Shown here: positions 1 to 41,517 of the stretch, piece by piece
How the letters are laid out: every line of letters starts with the position of its first letter
How positions within the stretch are numbered: position 1 is the first letter of the stretch
IMG/VR virus record: IMGVR_UViG_3300043640_000178
Span: 1-41,517 of that record
DNA from: a virus
DNA: 41,517 nucleotides
Direction: 5' to 3' (one strand)
Notes under the pieces: model-generated
Database searches by the model: none
What the model was told of the DNA's origin: nothing
The model's input: the letters and a program-made list of their open reading frames with translations, nothing else
Program-made: the position numbers and the translations under genes

Positions 1-48
1 GGCCAGCAGCCCAAAGGCGGCGGCGGACAGAGCGGTCTTGGTCCTCAT
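1..48 (-). CDS. N-terminus of a probable secreted or membrane protein (partial)
   Basis: Only the first 16 codons are in the window; the gene runs off the left edge. The start has a good upstream GGAAGG site. The residues are a basic N-terminus (MRTK) followed by an Ala/Leu-rich stretch, as at the start of a signal peptide or membrane anchor. It would be the next gene downstream in the leftward phage operon. Function cannot be told. Confidence 0.4.
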   Translation of the reverse strand, partial: MRTKTALSAAAFGLLA

Positions 49-89
49 GGTGTTGCGATTCCTTCCGGGGGATCTTGCGGGTTGGGGGA

Positions 90-560
90 TTACGCGGCCT
101 TCTGGCCGCTGGTAGGTGCCTGCTCGGTGGTGATGGGTCGCCGCCGCCAGTCCTTCGGCTCGGCTACCTCCGAGATGTCGTGGTAGCCCTGCGGTACTCC
201 TGCGGGGATGTGGTTCTGCCGGCGGATGTCCCGCACCGTGTACGCCGCCCGGTCCACAGCGGCGGCGATCCGCCCATCTGTCCAGTGCAGCGAGGCGAGC
301 AGCCGGATAGCGGCGGTCAGGTCTTCGGGCTGGAGCTGCGCGGGTATCGCCGGGACCGACAGCGTCAAAGCGGTCGGGGTGCCGGGCCACCACTCACGGT
401 CCGGATCACACTCCCGGATCGCCCAACGAGGCTCGCCGACAATCCGCAGCCGGGAACGGTAGGACACGTCGGGGAGTTCGAGCTCGCCCTGTGCCACCGC
501 CTCCTCGTAGGACAGCGTCGGGTCCAAAATGGGCCACACAGCATCCAGCCGCCAACTCAT
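90..560 (-). CDS. Phage protein with a helix-turn-helix-like segment
   Basis: This 156-residue protein is not recognised as a named family. The start is the ATG at 560, with GGAGG upstream; it overlaps the preceding stop as ATGA, so translation is probably coupled. Around residues 85-125 the pattern TDGRIAAAVDRAAYTVRDIR looks like a short helix-turn-helix of the kind that senses DNA in small phage proteins. The rest is Trp/Pro/Glu rich without membrane segments. It is among the most distal genes of the leftward operon. A DNA-binding role is an inference. Confidence 0.6.
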   Translation of the reverse strand: MSWRLDAVWPILDPTLSYEEAVAQGELELPDVSYRSRLRIVGEPRWAIRECDPDREWWPGTPTALTLSVPAIPAQLQPEDLTAAIRLLASLHWTDGRIAAAVDRAAYTVRDIRRQNHIPAGVPQGYHDISEVAEPKDWRRRPITTEQAPTSGQKAA

Positions 561-871
561 GCGGTAACAACCTCCGGCCACCGCAACCCGCCGGCACACG
601 GCACGGCCTTGATGTACGGGCCATCCGGTCCGGCCATCCTCGGGCGGTGCCGCTCAATCAAGCCTCCGACGGTGGTGCCCGTATCGTCCCGGCCGCAGAC
701 ACGGCAGCGCGGACTCTCGGCGATGACGGCGGCGGCAGGCTCTTCCACAGTGACGGTTGGCGTCCGCACGCCATCACCACCTGCCGCCACCGGGTCCTTG
801 GTGTCGCCGGAGAACTTCGCGGCCAGCTGGGCGCGGCGCTTGTGGCCCATGGCGATTCCTACCGGCGTCAC
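557..871 (-). CDS. Small zinc-ribbon-like phage protein
   Basis: This product of about 104 residues has one clear CxxC (CRVCGRDD, near residue 56) followed by an RH-rich segment, like half of a zinc ribbon; a second cysteine lies near residue 92. A GTG at 871 overlaps the upstream stop as GTGA, the usual arrangement here. An ATG at 850 with an AGGA site is the alternative and would shorten it by seven residues. The function is unknown. Confidence 0.55.
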   Translation of the reverse strand: MTPVGIAMGHKRRAQLAAKFSGDTKDPVAAGGDGVRTPTVTVEEPAAAVIAESPRCRVCGRDDTGTTVGGLIERHRPRMAGPDGPYIKAVPCAGGLRWPEVVTA

Positions 872-1176
872 GACGCCTCCACTGCTGCGGCTACGGGCAC
901 GGGGACAAGAACATCGGCGGCGAGGACTACATGGCGGAGCAGGTGGTTACGCAGGTGGCACCGCACGTCCTCCGGCAGGGATTCCCACTCGGCCCACGTG
1001 GCGCGGGCCATCGCCTCCACCGTCTCGTCGCGCAACAGCACATCGCGGAACAGCCCGACGATCCGGGCGGACATGGCGATGGCGTCGTCGCACATCACGC
1101 ACTCCGGGTCTTGGCATCCCTCGGAGTGAGGGGCGAGCAGGTGCACGATCTCGTCGGCGAGCATCGGATCAAGCAT
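868..1176 (-). CDS. Hypothetical phage protein with a CxxxxCxxC motif
   Basis: This protein has 102 residues, mostly helical by composition. A cysteine cluster (CQDPECVMCDD, about residues 21-31) may bind one metal. The ATG at 1176 sits six bases after GGAGAGG; an ATG two codons upstream (1182) is possible but too close to that site. The gene overlaps its upstream neighbour by eight bases. No family is recognised. Confidence 0.6.
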   Translation of the reverse strand: MLDPMLADEIVHLLAPHSEGCQDPECVMCDDAIAMSARIVGLFRDVLLRDETVEAMARATWAEWESLPEDVRCHLRNHLLRHVVLAADVLVPVPVAAAVEAS

Positions 1177-1405
1177 CGTCATCCTCTCCACAGCACTCAC
1201 CGAGGTAGCCGCCCTCACCGTCGGCATGGATCTGGTCACCCGGTTCAAAGGTGGTGGTGCACTTCGAACACCGGCCGGCGTACTTGGCCTCGAACGTCAC
1301 GCCGCGAGCCGGTGGCGTTGACCGCTCACCTCGCAGGTCCGGGCGGTGGATGCGGCAACCGCAGTCCCGCACCAGAAACTCGGTCAGCTCGCAGCGGTCA
1401 GTCAC
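1169..1405 (-). CDS. Zinc-ribbon phage protein
   Basis: This 78-residue protein carries two cysteine pairs: a CGC near the N-terminus and a central CSKC followed by GECCGE. The core pattern, GRCSKC...F.PGDQIH..G.GGY...CC, resembles small zinc-ribbon proteins common in actinophages. The start is a GTG overlapping the upstream gene by eight bases, with GAGG eight bases before it. Its partner and role are unknown. Confidence 0.65.
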   Translation of the reverse strand: MTDRCELTEFLVRDCGCRIHRPDLRGERSTPPARGVTFEAKYAGRCSKCTTTFEPGDQIHADGEGGYLGECCGEDDDA

Positions 1406-1874
1406 TGGACCGACCTCGGCGAGGCAACCCGCGCAGCGCGGTGATGCACCAGTCGCAACCGTGACTAGAACTGATTACCGACCCGCTGATCAATCGCAGG
1501 CGCAGCGCCCACGCGAACGCCCGCTTCGTCGTACCCCAGCGACGCCACGGCCAGTGTCTGCATTGCATCGCGGCATCGCGGCGGGCTATCTCCTCGACGT
1601 AGATGCAGGCATAGCAGGGATTGCCGTAGCCGTTGCCGTCACCGTCCAGCGTCCACGCCCAATGCCGGGGCGTCGCCTCGCAGTCGACCAACGCCAAGCC
1701 TGCAACCTCTGTCGGTGCGTGCTCCGGGCACGGCACGTCATCGGTCGGCCGGGCGCACACGTTGCAGATGAAGCCCGTCCGGTGCTCCGGGTGCTCGTCG
1801 TCCATGACGAACGTCTCGTAGTAGCCGATCGGCTCGGCATCAGTCTCTTCGTCGACCATCCACGGCTGGGTCAC
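1398..1874 (-). CDS. Cysteine-rich hypothetical phage protein
   Basis: This 158-residue protein has several CxxC pairs (CNVC near residue 37, CYAC near 87, CDWC near 141) and an aromatic/basic segment (HWPWRRWG). That fits a multi-zinc, possibly nucleic-acid-binding protein. The GTG start follows GAGGAGGG by seven bases. It lies in the middle of a run of zinc-binding genes. Function is unassigned. Confidence 0.6.
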   Translation of the reverse strand: MTQPWMVDEETDAEPIGYYETFVMDDEHPEHRTGFICNVCARPTDDVPCPEHAPTEVAGLALVDCEATPRHWAWTLDGDGNGYGNPCYACIYVEEIARRDAAMQCRHWPWRRWGTTKRAFAWALRLRLISGSVISSSHGCDWCITALRGLPRRGRSSD

Positions 1875-1877
1875 TGC

Positions 1878-2057
1878 TCAGCCCTCCTCTCGCGTACGGA
1901 CCGGGTAGTCCAGCGGTGTACCGGTGACCATGTGATCCCGGTAGTCGTCCAGTGCGTCATCTAGGGCGTGCCATGCCTTGCCGAACGCCGGGCACGCATC
2001 GCGGCGGCGTTTCAGCCACACCTCAACGTCGTCAGGGACGTACGTGTCCACGTCCAT
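1878..2057 (-). CDS. Small acidic/basic hypothetical protein (59 aa)
   Basis: The ATG at 2057 overlaps the stop of the next gene upstream in a TGATG junction, which sets this start. The open frame extends further upstream, but that part would overlap a well-supported gene in another frame. The protein is charged (EVWLKRRRD near the middle) with no cysteine pairs or membrane segment. No family is recognised. Confidence 0.6.
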   Translation of the reverse strand: MDVDTYVPDDVEVWLKRRRDACPAFGKAWHALDDALDDYRDHMVTGTPLDYPVRTREEG

Positions 2058-2779
2058 CAGTGGACCTTGAACCCGCCGTGCTGGCTGGAGTCGTCCAGCC
2101 ACTGCACCCACGACTCCCAGTAGGCGAGGCGATCCGGGGCGGTGAACCCGTGGGCCGTCAACGTCTTGGTGACCACCTGCGGGTCGAGCGCCCGGATTGT
2201 CGAGGCCGCGTAGAACGCCTCTTCGGGCGTCACGTGCCACCCGTCATTCGAGCCGAACTTGTGGGCCGGGATGCCCTTCACCGGACCGGCGGGCGACCAC
2301 GACTGCCACGCTCCGATCGCAGCCTTGATCTCGGTGAACCTGGCGAGCGTTTCCGGCTCGATGTCGGTCGGCTCGTCGTCGTCCCAATCCCAGTACTCGT
2401 CAGGCACGTCTTCCGGGTACGCCGACTGCTCGGCGCGGTCATAGTCCTCGCGCAGCACGCCGAGATCGGCCATGACCTGGCAGTACCGGCCCATCCCGAA
2501 GATGTTCAGCCGGAAGTAGGAACGGTCCGCCCGGTCCATCGCCTGGTAGGCGCGGTCCACCTCGGCATGCGCCGCTCGGTATCGGTCCGACGCATTCGCG
2601 GGCGCCCGGCCGTTCTCGAAGGCGACGGCGGACGCCATCTCCTCCTTCGTCCACTCGCCGCGCTCCTCTTTCGGGATCGCGCCACGGCGCTCGCTGGCCG
2701 CGTAGAACTCGACGCGGGCCGCTTCGTGCGCCTCTTCCTCGCCGTCAGCTTTGCGAACCCATCGCATGTCGTAGCCCAT
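2057..2779 (-). CDS. Conserved-looking hypothetical phage protein (240 aa)
   Basis: This is one of the larger genes of the left end, with a GGAAGGGA site eight bases before the ATG. The N-terminal half is charged and probably helical (DGEEEAHEAARVEF), followed by an acidic linker with EYWDWDDDEP around residue 130. The C-terminal part has KFGSNDGWHVTPEEAFYAA. I see no catalytic motif, zinc site or membrane segment. It reads like an actinophage protein of unknown function. Confidence 0.65.
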   Translation of the reverse strand: MGYDMRWVRKADGEEEAHEAARVEFYAASERRGAIPKEERGEWTKEEMASAVAFENGRAPANASDRYRAAHAEVDRAYQAMDRADRSYFRLNIFGMGRYCQVMADLGVLREDYDRAEQSAYPEDVPDEYWDWDDDEPTDIEPETLARFTEIKAAIGAWQSWSPAGPVKGIPAHKFGSNDGWHVTPEEAFYAASTIRALDPQVVTKTLTAHGFTAPDRLAYWESWVQWLDDSSQHGGFKVH

Positions 2780-2822
2780 TACTCGTTCCCTTCCGGGGAT
2801 GTAGTCGATAGGTCGGCGGAGA

Positions 2823-3209
2823 TCACGAAACCTCCGAGATGATCAGATGGACGGCACCGACTGGGCCGTATGGCTTCTTCTCCATCAGCTCCCCGGCGCG
2901 GATCTCCACGCTGGTCAGGAAGCCGTCCGAGTCGTCACCGAGCAACCCGTAATCGATCAAGCCGTCGATGACCGGTTTGACGGTCAGGAAGTAGTTGTGC
3001 GAGTCGCGGTGCTGCTTGTCGGTGAACCGCAACTCGGCGACGATCCGGGCCTTGCCGAGCTGCGGTAGCCGGGCTTGCCGGGCGTAGACGGCGGCAGCTT
3101 CACGCCACAGCTTCACGACCGGCGCCAACTGCCTACGGTCGATGCGGCTGTTGGCGTTGAGCCACTTCGCCGGTGCCGGGATCGTCACGGTCCACGTACG
3201 GGAGCTCAT
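2823..3209 (-). CDS. RusA-family Holliday junction resolvase-like protein
   Basis: RusA proteins are small dimeric phage nucleases that cut Holliday junctions. This 128-residue protein shows the family layout: an N-terminal IPAPAKWLNAN strand/loop, a central RDSHNYFLTVKPVIDGL and then GLLGDDSDG, comparable to the usual RD.DN...K.ilDaL and D-D motifs. The middle acidic position appears to be His71 instead of Asp, so catalysis may be altered. The ATG at 3209 overlaps the upstream stop as ATGA. A recombination role agrees with the RecA-like ATPase and helicase further upstream in the operon. Confidence 0.75.
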   Translation of the reverse strand: MSSRTWTVTIPAPAKWLNANSRIDRRQLAPVVKLWREAAAVYARQARLPQLGKARIVAELRFTDKQHRDSHNYFLTVKPVIDGLIDYGLLGDDSDGFLTSVEIRAGELMEKKPYGPVGAVHLIISEVS

Positions 3210-3346
3210 CGCAGCCACCGCAGCAGCGCGAAGTGTCCAGCCAGACGACGCATCCGCATCCGGCGGTGACGGGCATAGTGGGAGCGGATAGCGTCCCTAC
3301 GGCGCTGCTGCTCCTCGGTGAGCACCCGGGGTACCTCGGCCGTCAT
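3206..3346 (-). CDS. Very small Arg-rich protein (46 aa)
   Basis: This short frame exactly fills the gap between its neighbours, overlapping the upstream stop as ATGA at 3343-3346 and the RusA start as ATGA at 3206-3209. The coupling on both sides is the main evidence that it is real. The protein is strongly basic (EEQQRRRDAIRSHYARHRRM) with a short hydrophobic C-terminus. It may bind nucleic acid. No homologue is recognised. Confidence 0.5.
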   Translation of the reverse strand: MTAEVPRVLTEEQQRRRDAIRSHYARHRRMRMRRLAGHFALLRWLR

Positions 3347-3771
3347 GCCGTCACGCACCCATCCAACGAAGCGACCTCAAGCCACACGTCCCACTCCTCG
3401 CCGTTTGCCGGAGTGGATGGGTAGTGCTCAACCTTCAGCGCCACGGATACCGGCGCTACGAAAGAGATCAGGCTGAGCGCGTGGCCACCCGTCACCGGGA
3501 TGCCGTTGATCTCGCCGTACAGCTCGGCGAATGCATCGGGGAACAGGTCGTCAATGCCGCCGGGGCAGGTGTCGCAGGACAGGAAGACGCCCCCGCCTTC
3601 GTCGATGGATTCGACCTCAGCTATCCAGCGGTGGCCGCCAGCCTCGACACAGCAGTACTGCCGCCACTGCGCCCAAGCCGTAGCCGTCCGCCACTCCCGG
3701 TTCAGTTGGTCGTTTTCCGGGTCTGGTTCGGCGATCGCCAGCGTGACCCGGGGTACCTCGGGGTAGGTCAT
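3343..3771 (-). CDS. Hypothetical protein with CC/CxxC zinc site
   Basis: This 142-residue protein starts at the ATG overlapping the upstream stop (ATGA, 3768-3771). Possible metal ligands are CC and H (CCVEAGGHRW, around residue 40) and CDTC near residue 65. The C-terminal half alternates strand-like segments. No family is recognised. Confidence 0.6.
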   Translation of the reverse strand: MTYPEVPRVTLAIAEPDPENDQLNREWRTATAWAQWRQYCCVEAGGHRWIAEVESIDEGGGVFLSCDTCPGGIDDLFPDAFAELYGEINGIPVTGGHALSLISFVAPVSVALKVEHYPSTPANGEEWDVWLEVASLDGCVTA

Positions 3772-3980
3772 GCCGCACACCCCGACTGCTCCCGGTAGAT
3801 CCGCCACGCGTAGTCGACCGCTGCCCGCCCGTACCAAGACGCCAGGGCGGCTCGGCGACGCTGGGCAGGGTTCAGGTGGTCCAGGTAGGCGATGTCCGCA
3901 TCGGTGAGTGGCCCTTGGTCCTGGTAGACCTGCTCTACCTGCACCGCGGTGAGTCGGGGGATCAGCGGTGCGTAGGCCAT
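3768..3980 (-). CDS. Small helical hypothetical protein (70 aa)
   Basis: The ATG at 3980 overlaps the stop of the transglycosylase-like gene by one base (TGATG). The sequence contains LTDADIAYLDHLNPAQRRRAALASWYGRA, with helix-forming spacing. It directly follows the modification cassette and is probably co-translated with it. Whether it takes part in modification is unknown. Confidence 0.55.
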   Translation of the reverse strand: MAYAPLIPRLTAVQVEQVYQDQGPLTDADIAYLDHLNPAQRRRAALASWYGRAAVDYAWRIYREQSGCAA

Positions 3981-4702
3981 CACGCCACAGCCTCGAACAG
4001 GCCGGGCTGCTGCGTTGCCGACGTCTGCCGGCGGACGCTTTGCTCGGCGCGCATGAACCGGAAGTCGTCCGGATTCAGCCAGCCGAGCAGGCGGATCAGG
4101 TTGATGTCCGGCCCGAACGCCAAGTAGGTGCCGTCGGCGGAGTCGCAGCCCATCGCCGCTGCGCGCTTCAACCGGTCTTCGGAGTTGACGCGGCCCATGT
4201 GCACCCAGACCTTGCGCCGGTTCGCCTCGGCTGTGATCGCGGCGGCAACGTCGCCGACCTTCCATTCGGCCATCGGATGTCCAGCCGGGCAGTGGGTAGC
4301 GGGCAGGTCGGACAGCGCCGGGACGTACTCGCACAGCGGGCATTCGACGATGCCCGCGAGAAAGATCGCGTCGACGTAGTCCCACGGCAGGTTTGCCACC
4401 GTCGCGCCGTTCTGTGCGCACAGGGCCACCCGGCCGACGACCTTGCGGATCGGGCGCAGCATCGGCCAACTGCGGTTCAGGGTCGCCTCGTGGTCGGCCA
4501 CGACGTCCGGCGCGACAGCGAAGCGGCACCGCGAGCGGTAGTCGGCGTGCGACCGCAGCCACGTCAGGTATGCCGAGTCGCCCGGGTAGGCGCGGCTGTA
4601 GATGCCGTTGTCGGCGACCCACTCCGCGTCGGGTTCCAGCCGGTTGCCAGCCGCCGGGGTGATGATCTGACCGAGGTAGTCGGCGCGCATCGCGTCACGC
4701 AC
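3980..4702 (-). CDS. tRNA-guanine transglycosylase-like protein, candidate DNA 7-deazaguanine transglycosylase (DpdA-like)
   Basis: TGT-fold enzymes exchange guanine for a 7-deazaguanine base; phage DpdA members act on DNA instead of tRNA. This protein is 236-240 residues, shorter than bacterial TGT (about 370). It has the barrel-like end motif HMGRVN...RLKRAAAMGCDSADGT, which matches the TGT stretch G-G-peDll.av..GvDmFDcv and puts a candidate catalytic Asp in SADGT. The N-terminus has NGIYSRAYPGD. An insertion with CPLC and CPAGH may bind zinc. The start is GTG 4702 or ATG 4690. The gene overlaps a YhhQ-like transporter, and an HNH nuclease and a DNA methyltransferase are just upstream. The family fold is well supported; action on DNA rather than tRNA is inferred from context. 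Confidence 0.75.
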   Translation of the reverse strand: MRDAMRADYLGQIITPAAGNRLEPDAEWVADNGIYSRAYPGDSAYLTWLRSHADYRSRCRFAVAPDVVADHEATLNRSWPMLRPIRKVVGRVALCAQNGATVANLPWDYVDAIFLAGIVECPLCEYVPALSDLPATHCPAGHPMAEWKVGDVAAAITAEANRRKVWVHMGRVNSEDRLKRAAAMGCDSADGTYLAFGPDINLIRLLGWLNPDDFRFMRAEQSVRRQTSATQQPGLFEAVA

Positions 4703-5231
4703 CCGCTCGGTTGAGGCGGTGGCGAAGTAGCGAATGACGCACCCCCAACAGGCCAGCTACCAGCAGTGGAGTACCAACGCCGACCGCGATTTTGACGATG
4801 GCTTGACCAGCGAAACCGGACATCGGGAAGCCCGCCAGCCAGAGGAACAGCGCCGAGTCGATGACACTCCCGACGATGTTGGACGCGAGCCATCCCGACA
4901 GCCGGTGCCCTCGGTCGCCCAGCGGCGTGTACACCGCCATGTCGGCCGTCTCGGACACTACGAAGGTGACCCCGGACGCCACCGCGAGCTGCACCGGCGA
5001 GAGCAGCCCGGACAGGGCGGCGCCGGCAACGATCGCGGCCAGCACCCACCGGCGACCGGCGGCGTCCTGCAGCGCATCCCGGGCCACGAAGGACAAGCCC
5101 GCGGCGAACGTCCCGGCTGTCACGCTCAGGCCGGCAACGTGGACCAGGCCGAAATGCCCAGTCGTCCAGTTGGCCAGGACGATTGTTGCCACGTAGGCAG
5201 CGGCAGCGGTCAGGGCAATAGCTCGCTTCAT
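4695..5231 (-). CDS. yhhQ: YhhQ-like queuosine-precursor transporter (VUT family)
   Basis: This 178-residue membrane protein has about six hydrophobic helices. YhhQ proteins import preQ0/preQ1, the 7-deazaguanine precursors. Family-like features are LANW near the start, the internal VARDALQDAAGRRW, SETADMAVYTPL, and SNIVGSVIDSALFLWLAG, where the family has charged or polar residues inside helices. It is a little shorter than typical YhhQ (about 220). It overlaps the transglycosylase-like gene, so the pair is co-translated. Import and incorporation of a precursor is the natural reading, because no preQ0 synthesis genes are visible in the window. Confidence 0.8.
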   Translation of the reverse strand: MKRAIALTAAAAYVATIVLANWTTGHFGLVHVAGLSVTAGTFAAGLSFVARDALQDAAGRRWVLAAIVAGAALSGLLSPVQLAVASGVTFVVSETADMAVYTPLGDRGHRLSGWLASNIVGSVIDSALFLWLAGFPMSGFAGQAIVKIAVGVGTPLLVAGLLGVRHSLLRHRLNRAGA

Positions 5232-5785
5232 GCTGCTACCTCCGGTAGTACGTCGGATACCCCGGCGTCATCGGTGAGCCACACCCGGCCGTGTACCGCA
5301 TGGGTGATCGGCATCAGGTAGGGCAGGGCGACGGCAGGCAGGATGTGTCCGGTGTCGATGGCCTTCGCCCGCTCGGACCCTTCCGCCTTCCCGTGGCAAG
5401 AAGTTGTTCCGGACCCGTGATAGAGGACGAGATTGCCGGGCAGGTTCGTTTCCGGCCGAGGGTCGCCACCGGCTCGCCGCGGCCGGCGGTGCTGAATCGA
5501 CCAGTCCATGCTCCGCTCGCCGTACGGGTCGACGTGCTCGCCGCACCACGCGCAGCGGCAGAGGTCACGCACCCATACGGCTTGGACGGTCAGCAGGTCC
5601 GGTCCGGTGCTGCGGTAGGTCGCCTTCATCGGCTTGCGGCGCAGCTCGGCCGGCAGCCCGTTGCCCGCACTCGACTTCGCTCCCAGCGTCCCCCGGTTGG
5701 TCAGGGTGGAGGACGGGTGCAGCCCGGCGGCCTTAAGTGCGGCGAGCTTCTTCGCCGAGAACGGTGAGATCGGGGTGCGGCGCAT
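5228..5785 (-). CDS. HNH endonuclease
   Basis: This protein has 185 residues. The nuclease core begins with paired cysteines (CRCAWCGEHVD, about 76-85). It continues with WSIQHRRPR (His99), the ETNLPGNLV stretch carrying the middle Asn, and a final SCHGKAEG; this is the Cys-flanked beta-beta-alpha metal fold of HNH enzymes. The N-terminus is basic and Ser/Pro rich. The ATG at 5785 overlaps the methyltransferase stop in a TGATG junction. In actinophages HNH proteins serve in packaging, homing or DNA degradation. Next to two DNA-modification genes it may act in restriction of unmodified DNA, but that is an inference. Confidence 0.85.
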   Translation of the reverse strand: MRRTPISPFSAKKLAALKAAGLHPSSTLTNRGTLGAKSSAGNGLPAELRRKPMKATYRSTGPDLLTVQAVWVRDLCRCAWCGEHVDPYGERSMDWSIQHRRPRRAGGDPRPETNLPGNLVLYHGSGTTSCHGKAEGSERAKAIDTGHILPAVALPYLMPITHAVHGRVWLTDDAGVSDVLPEVAA

Positions 5786-6684
5786 CACGCCACCTCGGAC
5801 AGGTCAAACAGCACCGGCAGCGAGCAGTCACGGTCCAGTCGGCGCAAGTTCTCCACTGCGGTGCGCCAGTAGCTCGGCTTGAGCTCGATGCCCAGCCCAC
5901 GGCGGCCGAGCCGGACGGCGGTGTGAATCTCCGACCCGATCCCGGCGAATGGGCTCAGCACCAGTTCGCCATGGTTGGACCACAGTCGGACTATGCGCTC
6001 GATCAGGTCGAGCTGAAGCGGGCAGATGTGCCGCTCGTCGGCAGACTCCCGTCCGGCCCGCTCGTTGAGGGTGTTGGTTTCGCGGATGCCGTACCAGACC
6101 GGCCGGGCCCACTCGATCCATTCCTCGTTGGACACGTCGTTCTTGATCGGCTCGGCGTTCTCGCCGGGCGCCCGGAAGATCAGGACGTAGTCGGCGAGCG
6201 CCGGGCGGGAGCCGGCCGAGTCCCGGTTCTTCGTCACGAACATCAGGGCGTGGCTCTTGGTGCGGATGGCCTGCGCCTGCGGGTCCTTGTCGACGGTGAC
6301 CTCACCGTGGAAAATCCAGCCGGCACCGAGGTACGCCCGGATCACCTCACCACGGAAGTCCGTCAGACCCATCACGCCGTTGGTGGCCTTAGTGGTCGTC
6401 AGCTGCTGGACGTGCACGCAGGCCATCCGGCCGGGCATCGTGACGCGCAGGTTCTCCCGGATCACGAAGTCGTAGTGCTCGAAGAATTCGACCCGGTCTT
6501 TGGAGTTCCCGAGGTCCCGGTTGCTCGGCGAGTAGGTGAAGAGAGACGCGAAGGGCGGGCTGTACACGGACAGTCCGACACTGGCGTCGGGAATCTCGGC
6601 CAGCCGCTCGCAAGAATCGCCGAGGAACAGATCCCAGTTCTCGCCTTCGGCCTGGTCGGTGATGTAGCTGTCGGCGTTGCTCAT
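5785..6684 (-). CDS. DNA methyltransferase, beta class (N4-cytosine or N6-adenine)
   Basis: This protein has 299 residues. The catalytic motif IV is SPPF (residues 42-45) and comes before the SAM-binding motif I, FAGIGSE (246-252); that order defines the beta class. SPPF/W/Y is more usual in N4-cytosine enzymes, while N6-adenine enzymes mostly carry DPPY, so N4-cytosine is slightly favoured. The end (GLGIELKPSYWRTAVENL) matches motif X-like helices of phage DNA methylases. The ATG at 6684 has GGAG nine bases upstream. No paired restriction enzyme is evident unless the adjacent HNH protein serves. Confidence 0.85.
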   Translation of the reverse strand: MSNADSYITDQAEGENWDLFLGDSCERLAEIPDASVGLSVYSPPFASLFTYSPSNRDLGNSKDRVEFFEHYDFVIRENLRVTMPGRMACVHVQQLTTTKATNGVMGLTDFRGEVIRAYLGAGWIFHGEVTVDKDPQAQAIRTKSHALMFVTKNRDSAGSRPALADYVLIFRAPGENAEPIKNDVSNEEWIEWARPVWYGIRETNTLNERAGRESADERHICPLQLDLIERIVRLWSNHGELVLSPFAGIGSEIHTAVRLGRRGLGIELKPSYWRTAVENLRRLDRDCSLPVLFDLSEVA

Positions 6685-6702
6685 GATGCTGCGCTCCGAG
6701 GG

Positions 6703-6742
6703 TTGACGGGTGTGGGTACACCGGCTAGGGTGTGGGTACACC
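6703..6742 (+). promoter_or_regulatory. Promoter with two palindromic operators
   Basis: TTGACG (6703-6708), a 17-base spacer and TAGGGT (6726-6731) form a good rightward promoter. The 14-base palindrome GGTGTGGGTACACC occurs twice, at 6709-6722 (filling the spacer) and 6729-6742 (over the start point), exactly 20 bases apart. A repressor bound to both would lie on one face of the helix and block polymerase. The ribbon-helix-helix protein encoded downstream is the obvious candidate. Confidence 0.75.
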
Positions 6743-6761
6743 GAGCGAAAGGGAGACGACA

Positions 6762-7007
6762 ATGCGAGGCGACATCAGCCAGGACGCCAAGGGCCACTTT
6801 TTCCGCGACAACGGAGACGGGACCTCCGACGCGCTGAGCCTGACGACCAGCACCTACGACAAGGCCAGCAAGACCAGCACGTTGAGCGCCCCGAAGGTGA
6901 CCGCCGTGGACTCGCCGGTCGTGCTGGTCCGCGACGGCGCCCCGACCGGCGCCGGTGACAAGCTGGCCGCGCGCATCGCCGTCGGCCTCGCCCGCCGGTA
7001 CGCCTGA
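6762..7007 (+). CDS. Hypothetical protein in a self-regulated rightward cassette (81 aa)
   Basis: The ATG at 6762 follows GGGAG by eight bases and the operator-bearing promoter by about 25. The protein is polar, Thr/Ser/Asp rich (DGTSDALSLTTSTYDKASK) and ends in a basic segment, with no cysteines or membrane helix. It is transcribed against the surrounding leftward operon and is followed after one base by a ribbon-helix-helix gene. It resembles the first gene of a moron or toxin-antitoxin-like pair, but no toxin family is recognised. Confidence 0.65.
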   Translation: MRGDISQDAKGHFFRDNGDGTSDALSLTTSTYDKASKTSTLSAPKVTAVDSPVVLVRDGAPTGAGDKLAARIAVGLARRYA

Positions 7008-7008
7008 C

Positions 7009-7158
7009 ATGCCCGGCCAGCGGGCTGCCAACGTCAAGCTGCGCAACATCGGCGCCGATGATGAATTGTGGGAAGCGGTCAAGGCCAAGGCCGCAGCCGA
7101 GGGCTTGACCGCGTCCGAGGCGGTCCGGCGACTGATGCGCGACTGGGTGGCGGAGTAG
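7009..7158 (+). CDS. Ribbon-helix-helix (CopG/Arc-like) DNA-binding protein
   Basis: This protein has 49 residues. A short strand (AANVKLRNIG) is followed by two helices, DELWEAVKAKAAAEG and TASEAVRRLMRDWV, the standard ribbon-helix-helix arrangement. Such proteins bind short palindromes as dimers. It starts one base after the stop of the upstream gene and is probably the repressor of their shared promoter with two GGTGT-N4-ACACC palindromes. It ends four bases from the convergent helicase gene. Confidence 0.75.
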   Translation: MPGQRAANVKLRNIGADDELWEAVKAKAAAEGLTASEAVRRLMRDWVAE

Positions 7159-7162
7159 GTCA

Positions 7163-8464
7163 TCACGCCGCCCCAAGGGTGTTGGTGGACTGCATGGCAG
7201 CGACAAGTTCGGCGACCAGCCGGCCGGCGTCGCGCTCTTTGCGGGCAACGTTTGCGGCGATCTGCGCCTCAAGCTCCGACACGATGACGTGAGCCCGTAC
7301 CACCCTGGACTGCCCGTAGCGGTAACAGCGCCGGATCGCCTGGTAGTAGGTCTCGTAGCTGTCGTTGATGCCGACGAATGCCATCCGTGCGCAGTGCTGC
7401 CAGTTCAGGCCGAACGCTGCGATGCTCGGCTTCACGATCAGCCGGCGGATCTTTCCATCGGCGAAGTCGAGGAATGCCTGGGCCTTCTGCTCCGGGCTCC
7501 AGCTGCCGGGCACGTTCACCGATCCGGGGATCAGCGCGGCCAGCCGGTCGGCCTCATCGTTCAGGCCACACCACAGCAGCCAGCACTCTTCGGGCTCCGC
7601 GGCGACCAGTTCGGCAGCGCGCTGGCACCGGGCGTCGAGGGTTTCCCGGCGCACCTTCGCCCGGCCACCCACGCCGCCAAGGTCGGTGGCGAAGAGTTGC
7701 CCCTCCGCCTCAAGCTCGACGGGCACAACCTCCGAGACGATGTCGAGGCCGGGCAGCCGGTACCCGTCGTCCGGGTATCCGATGTCGGACGGGCGCCGCA
7801 GGGCAACCGCCCACGTGGACATCCACCGGAACATCGGCGCGCGGGCGTGGCCCTTGAGTCGCCATCCCGCATCGTCGTGGACGAAGTAGGCGGCCAGCAT
7901 CTCCACCCGGGGCATGACACCCAGGAACTCGGCCTGGTTGGTGAGCTCCTCGGGGTCGTTGGGTGCGGGCGTCGCGGTGCACGCCAACCGGCGGGGAACG
8001 TCCGCGAACTGCGCGATCAGCTTCGCCCGGGTCTTGCCGTCGGACTGCTTGAGGATCGACGCCTCGTCCAACACCACCGCGCCGAAGAGGCTCGGGTCGA
8101 AATGCTGCACCATCTCGTAGTTGGTGACCCACACTCCCGGGCCGGTGATCTCGGCCCCGTCCCGGACGTACCGGGCGGTGGTGCCGATCGTCGCGGCTTC
8201 CCGCACGGTCTGGGCGCACACTGCCAGCGGAGCCACAACCAGGCTCGTCGAGGCGGACAGCCTGGCCCACTCCAACTGCTGGCGGGTCTTACCCAGCCCC
8301 GTGTCCGCCCAGATGGCTGCGCGGCCTACCCGGACGGCCCATGTGACGATCTCGGCCTGCCACGGATGCAAGCTCGGGTGGATGTCACCGCGGGCTACCT
8401 CGTGGCCAACCATCGCAGCGCGGCCGGCCTTGCGGGCCAGGAACTCGGCGTAGGAGGTGGTCAT
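7163..8464 (-). CDS. SNF2/DEAD-type phage helicase
   Basis: This protein has 433 residues. Superfamily 2 helicase motifs occur in order: Walker A ADTGLGKT (53-60), motif II DEAS (133-136), motif III CTATPAPND (162-170), and a motif VI-like QAIRRCYRYGQ near residue 385, as in SNF2-like enzymes. The length fits compact phage DEAD/SNF2 helicases. It probably acts in phage replication or recombination with the RecA-like ATPase and RusA-like protein. The ATG at 8464 overlaps the upstream stop (TGATG); a GTG one codon earlier is possible. Confidence 0.9.
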   Translation of the reverse strand: MTTSYAEFLARKAGRAAMVGHEVARGDIHPSLHPWQAEIVTWAVRVGRAAIWADTGLGKTRQQLEWARLSASTSLVVAPLAVCAQTVREAATIGTTARYVRDGAEITGPGVWVTNYEMVQHFDPSLFGAVVLDEASILKQSDGKTRAKLIAQFADVPRRLACTATPAPNDPEELTNQAEFLGVMPRVEMLAAYFVHDDAGWRLKGHARAPMFRWMSTWAVALRRPSDIGYPDDGYRLPGLDIVSEVVPVELEAEGQLFATDLGGVGGRAKVRRETLDARCQRAAELVAAEPEECWLLWCGLNDEADRLAALIPGSVNVPGSWSPEQKAQAFLDFADGKIRRLIVKPSIAAFGLNWQHCARMAFVGINDSYETYYQAIRRCYRYGQSRVVRAHVIVSELEAQIAANVARKERDAGRLVAELVAAMQSTNTLGAA

Positions 8465-8712
8465 CACGCCACCTGCCCCAGCCGGGCCAGCACTACCCGA
8501 ACGCCTACGCCTTCAAGGTCTTCGGCGTACGCACCGACCGGAACCCAGTCGTAACGCTCGACGACGGTGTACCCGTCTTCGGTGCGCCACGTGTCCGGCT
8601 CTCCGTCGGTCTCCCAAAGCTTCCCGTCAACAACGTCTTGCGCTTCGGCGAGCGTTGGCGTTGCCAACGCCGGGGAGCCGTCGCGGTGGATGAGGAACAC
8701 GTCACGCGACAT
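8464..8712 (-). CDS. Small hypothetical phage protein (82 aa)
   Basis: The ATG at 8712 has GGGAGG six bases upstream and overlaps the neighbour by eleven bases. The sequence is strand-rich (DVFLIHRDGSPALATPTLAEAQ... WRTEDGYTVVERYDWVPV) and looks like a small folded beta-rich protein. No family is recognised. Confidence 0.6.
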   Translation of the reverse strand: MSRDVFLIHRDGSPALATPTLAEAQDVVDGKLWETDGEPDTWRTEDGYTVVERYDWVPVGAYAEDLEGVGVRVVLARLGQVA

Positions 8713-9139
8713 CGGGAACCTCCCGGGCGGCATCCCGCAGCGAGGCGATCTCCCGGGCCTGCTGGGCGTTGGCTTCCCGCAACCCGTCGACCTCGGCCAG
8801 CGTTCGATGGTTCGCCCTGCGAAGTCGCTCGATCTCCGTCAACGTCGTCCCGAGGACGATCCGCAGGTCTGTGGTGTGGGTGGCGGTGCGCAGGATGCGG
8901 CAGATGACGTCCAGGTCGAGCGGTGGGCGTGGTCCTGGTGCTGCCTCACGCTCGGCGGCGGTGATCTGGCGCAGCAACTCCGCCGTCTCGCTTTCGCCGT
9001 GTTCCGGGCAGTCTTCGTCGGCGACCACCACCGTGACGCCGCTGCCGCAGTCACCGATCCGGCATGCATACGGGGTGTCAGAGTGCGCCGGTCCGACGTC
9101 GGCTACTCCGCCCGGCCAGTCGGTTTCGAAGTCGGTCAC
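8702..9139 (-). CDS. Zinc-finger plus coiled-coil hypothetical protein
   Basis: This protein has 145 residues. The N-terminal third has a C...C...CPEH pattern (CRIGDCGSG then DEDCPEHGE) that could bind one zinc. The C-terminal half is a heptad-like helix (LTEIERLRRANHRTLAEVDGLREANAQQAREI). The start overlaps the upstream stop as ATGA or GTGA. Such proteins often act as adaptors; no specific function can be given. Confidence 0.6.
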   Translation of the reverse strand: MTDFETDWPGGVADVGPAHSDTPYACRIGDCGSGVTVVVADEDCPEHGESETAELLRQITAAEREAAPGPRPPLDLDVICRILRTATHTTDLRIVLGTTLTEIERLRRANHRTLAEVDGLREANAQQAREIASLRDAAREVPDVA

Positions 9140-9702
9140 GGCTGTACCGCCTCTACCGGTACAGCCGGAGAGCCGGAAGCGTCAGCGGGTGACTCCTCAT
9201 CCGGACCGAACAGCGCGGCGATCTGCGCGGCTACCTCGGTCGTTGCGTAGTCGGCCAGCAACTCCTTGACCGGCCGTTCCACGGTGATGGACAACGCTTT
9301 CGGCTGGCCGCCTGCGCGGACCGCCATGCCCGGGATCGCCTCGCCGGTGCCATCGGGGTCCATGACGACGTCACCGACGCAAACGCCGTTCTGGATCAGG
9401 AACGTCTGGTACGCCGCTCGGACCTGCTCCACCACCTGGACCTGCTCCGGGTGCCGCTGCTTCGTCCAACCCAGCAACGCCTCGATGTCGGAGATGACCG
9501 GAGCCTCTTTGCTCAGCGGCAGGCACACCTTGCCGACGTCGCGGATCGTCCACGTAACGCCGTTGCCGTTCTCTTCCCACTCCTTGCGGGCGTCGGCTTC
9601 CACCTCGGCGCGCAGTTCCTTCGCGGCGTTGACGTAGGCGGCGGCGAACGCTTCCCGGCGGGCGATCTCCTGGACCTTCTCGGCCCGGCTCAAGCGGCTC
9701 AT
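9136..9702 (-). CDS. Hypothetical phage protein with charged N-terminal helix
   Basis: This 188-residue protein starts at the ATG overlapping the upstream stop (ATGA, 9699-9702). The first 55 residues form a charged helix (KVQEIARREAFAAAYVNAAKELRAEVEADARKE is split here by motif only). A globular middle has GDVVMDPDGTGEA, and the tail is Pro/Ala rich. It lies two genes downstream of the RecA-like ATPase. No family is recognised. Confidence 0.55.
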   Translation of the reverse strand: MSRLSRAEKVQEIARREAFAAAYVNAAKELRAEVEADARKEWEENGNGVTWTIRDVGKVCLPLSKEAPVISDIEALLGWTKQRHPEQVQVVEQVRAAYQTFLIQNGVCVGDVVMDPDGTGEAIPGMAVRAGGQPKALSITVERPVKELLADYATTEVAAQIAALFGPDEESPADASGSPAVPVEAVQP

Positions 9703-10016
9703 CGGACACCCACCACCCCGGCGTACGAGATGCCGTGAACAACCCACACAGCGCCGTCGAGGGTGGCCCGGTCGGAGTAGTTGTCTTCGTCGCCCTCGGG
9801 CGCCTGGACGATGTTCAGGTACCCCGCACCGCCGACGACCGGGGTGATGCGCCATACCCCGGTGTCGGTGAACTGGATCCGCAGGATCGTCCCGTCCGAG
9901 AACGCCAACAGGTCACCGTTGTGGCCGTCGGTGCGGGACATGTAGGTGAACTCGTCGGAGAGGTCCCCGTCGACTTCGATCAAGTCGTCGGATGCGCCGT
10001 AGATCAGGATGCTCAT
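9699..10016 (-). CDS. Small beta-rich hypothetical protein (105 aa)
   Basis: The start at 10016 overlaps the upstream stop as ATGA. The sequence alternates hydrophobic and polar residues (DGDLLAFSDGTILRIQF, GVWRITPVVGG) in a way that suggests a beta-sandwich or barrel. The N-terminus MSILIYGASDDLIEVDGDLS is typical of small single-domain phage proteins of unknown function. Confidence 0.6.
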   Translation of the reverse strand: MSILIYGASDDLIEVDGDLSDEFTYMSRTDGHNGDLLAFSDGTILRIQFTDTGVWRITPVVGGAGYLNIVQAPEGDEDNYSDRATLDGAVWVVHGISYAGVVGVR

Positions 10017-10405
10017 GCCGATACCTCCCGGCGGGTGATAGGGGTGGGTGACTCGTTGATCGGACCCGGGTCGTTGATCTCCTCGTACTCGTCGACCAGG
10101 TCTCGCATGTCGCGGTCGCGGATGTCTCCGTGGCGCCAGCGGGAAACGGCTTGGAGAAGGATCGAGTCGGCGTGACGCATGCACATGTAGTCGTCGGTGG
10201 TGTCGCAGGTGCACGGGTACTCGCTGGCCGACCGCTCCACGGTGTCCAGCACCGAAGCCACCACGTCCCGACCGAGTTCCTCGATCAGGTGCGGCTCGAC
10301 CGGCGTTTCGCGGTTGCCCCGGGTCCAGTCGGTGATGACCCGCAGGTGCTGCGCCACGATCGCTTCAGCTCGGACGCGTAGGGCCAACTCGTCAGCGGAG
10401 GTCAT
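10013..10405 (-). CDS. Hypothetical protein with Cys cluster (130 aa)
   Basis: The ATG at 10405 overlaps the ATPase stop as ATGA. It has a helical N-terminus, a central cysteine group (CTCDTTDDYMCMRH, about residues 64-77) that could hold a metal, and an acidic C-terminus. It is immediately downstream of the RecA-like ATPase and co-translated with it, so it may be a partner. No family is recognised. Confidence 0.55.
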   Translation of the reverse strand: MTSADELALRVRAEAIVAQHLRVITDWTRGNRETPVEPHLIEELGRDVVASVLDTVERSASEYPCTCDTTDDYMCMRHADSILLQAVSRWRHGDIRDRDMRDLVDEYEEINDPGPINESPTPITRREVSA

Positions 10406-11481
10406 TTCGCTGCCCCCACAAGCGCCGGAGTGGAGCCGTTGGTGGTCTGCGCGGGGCCGGTGGCGACCGGCGGGGCGACGGGCTCCATCTCCGCCTTGCG
10501 GCGGCCGACGAACGCCGTCAACCGGTTGCCCTCAACGCCGGTGATCTTCTCGGAGTCAACGGCAGGCTTGATCCGGTCGAATGCGGACTTCAGTTCGCCG
10601 AGCCCCTCCGCCGACTCAACGGCGAGGTCCAGCACCTTGAACATCTCCGTGGGCGGCGGCTCGTTGCCGGCAACCATCGGGACAACCTCACGGGCACCGC
10701 TGTCCGTCGGATCCCACCCGATCAGTTCGAAGATGAGCTTTTCCAGGGTGAAGCTGGGAAGCCCGCGCGCCCGGTCGATGCCGGGACGGATGCCGTTGGT
10801 CACCGACCGCATCTTGATCAGCGACGGGTTGCCGTCGCGTGTCAGTCGGATCCACACCGGAACGTCGAACGTCAGTTGCTTCTGCCCGTCGACCTTCCAC
10901 GTCTTCTTCTTCGTGGGCTTGCTGTTCTCGAACAGCGTCACCTCCTGCCCACGGGAGAGCAGGATCACGATGCCCTTGAACTTGAGGATCAGGGTCATGA
11001 ACTGCTTCCACCGGTCGGTGGCGTCGTTCCAGAAGTTCGCGCCGACAACGTATTCGGCGTTTGGGTTCGCGGCGAGCGCCTTCGAGTTGGTCTCCGTGGA
11101 CCGGGCGCGGTTGTCAGCCCACTCGGAGAGCATGTCCCAGATGGCGCCGACCTGATCAACGACCAGCACTGTCGGCGGCTCGCCAGCCTCACGGGCACGG
11201 GCAGCCTCATCACGGGCGTCCCGCAAGGCCATGAACAGGGTGTGCCAGTCCCACTCCGCCGTGGGCGCGTCGGGCTCCACCATCTCGTAGGAGGTGTCCG
11301 GGATCGCGCCGTACTGGTCGGCGGTGGATTCCCGGCCGAGTTCGATCCAGAGCATCCGGCCGACCTTCGGCGAGGTCGACAGTTCGGCGGTGATCCAGGA
11401 CTTGCCGGACCCTTCCTCGCCTTCGAGAAGGATCACCGGCGGCGGAACCTTGCCCGTGGGCTTACGGGTCTTGAGTGTCAT
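10402..11481 (-). CDS. RecA-like phage ATPase (Sak4-type nucleotide-binding protein)
   Basis: This protein has 359 residues. Walker A is GEEGSGKS (21-28) and Walker B is TVLVVDQV (104-111), with IVILLSRGQ as a likely sensor strand. This layout is that of phage RecA/Sak4-like ATPases, which support single-strand annealing and recombination. The region beyond about residue 260 is an extra helical C-terminus ending in a Pro/Ala tail. It overlaps the upstream antirepressor as ATGA. Recombination is the likely role; helicase loading is an alternative. Confidence 0.8.
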   Translation of the reverse strand: MTLKTRKPTGKVPPPVILLEGEEGSGKSWITAELSTSPKVGRMLWIELGRESTADQYGAIPDTSYEMVEPDAPTAEWDWHTLFMALRDARDEAARAREAGEPPTVLVVDQVGAIWDMLSEWADNRARSTETNSKALAANPNAEYVVGANFWNDATDRWKQFMTLILKFKGIVILLSRGQEVTLFENSKPTKKKTWKVDGQKQLTFDVPVWIRLTRDGNPSLIKMRSVTNGIRPGIDRARGLPSFTLEKLIFELIGWDPTDSGAREVVPMVAGNEPPPTEMFKVLDLAVESAEGLGELKSAFDRIKPAVDSEKITGVEGNRLTAFVGRRKAEMEPVAPPVATGPAQTTNGSTPALVGAAK

Positions 11482-12350
11482 GCGAACTTCCTTTCAACGC
11501 TGGTGATCGGCGCAAGCGAGCCGTGCTCAGCGATGCGCCGGGTTGCGCGGTCCCAGACGTAGCCGCAGCCCTTTTGGGTCAGGCGGGCCGACGTGCCGGA
11601 TTGGGTGCCGCGCGTGTTGGTTTCGAAGGTGGTGTGTTTGATCCGCAGCAGGTCGCGCTTCTGCGCGTCGGCGGTCGGCTGGCCGTTGCGGATCGTCTCG
11701 CCGAGGATCAGCAGCCCGATTTCAGCCATGAACTTGCGGACCTCGACTTGCAGGATCTTGACGCCGTGGACCTCTTTCGCCCACAGGGCAAGGTCATTGG
11801 CGAAGTCGCCGATAGCGGTTTGACCTTCAGCCGCGCGGTAGTGCTCGGCCTGAGCCGCTTTCGGCTCCAACTCGACGACCTTGGTTTCCGCGAGGGCTGC
11901 CCGCTCGACAGTGCTCGCCAACTCGCGCAAGGCATCGGCGTAGCTGCCCGGGAGCGCGAACTCCTGTCGCACCGGAGCGACCTCGGCTTCCCGAGCCTTG
12001 ACCGCGAAGTAGATCCGGGCACGGGCGACGGCCTCTTTGGTGTCGTCTCCGGCCATCGCAACGAGGTACGCACCGAAGCGGGTCATCCGGTAGTCGGTGA
12101 CGCTCCGGTTACCCCATCGACCTCCATCGCTGTGTTGGATGCCAAAGTGATGCGTGGCCTGCTCTTCGCCCTGCACGAGCGCGAGCGAAGCCTTTGCCTT
12201 CTCGATCACCGTCATGAACTCGTGCCGCCGGCCGTAGTCCATGAGCGGCATCAGGTCGCTGCCCGTCCAGTGCTCGCCACGCTCGTCGACCTTGCGGATC
12301 GAGTCGAACGGGCTGGCCGTGTCCATCGAGAGGATGTCGAGCTGGGTCAC
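11478..12350 (-). CDS. BRO-N/DinD-like antirepressor with KilA-C domain
   Basis: This protein has 290 residues. The N-terminal half (about 10-130) resembles BRO-N/DinD proteins: LMPLMDYGRRHEFMTVIEKAK, VTDYRMTRFGAYLVAMAGD, ARIYFAVKAREAE. The C-terminal half (about 165-280) is KilA-C like: VEVRKFMAEIGLLI, KRDLLRIKHTTFETNTRGT. Phage antirepressors of this build free early promoters by binding repressors. The start is GTG 12350 with GGAG six bases upstream. It is the first leftward gene after the divergent antitoxin, so it may have its own promoter in that gap. Confidence 0.85.
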   Translation of the reverse strand: MTQLDILSMDTASPFDSIRKVDERGEHWTGSDLMPLMDYGRRHEFMTVIEKAKASLALVQGEEQATHHFGIQHSDGGRWGNRSVTDYRMTRFGAYLVAMAGDDTKEAVARARIYFAVKAREAEVAPVRQEFALPGSYADALRELASTVERAALAETKVVELEPKAAQAEHYRAAEGQTAIGDFANDLALWAKEVHGVKILQVEVRKFMAEIGLLILGETIRNGQPTADAQKRDLLRIKHTTFETNTRGTQSGTSARLTQKGCGYVWDRATRRIAEHGSLAPITSVERKFA

Positions 12351-12431
12351 CCGTACTCCAAATCTAGTGGTTCTTATGTTCCGCTAGTTCTGACTGAATC
12401 TTACAGTTCTGGAGGTCGGTATGCTACCCGC
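12351..12431. promoter_or_regulatory. Divergent regulatory gap with direct repeats
   Basis: This 81-base gap separates the antirepressor (left) from the antitoxin (right). AGTTCTG recurs with a 20-base shift near 12386 and 12406, and a related GTTCT lies near 12371, which looks like a series of operator half sites. TATGCT at 12420-12425 is six bases before the antitoxin ATG and would give a leaderless transcript. No good -35 is visible, so activation or tight repression is plausible. Confidence 0.5.
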
Positions 12432-12671
12432 ATGTCTGGAGAACCGAAGGAATCTGGCGGAACTGGCGAAACGGTGGATGCCTGGACAGCCGAAGCGGCA
12501 CGCAAGCAGTGGGCCGAACTGCTCAGCAAGGTCCAATACGCCGGAGAGCGCATCCCGATCACCCGCAGCGGCAAGCGCGCGGCGATCGTCGTCCCGCCCG
12601 ACTGGCACGACCGCGCCGAAGCAGCCCTGGCCGCTCAAGACGCCGCAGCCAAACCGACAAAGCGCGCATAG
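12432..12671 (+). CDS. Phd/YefM-type antitoxin, orphan
   Basis: This protein has 79 residues. The core (about 19-60), TAEAARKQWAELLSKVQ...ERIPITRSGKRAAIVVPPDW, matches the Phd/YefM pattern ATEARKNL..LLDEV...PI.ITRxGK..AVLVS..DW. These proteins neutralise toxins such as RelE/YoeB and bind their own operators. The first 18 residues are polar and probably disordered. No toxin gene follows: the next gene is convergent and overlaps by 37 bases. The start has no ribosome site but a close -10, as in leaderless genes. It may protect lysogen or phage from a host toxin. Confidence 0.8.
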   Translation: MSGEPKESGGTGETVDAWTAEAARKQWAELLSKVQYAGERIPITRSGKRAAIVVPPDWHDRAEAALAAQDAAAKPTKRA

Positions 12672-12952
12672 ACCCGGGTGCCGTCACCGTGCTGGCGCGC
12701 CTCGGCCTCGAACGCGCCAGCCGGACCGAACCCGGCGCAGGCTCCCCGGCGCATCCGGTGCGCCACGACATAGCCGGTGTTGCCCGCCGCGCACTCGATC
12801 ACCAACGCCCACTCGCCCGGCCGCTCTCGCAACTCGGCAGCGATCGCCGGGTACTTCCAGCGCGGACCACGGTCCCGCTGCGGCGGCTCGCGGCGACCAT
12901 CGTCCGGCGGCTCTTCCCAACGGATCACCGCTGGCAGGGTTGGCGCGCTCAC
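12635..12952 (-). CDS. Hypothetical protein, paralogue of the 13852-14142 gene
   Basis: This protein has 105 residues, starting at GTG 12952, which overlaps the stop of the tiny upstream membrane gene (GTGA). The frame VIRWEEPP... IAAELRERPGEWALV ... DGTRVYARFVG aligns with VIKWIDPP... VAEELRGRPHQWGVI ... GVSRVYARYVG encoded 0.9 kb upstream. The two are therefore diverged duplicates. Its 3' end overlaps the antitoxin gene on the other strand. Function is unknown. Confidence 0.65.
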   Translation of the reverse strand: MSAPTLPAVIRWEEPPDDGRREPPQRDRGPRWKYPAIAAELRERPGEWALVIECAAGNTGYVVAHRMRRGACAGFGPAGAFEAEARQHGDGTRVYARFVGLAAAS

Positions 12953-13053
12953 GGCATCAGCCCCGGAAGTCCGGCGCAGTACCAGGTGATCAACCCGAGC
13001 AGCACGATGGCGACCAGCGATGCACGGAAGGTCCGGCGCTCTTCGTCGCTCAT
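12949..13053 (-). CDS. Single-span micro-membrane protein (34 aa)
   Basis: This frame exactly bridges its neighbours: its ATG at 13053 overlaps the upstream stop and its TGA overlaps the downstream GTG start. A charged start (MSDEERRTFR) is followed by one membrane helix (SLVAIVLLGLITWYCAG) and a short LPGLMP tail. It shares the layout and a CAG-x-PG end with the 42-residue protein at 13247-13375. Function is unknown; small membrane-active or regulatory peptides are a possibility. Confidence 0.55.
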   Translation of the reverse strand: MSDEERRTFRASLVAIVLLGLITWYCAGLPGLMP

Positions 13054-13250
13054 CACGCTGCCTGCCCGTCAAGGCCGAGCATGTCCAGCAGCAGCGCCCG
13101 GTGCTCGTCGCCCTGCCCGTGCCGGGCGACGACCACCCGGACGTTCTTCGCCGCCCTCCAGTTCCGAACCCGCAGCAACGCCTCTTCGTAGGCGTTTGCC
13201 GGCGGTCGGATGTGGAGGATGTCGGACGTGACGTCCTTGGCCGCGCTCAC
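13053..13250 (-). CDS. Small hypothetical protein (65 aa)
   Basis: It starts at GTG 13250, overlapping the stop of the 42-residue membrane gene (GTGA). It is a soluble mixed protein (ANAYEEALLRVRNWRAAKN VRVVVARHGQGDEH split by a helix then a strand). The same frame is open further upstream to 13565 through the hairpin region, which complicates the start, but the coupling supports 13250. No family is recognised. Confidence 0.5.
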   Translation of the reverse strand: MSAAKDVTSDILHIRPPANAYEEALLRVRNWRAAKNVRVVVARHGQGDEHRALLLDMLGLDGQAA

Positions 13251-13375
13251 CACCCCACCCCCGGACGTCCGGCGCACAGCCACGCAACCAACGCCAACGC
13301 AGCGATCCACGGGGCTAGGCGGACCAGGTCCCGGGCGATCTCGGCCCGGTTGCGGGTGCGGTCGTCGTCGTCCAT
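13247..13375 (-). CDS. Single-span micro-membrane protein (42 aa)
   Basis: The start at 13375 overlaps the upstream stop (TGATG) and its own stop overlaps the next GTG start. An acidic/basic head (MDDDDRTRNRAEIARDLVRL) precedes one membrane helix (APWIAALALVAWLCAG) and a RPGVGW tail. The layout parallels the 34- and 49-residue membrane proteins in the same operon. Function is unknown. Confidence 0.55.
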   Translation of the reverse strand: MDDDDRTRNRAEIARDLVRLAPWIAALALVAWLCAGRPGVGW

Positions 13376-13565
13376 CACGCCGCCTTCCGGGTGACCATCG
13401 GCGAGTACTTCTCAGCGGTGGCCCGGATCTGCGCTGCCGGGACGTGGAGGGATTCAGCAGCGTGCTGAATCCCTCCTTCTTGTCTGCGCAGTACCCGTAG
13501 CAGCGGACGTAGCCGCCGGTGTCGTCGACCAGGTCCAGGCGGTAGACGGTGACCGGCCGGCTCAT
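13375..13565 (-). CDS. Small protein apparently split by a frame change at a perfect hairpin
   Basis: Translation from ATG 13565 gives a plausible start (MSRPVTVYRLDLVDD... YGYCADKKEG). The plausible end (IQHAAESLHVPAAQIRATAE to KAA, stop at 13375) is in the -1 frame, and together they make 63 residues. The change of frame falls in a perfect 14-base inverted repeat (13446-13476). Without a shift the frame runs in-frame into the 65-residue gene downstream. A sequencing error at the hairpin, a true frameshift mutation or ribosomal slippage are all possible. No classical X-XXY-YYZ slippery site is visible. Confidence 0.45.
13446..13476. repeat. Perfect 14-base inverted repeat with 3-base loop
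   Basis: GGAGGGATTCAGCA (13446-13459), GCG, and TGCTGAATCCCTCC (13463-13476) are exact complements. The hairpin is inside coding sequence and at the point where the reading frame appears to change. It has no following T-run on either strand, so it is not an ordinary intrinsic terminator. Confidence 0.9.
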
Positions 13566-13855
13566 GACGACCGCTCCGACCGCTCAAGGCTCGCCGCGAT
13601 CCGCTCCAGCGCCGAGGCGATCCGGGCAAGGTCTGCGGCCCGGGCAAGGTCGGCCAGCGGAAGGGGCGCGGCTGGGCGCGGCTGGCCGTAGTGCTCCAGT
13701 GCCTCGGCGATGGCGGCCACGGTCTCTTCCCGTGGCGACGCCTTGCCGCCCTCGATCGCCTTCACGGTTCCCCGGCTAACCCCGGCGATCACCGCCAAGT
13801 CGCCTTGCGACATACCGCGCGCCAGCCGTGCCGTGCGCAACTCCAGCGGGCTCAT
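13562..13855 (-). CDS. XRE-family helix-turn-helix regulator
   Basis: This protein has 97 residues. The N-terminal 55 (LRTARLARGMSQGDLAVIAG VSRGTVKAIEGGK split across the turn) are a clear XRE/Cro-type helix-turn-helix, with the usual MSQ.dLA..aGVSrgtv..iE.G pattern. The C-terminus is an Ala/Leu helical tail (LARIASALERIAASLERSERSS) that could dimerise. It lies mid-operon with ATGA overlaps on both sides. It may tune early transcription as a secondary regulator. Confidence 0.85.
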   Translation of the reverse strand: MSPLELRTARLARGMSQGDLAVIAGVSRGTVKAIEGGKASPREETVAAIAEALEHYGQPRPAAPLPLADLARAADLARIASALERIAASLERSERSS

Positions 13856-14142
13856 GACGGCTGCCCCACATACCGGGCGTAGACCCGACTGACACCGTCC
13901 TGCTTACGGGACACCGCTTCGAAATCGCACGTCGGAATGAAGGACACGTACCGGCCGTGCATGATGGCGAAGGACAGCCCCTGCGCTTTCCCGGACTCGG
14001 CGAACTCGGCGATGACTCCCCACTGGTGCGGCCGGCCGCGCAACTCTTCCGCGACGTGGGACCAGTCATCGGCGCCTCGCGCCACGGCCGCATGGCCACC
14101 GCGCTGCAACGGCGGGTCTATCCACTTGATGACGCCGGTCAT
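13852..14142 (-). CDS. Hypothetical protein, paralogue of the 12635-12952 gene
   Basis: This protein has 96 residues, starting at ATG 14142, which overlaps the upstream stop. It shares the outline VIKWIDPP, a central helix, and a YARYVG C-terminus with the product of 12635-12952. The pattern suggests a compact alpha/beta domain. The pair brackets the micro-membrane genes and the XRE regulator. Function is unknown. Confidence 0.65.
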   Translation of the reverse strand: MTGVIKWIDPPLQRGGHAAVARGADDWSHVAEELRGRPHQWGVIAEFAESGKAQGLSFAIMHGRYVSFIPTCDFEAVSRKQDGVSRVYARYVGQPS

Positions 14143-14384
14143 GACGTCACGTCCGGCTGGCTACGTCCGACATCCGGCCAGTCGTGCAGCCGCGCCAACT
14201 CGACCATCGCGACCGCGGCCACGGTCACCGCCCGGTCAGGGTCCTCGGCGAAGAGGACGAGCAGCTGCCGTACTGCATCGAGCTCATGCACGATGGCCAG
14301 CGGTCGGATCTCGATGACCATCTGCTCCATCGTGGCGATCACACCGGCCAGCGGCGGATGCGAGCGAAGGTCCGAGAGGCTCAT
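14139..14384 (-). CDS. Small helical hypothetical protein (81 aa)
   Basis: The ATG at 14384 overlaps the upstream stop (ATGA). The sequence is mostly helical (LAGVIATMEQMVIEIRPLA, VRQLLVLFAEDPDRAVTVAA). No metal site or membrane helix is clear. No family is recognised. Confidence 0.6.
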   Translation of the reverse strand: MSLSDLRSHPPLAGVIATMEQMVIEIRPLAIVHELDAVRQLLVLFAEDPDRAVTVAAVAMVELARLHDWPDVGRSQPDVTS

Positions 14385-14836
14385 CGCCCGCACCCGTCTT
14401 CGCACCCGGGACGGCCCGGATCGCCGGCAGCCATCCGCTCAAGCTGTGGGTACTCCTCGCCGCCGATTACGATGATCGGCACGTCGGGCCGCATCGCCAT
14501 CAGCTCGGTGACCGGGTCAATGACGACGTGGCCGCCGGGCGCCAACGGTGCGACATCCCGGGTCTCGCCGAGCGCCGCGACCTGCTCCGCGAGCCATGCC
14601 CGGACGTGCTCCTCTGCGCCGAAGTTCTCCGGCACGACGACGTCGGCGAGATCCGGGTACTGGCGCAGCAGTTCGGGCTTGCACTCGGCCATCGCGCGGC
14701 CGAGTTGGTGGGTGAACAGGTTGTCCCCGGTCATCCAGTTGAGGATCTCGTAGACGTCCCCGATATGGCCGGGGGCAACGAGTCGGTCGGTCGTGACAGT
14801 GAGAATCGCGCCGATGTGGAACGTCCGGGTGCTCAT
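14381..14836 (-). CDS. Conserved-looking phage protein with MTGDNLFTHQL motif
   Basis: This protein has 151 residues. The N-terminus (FHIGAILTVTTDRLVAPGHI then GDVYEILNWMTGDNLFTHQL) followed by RAMAECKPELL resembles a domain seen in many phages that I cannot assign a function. The region VVIDPVTELMAMRPDVPIIV is strand rich. The ATG overlaps the upstream stop as ATGA. A role in early phage physiology is all that can be inferred. Confidence 0.65.
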   Translation of the reverse strand: MSTRTFHIGAILTVTTDRLVAPGHIGDVYEILNWMTGDNLFTHQLGRAMAECKPELLRQYPDLADVVVPENFGAEEHVRAWLAEQVAALGETRDVAPLAPGGHVVIDPVTELMAMRPDVPIIVIGGEEYPQLERMAAGDPGRPGCEDGCGR

Positions 14837-15624
14837 GCCCACACCGCCGTACGGCCCCGCTCGTCCGTGGCAGCCATGGCGGCTTCCAACTCCGGCGTCA
14901 TCTTGGGCAGCCGGCCGGTGTCCCCGGTGTTCATCCCGCTGCGCAGCCACTCCGGATCGAAGCGGCTGACGGTGCGGTTCTGGGTGGTTTCGTTGTACAG
15001 GGCGGCGGCGAGCAACTCCCGCTCCGGCTCCGACTCGACCTGCGGCACTTCCGGTGCCTGCTCCTGGTCCTGCTCGACGTCGTCTTCGGTGCGCTCGTCG
15101 GCTACCGGGCCGGCTTCGCAGTCCGGGCCGTCAACATCCGGATCGTCCTCGGCGGGCTCGTCCTGCGGCTCGATGGGCTCCGGGTCGTGCATCGCGTCCA
15201 GCTCGCCGAGGTGCCCTTGCTCCCAACCCTCGCTGACCTCCGGCTTGTCGCCCTCCATCACCGGCCGGGTGTGCTGCCGCACGATCTCCACGGTCTGCGC
15301 CCACACATCCGCCAGCCACGCCTTCGCCCCGGTCTGGGCATGCCGCGGGTGAGGTGCACCCGGGATAGCCGGCGGCGGCCCGTAGCACGGCAGCGGACGG
15401 TCCGCCGACAGTGCGCCGTGCTTCGCCAGCGCATCCCACGAGGGGTTAGCCGGGTTCGTTTCGCGCTCCGAGTCGTCCGGCTCGTCCTCCGGCGTCGGCT
15501 CGACGTCCATCGCGGCGACGACTGACGGGGCGAGCATCTTCCCCACGGCGACGATCACCACCAGCGCCAGCACGCCGAGAGAGATGAAGAGCAGGGCGTA
15601 TCCGAGTACGTGGATCCAGTTCAT
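14833..15624 (-). CDS. Membrane-anchored acidic protein
   Basis: This protein has 263 residues. A single N-terminal membrane helix (VLGYALLFISLGVLALVVIV, residues 6-25) is followed by a long, very acidic and Pro-rich, probably disordered region (for example EPIEPQDEPAEDDPDVDGPD). The C-terminal 60 residues end with LPKMTPELEAAMAATDERGR. It overlaps the next membrane gene upstream as ATGA. Three successive membrane proteins here suggest a membrane-associated module. Function is unknown. Confidence 0.6.
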   Translation of the reverse strand: MNWIHVLGYALLFISLGVLALVVIVAVGKMLAPSVVAAMDVEPTPEDEPDDSERETNPANPSWDALAKHGALSADRPLPCYGPPPAIPGAPHPRHAQTGAKAWLADVWAQTVEIVRQHTRPVMEGDKPEVSEGWEQGHLGELDAMHDPEPIEPQDEPAEDDPDVDGPDCEAGPVADERTEDDVEQDQEQAPEVPQVESEPERELLAAALYNETTQNRTVSRFDPEWLRSGMNTGDTGRLPKMTPELEAAMAATDERGRTAVWA

Positions 15625-16106
15625 TTCGTGCCCTCCTCGGGCGAGTCGATGTGGTTGGTTTTGCCGAGTTGCTCGGCGAGCAGACACGTTTCGGCGTCCA
15701 TCTCGCCGATGTACTTCACGAGGTGCGTAGCGGCGACAGCACTCCCGGCGTCCATGGCCCGACGCATCCAGCCGCGCAGCCGCACGTTCTGGGCTCGGGC
15801 CGCATCCCGCTGCCGCACCAGCACACCGACCTGCCGAGCCCGCGCGTCGGCGAGCCGCCGCAGGTGGAACAGCCGCTCCTGCTGGGCGTTGTCGAGATCG
15901 CACATGACCTTCCGCTCATCGCACAGCTTCGCGATCTCAGCGGCGAGGGCGACGAGTTCCCGGGACTGCGCGGTGACGGTCGCGCACAGCACCGCGTCCT
16001 GCCCGGCGAGGTCGTTGCAGCGGCGGGCATAGCTGACCGCGGTCCACAGCAAGATGCCGGCGGTCGCCAGGAACACAACAACAAGGGTGGTGACCAGGGC
16101 AGTCAC
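15621..16106 (-). CDS. Membrane-anchored coiled-coil protein
   Basis: This protein has 161 residues, starting at GTG 16106, which overlaps the upstream stop. Residues 3-25 are a membrane helix (LVTTLVVVFLATAGILLWTA). Then comes a long helical segment with regular hydrophobics and several cysteines (QSRELVALAAEIAKLCDERK, QQERLFHLRRLADARARQVG). The architecture is a membrane-anchored coiled coil, reminiscent of phage membrane effectors, but no family is recognised. Confidence 0.6.
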   Translation of the reverse strand: MTALVTTLVVVFLATAGILLWTAVSYARRCNDLAGQDAVLCATVTAQSRELVALAAEIAKLCDERKVMCDLDNAQQERLFHLRRLADARARQVGVLVRQRDAARAQNVRLRGWMRRAMDAGSAVAATHLVKYIGEMDAETCLLAEQLGKTNHIDSPEEGTK

Positions 16107-16456
16107 GGCTTCCTCCACGGGAACACGTAGGTCTCGGTCTTGTCGGACAGCTTCGGGATGGTTGTGGTTCGGTCGGCTTGTACCGGGTGGATCTGGGTCC
16201 GGTCGTTGGTGCCGGGCCGGTCGACGACGCGCGGCTGAATCGCCGTGGTGTGCGCCCGCTGCGGGCGGACCGCCGGCCGGCGCGCGTCGTCGGCGTACTG
16301 CTGGCTGCGCGCCTTGTTTCCGGCGTTCCAGCCGTCCCAGTACGACCGCTTGTCCCGACCGCGACGGCCGAGAAGCCAACCGCAGCCCAGGCCGAGTGCC
16401 ACGAAGAAGACCGCGATCGTCACGGGCCACCAGTGGGCAAGAGTCGCGAAGCTCAC
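16103..16456 (-). CDS. Membrane protein with basic tail
   Basis: This protein has 117 residues, starting at GTG 16456, which overlaps the upstream stop. A membrane helix (WWPVTIAVFFVALGLGCGWL, about residues 9-28) is followed by a basic stretch (GRRGRDKRSYWDGWNAGNKA) and a Pro/Thr-rich tail. It belongs to a block of consecutive membrane proteins (14.8-16.5 kb). Function is unknown. Confidence 0.6.
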   Translation of the reverse strand: MSFATLAHWWPVTIAVFFVALGLGCGWLLGRRGRDKRSYWDGWNAGNKARSQQYADDARRPAVRPQRAHTTAIQPRVVDRPGTNDRTQIHPVQADRTTTIPKLSDKTETYVFPWRKP

Positions 16457-16818
16457 TGGCAGCCACCTTCGATTCCGCACCGGTCGTTGGGCAGCCCGAC
16501 GACCGGCACCGACATGGCGTAGGCAACGAAGGCTCGCCCGTCGTCGTCGCGGTCAGGGCTTCGGGCAAGGCTCGCCGCGGTCGCCCGGCGGTTCGGCTTG
16601 CCGATCGCAAAGCCATCCGCCGGGTTGTGCTGACGGGTAGCTGGGTGGCAGTCGCGCTCGTCGTCGTCGACAGCGTCACGGCCGTACTGGCTCCGGATCG
16701 CAGCCTTCGCCTCCAGCCGGGCGTACTCGCCGGGGGTCTGCTGCAGGATCTGGTCCATCAGGTCCCGCGCTTCGGCGGCCGTCAGTGTCTCCTCGCGGCC
16801 GTGAATGGTGACTACCAC
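16453..16818 (-). CDS. Hypothetical protein (121 aa)
   Basis: The probable start is GTG 16818, overlapping the end of a tiny upstream frame. The N-terminal 45 residues (MVVTIHGREETLTAAEARDL, ILQQTPGEYARLEAKAAI) look helical. The C-terminal half is polar with scattered cysteines. No family is recognised. Confidence 0.5.
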   Translation of the reverse strand: MVVTIHGREETLTAAEARDLMDQILQQTPGEYARLEAKAAIRSQYGRDAVDDDERDCHPATRQHNPADGFAIGKPNRRATAASLARSPDRDDDGRAFVAYAMSVPVVGLPNDRCGIEGGCQ

Positions 16819-16868
16819 GGCTGCTCACCCCGCAGCTTCGGCGAGCCCCACACCGTCTCGTAGCTCAT
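16812..16868 (-). CDS. Possible 18-residue leader or coupling peptide
   Basis: A minimal frame (MSYETVWGSPKLRGEQPW) starts at an ATG overlapping the upstream stop (ATGA, 16865-16868) and ends within the start region of the next gene. Its only support is this double coupling in an operon where every junction is coupled. It may simply carry ribosomes across the gap. Confidence 0.25.
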   Translation of the reverse strand: MSYETVWGSPKLRGEQPW

Positions 16869-17152
16869 GCCGCCACCTGGGCTTCCCGGGCACGCTTACG
16901 CAGCAACACGATGGCCAACGTCGGGTCCTTGCCCTCGGCGCCCAGCCGCTCGGCGAGCGCGTCGATCTCGTCCTGCGGCCACGGCCACAGTTCGCCCTGC
17001 TGGCCCTGCCCGATCAGACGTACCGAGTCGCCGAGGTCAGCCGGCTTCACGCCGTTGGTGCACCAATAGCATTTCGCCGGTGCCGGCTCGCCGTGGAAGA
17101 CGGAGAACTGGCCGCCGCAGCCACCGCACGACGCGGTGTAGCAGGCGCTCAT
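16865..17152 (-). CDS. Zinc-ribbon protein (95 aa)
   Basis: Two cysteine pairs, CGGC (residues 9-12) and CYWC (about 28-31), form a classical zinc ribbon at the N-terminus. A helical C-terminus follows (PQDEIDALAERLGAEGKD). The ATG at 17152 overlaps the stop of the 49-residue membrane gene. It could bind nucleic acid or protein. No specific function is assigned. Confidence 0.65.
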   Translation of the reverse strand: MSACYTASCGGCGGQFSVFHGEPAPAKCYWCTNGVKPADLGDSVRLIGQGQQGELWPWPQDEIDALAERLGAEGKDPTLAIVLLRKRAREAQVAA

Positions 17153-17298
17153 CGGGGCCCCCACGAGGGCAGGTTGATGATGGCGAGGACCATGCCGAAG
17201 ACGATCAGGGCGACGCCGAGGACCAGCGCCACATGATCAGCAACGGAAGGGCTGCCTTCGCCGTCGTCGACGATCTCGGGCTCGTCACTGAACAACAT
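17149..17298 (-). CDS. Single-span micro-membrane protein (49 aa)
   Basis: The acidic head (MLFSDEPEIVDDGEGSPSVA) precedes one strong membrane helix (ALVLGVALIVFGMVLAI) and a short tail. It overlaps the upstream gene by fourteen bases and the downstream ATG as ATGA, so it fits exactly into the operon. It is the third tiny membrane protein with a charged head. Function is unknown. Confidence 0.5.
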   Translation of the reverse strand: MLFSDEPEIVDDGEGSPSVADHVALVLGVALIVFGMVLAIINLPSWGPR

Positions 17299-17665
17299 TG
17301 CTGATCAACTCCTCGTGGTCCGGGAACTCATGGGTGATCGCGATGGTCACGTGCGGGTCGCCGTTCCAGCCGATCCGGGAGGCGTACAGCGACACCCGGT
17401 CCTTGACTCGCGGCAGCCGGGCCGGTTTGGCGTCGAGGAAGTCCGCCCACCGCTCCTGCGCGACGTATGACTCGTCCGGCGTACGGAAGATCGACGAGCC
17501 TTCGACGACCCAGTCGTTGATGCGCCACACCAGCGGCGGCAAGTCCTCCGCGCGAGCCTTGGTGAGCAGGTCGACCAGGGCTTCGGCGGTCCGGATTTGC
17601 ACTCCGGTGCGCTCGGCGTAGGAGATCAACTCTTCGGCGTCTGGGGTGTACAGCGCGGTCGTCAC
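17285..17665 (-). CDS. Hypothetical protein (126 aa)
   Basis: The GTG at 17665 overlaps the upstream stop. The N-terminal half is helical (DAEELISYAERTGVQIRTAE), and the C-terminal half is strand-rich (RVSLYASRIGWNGDPHVTIA). No motif is recognised. Confidence 0.6.
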   Translation of the reverse strand: MTTALYTPDAEELISYAERTGVQIRTAEALVDLLTKARAEDLPPLVWRINDWVVEGSSIFRTPDESYVAQERWADFLDAKPARLPRVKDRVSLYASRIGWNGDPHVTIAITHEFPDHEELISNVVQ

Positions 17666-17979
17666 GGCGTCACCGAGTAGAGGTAGCTCGCACCCGCGTT
17701 GTACTCCGCGACATGGGCCCGATAGACGTAGAACGCGGAGTAGGCGATGCCGTCGAACTTCCGGTCAACGGACAACCGGTTCTCGTGTTCGTGAGGCTTG
17801 ACACCGAGGATGCTGGCGATCTTTCGCACCTCCGCCTTGCCGCTCTTGTCGTCAGCGGCGAGGACGCAGTGGGCGAAGTCGGGATAGCTGGGCAGCGGCA
17901 TCTTCGGGTGCTTCTCGTACCAGTCGGCCAACTCCCGCAGCCCGGAGACCAGTTCGGCGCGGCGCTCGTCTTCGGTCAT
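17662..17979 (-). CDS. Hypothetical protein (105 aa)
   Basis: It starts at ATG 17979, overlapping the upstream stop. It has a helical N-terminus (ERRAELVSGLRELADWYEKH) and a strand-rich C-terminal domain (DRKFDGIAYSAFYVYRAHVA). This layout recurs in small actinophage proteins of unknown function. Confidence 0.6.
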   Translation of the reverse strand: MTEDERRAELVSGLRELADWYEKHPKMPLPSYPDFAHCVLAADDKSGKAEVRKIASILGVKPHEHENRLSVDRKFDGIAYSAFYVYRAHVAEYNAGASYLYSVTP

Positions 17980-18203
17980 GACGGGTCCACCGATCCGGTC
18001 ACGCCCAGACCGAGGCAGTAAGCCAGCGCCCGCAGCACGTCTTCCGCGACGGCTTCCGGGATGACGTACGCCTCGCCGGGGACGAAGACGAGCACTGGGT
18101 GTCCGTGCAGCGCACTGGCGATGGCGTGGCCGTGGTGAATGGTGATCGGTGCCGGCTCGTCGATTTTGGGCTCTACCGGGGGACTCTGTACGGTCATGCT
18201 CAT
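17976..18203 (-). CDS. Small hypothetical protein (75 aa)
   Basis: The ATG at 18203 has a GGAAAGGCGAG-like site upstream, preceded by an 86-base gap, so it starts a translation block. The sequence is a disordered start, then a compact domain (HHGHAIASALHGHPVLVFVP, EDVLRALAYCLGLG). No family is recognised. Confidence 0.55.
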   Translation of the reverse strand: MSMTVQSPPVEPKIDEPAPITIHHGHAIASALHGHPVLVFVPGEAYVIPEAVAEDVLRALAYCLGLGVTGSVDPS

Positions 18204-18289
18204 CTCGGACTCGCCTTTCCGTTGGTGGTTGTGGGTCCGGGGTACTGGCGTCCGTTCGGGGTCGAGTCCTGGACGGACGCCTTCTTGCG

Positions 18290-18958
18290 TCAGGAGATGG
18301 AGTCCCAGCGGGTGACCTCGTAGCGGCCGAAGCCCTGCGACCGGGAAGCGCCGATGCCGTTCTGCTCGCCGCATAGCCAGATCGCGGCCCACTCTTTGGT
18401 CGTGAAGTCGTGGTCGGAGATGACGGTGAAGTCGAACTTCGCGTCCTCCACGAACTCCTCGTACTGAATGCCCGTGCCCCGGAAGGTGTGGACGAACCGC
18501 TGTGCGATGCCGGTCGCCTCGTTCACGCCGAGGTGCAACCGGTCCTCAACCACGAAGACGTGCTCGGCGAGGTAGGACAGCAGACCCTTGTTGGTCTTGC
18601 CCCAGCCGCGCGAGGTGAGCTTCCCGGCCGCCACCGCAACCGATGCGGCTTCCTTGAGCGCGGCCTTGAGTTGCCGGCCCTCGATGTACAGACCCAACTC
18701 GTCGCGCTTGAAACCGTTGAGGTGTTTGGTGTCGTTGACGATCTCGATGGCTTCCTGCGCGGTCGCCCCGCGCTCCACCATCACCTCGGCGACCTTGTCC
18801 TGAATCTGCTTTTCCGTGGTGTCGCCCAGCTTCGTTTTCAGCCAGCCCTCGGCGACCTTCGGATCGGTCGGAACGCCGCCCGCGATGACGCTGACGCTGA
18901 GCTGGCCGGAGAACTGGTACGGGTAGGACTCGGCGCGGAACTTCTCAAACACACTCAC
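18290..18958 (-). CDS. Phage protein with Cas7/RAMP-like motifs
   Basis: This protein has 222 residues, starting at GTG 18958, five bases after AAGGAG. Two stretches recall the RAMP superfamily (Cas7, Csm3, Cmr4). LYIEGRQLKAALKEAA (90-105) is like the YIPGSSLKGALR element, and GIGASRSQGFGRYEV (201-215) is like the glycine-rich RNA-contact loop near the C-terminus. Between them lie strand-rich segments (RLHLG, FRGTG, FDFTVI). The protein is well formed with no frameshift. It sits directly downstream, on the same strand, of an 825-base C-rich repeat tract. RAMP membership is my inference from motif order; RNA binding would follow from it. It may alternatively be an unrelated phage family. Confidence 0.6.
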   Translation of the reverse strand: MSVFEKFRAESYPYQFSGQLSVSVIAGGVPTDPKVAEGWLKTKLGDTTEKQIQDKVAEVMVERGATAQEAIEIVNDTKHLNGFKRDELGLYIEGRQLKAALKEAASVAVAAGKLTSRGWGKTNKGLLSYLAEHVFVVEDRLHLGVNEATGIAQRFVHTFRGTGIQYEEFVEDAKFDFTVISDHDFTTKEWAAIWLCGEQNGIGASRSQGFGRYEVTRWDSIS

Positions 18959-19783
18959 TGGTACTCCTTGGCTAGTCGGACCGGGGTGGGGCAGGGATGG
19001 GTATGAGTGGGCAGGCTGGGGATGTCGAGATGGGGTGACCTGGCCTGTGGCGGGACGCGCAGGAACGGGCAGGGTTGGGTTGGGCAGTCGCGGGGGCCGG
19101 GGTGGGGTGACCTGAGTTGGCGAGGGAAGTCGGATCTGGGAAGGCCCGGGGTGGGAGGGGAAGCGCGGGGCCGGGGAGGGCTGGGTAGTCGGTAAGGGGC
19201 GGGAGGCAAAGGACTTGGGTCGGGCAGGGTGGTCGAACTGGGGCGGGAAGCGGTGCGGTGACCGGGGCTGGGAAGTCGGATTGACTAGGCAGACGGCGGG
19301 GCTGGGTTGGCGGGGGGGTAGTCGGGATGAGGCGACACGGGAAGGGACGGGACGCGTGGGGTTGGGCAGTCGGGACGGCGGGGGGAGGAACGTAGAAGGA
19401 CTGGGCTGGGAAGTCGGACGTGGCGAGGGTCGGATTGGCCTGGCATGGTCCGGTTCGTCGGCAGGGCCGGGGTGGGGAGAGAAGGTCCGGGGCGGGTAGT
19501 CGGGCAGGCGAGGGCTGATGGGGGCAGGAATGCGGTGGCATGGGCAGTCGGGTTGGGACGGCTGCGGGTCGGGGCGGGCTGGGCGGGGAAGTCGTATGGG
19601 CTTGGGAAGGAGAGAGGTGGCTTGGGCAGTCGAAGTGGGGAGAAGTTGGCGTGGGCCACGCTGGGAAGTCGACAAGGGGCGGATTGCGGCGCGGTGCGGC
19701 GGGGAGGCGTGGGTAGGGAAGTCGGGGAGGCAGGGGCTGGGGCGGCGGGCGGAGAAGTGGGCTGGGGAGGGATGGGTTGTCAT
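18959..19783 (-). repeat. C-rich degenerate repeat array (14 copies of CGACTNCCC)
   Basis: This 825-base stretch holds no convincing gene. Read on the minus strand it is dominated by C with little G or A. The nonamer CGACTNCCC occurs 13 times, plus CGACTAGCC next to the downstream ribosome site. The variable base is T, G or A, and copies are often followed by AGCCC or AACCC. In plus coordinates the copies lie near 18974, 19086, 19128, 19187, 19273, 19319, 19367, 19411, 19498, 19546, 19590, 19627, 19667 and 19719, mostly 37-59 apart, with two gaps near 87 and one of 112. Copies fall in all three frames. Two minus frames are open only because stop codons are rare in such sequence. Confidence 0.85.
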
Positions 19784-19786
19784 TCG

Positions 19787-20323
19787 CTACTCGCCGGTGA
19801 TTGACCGCCACATGGCGGCGAGCTTGTCTTCGTCGAAGTGGTCGGAAACCTTGCCCTTGCCGACCTTCTTGGCCAGCGCCCGCAGGAACGCTTCCCGCAT
19901 CGCGTTGTCTCGCACACGGGCGGCGAAGTCGTCGGCGGCATAGGTCAGTTCCGCCTTGCGCATCTCGCGCAGTGGAACCTTGGTGCCGTCCTCGGTCAGG
20001 TACATCTCGCCGAGGAAGTTGGATCGCATCGGCTCTGGGTCGCCGTTCTCCAACGCTTCCCGTGCCTCGCGGAACACCGACCGACGTGCGGTCAACCGGT
20101 TGTGGGTTCGGACCGAGCAGTCCCGCAGGTTGATGGCGTGGCGCAGGAAGTTGACGGCCTGCTCCTGCAACCACCCGTTGAGCAACTCCGGATCGGTCGC
20201 CCGCAGCTTCGCCACGATGTGTTCCGCGACGATCGGCGCGGCGTAGGAACCCTCGCCCGTCTCGGCGTCGATCACGGCGCGCATGTCGCTCGCGTAGTTC
20301 CGCTCCACCAACACGTCGGTCAC
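19787..20323 (-). CDS. Conserved-looking phage protein (178 aa)
   Basis: The GTG at 20323 has an excellent AAAGGAG site seven bases upstream. An in-frame ATG at 20479, overlapping the previous stop (ATGA), would add a 52-residue Ala/Pro/Arg-rich extension that looks non-globular. The protein is mostly helical (ATDPELLNGWLQEQAVNFLR, RAEREALENGD-like charged helices) with no known catalytic motif. It is the gene immediately before the C-rich repeat array. Function is unknown. Confidence 0.65.
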   Translation of the reverse strand: MTDVLVERNYASDMRAVIDAETGEGSYAAPIVAEHIVAKLRATDPELLNGWLQEQAVNFLRHAINLRDCSVRTHNRLTARRSVFREAREALENGDPEPMRSNFLGEMYLTEDGTKVPLREMRKAELTYAADDFAARVRDNAMREAFLRALAKKVGKGKVSDHFDEDKLAAMWRSITGE

Positions 20324-20475
20324 CGGTGCACTCCTTTGATCTGCGCTGGGGGAATAGGTGGCGACAGGGGCCGCTCGGGGGGAACGTGCCCCCGTCGCCA
20401 CGCCGGGGGCTATGCCCGCTCCGGCTACCGGGTGGCCACCTCGGCGAAAGGCCCACCCGGAATCAGTTGTGGTGG

Positions 20476-20664
20476 TCATGCCGCACGCCGAGTGCGCTTG
20501 GGCGCGGCAATGGGCGTCGTGTCGGCCGCTATGGCTTCCCGCATCGGGGCGAGCAGCAGGTAAAGCTGGTCGTGGGTAGCGGAGCTCAGCGGCGGAGCGG
20601 TAACCGTCTCCGCCTCGATCAGGTCGGTGCAGTCGGTCCCGCCGATCACGATCCGGTCGGTCAT
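20476..20664 (-). CDS. Small hypothetical early protein (62 aa)
   Basis: The ATG at 20664 overlaps the stop of the Cro-like gene (TGATG). It has an N-terminal strand region (DRIVIGGTDCTDLIEAETVT), a helix (DQLYLLLAPMREAIAADTT) and a basic tail (PKRTRRAA). It is the second gene of the leftward early operon. No family is recognised. Confidence 0.55.
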   Translation of the reverse strand: MTDRIVIGGTDCTDLIEAETVTAPPLSSATHDQLYLLLAPMREAIAADTTPIAAPKRTRRAA

Positions 20665-20924
20665 CACGCCGCCTCTTCGCCGACGCGGACGATCTCGAAC
20701 AGGTCTTCGAACGGGGCACCCGGCAGTGCGATGCGTACCGCCGCGATGAACTGCGAGCTGGGGTCGATCTGCTCGCGGCGCAGCCGGGAAAGCGACGACG
20801 GGGACACCCCGAGGAATCGGGCCTTGGAGTCGTCGGTGACATGCCCGAGTGGGGCGAGGAGGCGATCGAGCACGTCGCCGCGGAGGCGGAGGGAATGCTT
20901 CATGCGCCTGGTTGCATCGGTCAC
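20664..20924 (-). CDS. Cro-like helix-turn-helix protein, first gene of the leftward operon
   Basis: This protein has 86 residues. A helix-turn-helix (DSKARFLGVSPSSLSRLRRE, about 32-51) is flanked by helices, as in small XRE/Cro regulators. GTG 20924 is preferred: TACCTT (20931-20936) is six bases upstream, TTGCAC (20955-20960) lies 18 bases further, and no ribosome site is present, which implies a leaderless mRNA. ATG 20903 is the alternative. An operator palindrome overlaps the -35. The probable role is shut-off of the repressor or early promoter control. Confidence 0.75.
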   Translation of the reverse strand: MTDATRRMKHSLRLRGDVLDRLLAPLGHVTDDSKARFLGVSPSSLSRLRREQIDPSSQFIAAVRIALPGAPFEDLFEIVRVGEEAA

Positions 20925-21141
20925 AGGAACAAGGTACGTCTACGTCTTGCGCAAGTGCAAGACGAATCGGGTCGTCTTTTCGGGCGGTCTTGCTTCCATC
21001 GAAAGATGTCGTAGCCTTGCTTCCATGCAAGCAACTGATGCCCGACGGGTTGGCGTGCGACGTCCCCGTACGCGCCCGCCCCAGCGGGGAGGCAGTCCCA
21101 TGGCGGCAGGCGATGGACTAGGGTCCTTGCACATGAGCAAG
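20922..21141. promoter_or_regulatory. Lysogeny switch: divergent promoters with CTTGC-N6-GCAAG operators
   Basis: Three copies of CTTGC-N6-GCAAG are visible. One is at 20945-20962 within the longer palindrome 20943-20964, over the leftward -35; the others are at 21016-21031 and 21126-21141, the last spanning the repressor start codon. A half site with the same flank (CTTGCTTCCAT) lies at 20989-20999. The leftward promoter is TTGCAC-18-TACCTT. A possible rightward -10, TAGGGT (21119-21124), is eight bases before the repressor ATG. The layout would let the repressor shut the leftward operon and regulate itself. Confidence 0.75.
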
Positions 21142-21549
21142 CGCCGGGAACCGACACCGTTCGGGCGCTACATCATGGACCTGATGATCTCGGCTGACCT
21201 GCAACGGCAAGTTGACCTAGCGAGGGCCGCCGGGACGACCGAGTCGACGATCTCGCGGCTGATCTACTCGCCAGGGATTCCCGACTCCGACACCCTTCGG
21301 AAGATCGCGCAGCCGCTCCGCGTGTCGCACTCGGACCTGCTCCTACGAGCGCACGACGCGGAACCCGACAGCGGTGTCCCGCAGCGCCCGGTACCGACCC
21401 TGCACCCGCTGGCCATCGAGATCAACAGGATGCTGGCGGATGGCTCCCCGCTGGACCCCGCCGACCGTGAAGCCCTCGCGGTAATCCTCGATCGACTGAT
21501 CCAGCCTTACCGTGCGCAGATGCGACGCCGAACCACAAGCGCCAGCTAG
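21133..21549 (+). CDS. Phage repressor (XRE-type helix-turn-helix), candidate immunity repressor
   Basis: This protein has 138 residues. The helix-turn-helix lies at about 25-50 (QVDLARAAGTTESTISRLIY), followed by KIAQPLRVSHSDLLLRAH. The C-terminal half (AIEINRMLADGSPLDPADRE ALAVILDRLI split by a turn) is helical and may dimerise; there is no peptidase-like LexA domain. The ATG at 21133 has no ribosome site, a TAGGGT -10 eight bases upstream, and lies within an operator. Its position, divergent from the early operon and next to the integrase, marks it as the probable immunity repressor. Confidence 0.8.
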   Translation: MSKRREPTPFGRYIMDLMISADLQRQVDLARAAGTTESTISRLIYSPGIPDSDTLRKIAQPLRVSHSDLLLRAHDAEPDSGVPQRPVPTLHPLAIEINRMLADGSPLDPADREALAVILDRLIQPYRAQMRRRTTSAS

Positions 21550-21697
21550 CCCACATTCGGGCAACCTTCCCACCTGAACGACCGGTAACCGGACGGGCAC
21601 TCAACGTCCTACGGTGACAGCTTGCCCAGCAGGCCGGCGAGGATGAGCGTCGACAGGCGGGACCTTGGTCCATGCCCAGCTCACCCCGGAGGATGCA

Positions 21698-22297
21698 ATG
21701 AACCTGTTCGGCGATCCGCCTGCCGAAGAGAACACCGCCCGAATCGAAGCGGTAAACCCCCGCTGCGAAACACGCATCTTGAGGCGAATCACGCTTTTGT
21801 CCGCCTTCGGCTTCATGGTCGGAATCTGCCTCATCGTCGATCTATGCCTACTCCTGGACGACGGAGTCAGATCCCCGGTGTGGCGACTCACCGCATCGAT
21901 CAGCACGCTCGCCGCGATAACCCTGTTCGGCGTGGCGTTGCTGCGGGACTGGATCGATGGCCGCCTGGCCATGGCCGAGACACGTAGCCACGGCCGGATG
22001 CAGGCGGAGGTTTACCGCATCGAGAAGCGCCTCGACGTGACCGACAAGCTGATCAGCGACTCCGTCACCCGAACGGCACACGAACTCGCGGAGGTCAGCA
22101 GGCAGACAGCCCTGATGCGCGCGGAACTGGTCGCCCTGCTGGGAGGGCTCCCCGAGGGGATCGTGACCTACGGCAACGGACGTGCGACCGATGGCCAGCT
22201 GGCCGCACTGCGGGAATTCGCCGCGACCGGCACCGAGGAAGCCGGGCTGCTAGCGAGCGTGTCCCGCCTGCATGCGGTGGAGCCGCGCCGAAACTAG
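21698..22297 (+). CDS. Two-span membrane protein with coiled coil, possible lysogenic-conversion gene
   Basis: This protein has 199 residues. GGAGG lies six bases before ATG 21698. Two membrane helices (residues about 31-52 and 66-85: FGFMVGICLIVDLCLLL and ASISTLAAITLFGVALLRDW) are followed by a helical cytoplasmic-type segment (YRIEKRLDVTDKLI, HELAEVSRQTALMRAELVAL). It lies between repressor and integrase, both lysogeny genes, so it is probably expressed in the prophage. Superinfection exclusion is a reasonable guess from position only. It ends overlapping the integrase stop by four bases. Confidence 0.65.
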   Translation: MNLFGDPPAEENTARIEAVNPRCETRILRRITLLSAFGFMVGICLIVDLCLLLDDGVRSPVWRLTASISTLAAITLFGVALLRDWIDGRLAMAETRSHGRMQAEVYRIEKRLDVTDKLISDSVTRTAHELAEVSRQTALMRAELVALLGGLPEGIVTYGNGRATDGQLAALREFAATGTEEAGLLASVSRLHAVEPRRN

Positions 22298-23718
22298 GGG
22301 GCCCGGAACTCGACCTTAACCTTCGTCGGGTCGAACAGTCGGGAACCTCCGCCGCCGGGCAACAAGGTGACATCGGCCAGCACCTTGACGACGGCGCGTT
22401 GCCGATCGAGAACCATACTGTTCTGCCAGTAGTCCATCTTGTCCTTGGCCTGGATGAGATCGACCAAAACGGGTGCGCGGCTTGTGCTGCGCTGAGCATC
22501 ATCAATCGCCGCAAGCCTGGACCTCGCTTTCGCGGTGATGACGTGCAGCTGCTCGCGGGTGATCAGATCCTCGGCGCGGTCCGCGGCGGCCTCTTCCATC
22601 TGGATGCGCCACGAGCGGGCTTCCGCGGCGAGCGCCTCAAAGTTCAGTCGGGTGTGGTCCTGGAGAAGCTCGTGGGCATCAGGCCGGTTGAGTCGGGCGA
22701 TGATCCGCGCGGTCACGTATTGGTCGCACCAGTCCCGCCGCCGGGCAACCCGGGCGCAGCCCCGACACCCGTACAGCCACCGCATGGTCGCGCCGTGGGC
22801 CACCGAGCTTTGCTTGACCCCCTTCGATGTGATCGAGCCTTCGCAGAGTCCGCAGACCGCGATACCGGAGAGGAGGTAGGAGGCACGGTTGCCGGTGGAT
22901 GTCCTCCGGGCAGGGTCGGCCAAAAGGGCAGAAACGGCGCGCCACGTCTGCTCGGGCATGACGGCCGGCCACTGCGCCTCGCCCAGAATCTCGCCCCGAT
23001 GGACGGACAGGCCGGCGTTACGTGCCCGTTTGAGTACGTCGCGGACCGAACCGGACGACCACTGGCAGCCGGTGACGGTGCGGACGCCGCGGGCGTTGAG
23101 GTCTCTCACGATCGCGGCCAGCGGGATGCCGGCCAGCAGCTTGCGGGCCATCTCGGCGACTTCGCCTTTCTCGTCTTCGACGACCTCCATGCCGTTGGAG
23201 GTGTACCCGTACGGCCGACGGCCGCCGTGGTTCAGCCCGTTCTTTGCCCGCTCGTAGACCTCACGTTCGACCCGCTCGGACTTGATCTCGCTTTCGCCGG
23301 TGTCGAACTCGCCGAGGATTCCCGCGATCATCCGGCCCGATGCCGACGCAAGGTCCAGGTCGGTGCCCTTGATGACTGCGACGCTCACTCCGGCCTTGCG
23401 GAGCCGTTCGATTCCGGCCGCGCGCTCACCACGGTTGCGCCACAGGCGAGAAGTGTGGAACACGACAATGTGGCTGATCTTGCCGGTATCGACCAGCGTC
23501 ATCAGTTCTTCGTACCTCGGCCGGTGCCGGCCGTTCTTCGCCGAGATGTCGTTGTCGACGTACTCGCCGGCAACGACGCCGCCCCGGCGGGCGACGAGAT
23601 CGCGGCCGTCGTCCAGCTGTCGTTTTACGCCCGCCTCGGTGCCGGCACGGTCCTCGGAGATGCGGGCGTACAGCGCAGCGAGCATGGCGTTGTCGGAGTA
23701 GGGCACAGCAAGCGTCAT
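22294..23718 (-). CDS. int: Large serine recombinase (phage integrase)
   Basis: This protein has 474 residues. The resolvase domain begins ALYARISEDRAG with catalytic Ser21. It continues with DNDISAKNGRHRPRYEELM, VFHTSRLWRN and GEFDTGESEIKSERV (about 135-150). The recombinase domain includes NHGGRRPYGYTSNGMEVVED. A zinc ribbon uses Cys289, Cys292, Cys318 and Cys321. A helical coiled-coil stretch (about 350-425) precedes the C-terminus. The length and order match phiC31/Bxb1-type integrases, which cut at a two-base core and need a directionality factor for excision. The ATG at 23718 is near a TACGAT -10 and may be leaderless. The attP-derived end of the prophage is expected just upstream of this gene. 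Confidence 0.95.
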   Translation of the reverse strand: MTLAVPYSDNAMLAALYARISEDRAGTEAGVKRQLDDGRDLVARRGGVVAGEYVDNDISAKNGRHRPRYEELMTLVDTGKISHIVVFHTSRLWRNRGERAAGIERLRKAGVSVAVIKGTDLDLASASGRMIAGILGEFDTGESEIKSERVEREVYERAKNGLNHGGRRPYGYTSNGMEVVEDEKGEVAEMARKLLAGIPLAAIVRDLNARGVRTVTGCQWSSGSVRDVLKRARNAGLSVHRGEILGEAQWPAVMPEQTWRAVSALLADPARRTSTGNRASYLLSGIAVCGLCEGSITSKGVKQSSVAHGATMRWLYGCRGCARVARRRDWCDQYVTARIIARLNRPDAHELLQDHTRLNFEALAAEARSWRIQMEEAAADRAEDLITREQLHVITAKARSRLAAIDDAQRSTSRAPVLVDLIQAKDKMDYWQNSMVLDRQRAVVKVLADVTLLPGGGGSRLFDPTKVKVEFRAP

Positions 23719-24049
23719 GCCTCAGCATCGTAGTGCATTTGAGCGTGTCGGAAATCCGAGACTCACAGATGTACCACTCTTGCCGGCAGTCCGATTGCTG
23801 GCGGTGATCACGCCCAGTCAAGCCGACGTGTTCCAATTGAGACCCGCCCGCCGGCAGCCGGGGATGAGTTCCGAGCGTGCAGGCGGGCGGGCCATCCTCG
23901 GCAATGTATGCCGATCCGTGAATCTTGGTACTACATGGTCACCCTTCGCTAGCCGAACCGAGGGTATGCGGCTGGATTCGCAAATAGCGCATGAGATCAC
24001 CTACCGCGCGTCCGGGCATGGACCGCTCAGACGGGCAGGGACCTCGCAG
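23719..24049. other. Integrase-proximal non-coding gap, probable prophage end
   Basis: No convincing gene is seen in these 331 bases. A 10-base perfect inverted repeat, CCCGCCCGCC (23843-23852) and GGCGGGCGGG (23882-23891), brackets 29 bases. A smaller imperfect stem, GCCGGCA...TGCTGGC, lies about 65 bases from the integrase start. Serine-integrase attachment sites are short, imperfect dyads near the int gene, so the prophage end should be here, but I cannot identify the core without an empty-site sequence. Confidence 0.45.
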
Positions 24050-24538
24050 CTATTCGCCGGGCGGAGGCTCCAACTGGAACCGATCGCCGGGCCACGCCTC
24101 CACCTCTACGTACGCCAGCGGCGGCCGTACCGGCCCCTCAACGTCCGCGTCCGAAGTCTCCGACGGCTCCCCGGCAACGATCTCGAAGAGGGCCAGCATC
24201 GGCGCACCCAGCGGGATTTCATACCGCCGTGCCTCTTCTGCGGTGGCTGGCCTGGCCCGGATCGCATATCGCCGCGGATGTTCGGGGCCAGGCACTGGCA
24301 CGGTGGCCATGGGTCGAGTCTCTCTCACCCGGGACCGCGCGCCGAAGGTCTTCACGACCAGGCCTTCGCGGACCAGGACGTCTATCGCGGAGTGCATCGT
24401 GGACTTGCTGACGCCGTACTCGACCCGCAGGTCGCCCTCGGCAGGCAGGCCTTGCCTGTAGCCGCCCGCCAGGATGCGTTTGCGCAGGTCATCAGCGATA
24501 CCTCGGTATCCGAGGTGCGGCGATGACGGGTCGGGCAC
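24050..24538 (-). CDS. GntR-family transcriptional regulator
   Basis: This protein has 162 residues. The winged helix covers about 10-75: YRGIADDLRKRILAGGY, LPAEGDLRVEYGVSKSTMHS, AIDVLVREGLVVKTFGARSR. The C-terminal part (80-162) is a shortened effector-binding-like segment with RYEIPLGAPMLALFEI. The GTG start is six bases after a TAGGTT -10, without a ribosome site, implying a leaderless transcript. A palindrome (24545-24562) overlaps that -10, so it probably represses itself. AICE and plasmid elements commonly carry such Kor-like GntR regulators of transfer genes. Confidence 0.85.
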   Translation of the reverse strand: MPDPSSPHLGYRGIADDLRKRILAGGYRQGLPAEGDLRVEYGVSKSTMHSAIDVLVREGLVVKTFGARSRVRETRPMATVPVPGPEHPRRYAIRARPATAEEARRYEIPLGAPMLALFEIVAGEPSETSDADVEGPVRPPLAYVEVEAWPGDRFQLEPPPGE

Positions 24539-24544
24539 TGCTGG

Positions 24545-24562
24545 AACCTAGTCGCCTAGGTT
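24545..24562 (-). promoter_or_regulatory. Palindromic operator over the GntR promoter
   Basis: AACCTAG-TCGC-CTAGGTT is a perfect inverted repeat with seven-base arms. On the minus strand it contains TAGGTT, the likely -10 of the GntR gene, six bases from the GTG start. Binding here would block transcription of the regulator. Confidence 0.65.
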
Positions 24563-24638
24563 TCGCTGTGGACCTTCCCATCTACCCGGGAAGGTTAGGT
24601 AGCCCTTGCTACGGTGATCATCACGAGGGGGTGCGACT

Positions 24639-24677
24639 GCGCAGGGCCCGGCCCGGTGGATGGGTCGGGCCCTGCGC
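24639..24677. terminator. Strong hairpin in the GntR divergent gap
   Basis: Sixteen-base arms (24639-24654 and 24662-24677; GCGCAGGGCCCG... paired with one G-T mismatch) enclose a seven-base loop. No T-run follows, so it is a terminator-like or insulating hairpin. It lies between the GntR promoter and the rightward promoter and may stop stray transcripts. The short inverted repeat GTAGC-CCTT-GCTAC lies just left of it. Confidence 0.55.
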
Positions 24678-24764
24678 GTTGTCGCGTCGAATCAGCGATG
24701 CGGCAAATGGGGGCTCAGCGCGACGGAGGGGTGGAAGGCAGCCCGATCGCGTGGTCGCCTGATC

Positions 24765-24826
24765 TTGTTAACTAATTTAACAGGTGCCTTGACGGACTAG
24801 GCGGACGTTGTTAAGTTATTTAACAA
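24765..24826 (+). promoter_or_regulatory. Promoter of the rightward operon with two TTGTTAA-N5-TTAACAA operators
   Basis: TTGACG (24789-24794), 17 bases, TAAGTT (24812-24817) make a strong promoter. Operator 2 (24808-24826, TTGTTAA-GTTAT-TTAACAA) is perfect and overlaps the -10. Operator 1 (24765-24783) has one mismatch and is 43 bases upstream, about four helical turns. The sites are very AT-rich for this genome. A GntR-type dimer is the likely binder, but which of the two in the window is not determined. Confidence 0.75.
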
Positions 24827-24855
24827 GCGATCGAGCGAGCCACCGAGGAGCCGAG

Positions 24856-25659
24856 ATGACCACCATAAAGATCGTCGAGGTTGACGAGAGCGACCCGACC
24901 GCGCTGTTCTGCCACTACCCGCACGAGTCCATCCAGCCGGCCCACATCGCGTTGGATCTGGAGGACGGCGAGCTGACCGCCGACTACAACCCGACGATCG
25001 GCAACGGCATCCCGTTCACCGTGTTCCACGGCCGCACCCACTGGATCGACATCCCGATCCTGACTGCCGCCGCTGCGAACAACCTGCTGCGGGAGATCGA
25101 GCCGATCGCCCAGCGCATCCTCGACGGCTCGCGAATCAAGTGGGACGGCGACAACAACAAGGGCTACCTCAACGAGGACGCCACGGCCGCACTCGACGCG
25201 CTCACCGAGCGATGCCAGCCTGACAACCCCGCCTTCGACCCGTCGGACATCATCCAGGAATACGACGCTGGGGACTGGTACGAGAACGACGACACCGAAG
25301 AGGTGATCGCCCGTCTGGGCTTGACCGCCGGCACGACCGACGCGCAGATCGACGCCATGGCCGCCGAGGAAACCAAGGACGCCGCCGCGACGAGCGGGAT
25401 GGCGTACATCATCCTGACCGGCGCCGACGAGTGGCTGGCCGACCGGCGCGAGGAACTGCGTGATGGCGAGCGCGAGGAACTGGAAGAGGTCGGCGAGCAA
25501 GTCGAGACACTGACCGCCCGGCGCGACGTTCTGATCGCCCGTCAGGTCGGATGGGGCGACACCCTGCGCGCGGTTGGTGGACGCGCCCAACTCACCCACG
25601 TTCAGGCGGGCAACATCGCCAAGAAGATCAACGTCGATGGCTTAGGAGACGGACGATGA
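24856..25659 (+). CDS. Hypothetical protein of the mobile element (267 aa)
   Basis: GAGGAG lies six bases before ATG 24856, and the operator-controlled promoter is about 38 bases upstream. The N-terminal 100 residues look strand-rich (PHESIQPAHIALDLEDGELT). A middle acidic region and a charged helical C-terminus (ADRREELRDGEREELEEVGE) follow. No catalytic motif is seen. It is the first gene of region B and overlaps the next gene as ATGA. Function is unknown. Confidence 0.7.
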   Translation: MTTIKIVEVDESDPTALFCHYPHESIQPAHIALDLEDGELTADYNPTIGNGIPFTVFHGRTHWIDIPILTAAAANNLLREIEPIAQRILDGSRIKWDGDNNKGYLNEDATAALDALTERCQPDNPAFDPSDIIQEYDAGDWYENDDTEEVIARLGLTAGTTDAQIDAMAAEETKDAAATSGMAYIILTGADEWLADRREELRDGEREELEEVGEQVETLTARRDVLIARQVGWGDTLRAVGGRAQLTHVQAGNIAKKINVDGLGDGR

Positions 25660-26123
25660 CCACAGCGGACACCCAGTTCCCGGCGCTGACCAGCTTGGTA
25701 AGTGCCACCACGAACGTCGCCGAGCTGAAGGCACAGCTCGGCGCCGCGTACACCCCGCCCGGCGTCACCGCCGGGCCGACGTCCGAAATCCGGGCGATGG
25801 CCGTCCACCACTCGACCCTCGCGCAGATCGGCCACGAGGCCGACCCGTGGCTGAAGCTCGTCGACGACCTGGCCGATCTCGCCGATGGCGGACAGGTCGA
25901 GGGCAACGACCGCGCCGAGTACGTGCGCGTCGTGCGCGAGCACTTGGATGCGGCACGTGGGCGCGTCGAGATGCGCGGCGAGTCCCTGGCGCGGGGGCTG
26001 CACGGCAAGGCCGCCACCGATCAGCAGGCGCTGTCGCGGCACGTCCACGAGACGTATGCCCAGCTGGCTGACGTGCGGCTCATCCTAGGTCTCACGCACG
26101 TGCTGGAGGTCGAGCCGTCCTGA
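25656..26123 (+). CDS. Hypothetical helical protein (155 aa)
   Basis: The ATG at 25656 overlaps the upstream stop (ATGA), with GGAGACGG before it. The sequence is mostly helical (VAELKAQLGAAYTPP, REHLDAARGRVEMRGESLAR, HVHETYAQLADVRLILG), with no cysteines. It may act with the 267-residue protein translated just before it. No family is recognised. Confidence 0.65.
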   Translation: MTTADTQFPALTSLVSATTNVAELKAQLGAAYTPPGVTAGPTSEIRAMAVHHSTLAQIGHEADPWLKLVDDLADLADGGQVEGNDRAEYVRVVREHLDAARGRVEMRGESLARGLHGKAATDQQALSRHVHETYAQLADVRLILGLTHVLEVEPS

Positions 26124-26187
26124 CCGCGGCACAGGCAAAAGGCCGATCGGATAGGCCCAGAGAAACCGCAACCGGAGGGACCCGGAC

Positions 26188-26451
26188 GTGACCAAGTTCA
26201 TCGCCACCGTGGCTACCGCGGCCATTGTCGTCACCGGCGAGCACTGCAACCTTGCCGTCTACGAGGCCAGGGACTGCGGCTACAGGATGGTCATGCCGAC
26301 CGTCGGCCTTGACGTGCGCACCGATGACGCCGACGCGAACACCAAAGCCGCGGAGGCTGCCGAAGAGATCCTGGCCGCGTCCGGCTGGAGCCGAGTCGAG
26401 CCGTGGGGAACCACCGTCACCGGCGCGTACGCCTTTGTCGAGCAGGTCTGA
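26188..26451 (+). CDS. Small possibly exported protein (87 aa)
   Basis: The GTG at 26188 follows GGAGGG by eight bases. The N-terminal 20 residues (MTKFIATVATAAIVVTGEHC) resemble a short hydrophobic signal segment, and two cysteines (20 and 30) follow. A helical C-terminal half ends AYAFVEQV. A strong terminator follows directly, so it ends the first rightward operon of region B. Function is unknown. Confidence 0.55.
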   Translation: MTKFIATVATAAIVVTGEHCNLAVYEARDCGYRMVMPTVGLDVRTDDADANTKAAEAAEEILAASGWSRVEPWGTTVTGAYAFVEQV

Positions 26452-26463
26452 CCGCGGTACAGC

Positions 26464-26504
26464 AAAAGCCCGGCCTCTTCCACGGTGGAGAGAGCCGGGC
26501 TTTT
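26464..26504 (+). terminator. Intrinsic terminator
   Basis: AAAAGCCCGGC (26464-26474) pairs with GCCGGGCTTTT (26494-26504), and the inner CTCTTCCAC/GTGGAGAG segment extends the stem. It ends in a T-run on the plus strand and is also A-led, so it could work both ways. It closes the operon that begins at 24856. Confidence 0.85.
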
Positions 26505-26613
26505 CGCGAATCCCGCTGAAAGATCGCGTAGTGCTATGTGGTGTCTGACGTAGCCCCGAGAGTAACCCGCCGGTCCGACAGTTCCCGCCCGCTGGCGAGC
26601 CCGTGGACGCCGA

Positions 26614-26645
26614 GAAGCCCGGACCACCGAAGTGGTCCGGGCTTC
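26614..26645. terminator. Perfect 14-base hairpin, likely terminator
   Basis: GAAGCCCGGACCAC and GTGGTCCGGGCTTC pair perfectly around a CGAA loop. It lies 110 bases after the first terminator and before the structured tract. It may stop transcription arriving from the leftward methyltransferase operon. No long T-run is present on either side. Confidence 0.6.
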
Positions 26646-27116
26646 CTGCCCTCCCTCGCACACCCTCGCCGGAGTGGGGGTCTAGAGGCGGACCCCATCC
26701 GCTCGGGGCCGGCAGGCCCATCGGTATTGCGGCACCGTGCCCTTGGGTCTTCGCGCCACACGCGCCAGGTGCCCTAGGCCAGGTACCTGTCCGTGGTTGG
26801 CCGTGTGGGGCCAGGCTCGGCAGCCTCGGAGTGTGGCCCCTGCCGGGGCGGGTCCTCCGCATTCCCTCGCTTGCAAACCCAGCATGGCACCCCGAAAATT
26901 CGGGCACAAGCCCTCTGACCAGGAAACACATTCGAGATCCACTCGGCGGGTTTCGGGATACGAAACAGCCCGCCAGGATCGCTCCTGACGGGCCGTCCGT
27001 GCTGCGACTGGCAACCGGCCACGCTTCCCCGCAGGGGGCGAGTCTCCACCGGTGGCCGCCTATCGCGCGTCAGTCGGCCGGTGGGCCATCGCCTGCCCAG
27101 TTGCCCAGCTTGCAGG
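26646..27116. other. Non-coding tract with many strong hairpins (possible structured RNA)
   Basis: No convincing gene is seen. Several complementary segments follow one another: CCACACG (26756-26762) with CGTGTGG (26802-26808) enclosing GGCCA (26777) with TGGCC; GGGGCC plus AGGCT (26807-26817) with AGCCT and GGCCCC (26822-26840); and the palindrome CCCGAAAATTCGGG (26891-26904). Next are GTTTCG/CGAAAC (26950-26966) and an 11-base stem (26968-26993). The last one has a GCGA loop and a G-U pair only on the minus strand, favouring a leftward RNA. It may combine the terminator of the methyltransferase operon with a larger structured RNA. Confidence 0.55.
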
Positions 27117-27824
27117 CTACAACGCCCGTCCGGTGGCGAGCAGCATCCCTTGGTAGCCCTCCCGTAGCGGCGGATCTGCCTTCACGGTGTGCACCTGGAG
27201 GTCGCAGGCAACCGGCCCGAGGACGTCTCGTACGTCGTCGTCGTTCATCGGCGTTGCGGGGAAGTCCACGCCGCCTACGGTGTAGCCGAAGCTGTCGCGC
27301 ATCGCACCGATCGCAAACGGGGCACCGGGGCGAAGCGCGTGGACGAAGCGCCGGAAGCGGCCGTTGCACAGCCGCCGGTCGTCGGTGCTCGACTCGGCGC
27401 AGAAGAACATCGTGCCGAGTTCCCACTGTCCGGCCCGCAGGTAGTCGACGCTGGCGTTGCGGACGGTAGCCAGCCGCGCCAGCCATTGACGCGGATCCAA
27501 CGCCTTGTACACGTCCGGCTGGGCGTCACAGAGCACCTGCCAGTACGGATCCCACTCGGCGCCGAAGCCCTGGACCTGCCCGCGCAGCCACTGCACGTTC
27601 AGCGCACCCGGGTCGTACAGGTCCAACGTCGTAGCGAACGGGAGCATCGCCAGCGACGGGTACAGGTTGCTGCCCGCGCCGACGTCCAGCGCCCTACCCG
27701 ACGGGCGGCACGACGTGAACCAGCTGGCCGTCAGCTCCAGCAGTTCGCGGTCGTCGTCGCGCAGCTCGCGGAGGTAGTTGTCTTCGGCGTAGTCGGTCGG
27801 CCGGAACCGGTTCCAGTCGGTCAT
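27117..27824 (-). CDS. SAM-dependent methyltransferase, NNMT/SCO2525-like family
   Basis: This protein has 235 residues. The N-terminus DWNRFRPTDYAEDNYLRELR followed by DDRELLELTASWF and ALDVGAGSNLYPSLAMLPFA (motif I, about 48-60) is characteristic of the actinomycete family related to NNMT/PNMT/TEMT methyltransferases. DLYDPGALNVQWL supplies the ribose-binding acidic residue. The substrate is unknown; this family is often found on actinomycete plasmids and integrative elements. The ATG at 27824 overlaps the upstream stop (ATGA). It ends the leftward operon that starts at 28958. Confidence 0.8.
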   Translation of the reverse strand: MTDWNRFRPTDYAEDNYLRELRDDDRELLELTASWFTSCRPSGRALDVGAGSNLYPSLAMLPFATTLDLYDPGALNVQWLRGQVQGFGAEWDPYWQVLCDAQPDVYKALDPRQWLARLATVRNASVDYLRAGQWELGTMFFCAESSTDDRRLCNGRFRRFVHALRPGAPFAIGAMRDSFGYTVGGVDFPATPMNDDDVRDVLGPVACDLQVHTVKADPPLREGYQGMLLATGRAL

Positions 27825-28096
27825 GACGCTCCGTCCTTGCACGTCCGGCGGTGCTCGATCAGCGCCGGCGTCAGACCCGACGGGCGGTCCGGGCCTATCG
27901 CATGGCCACACGGCACAGCTACCCCGATCCACTGCCCCTGCGGGTAGGCCAGCGAATACGTCCACATCGTGACCGGGGAGCAGACGTCGCACAGGTACGT
28001 GTGGCGGTTCGGGGTGTTGGCGTGACCGGCCATGCATCGCTCGTTGTGCGTGCAGCGGGCGGTGCAGCTACAGGGGTCGACGAGCGGGGCGGTCAC
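27821..28096 (-). CDS. Cysteine-rich zinc-binding protein (91 aa)
   Basis: It starts at GTG 28096, overlapping the upstream stop. It contains at least seven Cys and several His in order (CSCTARC, H, C, AGH, RH, CDVC, CGH), enough for two zinc sites. It is co-translated with the methyltransferase. It might be an adaptor for substrate recognition. No family is recognised. Confidence 0.65.
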   Translation of the reverse strand: MTAPLVDPCSCTARCTHNERCMAGHANTPNRHTYLCDVCSPVTMWTYSLAYPQGQWIGVAVPCGHAIGPDRPSGLTPALIEHRRTCKDGAS

Positions 28097-28575
28097 TTCT
28101 CTCCGTCCTTCCCGGCGTGTTCGGCCATCACCATGTCCAGCGCCACGAACGCCGCCTTGGCATTCGCGTACTCGGTTCGGAAGTCCCGCCACGACCGGTC
28201 GTCGAGCGAGTCGCCGAAGTCGGTCAGCGCCTCACTGAGCCGCGCCCGTGCGCCTTCCGTGGCGCTGCTGGCGGACTGCCGCTCCACAAGGTGGTTCAGC
28301 CAGTCGACGAATTCGCCGATGGCCTCCTCCATGTCGACGGTGCGGAGGCAGCCCCGCCAGTCGTTGTCCCGCACCCTCTCGCCGATCTCGCCGACGTGGA
28401 TGCTGTGCCTCTCCTTGGCGATCGGGTCCAGCCCCTCGGTGGACTTCAGTTCGAAGGTCCGAGTTTCGGGCTCACCGGTCCATGCCTGCGGGAACTCGAC
28501 GGAGATGCGTGCGACGGGACCGCCCCACCGTGAAGTGCTGTGCTCGATCGTGAGGTCTTCGCGGGTGATGGTCAC
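28093..28575 (-). CDS. Hypothetical protein (160 aa)
   Basis: The GTG at 28575 overlaps the preceding TAG by one base. The N-terminal third is strand-rich (DLTIEHSTSRWGGPVARISV), followed by helices (MEEAIGEFVDWLNHLVERQS, FRTEYANAKAAFVALDMVMA). No motif is recognised. It is in the same leftward operon as the methyltransferase. Confidence 0.65.
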   Translation of the reverse strand: MTITREDLTIEHSTSRWGGPVARISVEFPQAWTGEPETRTFELKSTEGLDPIAKERHSIHVGEIGERVRDNDWRGCLRTVDMEEAIGEFVDWLNHLVERQSASSATEGARARLSEALTDFGDSLDDRSWRDFRTEYANAKAAFVALDMVMAEHAGKDGEK

Positions 28576-28958
28576 TACTCCGCCTTCCTGGCGCGTTTGG
28601 TCGGCGGCTTCTCAGTGCCGTTGAAGTGGTCGGCTATCGCCTTGATGATCTCGGTCTTCAGCTTGTCCACGGCTGGCCCGGTATTGCCTGGGATCACCAG
28701 CACCTCGGCCTGCCGCTCGCCGGTCGGGGCGATGCGGACGCGGACGAAGAGGTCTAGGACCTGCTCACCCGGAATGGTGTTCAGGTCAACGTACGGGTGG
28801 GTTCGCCGCCAGTCGATGTAGGTCTTGAGGTCCGCCGACCGCTCCCGCTCGCCGACTATGCGGCCGTAGTCGTCCCACGGCTCATCCGCGATTCGGATGG
28901 GGCGTTGTGGTGTGGCGTTGTCTGGGTTTGGCATCCGATCATCGTAGTGCGTCTGCAT
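28575..28958 (-). CDS. Hypothetical protein, first gene of the leftward methyltransferase operon
   Basis: ATG 28958 is preferred: TAGGCT (28965-28970) lies six bases upstream with TTGCAT 18 bases further, so the mRNA is probably leaderless. ATG 28934 is an internal alternative. The product has 127 residues with a central domain (VDLNTIPGEQVLDLFVRVRI) and a basic tail (PPTKRARKAE). No family is recognised. Confidence 0.65.
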   Translation of the reverse strand: MQTHYDDRMPNPDNATPQRPIRIADEPWDDYGRIVGERERSADLKTYIDWRRTHPYVDLNTIPGEQVLDLFVRVRIAPTGERQAEVLVIPGNTGPAVDKLKTEIIKAIADHFNGTEKPPTKRARKAE

Positions 28959-29048
28959 ACACACAGCCTATCCGTGTGTTGCGTGCATATGCAAGGCGTG
29001 CTACTGTGTACTCACAAGCAAGGCAGGGGCGAGGACAGGGAGACGGAA
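28959..29048. promoter_or_regulatory. Overlapping divergent promoters
   Basis: Rightward: TTGCGT (28979-28984), 17 bases, TACTGT (29002-29007). Leftward: TTGCAT, 18 bases, TAGGCT (28965-28970 on the plus map). ACACAC (28959-28964) and GTGTGT (28974-28979) are inverted around nine bases, and TGCATATGCA (28984-28993) is a palindrome. The two promoters overlap and share these sites, so the two operons are probably controlled together and exclude each other. Confidence 0.7.
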
Positions 29049-29294
29049 ATGGCGCAGCGGACCAACACCCAGGGCTACGAGGTCAACGCCAACGGCGAGA
29101 AGCAGGTCTTCCCCTACGACGAGGCGTCCAACCAGACGATGCGCAACGCCCGGGGGCTCAACCCGGCCGACCAGAGCCTGGGAGCGCAGTTGGTCCGCGA
29201 GGTTGCCCAGTCCATCCGGGCGCACCGCGACTCCTACCGCGAGGGCCACACCGCCGAGTGCCGCCCCGAGTTGCACCGGGGCCTGTGCCACTAG
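29049..29294 (+). CDS. Hypothetical protein (81 aa)
   Basis: GGGAGACGGAA precedes ATG 29049; the promoter is about 40 bases upstream. The sequence is polar (NTQGYEVNANGEKQVFPYDE), then helical (SLGAQLVREVAQSIRAHRDS), ending with two cysteines and histidines (AECRPELHRGLCH) that could bind metal. It is the first gene of a rightward operon of small proteins. No family is recognised. Confidence 0.65.
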   Translation: MAQRTNTQGYEVNANGEKQVFPYDEASNQTMRNARGLNPADQSLGAQLVREVAQSIRAHRDSYREGHTAECRPELHRGLCH

Positions 29295-29348
29295 CCGGAC
29301 CGGGGGCCGGGCAACCGGCCCCCACCAGCACCCACGGAAGGGATCGGA

Positions 29349-29510
29349 ATGGCAGAGAAGACAGCCAAGGAACTCCGCGAGGAGATCATCGCCGAGATGC
29401 GACTCAGCACCCAGGAGCAGGCCATGGCGCGGCACCGGGAGCAGGGCTGGGACGCGGACTTCACCCCGGAGTACTGGAAGGCAGTAGCGAAGAACGAGAA
29501 GGCGAAGTAG
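29349..29510 (+). CDS. Small helical protein (53 aa)
   Basis: GGAAGGG lies before ATG 29349. The product is charged and helical (KTAKELREEIIAEMRLSTQE, HREQGWDADFTPEYWKAVAK). No family is recognised; it is probably co-transcribed with the gene before it. Confidence 0.6.
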   Translation: MAEKTAKELREEIIAEMRLSTQEQAMARHREQGWDADFTPEYWKAVAKNEKAK

Positions 29511-29553
29511 CCCACCAACCCCCGCAAGGTCCGCAACGACGAAGGGGATCGAC

Positions 29554-29814
29554 ATGACCACCACGACCGGCGCGGCGGAAATCACCGCCTACGTACTGCG
29601 GACCCACCCCCAGGACTACATCGGCAAGCGCGTCACCTTCACCGTAGTGGATCGCTGGGGCCGACCCGGCAAGGACAAGGCCTACGACGGGACGCTCACC
29701 GGGGCGGAGGTGGTACTGGCCACCACGGGACCGGCGTGTACGGCGATCTGGGTCGAGGGTGTCCGTGGCGCGATCTGGGTCGACGACAAGGCCGCGATCA
29801 CTGTCGAGCCCTGA
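29554..29814 (+). CDS. Small beta-rich protein (86 aa)
   Basis: It starts at ATG 29554. Strand-rich segments (GKRVTFTVVDRWGRPGKDKA, GTLTGAEVVLATTGPACTAI, GAIWVDDKAAITVE) suggest a small beta-barrel such as an SH3- or OB-like fold. This is an inference from composition. It lies in the rightward operon. Confidence 0.6.
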   Translation: MTTTTGAAEITAYVLRTHPQDYIGKRVTFTVVDRWGRPGKDKAYDGTLTGAEVVLATTGPACTAIWVEGVRGAIWVDDKAAITVEP

Positions 29815-29888
29815 CGCCATCCGTGATGCCGGTACCAGCGACCGGCGTCGCGGTGAACGCCAGAACCCAACCGACGAAGGAGCCCGAC

Positions 29889-30068
29889 ATGCAGCCCCGT
29901 ATCCCGGCCATCTCCGGCGCCGAGCAGGACGTCACCAGCCGCACCGCCCGCAAGGCTCTGGCCTACCTGCACCGCGCCGGCGTGGCGTCCGGCATCAAGC
30001 GCGGGATGCGCCGTCGGGACCGCCACCAGACCCGCCGGGAGCTCGCCAGCACCCGGTACGCCTACTGA
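29889..30068 (+). CDS. Small very basic protein (59 aa)
   Basis: It starts at ATG 29889 after AAGGAG. It ends in an Arg-rich region (GIKRGMRRRDRHQTRRELAS), suited to nucleic-acid binding. No family is recognised. Confidence 0.6.
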   Translation: MQPRIPAISGAEQDVTSRTARKALAYLHRAGVASGIKRGMRRRDRHQTRRELASTRYAY

Positions 30069-30085
30069 CCGCGAAGGAGCAAGGC

Positions 30086-30505
30086 ATGGCGAAGCACGTA
30101 CGGGCCGACAAGCTCGACCCGAAGCAGCACCTCGTGGTGGAGGACGGCAAGCCCCACCGGGTCGTGTCCGTCCACAAGTCCGCCAGCAAGCCGGGAGGCA
30201 ACCTGATGCTCAACATCACGGAGCGGAACATCTTCGACCTGACCGTACAGGACGGCGAGGACATCATCGCGGCGCTGCGACAGGCGATCGGGAAAGAATC
30301 GGTCGTAGTGGTGCGAGCGGCGGACCTGCCGGACGGCTCGATCATCGCCGCTCGGAACGTTGTCTACATCAAGAACCGCCCGTCGACCTACTCCCAGTGG
30401 TGCAGCACTCGGGGCGCATACCTCGCAGACTCGCTCGTCGACCAGTACCTGCACGAGGGCGCTACGGTCCTGCGGGTCGGCTACGGCGAGGGAGAATCGC
30501 GATGA
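30086..30505 (+). CDS. Hypothetical protein (139 aa)
   Basis: GAAGGAG lies seven bases before ATG 30086. The first half (MAKHVRADKLDPKQHLVVED, GGNLMLNITERNIFDLTVQD) is strand-rich; the second half has DLPDGSIIAARNVVYIKN. It overlaps the next gene as ATGA. No motif of a known enzyme is seen. Confidence 0.65.
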   Translation: MAKHVRADKLDPKQHLVVEDGKPHRVVSVHKSASKPGGNLMLNITERNIFDLTVQDGEDIIAALRQAIGKESVVVVRAADLPDGSIIAARNVVYIKNRPSTYSQWCSTRGAYLADSLVDQYLHEGATVLRVGYGEGESR

Positions 30506-31056
30506 AGCGCGCAGACCTGAAGGCCGGCGAGGCGTACTACTACGACGTAGGCACCGGCTGGGCGGAAGGCCAGTACGGCACCGGGGTAAAGGCCGTGGTC
30601 GTTGAGGTCGCCGATGCGGGCCGCAGGGTTCTCGTCGACGTGATCCACACCAACGAGCGGCCATTCCGCCGGACCGTTCCCGTGGCCCACCTGCGCGGCC
30701 CGTGGGGGCCGACCAACGCGTTGGTGCAGCAGCGTATCGCCGAGCGGCGGGCACGCACCGCACAGCAGGACCGGGAGCGCGCCGACGCCAACGCCGCAGC
30801 CGCAAGCGTCACCGCACGGGCGAAGACGCTGGGTCTCCAGCTCGGCAACCGGCCCCGGTACGGCGATGGGAAGACCGAGATCGTCATGACGGCGGAGACC
30901 GCCGCGAAGTTGCTGGACGCAATGAACCTCGCTCGCTGGCTGGTATCCATGGACGACACCGAGGACCCGGCCGGGATGGCTGAGCGCCGGTCCGTGACGC
31001 TGACCGCGATCATCAACCGGGCGGCTGCGGTGCTCGGCGAGACGAAGGAGAACTGA
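30502..31056 (+). CDS. Hypothetical protein with beta-rich head and coiled coil (184 aa)
   Basis: The ATG at 30502 overlaps the upstream stop (ATGA). The first 75 residues are strand-rich (AEGQYGTGVKAVVVEVADAG) and the middle is a basic/Ala-rich helix (QQRIAERRARTAQQDRERAD). The C-terminus has another helical domain (AETAAKLLDAMNLARWLVSM). It could bind DNA through the basic helix; function is otherwise unknown. Confidence 0.65.
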   Translation: MKRADLKAGEAYYYDVGTGWAEGQYGTGVKAVVVEVADAGRRVLVDVIHTNERPFRRTVPVAHLRGPWGPTNALVQQRIAERRARTAQQDRERADANAAAASVTARAKTLGLQLGNRPRYGDGKTEIVMTAETAAKLLDAMNLARWLVSMDDTEDPAGMAERRSVTLTAIINRAAAVLGETKEN

Positions 31057-31059
31057 CCG

Positions 31060-31251
31060 ATGGCTAGGCCGATCGTGTGGAGCCCGCTCCCACTAGACCA
31101 CGACCAGTACAACGCCGACATCGGATGCGGACTCGACTACGCCCACAGTCCGCAGACCCACACTGTAGCTACTGATGGCACGTGGGTGGCATGCCGTCGG
31201 TGTGGCGCGGATGGCTGGCAGCCGGATGCGCCAACGGGCCAGCAGGACTGA
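31060..31251 (+). CDS. Small zinc-binding-like protein (63 aa)
   Basis: It begins three bases after the previous stop. A CRRC pair near residue 46 and a preceding C near 23 could form a partial zinc site (GCGLDYAHSPQTH, ACRRCGADGW). Its 3' end overlaps the start region of the open frame of the next gene. No family is recognised. Confidence 0.55.
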   Translation: MARPIVWSPLPLDHDQYNADIGCGLDYAHSPQTHTVATDGTWVACRRCGADGWQPDAPTGQQD

Positions 31252-31267
31252 CCGCCGGGAAACCGCG

Positions 31268-32017
31268 GTGACCCCCAACTACCCCCATGGAGTGATCAGC
31301 TTGTCGGTAATTCTGGGCGGGAGCCGTGCCCGAGCGAAGGGCACGGTTCCGGTCTACACGACCCTGAAGGACGCCAAGCGCGCGATGCTGATCTATCTCG
31401 TGCTGTTCATGGTCGCCGGCACTGTCGCGAGCACCTACGTGGCGCTGCACGTCTACATCATGGCGCTCACCTGTGCGGGCGGCGCCGCCTCGGCCTTTTG
31501 CGGCTGGTCCCATATGAGCGGCTGGATTCTTGGTCACAACATCAGCACGGTCGCAGTGGCCAATGCTGAGACGGCGCGTGCAGCAGCAGCCGCGCAGGCC
31601 GAGGCTCAGCGCGTAGCCGTTGCCGCACAGCGCGCCGCCGCCGAAGCCCAGGCCGTGATCGCCCAACGGGAAGCAGTGGCAACCCGGGTTGCCGAGGAGG
31701 TCGAGGCGCTGGGCGTAGTGCCGGGCCGCGCCTACATCTACGTGATCGCGTTCAACACCGGCGTGGTCAAGGTGGGACAGACGATGCTGCCGGCGCGACG
31801 CTTCGCCGAGCACCGCCGGGAAGCCGAGGCGTTCGGCGTCTGGATCACGAACTTCTGGATCTCGGCGCAGCACTCCAACTACCTCGACGTTGAGGCCGAG
31901 CTGATCGACGCATGCTGGGCGTTGTACCCCCGGTCCCGGCGCGAGTACTTCCAGGATGCCGACTTCATGACGGTGGCCCGCATCGCCGCGAAGCTGCGCT
32001 ACGTGATCTACACCTGA
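31268..32017 (+). CDS. Membrane-anchored GIY-YIG (T5orf172-like) nuclease protein
   Basis: This protein has 249 residues from GTG 31268; other GTG/ATG starts are possible. Two membrane helices (about 38-60 and 65-90) are followed by an Ala/Gln-rich helix (100-145: ETARAAAAAQAEAQRVAVAA). The domain at about 150-215 is RAYIYVIAFNTGVVKVGQTM followed by LPARRFAEHRREA. That is the pattern of T5orf172/GIY-YIG domains (YV..f.nG..KVG.T..p..R...H) with the expected Arg, His and a later Glu (VEAEL). GIY-YIG nucleases cut DNA; tethering one to the membrane by a coiled coil is unusual and could attack incoming DNA. Confidence 0.8.
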   Translation: MTPNYPHGVISLSVILGGSRARAKGTVPVYTTLKDAKRAMLIYLVLFMVAGTVASTYVALHVYIMALTCAGGAASAFCGWSHMSGWILGHNISTVAVANAETARAAAAAQAEAQRVAVAAQRAAAEAQAVIAQREAVATRVAEEVEALGVVPGRAYIYVIAFNTGVVKVGQTMLPARRFAEHRREAEAFGVWITNFWISAQHSNYLDVEAELIDACWALYPRSRREYFQDADFMTVARIAAKLRYVIYT

Positions 32018-32020
32018 GCC

Positions 32021-32308
32021 CTACTCCGGCTCGGCGGTGGGTCCGGCTTCCATCGCCCGGTTGCGTTCGAGTAGCTCGGCGAGAGCGGCGTCCCGCTTGG
32101 CGTCCGGGAGCTTCAGCGCAGCCTCGTACGCGTCCACTGACGCCGTCTCGAACCGTCGGTGTGGCACCCCGGGGCCGATCGAGGGCGGACGGGTGGTCCG
32201 CAGGTAGCCCGCTGCCGCTATTTCCCGTATGCGGTCATTCGTGTACCCGTACGGCTGAAGGCGCGCCAGCACCTCGGCGAGTTTGAGCCAGGTTCCGTCG
32301 CCGACCAC
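32021..32308 (-). CDS. MerR/Xis-like DNA-binding protein
   Basis: This protein has 95 residues from GTG 32308 with GGAGGAGG upstream. The sequence LKLAEVLARLQPYGYTNDRI then REIAAAGYLRTTRPPSIGPG and HRRFETASVDAYEAAL follows the winged MerR/AlpA/excisionase pattern (LT..EvA..l, ir.la..G.L.t.r...GHRRf....v..yl). Xis proteins of this type direct excision or regulate element genes. It is divergent from the DUF2637-like gene, with a four-copy 9-base repeat between them that it may bind. No cognate tyrosine integrase is in the window. Confidence 0.75.
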   Translation of the reverse strand: MVGDGTWLKLAEVLARLQPYGYTNDRIREIAAAGYLRTTRPPSIGPGVPHRRFETASVDAYEAALKLPDAKRDAALAELLERNRAMEAGPTAEPE

Positions 32309-32451
32309 CGCACCTCCTCCAGTTGAGTTGACCAAGAGTCTCGCAGATCTAGTGACTCTCGCGCGACAGGCGCGTCTATAACTACGCAGGTCAATGCCAA
32401 TGAATCTATGGAATCTAGGCAATCTGGCGAATCTATGCGATGATCCCACGC
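32309..32451. promoter_or_regulatory. Divergent regulatory gap with four tandem 9-base repeats
   Basis: AATCTATGG, AATCTAGGC, AATCTGGCG and AATCTATGC follow each other at 32403, 32412, 32421 and 32430, with an exact 9-base period. The consensus is AATCT-(A/G)-(T/G)-G-(C/G). AGAGTC/GACTCT around 13 bases (32330-32354) is an additional inverted repeat. The array ends about 13 bases before the ATG of the rightward gene, so a protein bound there would block it. Confidence 0.7.
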
Positions 32452-33414
32452 ATGGCTAAGCAGACCGGACCGGTCCAGACCGACGGTCCAGACCGCACCC
32501 CAACGGGCGGTCTGGACCGGTCCGCTGGACTGCGCCCGGTCCGGCTGCCGGCCGGTGGAGCGTTGGCCCGGACCATCCTGATCGTCACCAGTGCGCTGAT
32601 CGCCGGACTGACGTTCGCGTTCTCGTTCGGCAACGTCTGGACCTTGGACCTGATGCTCGGCGTCGAGAAGCACATCGCGCCCCTCGTTGGACCGGCCGTG
32701 GACCTCTCGGTGATCGGTCTACTGATCACGGTCCAGTGGCTTTCGCTGGCCGGTGTAACCAGCCGGGCACTGCGACCGGCGCGGCGGCTGCTCAACGCCT
32801 GCGGGCTGGTCACGATGGCGCTCAATTCCGCTCCGTCGCTGGTCGCAGGCCATGCCACCGGGGATGCCACCGCGTACGGCCGGGCAGCGGTAGAAGCCAT
32901 CGCGCCGTGGCTGCTGATCTCTTGGTCGCACGTTGGACCGCTCATGCTGCGCCACTTCGTCGAGCTTCGGACCGCTCAGCTGGTCACCGTCCAGACCGCG
33001 CCGATCGAGGTGTCTGCCGAGCCGGTCCAGACCGTGCAGTCCGAGCCGCTGGACCAGTCCGAGGACCAGTCGGACCCGCCGGCCCAGACCGCAGACCGCA
33101 GCCCGGTCCACCGGTCCAAGACCAAGCGGACCGCACCGGCAGACCGCAAGTTGCACGTAGTCCAGACCGCCCGGATGAGCGTGGAGGAACGCGTCGCCGT
33201 ACTGGTCCAGACCTACCCGGATCGCATCCCCACCTACACCGAAGCGATGGCCGATCTGGACTGGACTAGCCGGGGCTACGCCGCAGAGGCGATCAAGGAG
33301 TTGCGTCGTCGGCGCGAGCAGACCACCGCGCCGGCGGACGACTCCGACCGAGGCGACGAAGACCACCCGGCCGAACTGGACGTCGCCGGGGCAGCAGTAG
33401 GAGGCACCCCGTGA
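32452..33414 (+). CDS. DUF2637-type membrane protein (Spd/transfer-associated)
   Basis: This protein has 320 residues (ATG 32440 would add four). Several membrane helices lie between about 38 and 165 (ARTILIVTSALIAGLTFAFS, VGPAVDLSVIGLLITVQWLS, AVEAIAPWLLISWSHVGPLM). The Gln/Ser/Asp/Pro-rich linker and C-terminal winged-helix-like end (VEERVAVLVQTYPDRIPTYT, GYAAEAIKELRRRRE) match DUF2637 proteins of actinomycete plasmids and AICEs. These lie near FtsK/TraB genes and are thought to help transfer or regulation. It is divergent from the Xis-like gene. GTCCAGACC occurs seven times within the gene. Confidence 0.8.
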   Translation: MAKQTGPVQTDGPDRTPTGGLDRSAGLRPVRLPAGGALARTILIVTSALIAGLTFAFSFGNVWTLDLMLGVEKHIAPLVGPAVDLSVIGLLITVQWLSLAGVTSRALRPARRLLNACGLVTMALNSAPSLVAGHATGDATAYGRAAVEAIAPWLLISWSHVGPLMLRHFVELRTAQLVTVQTAPIEVSAEPVQTVQSEPLDQSEDQSDPPAQTADRSPVHRSKTKRTAPADRKLHVVQTARMSVEERVAVLVQTYPDRIPTYTEAMADLDWTSRGYAAEAIKELRRRREQTTAPADDSDRGDEDHPAELDVAGAAVGGTP

Positions 33415-33656
33415 TCCAGCCCGCGACGAACAAGCCGACGACGACCACCCCGAAGCCCTCCCGACCCAAACCCCCAACCCGACCGAAGGGGACCCATGAA
33501 CATCTGGACGACCACAGCCCAGCCACCTCCACCGGTGCAGATCCGGCTACCTCCGACCCGACGGCCGTTGGCGCCGAACGGCCCGGGCAGGGGATCCCGG
33601 CAGGTGCGAATTCACCGGCCGATTCGCGGGCGCAGGCAGCGGCGGTAGTGCTGTGA
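33411..33656 (+). CDS. Pro/Thr-rich small protein (81 aa)
   Basis: The GTG start overlaps the upstream stop (GTGA) and its own end overlaps the next GTG start (GTGA), which supports it. The product is low-complexity (TNKPTTTTPKPSRPKPPTRP). A second frame (33496-33648) overlaps most of it and has a better ribosome site. Only one of these two may be expressed. Confidence 0.4.
   Translation: MIQPATNKPTTTTPKPSRPKPPTRPKGTHEHLDDHSPATSTGADPATSDPTAVGAERPGQGIPAGANSPADSRAQAAAVVL
33496..33648 (+). CDS. Alternative basic small protein (50 aa) in an overlapping frame
   Basis: ATG 33496 follows GAAGGGG by five bases. The product is Pro/Arg-rich (MNIWTTTAQPPPPVQIRLPP, RPIRGRRQRR) and ends five bases before the next GTG start. 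The good ribosome site argues for it, while the coupled frame at 33411 argues against it. Confidence 0.4.
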   Translation: MNIWTTTAQPPPPVQIRLPPTRRPLAPNGPGRGSRQVRIHRPIRGRRQRR

Positions 33657-33862
33657 CCAGCACAAACAGGCCAGCCGGGAGGCGTGGCAGTACTCGGCCG
33701 GGCGGCTCAGCACGGTGGGCGTACGACCGGGCCGCCGAGCGGTTCGGCGACCGGATCGGGCAGCTACCCGCAGCCCAGCAGCCGGAGGCGTACGCGTCGG
33801 CGGCACGGATGCTCAACCTGCTCTCCGAGAGCCGATCGCGACGCAGGCGGCTGTCGTCATGA
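33653..33862 (+). CDS. Small basic protein (69 aa)
   Basis: The GTG at 33653 and the stop at 33862 overlap neighbouring frames (GTGA and ATGA). The sequence (RPAGRRGSTRPGGSARWAYD, AAQQPEAYASAARMLNLLSE) has a basic head and a helical middle. It belongs to the transfer-gene operon. No family is recognised. Confidence 0.55.
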   Translation: MTSTNRPAGRRGSTRPGGSARWAYDRAAERFGDRIGQLPAAQQPEAYASAARMLNLLSESRSRRRRLSS

Positions 33863-34002
33863 GTGTCGTGTCGCCTGTCGTCGCCTGTGTCGCCGCAGGT
33901 CAGAGGGGGGTCTGCACGCTCACGACGCCCTTCCGGCCGCCGCTTTCGGTGGAGGCGACACGACACGACAGGCGACACGACGGCAGGAAGGAGTACCGAT
34001 GA
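33859..34002 (+). CDS. Small protein (47 aa) containing an inverted repeat
   Basis: The ATG at 33859 overlaps the previous stop and its TGA overlaps the next ATG, so it is coupled on both sides. A 16-base inverted repeat lies within it (see repeat). The peptide is otherwise unremarkable and ends in Arg/His/Asp-rich sequence. Its coding role may be secondary to the DNA element it contains. Confidence 0.4.
   Translation: MSVVSPVVACVAAGQRGVCTLTTPFRPPLSVEATRHDRRHDGRKEYR
33865..33981. repeat. 16-base inverted repeat, candidate transfer (clt-like) site
   Basis: GTCGTGTCGCCTGTCG (33865-33880) and CGACAGGCGACACGAC (33966-33981) are exact complements 85 bases apart. GACACGAC recurs twice in the right arm region and once inverted in the left. 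TraB-type translocases bind clustered 8-base repeats; this cluster is just upstream of the transfer genes. The assignment to clt is an inference. Confidence 0.5.
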
Positions 34003-35321
34003 CCACCCCCGAAGGCGACGCGAAGCCGAAGGCGAAGCCCGCGGCGGAGAAGCGCCCGACGGTCCCGCTGCGCCGGGCTGCGATGGCAACCGCTGACGTT
34101 GCGGTACTCGCAGCCACGGGCGCGGTAGCAGAGTTCGGTGCGGTCGGCGTACTGGCCGGTGCCGCTGCGGCCGTTGGTGTGCCGCTGGCCGCGAAGGCTG
34201 GCCGGAAGGTCCGCACCCGGACCGGGACGTGGCGAGCCGCGCGGGCGTCCGGTGGGCTTTCGGGCTCCGGCGGCGGACTGTTCGGCGGTGGCCGTAGCGG
34301 TGGCGGCGGTGGGTTGTTCGGCTCTGGTTCCGGTTCGACCGGGACCGGTGGCCGACGGACCGGTGCGGCCGGTGGTGGTGGTGCGGGCCGGAGCCTTCGC
34401 GACCTGCTCTCCGGCGGCGGCGGGAAGTCCGGGAGCAAGCCGGGCGCCGGTGGCGGCGGTCTGGGTTCTTCCGGCGGCGGCGGTTCGAAGTCGAGCAAGC
34501 TCGGCTCGATCGGCGGCGGCAAGGACGGCGGGAAGTCCGGCGGCAAGTCGAACCGTGCCGGTGGTTTCGCCCCGGTCGGAGGGAAGCTCGGCCTGCTGGA
34601 CCGGATGACCGGCCGGAACCCGTCGCTGCGCCAGGAACGCCGGCACGCACGCGCGAAGGCGAAGGACGCCGTCAAGCTCGCCGAGTGGGCTGCTCGGCGC
34701 AAGTGGGGCCGCAAGCGCAACGCCGCTGCCCTCAAGAAGGCCGCCGAGGAAGCGAAGGCGAAGCCCGGCGGCGTGCGGTCCAAACTCCGCGGCGACACCG
34801 ACACCCCACCACCGGCGGTAGGCGTACCCGCCCCCACATCTCCCGGACCGCTACCGGTACCGGGGCGCAATGACAGCAGTAACCGACCTAATCCAGGAGT
34901 AGTGATGGCAGGCGAAGCGCCCCCCGTGGCGATGAAGCGATTGATGGACCTGGCGGAGCAGATGTCCGCGGTGGCCGCGAAGAACGCACCGGATGGCAAC
35001 CTCGAAGTGCTGGCGGGGTATGTGCACATGCCGGCAGTCCTCAACGAGATTTTGAAGGCGTTGGGCTTCTTCCACAAGGCCGCAGCCGGGCAGGGCCTGC
35101 ACCCGGCGGTGGTGGACTTCGTCGACGCCATGGTCAAGGCGCAGAAGGCTACCGCCGTTGCCGCTGGCGCGATCGGACCGGCCATCGAGAAGCTGCACAA
35201 GGTCCAGTTGGACTACCTGCGCGCCGGTGGGTCCGTGCGGTGGGATCTCGGAGTCAACGGCGCCGCTGCCCCTCGCCGGGGTCGTGGCTCCGCGCCCGCG
35301 CCTGAGACGGCGGCGCCGTAG
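33999..35321 (+). CDS. Glycine-rich transfer-operon protein (440 aa)
   Basis: AAGGAG lies just before ATG 33999. An Ala-rich hydrophobic stretch (MATADVAVLAATGAVAEFGA then VGVLAGAAAAVGVPLAA, about 29-65) could enter a membrane. It is followed by a Gly/Ser repeat region (about 85-190), a basic region (RQERRHARAKAKDAVKLAEW) and a C-terminal helical domain (about 310-420). AICE and plasmid transfer operons carry similar large poorly conserved Spd-like proteins beside TraB. A spreading or scaffold role is an inference. The FtsK gene starts three bases after its stop. Confidence 0.65.
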   Translation: MTTPEGDAKPKAKPAAEKRPTVPLRRAAMATADVAVLAATGAVAEFGAVGVLAGAAAAVGVPLAAKAGRKVRTRTGTWRAARASGGLSGSGGGLFGGGRSGGGGGLFGSGSGSTGTGGRRTGAAGGGGAGRSLRDLLSGGGGKSGSKPGAGGGGLGSSGGGGSKSSKLGSIGGGKDGGKSGGKSNRAGGFAPVGGKLGLLDRMTGRNPSLRQERRHARAKAKDAVKLAEWAARRKWGRKRNAAALKKAAEEAKAKPGGVRSKLRGDTDTPPPAVGVPAPTSPGPLPVPGRNDSSNRPNPGVVMAGEAPPVAMKRLMDLAEQMSAVAAKNAPDGNLEVLAGYVHMPAVLNEILKALGFFHKAAAGQGLHPAVVDFVDAMVKAQKATAVAAGAIGPAIEKLHKVQLDYLRAGGSVRWDLGVNGAAAPRRGRGSAPAPETAAP

Positions 35322-35323
35322 CC

Positions 35324-37477
35324 ATGGCCAAAAAGGGTCTACTGAGGCGCGCCGACTACAGCTTCGGGCCCGGCACGAGCCCGGCTGCCGGGGCTGCCCT
35401 GTCGGCCCTGACGACGCTGACCGTCACCGCGCCGGTGCACGAGTTCACGCACGTCAACTCCGTCTGGGGACTGGTTGGCGGCGTCGCGATAGGCGGCGCC
35501 GCGGTGGTCGCGGTGGGCGCATCGAAACGGTTGCGCCTGAATGAGGGCGCCGTCATGTGCTACCGGGCGGCGTGCTGGCTTAGCGCCGGCATGTGGTCGT
35601 GGTGGGAGCTCGCCCACGATCCCTGGTCGTGGAACGGCGTCATGGCGCTCGGTGTCGGGGCTGCCGCCGCCGCGGTGGCCGGGAGCGTGCTGCGCCACGC
35701 CGAGGACAAGGAAATCGGCGCTGGCATGGATGAGGCCGCCGCGCACCTCGCGGCGCTGGCCGGCGCCGAGCCGACACCGGACCAGATCGCCGCCCGGTGG
35801 GTGGCTCTGATCCTGAAGGTGACCCGGATTGCCGTCACCATCCCGGCGGTGAAGCGGTGGGCGGACAAGACCGGCTACACGCTGGAGTGTGAGCTCCCGC
35901 TGGACGGCACCACCATCGACGACATCAAGCCGCACGAGCAGGCGCTAGCGACCGCTGCCGGACTCAAGCCCGGCTGCAACGTGATGGTCACGGATGCAGG
36001 TGCGGATGCGCCGCGCAACGTGGTGCTCCTGCGGGTCAACCAAGTCAACGAGATGGCCAAGGACCAAGCGATCCCGCGAGACTGGGAGCCGCGGACCATT
36101 AACAATCCCATCCCGGTCGGAGTCGTCGCGGACGGCACCGTAGCCACCGCGGACCTGCGCGAGAACTGCATGGTGTTGGCCGGCCAGTCCGGGTCCGGCA
36201 AGTCGACCGCGCTCAACGTCGTCATCAAGGGCGCCGTGCAGTGTGTCGACAACGTCGTCGTGATGATCGACACCAAGGGTGGAGGCGAGGCCGCGCGGCG
36301 CTGGGTTCGCGCTTGGTATGAGGACCGGGCGCCATCCCGGCGGCCAGCCTTGCTCCTGGTGGCCAATACGAATGAACTCGCCATATTGATGATGGCCGGT
36401 CTGATCAACATCGTTGACGGCCGGCCCAAGTACTACGCGGAGCTGATGCACCAACAGGGCGCCGACAAGATCATGCCAACTCCGGCGCTGCCGCAGATCA
36501 CGCTGATCATCGACGAGTTCAAGTCGCTCCCGGAGATCGTCAAGGACGGAGTCGAGTACATCGCGGACAAGGGCCGCTCGGCCGCGGTGCGTGAGGTGGT
36601 CTCCACCTTGGACCCGACAGCTGCCGGCATACCCCGCGTGATCATCAAGCAGTGTCGCGAAAGGTACGCGGTGCGCGTCTCGGACGAAGCCGACCTGCAC
36701 CACCTGTTCGACGGCGGCGGCGCCTGGTTGCAGCGATTCGACGTGCGCTCGATGACGCACCCGGGCATGGGGTTTCTGAGCAGTAACGCACAGACCCCCT
36801 ACCAGATCAAGGGCTGGTGGCAGGACATGGAGGTGATCGACGAGACCTCCATCGCGCTGTCCGCGTCTACACCGAATCTGGACCAGCCCAGCATCGACAT
36901 GTTCGACACCGTGCGGCTACCCGGCAAGTACGGCGAGGAAGACACCGTGATCACCGGACTGTGGAAGAAGTTCTGGCCCATGACTCTCGAAGCGATGTTT
37001 CCTGACAAGCCCAGCGGCACGCCGAGCCTGCCCGCTGCCCCAACCGCCTCGCCCGCGGCGCAGACCCAACCGGCACCCGACATGGGCACCTCGCTGGCCA
37101 CCCTCGGCGATGCGATGAGCGACATGGACGCCGCACGCAAGCGGATGGAAGCGGCCTGCGCCGCGGCCGACGCCGAGCAGGACCAGGGCGCCGAAGAGCC
37201 CACCGGCCCTGTCGATAGCCGGCCCGGCATCGAGCCAAACCCTGAGTTCGATGCGCTGGTCAACGGCGGTGATGTCATGGTGACCCAGCCACGGGACCGG
37301 TACCGCGACCTGCTGCGCGAGTTGGGTACGACCGGCGCCACGGACATCTCATCCCGGATGCGGCGGGACGGCTACAAGACCAGCCGGCAGACCGTGCAGG
37401 GCTGGTTGGCCGAAGACGAAGCAACCGGCAAGGTGATCCGAACCGACGAAGGGTGGAAGTGGATCGGCCCCCTGTGA
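35324..37477 (+). CDS. FtsK/SpoIIIE-type DNA translocase (TraB-like)
   Basis: This protein has 717 residues. Walker A is GQSGSGKST (about 287-295) and Walker B is ITLIIDEF (about 391-398), with VVMIDTKGGGE between them. Membrane-like segments lie in the first 130 residues (SVWGLVGGVAIGGAAVVAVG, GVMALGVGAAAAAVAGSVLR). The C-terminal 60 residues (DRYRDLLRELGTTGATDISS, RMRRDGYKTSRQTVQGWL) form a winged helix, as in FtsK gamma and TraB, which read short repeats. Such proteins move double-stranded plasmid DNA between actinomycete cells. It overlaps the YdjM-like gene by one base. Confidence 0.9.
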   Translation: MAKKGLLRRADYSFGPGTSPAAGAALSALTTLTVTAPVHEFTHVNSVWGLVGGVAIGGAAVVAVGASKRLRLNEGAVMCYRAACWLSAGMWSWWELAHDPWSWNGVMALGVGAAAAAVAGSVLRHAEDKEIGAGMDEAAAHLAALAGAEPTPDQIAARWVALILKVTRIAVTIPAVKRWADKTGYTLECELPLDGTTIDDIKPHEQALATAAGLKPGCNVMVTDAGADAPRNVVLLRVNQVNEMAKDQAIPRDWEPRTINNPIPVGVVADGTVATADLRENCMVLAGQSGSGKSTALNVVIKGAVQCVDNVVVMIDTKGGGEAARRWVRAWYEDRAPSRRPALLLVANTNELAILMMAGLINIVDGRPKYYAELMHQQGADKIMPTPALPQITLIIDEFKSLPEIVKDGVEYIADKGRSAAVREVVSTLDPTAAGIPRVIIKQCRERYAVRVSDEADLHHLFDGGGAWLQRFDVRSMTHPGMGFLSSNAQTPYQIKGWWQDMEVIDETSIALSASTPNLDQPSIDMFDTVRLPGKYGEEDTVITGLWKKFWPMTLEAMFPDKPSGTPSLPAAPTASPAAQTQPAPDMGTSLATLGDAMSDMDAARKRMEAACAAADAEQDQGAEEPTGPVDSRPGIEPNPEFDALVNGGDVMVTQPRDRYRDLLRELGTTGATDISSRMRRDGYKTSRQTVQGWLAEDEATGKVIRTDEGWKWIGPL

Positions 37478-38223
37478 TGGGCCGCTCGCACGCGATCAGT
37501 GGGGCGGCCGGTTGGGCTGGCCTGTGCGCTGCCTCTGCGGCGCTAGGCCACCAGCCGGCCGCTTCGACCCTGCTGATCGGCGCCACGGTCACCGCGGGCT
37601 TCGCCCTGGTGCCGGACCTCGATCACCCGTCGTCGCTGATCGCACGCACGTTCGGCCCGGTTTCCCGGCTCGCCGCCCGAGGGATCGCCGCCGGTTCGAA
37701 GCGGGTCTACTACCGCACCCGGACCAAGGTCGAGAAGGGCTGCGGGAGTGGTCATCGGACGTTCACCCACACTGCGGCCTTCGCGCTCGCCACCGGGGGC
37801 GCCGTGTCCCTCGCCTGCTGGCTGGGTGGCCGCTGGGCGCTGCTCGTCGTCGCGTTCGTGGCCGCCGGCCTGGCGCTACGCGGGCTGCTCTCCACCCGGG
37901 AGCGCCACCGTACCGGACCGGTGTGGATCGCACTCGCGTCCGCCGCTGCCGCTATCGCCTGCGCCTACCTGCCGGACGCGAGCGGCTGGGCGTGGCTCGG
38001 GATACCCGCCGGGCTCGGCTGCCTGATCCATTCACTCGGCGACGCCTGCACGATTGCGGGCGCGCCGGTCCTCTGGCCGCTGAAGCTCGCAGGGCTGTGC
38101 TGGTACCCGATCGGGCTGCCGGAGGTCATGCGGCTACGGACGGGTAGCTGGGTGGAGTCGCACCTACTGCTCTCGGTGCTCGCCATTGGCGGTCTGGCCG
38201 CCGGATGGGTGACGCTGACCTGA
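37477..38223 (+). CDS. YdjM-like membrane-bound metal-dependent hydrolase
   Basis: This protein has 248 residues. The family's HDs are visible: DLDHPSS (about 47-53), GHRTFTHT (about 93-100), and HSLGDACT (about 186-193), embedded among membrane helices. YdjM-type proteins are inner-membrane hydrolases of unknown substrate, and in actinomycete elements they are often next to FtsK/TraB. The ATG at 37477 overlaps the FtsK stop (TGATG); an in-frame ATG at 37453 would also be possible. It ends the transfer operon at a strong hairpin. Confidence 0.85.
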   Translation: MGRSHAISGAAGWAGLCAASAALGHQPAASTLLIGATVTAGFALVPDLDHPSSLIARTFGPVSRLAARGIAAGSKRVYYRTRTKVEKGCGSGHRTFTHTAAFALATGGAVSLACWLGGRWALLVVAFVAAGLALRGLLSTRERHRTGPVWIALASAAAAIACAYLPDASGWAWLGIPAGLGCLIHSLGDACTIAGAPVLWPLKLAGLCWYPIGLPEVMRLRTGSWVESHLLLSVLAIGGLAAGWVTLT

Positions 38224-38249
38224 CCCCTATGTGGGTGACACACAAAGGA

Positions 38250-38277
38250 CCGGCCCGGACCTGATGGTCCGGGCCGG
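38250..38277. terminator. Convergent terminator hairpin
   Basis: CCGGCCCGGACC and GGTCCGGGCCGG pair perfectly around TGAT. It lies between the rightward YdjM-like gene and the leftward GntR gene and is suited to stop both. The T content after it is moderate (TGTTTC). Confidence 0.75.
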
Positions 38278-38292
38278 CGGTGTTTCGGCAGG

Positions 38293-38532
38293 TCACTCGA
38301 TAGGAGGACTCGCGGCGACATAGACACCCTTGCCTTGACGACCTTCGACCCATCCCGTGGTTCTCAAAATGAGCATCGCCGAATCAATGACTTGGCCACT
38401 GACGCTGTATTGCGCTATCAGCTCACGTTTGATGGGCAGCTTACCGCCGGGTTTGAGCAGGCCAGAGCGTATCTGGTCGCGAATCGCATCGACGACGATC
38501 TGATAGGCAGGCTTATATGGCGTTGGAGACAT
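38293..38532 (-). CDS. Small GntR-type winged-helix regulator
   Basis: This protein has 79 residues: essentially only the DNA-binding domain (PAYQIVVDAIRDQIRSGLLK PGGKLPIKRELIAQYSVSGQ split over the wing, ending GRQGKGVYVA). Such single-domain GntR proteins are common on actinomycete elements. The start at 38532 has GGGAG nearby; upstream in-frame ATGs would add an unlikely extension. It may bind the palindrome in its own upstream region or the AT-rich operators at 24.8 kb. Confidence 0.8.
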   Translation of the reverse strand: MSPTPYKPAYQIVVDAIRDQIRSGLLKPGGKLPIKRELIAQYSVSGQVIDSAMLILRTTGWVEGRQGKGVYVAASPPIE

Positions 38533-38973
38533 GACGGCACTCCCGGGTTGGCCCGCCAAGTAGATCACCGCCTTTCCGCAGGTTGCAAGGGTTTCTAGAC
38601 TTGCCATGGTTTCCATGGCATCATCCCACACGGGACGCCCTTCCGGGTTGGCGCCAGGAACTGCGCCCCACCCCCGGTCCACCCCCCGAGGTGGATCAAG
38701 GCGTCCGGCCCGGCGGTGGCTTCCAACGGCTGCCTACCGCCGGGCCGGCGCCGAATATCACGGTCCGCAGCACCATCGCGGGCTTGGCGGCGGCCACGGA
38801 GGCATCAAGCCTCCAAGAAGATCCGAGCGCCCGACCCGGGCGTCTTCCGGCCGTCGCATCAGCGCAGCGCCGCAACGACTGGCGGCGCCGGAATAGCCGC
38901 TGCCGACCACGGTGCCAGGGAGTCCGTGGCCGGTGGTAGACCCCCGGCGCCGCCTCTCCGGAGGGAGGCCGCA
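38533..38973. promoter_or_regulatory. Regulatory gap with operator and hairpins
   Basis: No convincing gene is visible in these 441 bases. TGCCATGG-TTT-CCATGGCA (38602-38620) is a perfect palindrome with eight-base arms. GGCCCGGCGGT/ACCGCCGGGCC (38707-38746) is an 11-base stem, and GGAGGC/GCCTCC near 38800 is a smaller one. The gap carries the promoters of the GntR gene and of the rightward operon starting at 38974; an attenuator-like leader is plausible. Confidence 0.55.
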
Positions 38974-39189
38974 GTGACCGACCCGCTGCCGGACACCTTC
39001 GCGAAGGTGTCCGAGTATGACGCCCGGCACCCCGGCTGGTGGCGCACCGCGGACCCTGCGAAGGCAACCCGGCCCATCGCCCGGCTGATCACCGTCCGGC
39101 GGATGTCCGGTGGTACCGGCCGGTCACGGTGGGAAGTCCCGCACGTGCCCGGGCAGCTGCGCACCAACCATGCCGAGCCGGGGAGGTAG
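38974..39189 (+). CDS. Small hypothetical protein (71 aa)
   Basis: GGAGGG lies about eight bases before GTG 38974. The protein is polar with DTFAKVSEYDARHPGWWRTA and ends basic. It heads the operon containing the DUF574-type methyltransferase. No family is recognised. Confidence 0.6.
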   Translation: MTDPLPDTFAKVSEYDARHPGWWRTADPAKATRPIARLITVRRMSGGTGRSRWEVPHVPGQLRTNHAEPGR

Positions 39190-39191
39190 CG

Positions 39192-39506
39192 ATGGCTGAG
39201 ACGTTTGAACAGCGACTGGCCGCAGCGTTGCGCGAGTTCTACCCCGACGTCCCGGACGGCCGCCTGCGCGAGCAGGCGGCCGAACTGGATGCCGAGTACC
39301 GGCGTCGCCAGCGCGCCAACCTGTCCGCCGACGCGATCGACCAAGCAACCGAGGACTTCCTGCACCACCGCGATCCGCCGGGCCGGTGTCCGTGCGGTGT
39401 CGATGGCTGTGTGCTGCGGCGGGATGCGGAGCGGCTCCTGACGGCCGCTGGCGTGAATCCCGACCTGTGGAGGGGCGCCGGGCAGGAACCTCGGCAGTCG
39501 CCATGA
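39192..39506 (+). CDS. Hypothetical protein with CxCxxxxC motif (104 aa)
   Basis: It starts two bases after the previous stop. Helical N-terminus (EQRLAAALREFYPDVPDGRL, REQAAELDAEYRRRQRANL), then CPCGVDGC near residue 73, which could bind a metal with a nearby His pair. It overlaps the methyltransferase start as ATGA. No family is recognised. Confidence 0.6.
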   Translation: MAETFEQRLAAALREFYPDVPDGRLREQAAELDAEYRRRQRANLSADAIDQATEDFLHHRDPPGRCPCGVDGCVLRRDAERLLTAAGVNPDLWRGAGQEPRQSP

Positions 39507-40309
39507 TCGACAACGATGCCACGAGGAAGCCAGCGACCGCAGCCAGGATGTACGACTACTTCCTCGGCGGTCTCTACAACTTCCCCGCCGACCAAGCGGC
39601 GGCCCGTGCGGTCATCGCACAGTTCCCGCACATCCAGGTGACGGCCCGCGCGAACCGGGCATTCCTAGGGCGCGCGGTGCGAACGCTGGTCGACTCCGGG
39701 GTGCGCCAGTTCCTCGACATCGGCTCGGGCATCCCGACCGAGGGCAACGTGCACGAGATCGCCCAGGGCAAGGAACCTAAGTCCCGGGTGGTCTACGTGG
39801 ACCTTGACCCGGTTGCGGTGGCCGAGAGCCAGGAAATCCTGGAAGGCAACAAGCTGGCCACGGCCATCCGCGCGGACCTGCGTGACCCGCAGAGCATCCT
39901 CACCCACCCGCAGGTGCGCAAGCTGATCGACTTCCGCCGACCGATCGGTCTGCTGCTGGCCGCGGTGCTGCACTTCGTACCCGACGACGCGGTGGCCTAC
40001 GGGGTGGTCACGGAGTTGATGGACGCGCTGCCCTCGGGTAGCTACCTCGCCGTGTCGCATGTCGCTACGGAGTCCTTCGCCGGTCACCACCTGAGCGCCG
40101 CGCAGGACGTCTACGCGAAGCAGACCGCAACACCGGCCGGACCCCGCAACCGCGACGAGATCGCGGCGTTCTTCGCTGGCCTCGATCTGCTGCCGCCGGG
40201 CGTGACGTGGCTGCACGAGTGGCGACCCGAGGCCGGCAAGCCGGTCGAATCCGCCGGTGGCTCATTCGGCTCCGGCAGCTTCGGTGGGATCGGGCGCAAG
40301 GCGGCGTAG
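39503..40309 (+). CDS. DUF574-type SAM-dependent methyltransferase
   Basis: This protein has 268 residues. The N-terminus ATRKPATAARMYDYFLGGLY N-F is the signature of the actinomycete DUF574 family. SAM-binding follows with VRQFLDIGSGIPTEGNVHEI and RVVYVDLDPVAVAESQEIL. The central part carries RPIGLLLAAVLHFVPDD, and the end is Gly/Ser rich. Substrates of this family are unknown; many actinomycete genomes carry dozens. It is followed after 60 bases by the EEP-family gene, and a 17-base repeat lies just after its stop. Confidence 0.85.
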   Translation: MIDNDATRKPATAARMYDYFLGGLYNFPADQAAARAVIAQFPHIQVTARANRAFLGRAVRTLVDSGVRQFLDIGSGIPTEGNVHEIAQGKEPKSRVVYVDLDPVAVAESQEILEGNKLATAIRADLRDPQSILTHPQVRKLIDFRRPIGLLLAAVLHFVPDDAVAYGVVTELMDALPSGSYLAVSHVATESFAGHHLSAAQDVYAKQTATPAGPRNRDEIAAFFAGLDLLPPGVTWLHEWRPEAGKPVESAGGSFGSGSFGGIGRKAA

Positions 40310-40310
40310 C

Positions 40311-40327
40311 CCCCGCAACGCAAAGCG
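40311..40327 (+). repeat. Direct repeat, copy 1
   Basis: CCCCGCAACGCAAAGCG occurs here and again at 41270-41286. Both copies follow a TAG stop codon by one or two bases. They bracket the EEP-family gene. Confidence 0.85.
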
Positions 40328-40368
40328 TGGCCACATCTACCCGTAGACCGCATCGGAGGGCCCTACTG

Positions 40369-41268
40369 ATGAGACTGCCGATCGCCTTGTTCAACTACCA
40401 GGATGGCGGCTATACCGCCGGTGGCTACGACTTCGGTCCGCTGCAACGCGCGTTCGCTGGCATCGCCGAGGTGCCGGCGCTGATCTTGTACTGCGAGGGC
40501 AAGTACTTCCGCGTCAACGGCGACGCTGGGCTGTACGGGTGCGCCGAGGCGCTGGCTGACCAGCTCGGCGCGCCCTACATCCCGCTGGCCGGGGCGATGC
40601 GGCAGGGCCCGATGGGGCCGGTGATCTTCTACGATCCGACCCTGCTCGTTGTCCGGCAGTGGTGGGACGGCCGAGACGAGAACCAATTCATCGACAAACG
40701 CAACATGGCCCGGTTCGCGGTCCGCGACAACGCTCAAGAGTTCTTGGCGTGGGTGGAGCACTGGGATGCCCGCTCGGGTGACTGGCGACTGATCCAAGCC
40801 GGGCTGCTGGACCGGTACGGCTACAAGGAGCGCCTGCCGGTCATCGGCGGGGGTGACCTCAACTGCACCCCGTCCGGTGATCACTGGCCGCAGCGGGACT
40901 GGGATGCGGCGGACTACCGGGCCAGATCCCACAAGGGCGCCCAGATGCCGGATGGGACGTGGGTGCCCGACACCCGGGCGGTTGACCACCTGATCGGGCG
41001 GTGGGACGCCGAGCAAGGAACCCGCGTCGACGGGTGCGGATTCAGCACCCTCGCCGAGGTCGAGTGGAACAGTGACCGCACGCAGCCGCTGATACCGACC
41101 GTCAACGCCGGCGTAGACCTCGGCGGCGGCTTGCACATCGATCACATCCTGGCCAACGGGGCGATGCTGGAGCACTACATCCCGGGCAGCTACCGGGTGC
41201 ACATCCCGGCGGAGGGTGAGCCTGCCCCGTCGGATCACCGGCTGGTCACAGCCGCGCTCGACCTGTAG
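40369..41268 (+). CDS. Endonuclease/exonuclease/phosphatase-family protein
   Basis: This protein has 299 residues. GGAGGG lies eight bases before ATG 40369. The family motifs are at the end: PVIGGGDLNCTPSGD (about 161-175; D and N), GGLHIDHILANG (about 255-266) and APSDHRLVTAAL (about 286-297), the usual metal- and phosphate-binding residues. The N-terminus ALFNYQDGGYTAGGYDF fits the usual opening. The substrate cannot be told: DNA, phospholipid or phosphoinositide are all possible. It is flanked by a 17-base direct repeat, suggesting it entered or moved as a unit. Confidence 0.85.
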   Translation: MRLPIALFNYQDGGYTAGGYDFGPLQRAFAGIAEVPALILYCEGKYFRVNGDAGLYGCAEALADQLGAPYIPLAGAMRQGPMGPVIFYDPTLLVVRQWWDGRDENQFIDKRNMARFAVRDNAQEFLAWVEHWDARSGDWRLIQAGLLDRYGYKERLPVIGGGDLNCTPSGDHWPQRDWDAADYRARSHKGAQMPDGTWVPDTRAVDHLIGRWDAEQGTRVDGCGFSTLAEVEWNSDRTQPLIPTVNAGVDLGGGLHIDHILANGAMLEHYIPGSYRVHIPAEGEPAPSDHRLVTAALDL

Positions 41269-41269
41269 G

Positions 41270-41286
41270 CCCCGCAACGCAAAGCG
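41270..41286 (+). repeat. Direct repeat, copy 2
   Basis: This is identical to CCCCGCAACGCAAAGCG at 40311-40327 and follows the TAG stop of the EEP-family gene. Its end forms the beginning of the following terminator hairpin. Confidence 0.85.
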
Positions 41287-41324
41287 CACCCCACCGCCCG
41301 TAGGCAGTGGGGTGCGCTGTTGTT
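41284..41324 (+). terminator. Intrinsic terminator
   Basis: GCGCACCCCAC (41284-41294) pairs with GTGGGGTGCGC (41307-41317) around a 12-base loop, followed by TGTTGTTT. It ends the rightward methyltransferase/EEP operon. Confidence 0.85.
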
Positions 41325-41406
41325 TGGGTGGTGTTTGGCGGAGGTGATCGAGTGTCAGCTACGCCAAAGGCCGTCAGCGATATGCTCGGATCCGCTGGCC
41401 CGTCGC

Positions 41407-41480
41407 GCGGCGTTCGAGGAGCCTGGTTACCTCGGTCGGGTCGCTCCCGGGTCGCCGGTTCGAATCCGGCCGCCGCTCCC
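41407..41480 (+). other. tRNA-3'-end-like sequence, possible attachment site
   Basis: A perfect T-arm, GCCGG-TTCGAAT-CCGGC (41454-41470), is followed by CGCCGC, which can pair with GCGGCG at 41407-41412. CGAG...CTCG (41415-41434) with GG in the loop resembles a D-arm. The anticodon region is about four bases too short and has no CCA end, so it is not a normal tRNA. It could be the element-side remnant (att) of a tRNA gene, as expected at an AICE end. Confidence 0.4.
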
Positions 41481-41517
41481 GGCGGGCCAGCACCAGCTAG
41501 CTGTCCCCGTAGTCCAA

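Follow-up and report, generated by a model that had tools for sequence, protein, structure and literature searches.

Viral Interference Programmable Repeat (VIPR) is a phage system described in a 2026 preprint, e.g. for Escherichia phage SUSP1, in which a phage RAMP and an accessory gene are accompanied by guide RNAs composed of YNNGG pentanucleotides (PMC13142463). These guides bind double-stranded DNA by their NN pairs, with one target base, usually the wobble base, being skipped, and are directed against other phages and other VIPR genes (PMC13142463). The main text of the preprint gives the scaffold as GGY 'or a related consensus', seven types have been published, and the guide RNAs of the SUSP1 and P. 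fulva clades are each described as carrying a structured 3' tail (PMC13142463).

The window analysed here, a stretch of 41,517 nucleotides of viral DNA (IMG/VR record IMGVR_UViG_3300043640_000178), carries a locus which is similar to VIPR in that a single phage-borne RAMP and a small accessory gene occur together with a noncoding array flanking the RAMP gene, in that the array consists of tandem pentanucleotides with hypervariable NN whose decoding skips one base, at the wobble position, and in that the decoded targets lie in other phages and in RAMP genes. The five-base period, the tags, the conservation of the tract, the composition of the module, the Cas7 fold of the modelled protein and the in-frame decoded matches are established in the following, and the tract is very probably an array of VIPR-type guide RNAs that would be coated by the RAMP and would silence genes of rival phages. 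The initial annotation knew of no described element like it; the VIPR preprint describes one (PMC13142463). Its suggestion of a store of short RNA units came close to this explanation. The features of the locus are:

18290..18958, minus strand: RAMP gene (vipr-like), 222 aa, with predicted Cas7/Csm3 fold, GIGASRSQGFG loop and GTG start
18837..18859, plus strand: putative target within the RAMP gene (K-V-A-E-G-W-L-K codons), matching 16/16 bases of a guide of the related phage L029
18959..19783, minus strand: putative C-rich guide array of about 17 tag-delimited units with the consensus tag CCC-GA-C-TN-CCC followed by n x (NN-YYC)
19787..20323, minus strand: 178-aa vap-like accessory gene, conserved beside the array and the RAMP gene

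In 18959-19783, C accounts for 54% and G for 16% of the minus-strand bases. The motif CGACTNCCC is found 13 times in this tract compared to a mean of 0.15 and a maximum of 3 copies in 1000 dinucleotide shuffles, and it is absent from both strands of the rest of the window. Both the C bias and the motif count of the initial annotation were thereby confirmed, including the shuffle test, and the final degenerate copy, CGACTAGCC, does merge with the AAGGAG ahead of the GTG of the RAMP gene. Tandem Repeats Finder detected no long array in the tract because the units vary. The autocorrelation of C in the tract was 0.253 at lag 5 (z 7.0), 0.181 at lag 10 (z 5.2) and 0.123 at lag 15 (z 3.7), compared to a mean of 0.001 at lag 5 for the other 825-base pieces of the window, and the signal at lag 3 was negative. 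Pooled over 14 tracts, the distances from tag to tag follow 8+5n: among 108 intervals of 20-70 nt, 51 are 3 modulo 5, 32 are 4 modulo 5 and only 2 are 1 modulo 5. This spacing and the C period of exactly 5 identify the unit as CNNYC, and the decayed unit of about 44 bases proposed initially is therefore abandoned.

Training a 13-state model on these tracts yielded the tag C-G-A-C-T/A-N-C-C and the unit C-N-N-Y-C, in which the first position is C with a frequency of 0.98 and the second and third are near-uniform with entropies of 1.96 and 1.98 bits, respectively. The tract can thus be read as CCC-GA-C-TN-CCC-NN-CCC-NN..., i.e. as variable pairs on a C scaffold which is reset by each tag. The guide units of the window are 38-62 nt long and packed head to tail with 8-nt CGAC-containing tags between them, and about half of them parse with an irregularity. 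A search of the tract against Rfam gave no match, and the tract RNA folds less than shuffled sequences (z +2.9).

Forty relatives went into the AlphaFold model of the RAMP protein (pLDDT 80), which resembles Csm3 and type VII Cas7 chains at Z scores of about 11 (11.3); on the basis of this model, the protein has a Cas7/Csm3 fold. In the alignment, its C-terminal GIGASRSQGFG corresponds to the glycine-rich loop of RAMP proteins. No family was found for the protein in Pfam and PHROGs. Comparison by hhalign with the profile of the SUSP1-clade Vipr proteins gave a weak match in which 126 columns were collinear (E 0.0004, probability 36%). The 178-aa protein had no match to any family, Pfam included, and no hhalign similarity to the SUSP1 accessory protein, and its gene is conserved with the RAMP gene in 31 loci; the module therefore consists of accessory gene, array and RAMP gene.

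Relatives of the RAMP gene were found in IMG/VR (13 close ones and about 40 in total) and in one named phage record, Microcystis phage Mae-JY09, and none were found in the genome-contig and plasmid collections searched. In the search of related phages suggested in the initial annotation, relatives whose flanks are long enough were seen to have a C-periodic tract of this kind; in total, about 40 related phages have it next to the RAMP gene or elsewhere on the contig that bears the gene. Among the 27 loci tested, this tract lies at most 1.7 kb from the RAMP gene in nearly all cases, and in most of them its score exceeds the 95th percentile of a 4-kb null, with lower values in L028, L037 and L052. 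Where the CGAC detector picked up no array, the 5-nt C period is nonetheless present beside the RAMP gene, weakly so in L037. The tract is thus a real element that is conserved in position, specific to one strand and associated with a RAMP-like gene, as had been assumed. In most relatives the array is directly upstream of the RAMP gene; it is downstream in Mae-JY09, L043, L053, L068 and L072, divergent in L060, and kilobases away on a few contigs. Since the array can be upstream, downstream or apart, it is not a cis leader, and the proposal of a leader for the RAMP gene is not supported.

Several observations on these contigs may be added. Mae-JY09 (L020, PP395641.1) is a high-GC record labelled as a cyanobacterial phage that carries the same RAMP gene and downstream array. 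For the contig pairs L007/L019 and L030/L098, two contigs are apparently circles whose break falls within the array; several other contigs end in an array, and the tract seems to be hard to assemble. In L032 (6700-7050), tRNA-like sequences break up a C-periodic tract that lies downstream of its RAMP gene.

The guides were decoded according to the VIPR-type rule, in which the NN pairs are read with a one-base skip in the target. For a wide search against the whole of IMG/VR, three regular guides out of the approximately 17 in the window were used. These three, followed by three further regular guides, are:

19672..19724, minus strand: HK97 capsid guide TT-TA-AC-TC-GC-AC-GC-AA-GC-TT, antisense decode (K/N)AFAVADVYK, 18/18 over 9/10 pairs
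19503..19550, minus strand: ImmA/IrrE guide TG-AT-AC-AT-TG-CC-AG-TC-TG, antisense decode HELGH(I/M)VMH, 18/18
19460..19502, minus strand: terminase small subunit guide TA-GC-GG-TT-TC-AC-GG-TG, antisense decode QPVENPAY, 16/16 in L220 and 14/16 in L122
19325..19372, minus strand: regular guide TG-AA-CA-GT-GT-TT-GT-GC-AT
19236..19278, minus strand: regular guide TT-AG-CG-AC-AC-TT-GC-AG
19134..19191, minus strand: regular guide TA-AG-TC-GG-CG-TT-CT-AC-GG-TT-AG

All three matches of the guide at 19672-19724, for which the search pattern comprised 9 of the 10 pairs, the tenth not matching, were in the AFAVADVYK motif of HK97 major capsid proteins (Phage_capsid), with two distinct sequences among them, and the nearest named relatives of these capsids are from mycobacteriophages. 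A two-mismatch match of the same guide to the terminase of L188 was dropped in favour of the exact capsid matches. Exact matches over all 18 bases were found 15 times for the guide at 19503-19550, and 12 of them lie in HELGH(I/M)VMH of ImmA/IrrE peptidases; HELGH is widespread, so these matches do not name the actual rival. For the guide at 19460-19502, one of four matches was a clear phage small terminase (L220), and L122 encodes a member of the same family. In these capsid, ImmA/IrrE and small terminase genes, the window guides match in frame, and the skipped base falls on the codon wobble. For a control guide with reordered pairs, 13 matches were obtained in IMG/VR, with no family shared among them.

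The same rule was applied to 44 arrays and 2.28 Mb of unique phage DNA. In the strict local test, a skip of one base gave 7 hits from 3 guides compared to none for skips of 0 and 2, while 60 permutations of the NN order gave at most 3 hits, and 2 of the 60 reached 3 guides; judged by the number of guides, the result of this permutation test is only moderate. Looser mismatch limits yielded 41 hits compared to 19-35 for permuted guides, i.e. little excess. In the NN-phase control, the other phases match C-rich tracts because they are C-rich themselves, and this control is thus uninformative. The three guides with hits in the strict test come from relatives and match conserved motifs in frame, namely V/ARGPHGLGK in the large subunit of terminase (18/18 in L027 and 17/18 in L018), NSADYGVPQ in a cytosine C5 methylase (19/20 in L130) and, as listed above, KVAEGWL(K) in the RAMP itself, encoded in the window. 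The hits of the guides L021 108 in L198 and L028 270 in L075 were attributed to chance, as the target frames contain stops. The window guide at 19503-19550 recurs in L021 and L029, slightly altered but still reading HELGH, and the NN decode is the same in these homologous guides. The last guide of the L029 array also matches the RAMP gene of L029 itself, so it may repress its own phage's gene as well as those of rivals.

In the mechanism that we propose, the array would be cotranscribed from the minus strand together with the genes for the 178-aa protein and the RAMP, and processed into guides. Each of the approximately 17 units would comprise a CGAC tag and repeated pentanucleotides, with YYC as the scaffold and NN as the information, and would be coated by the Cas7-fold RAMP with one subunit per 5 nt bound to YYC. 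Recognition of double-stranded DNA would be by the successive NN pairs, between which one base of the target, usually the codon wobble, would be passed over. By analogy with the experiments reported for VIPR (PMC13142463), the complex would then bind and repress competitor genes, among them those for capsid, terminase, ImmA/IrrE regulators and other RAMPs, by blocking their transcription. In this way, the phage probably uses its guides to silence competitors.

Some of these properties could also be expected if the RAMP polymerised on the 5-nt C pattern of an RNA scaffold or sponge with a structural, autoregulatory or decoy function (e.g. towards Rho or a host CRISPR complex), with the NN holding no target information. 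The Cas7-fold protein, the 5-nt period and the weak folding of the C-rich RNA relative to shuffles would all be in agreement with such a function. We nevertheless regard it as unlikely, since the NN strings decode in frame to conserved phage motifs, the homologous guides of the window, L021 and L029 retain their decode, and the array is sometimes away from the gene that it would autoregulate. A Rho-utilisation site or transcription leader setting the expression of the RAMP gene is considerably less probable still. It would suit a C-rich, G-poor and weakly folded tract that usually lies between two codirected genes, but it leaves the 5-nt period, the 8+5n tags and the decoded targets unexplained, and it is at odds with the loci in which the array is downstream or divergent; Rho binding, raised in the initial annotation, is thus not supported as the main role.

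We assign a similarly slight probability to a site acting at the DNA level, such as iterons, an origin, or a partition or packaging site, for which the repetition of a short motif in the early region of a phage and the contigs ending in or near the tract could be quoted. Against it, and thus also against the iteron or partition site considered initially, are the strong strand asymmetry and a period of 5 nt rather than about 10.5 bp; in addition, the partner is by its fold an RNA-binding Cas7-type protein, and the contig breaks fit a repeat that is hard to assemble. Least credible of all is a coding role, in which the tract would extend the RAMP by a low-complexity, proline-rich sequence. A 497-aa frame (18290-19783, minus strand) is indeed open from one end of the array through the RAMP gene, and automatic annotation may thus add such an extension falsely. 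However, C-rich sequence is free of stops in several frames, the spacing proceeds in steps of 5 rather than 3 with a negative lag-3 signal, and the RAMP genes of the relatives start at the same internal GTG or ATG preceded by a ribosome site.

The guide array differs from SUSP1 VIPR, as described in the main text of the preprint, in its C-rich YYC scaffold in place of GGY, as well as in its accessory protein, which lacks detectable hhalign similarity, and in the remote kinship of its RAMP. Unlike in VIPR, about 17 guides are packed head to tail into 825 nt with 8-nt CGAC tags, and no conserved structured element that would represent a 3' tail on the guides was seen in the tract. In a positive control, this analysis plainly revealed the GGT/NN tracts at the published SUSP1 locus and GGC/NN tracts in its relatives LittleE and Trine. 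LittleE (L239) and Trine (L240) are Mycobacterium and Gordonia phages, respectively, so G-code systems occur in actinophages alongside the C-code. With its consensus of YYC/NN and CGAC tags instead of GGY/NN, the system would be a variant of VIPR that is possibly already among the seven types. More tentatively, and with a probability that we put somewhat below even, it would represent a distinct branch of VIPR that uses a C-code and occurs in actinobacterial-type phages, with at least 15 head-to-tail YYC/NN guides per phage, with targets mainly in essential virion genes (capsid and both terminase subunits) and in rival RAMP genes, and with the skipped base tuned to the codon wobble, so that a synonymous change would not allow escape. 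Such a branch may lie outside the seven published types.

The locus shares with Class 1 CRISPR-Cas systems (Csm3/Cas7 of types III and VII) the Cas7 fold, the glycine-rich loop and the succession of tags and variable segments. It differs from them by the absence of long identical repeats, by a period of 5 instead of 6 nt, by a gapped code and by unit lengths of 8+5n. Where CRISPR-Cas is defined by identical repeats, unique contiguous spacers and adaptation genes, we found short tags and 5-nt units, and no spacer acquisition or adaptation genes among the RAMP-conserved neighbours or the window ORFs scanned. RNA anti-CRISPRs (Racr) are noncoding phage repeats, sometimes beside solitary cas genes, which mimic the repeat of the host CRISPR; here, in contrast, many different guides form a long array, and targets in phages were decoded.

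These results provide independent support, drawn from the sequences of unrelated phages alone, for a gapped RNA-guided code that is thought to precede CRISPR, and suggest that the letter of the scaffold can change from G to C while the code and the skip rule persist. Such arrays would constitute a readable record of competition between phages, and a dense multi-guide array could serve for multiplexed gene silencing. Elsewhere in the window, we noted an FtsK/SpoIIIE-type gene and GntR regulators (35324-37477 on the plus strand, and 38293-38682 and 24050-24538 on the minus strand) as well as an integrase, an antirepressor, a methylase and a helicase, i.e. a mixed layout of phage and conjugative element.
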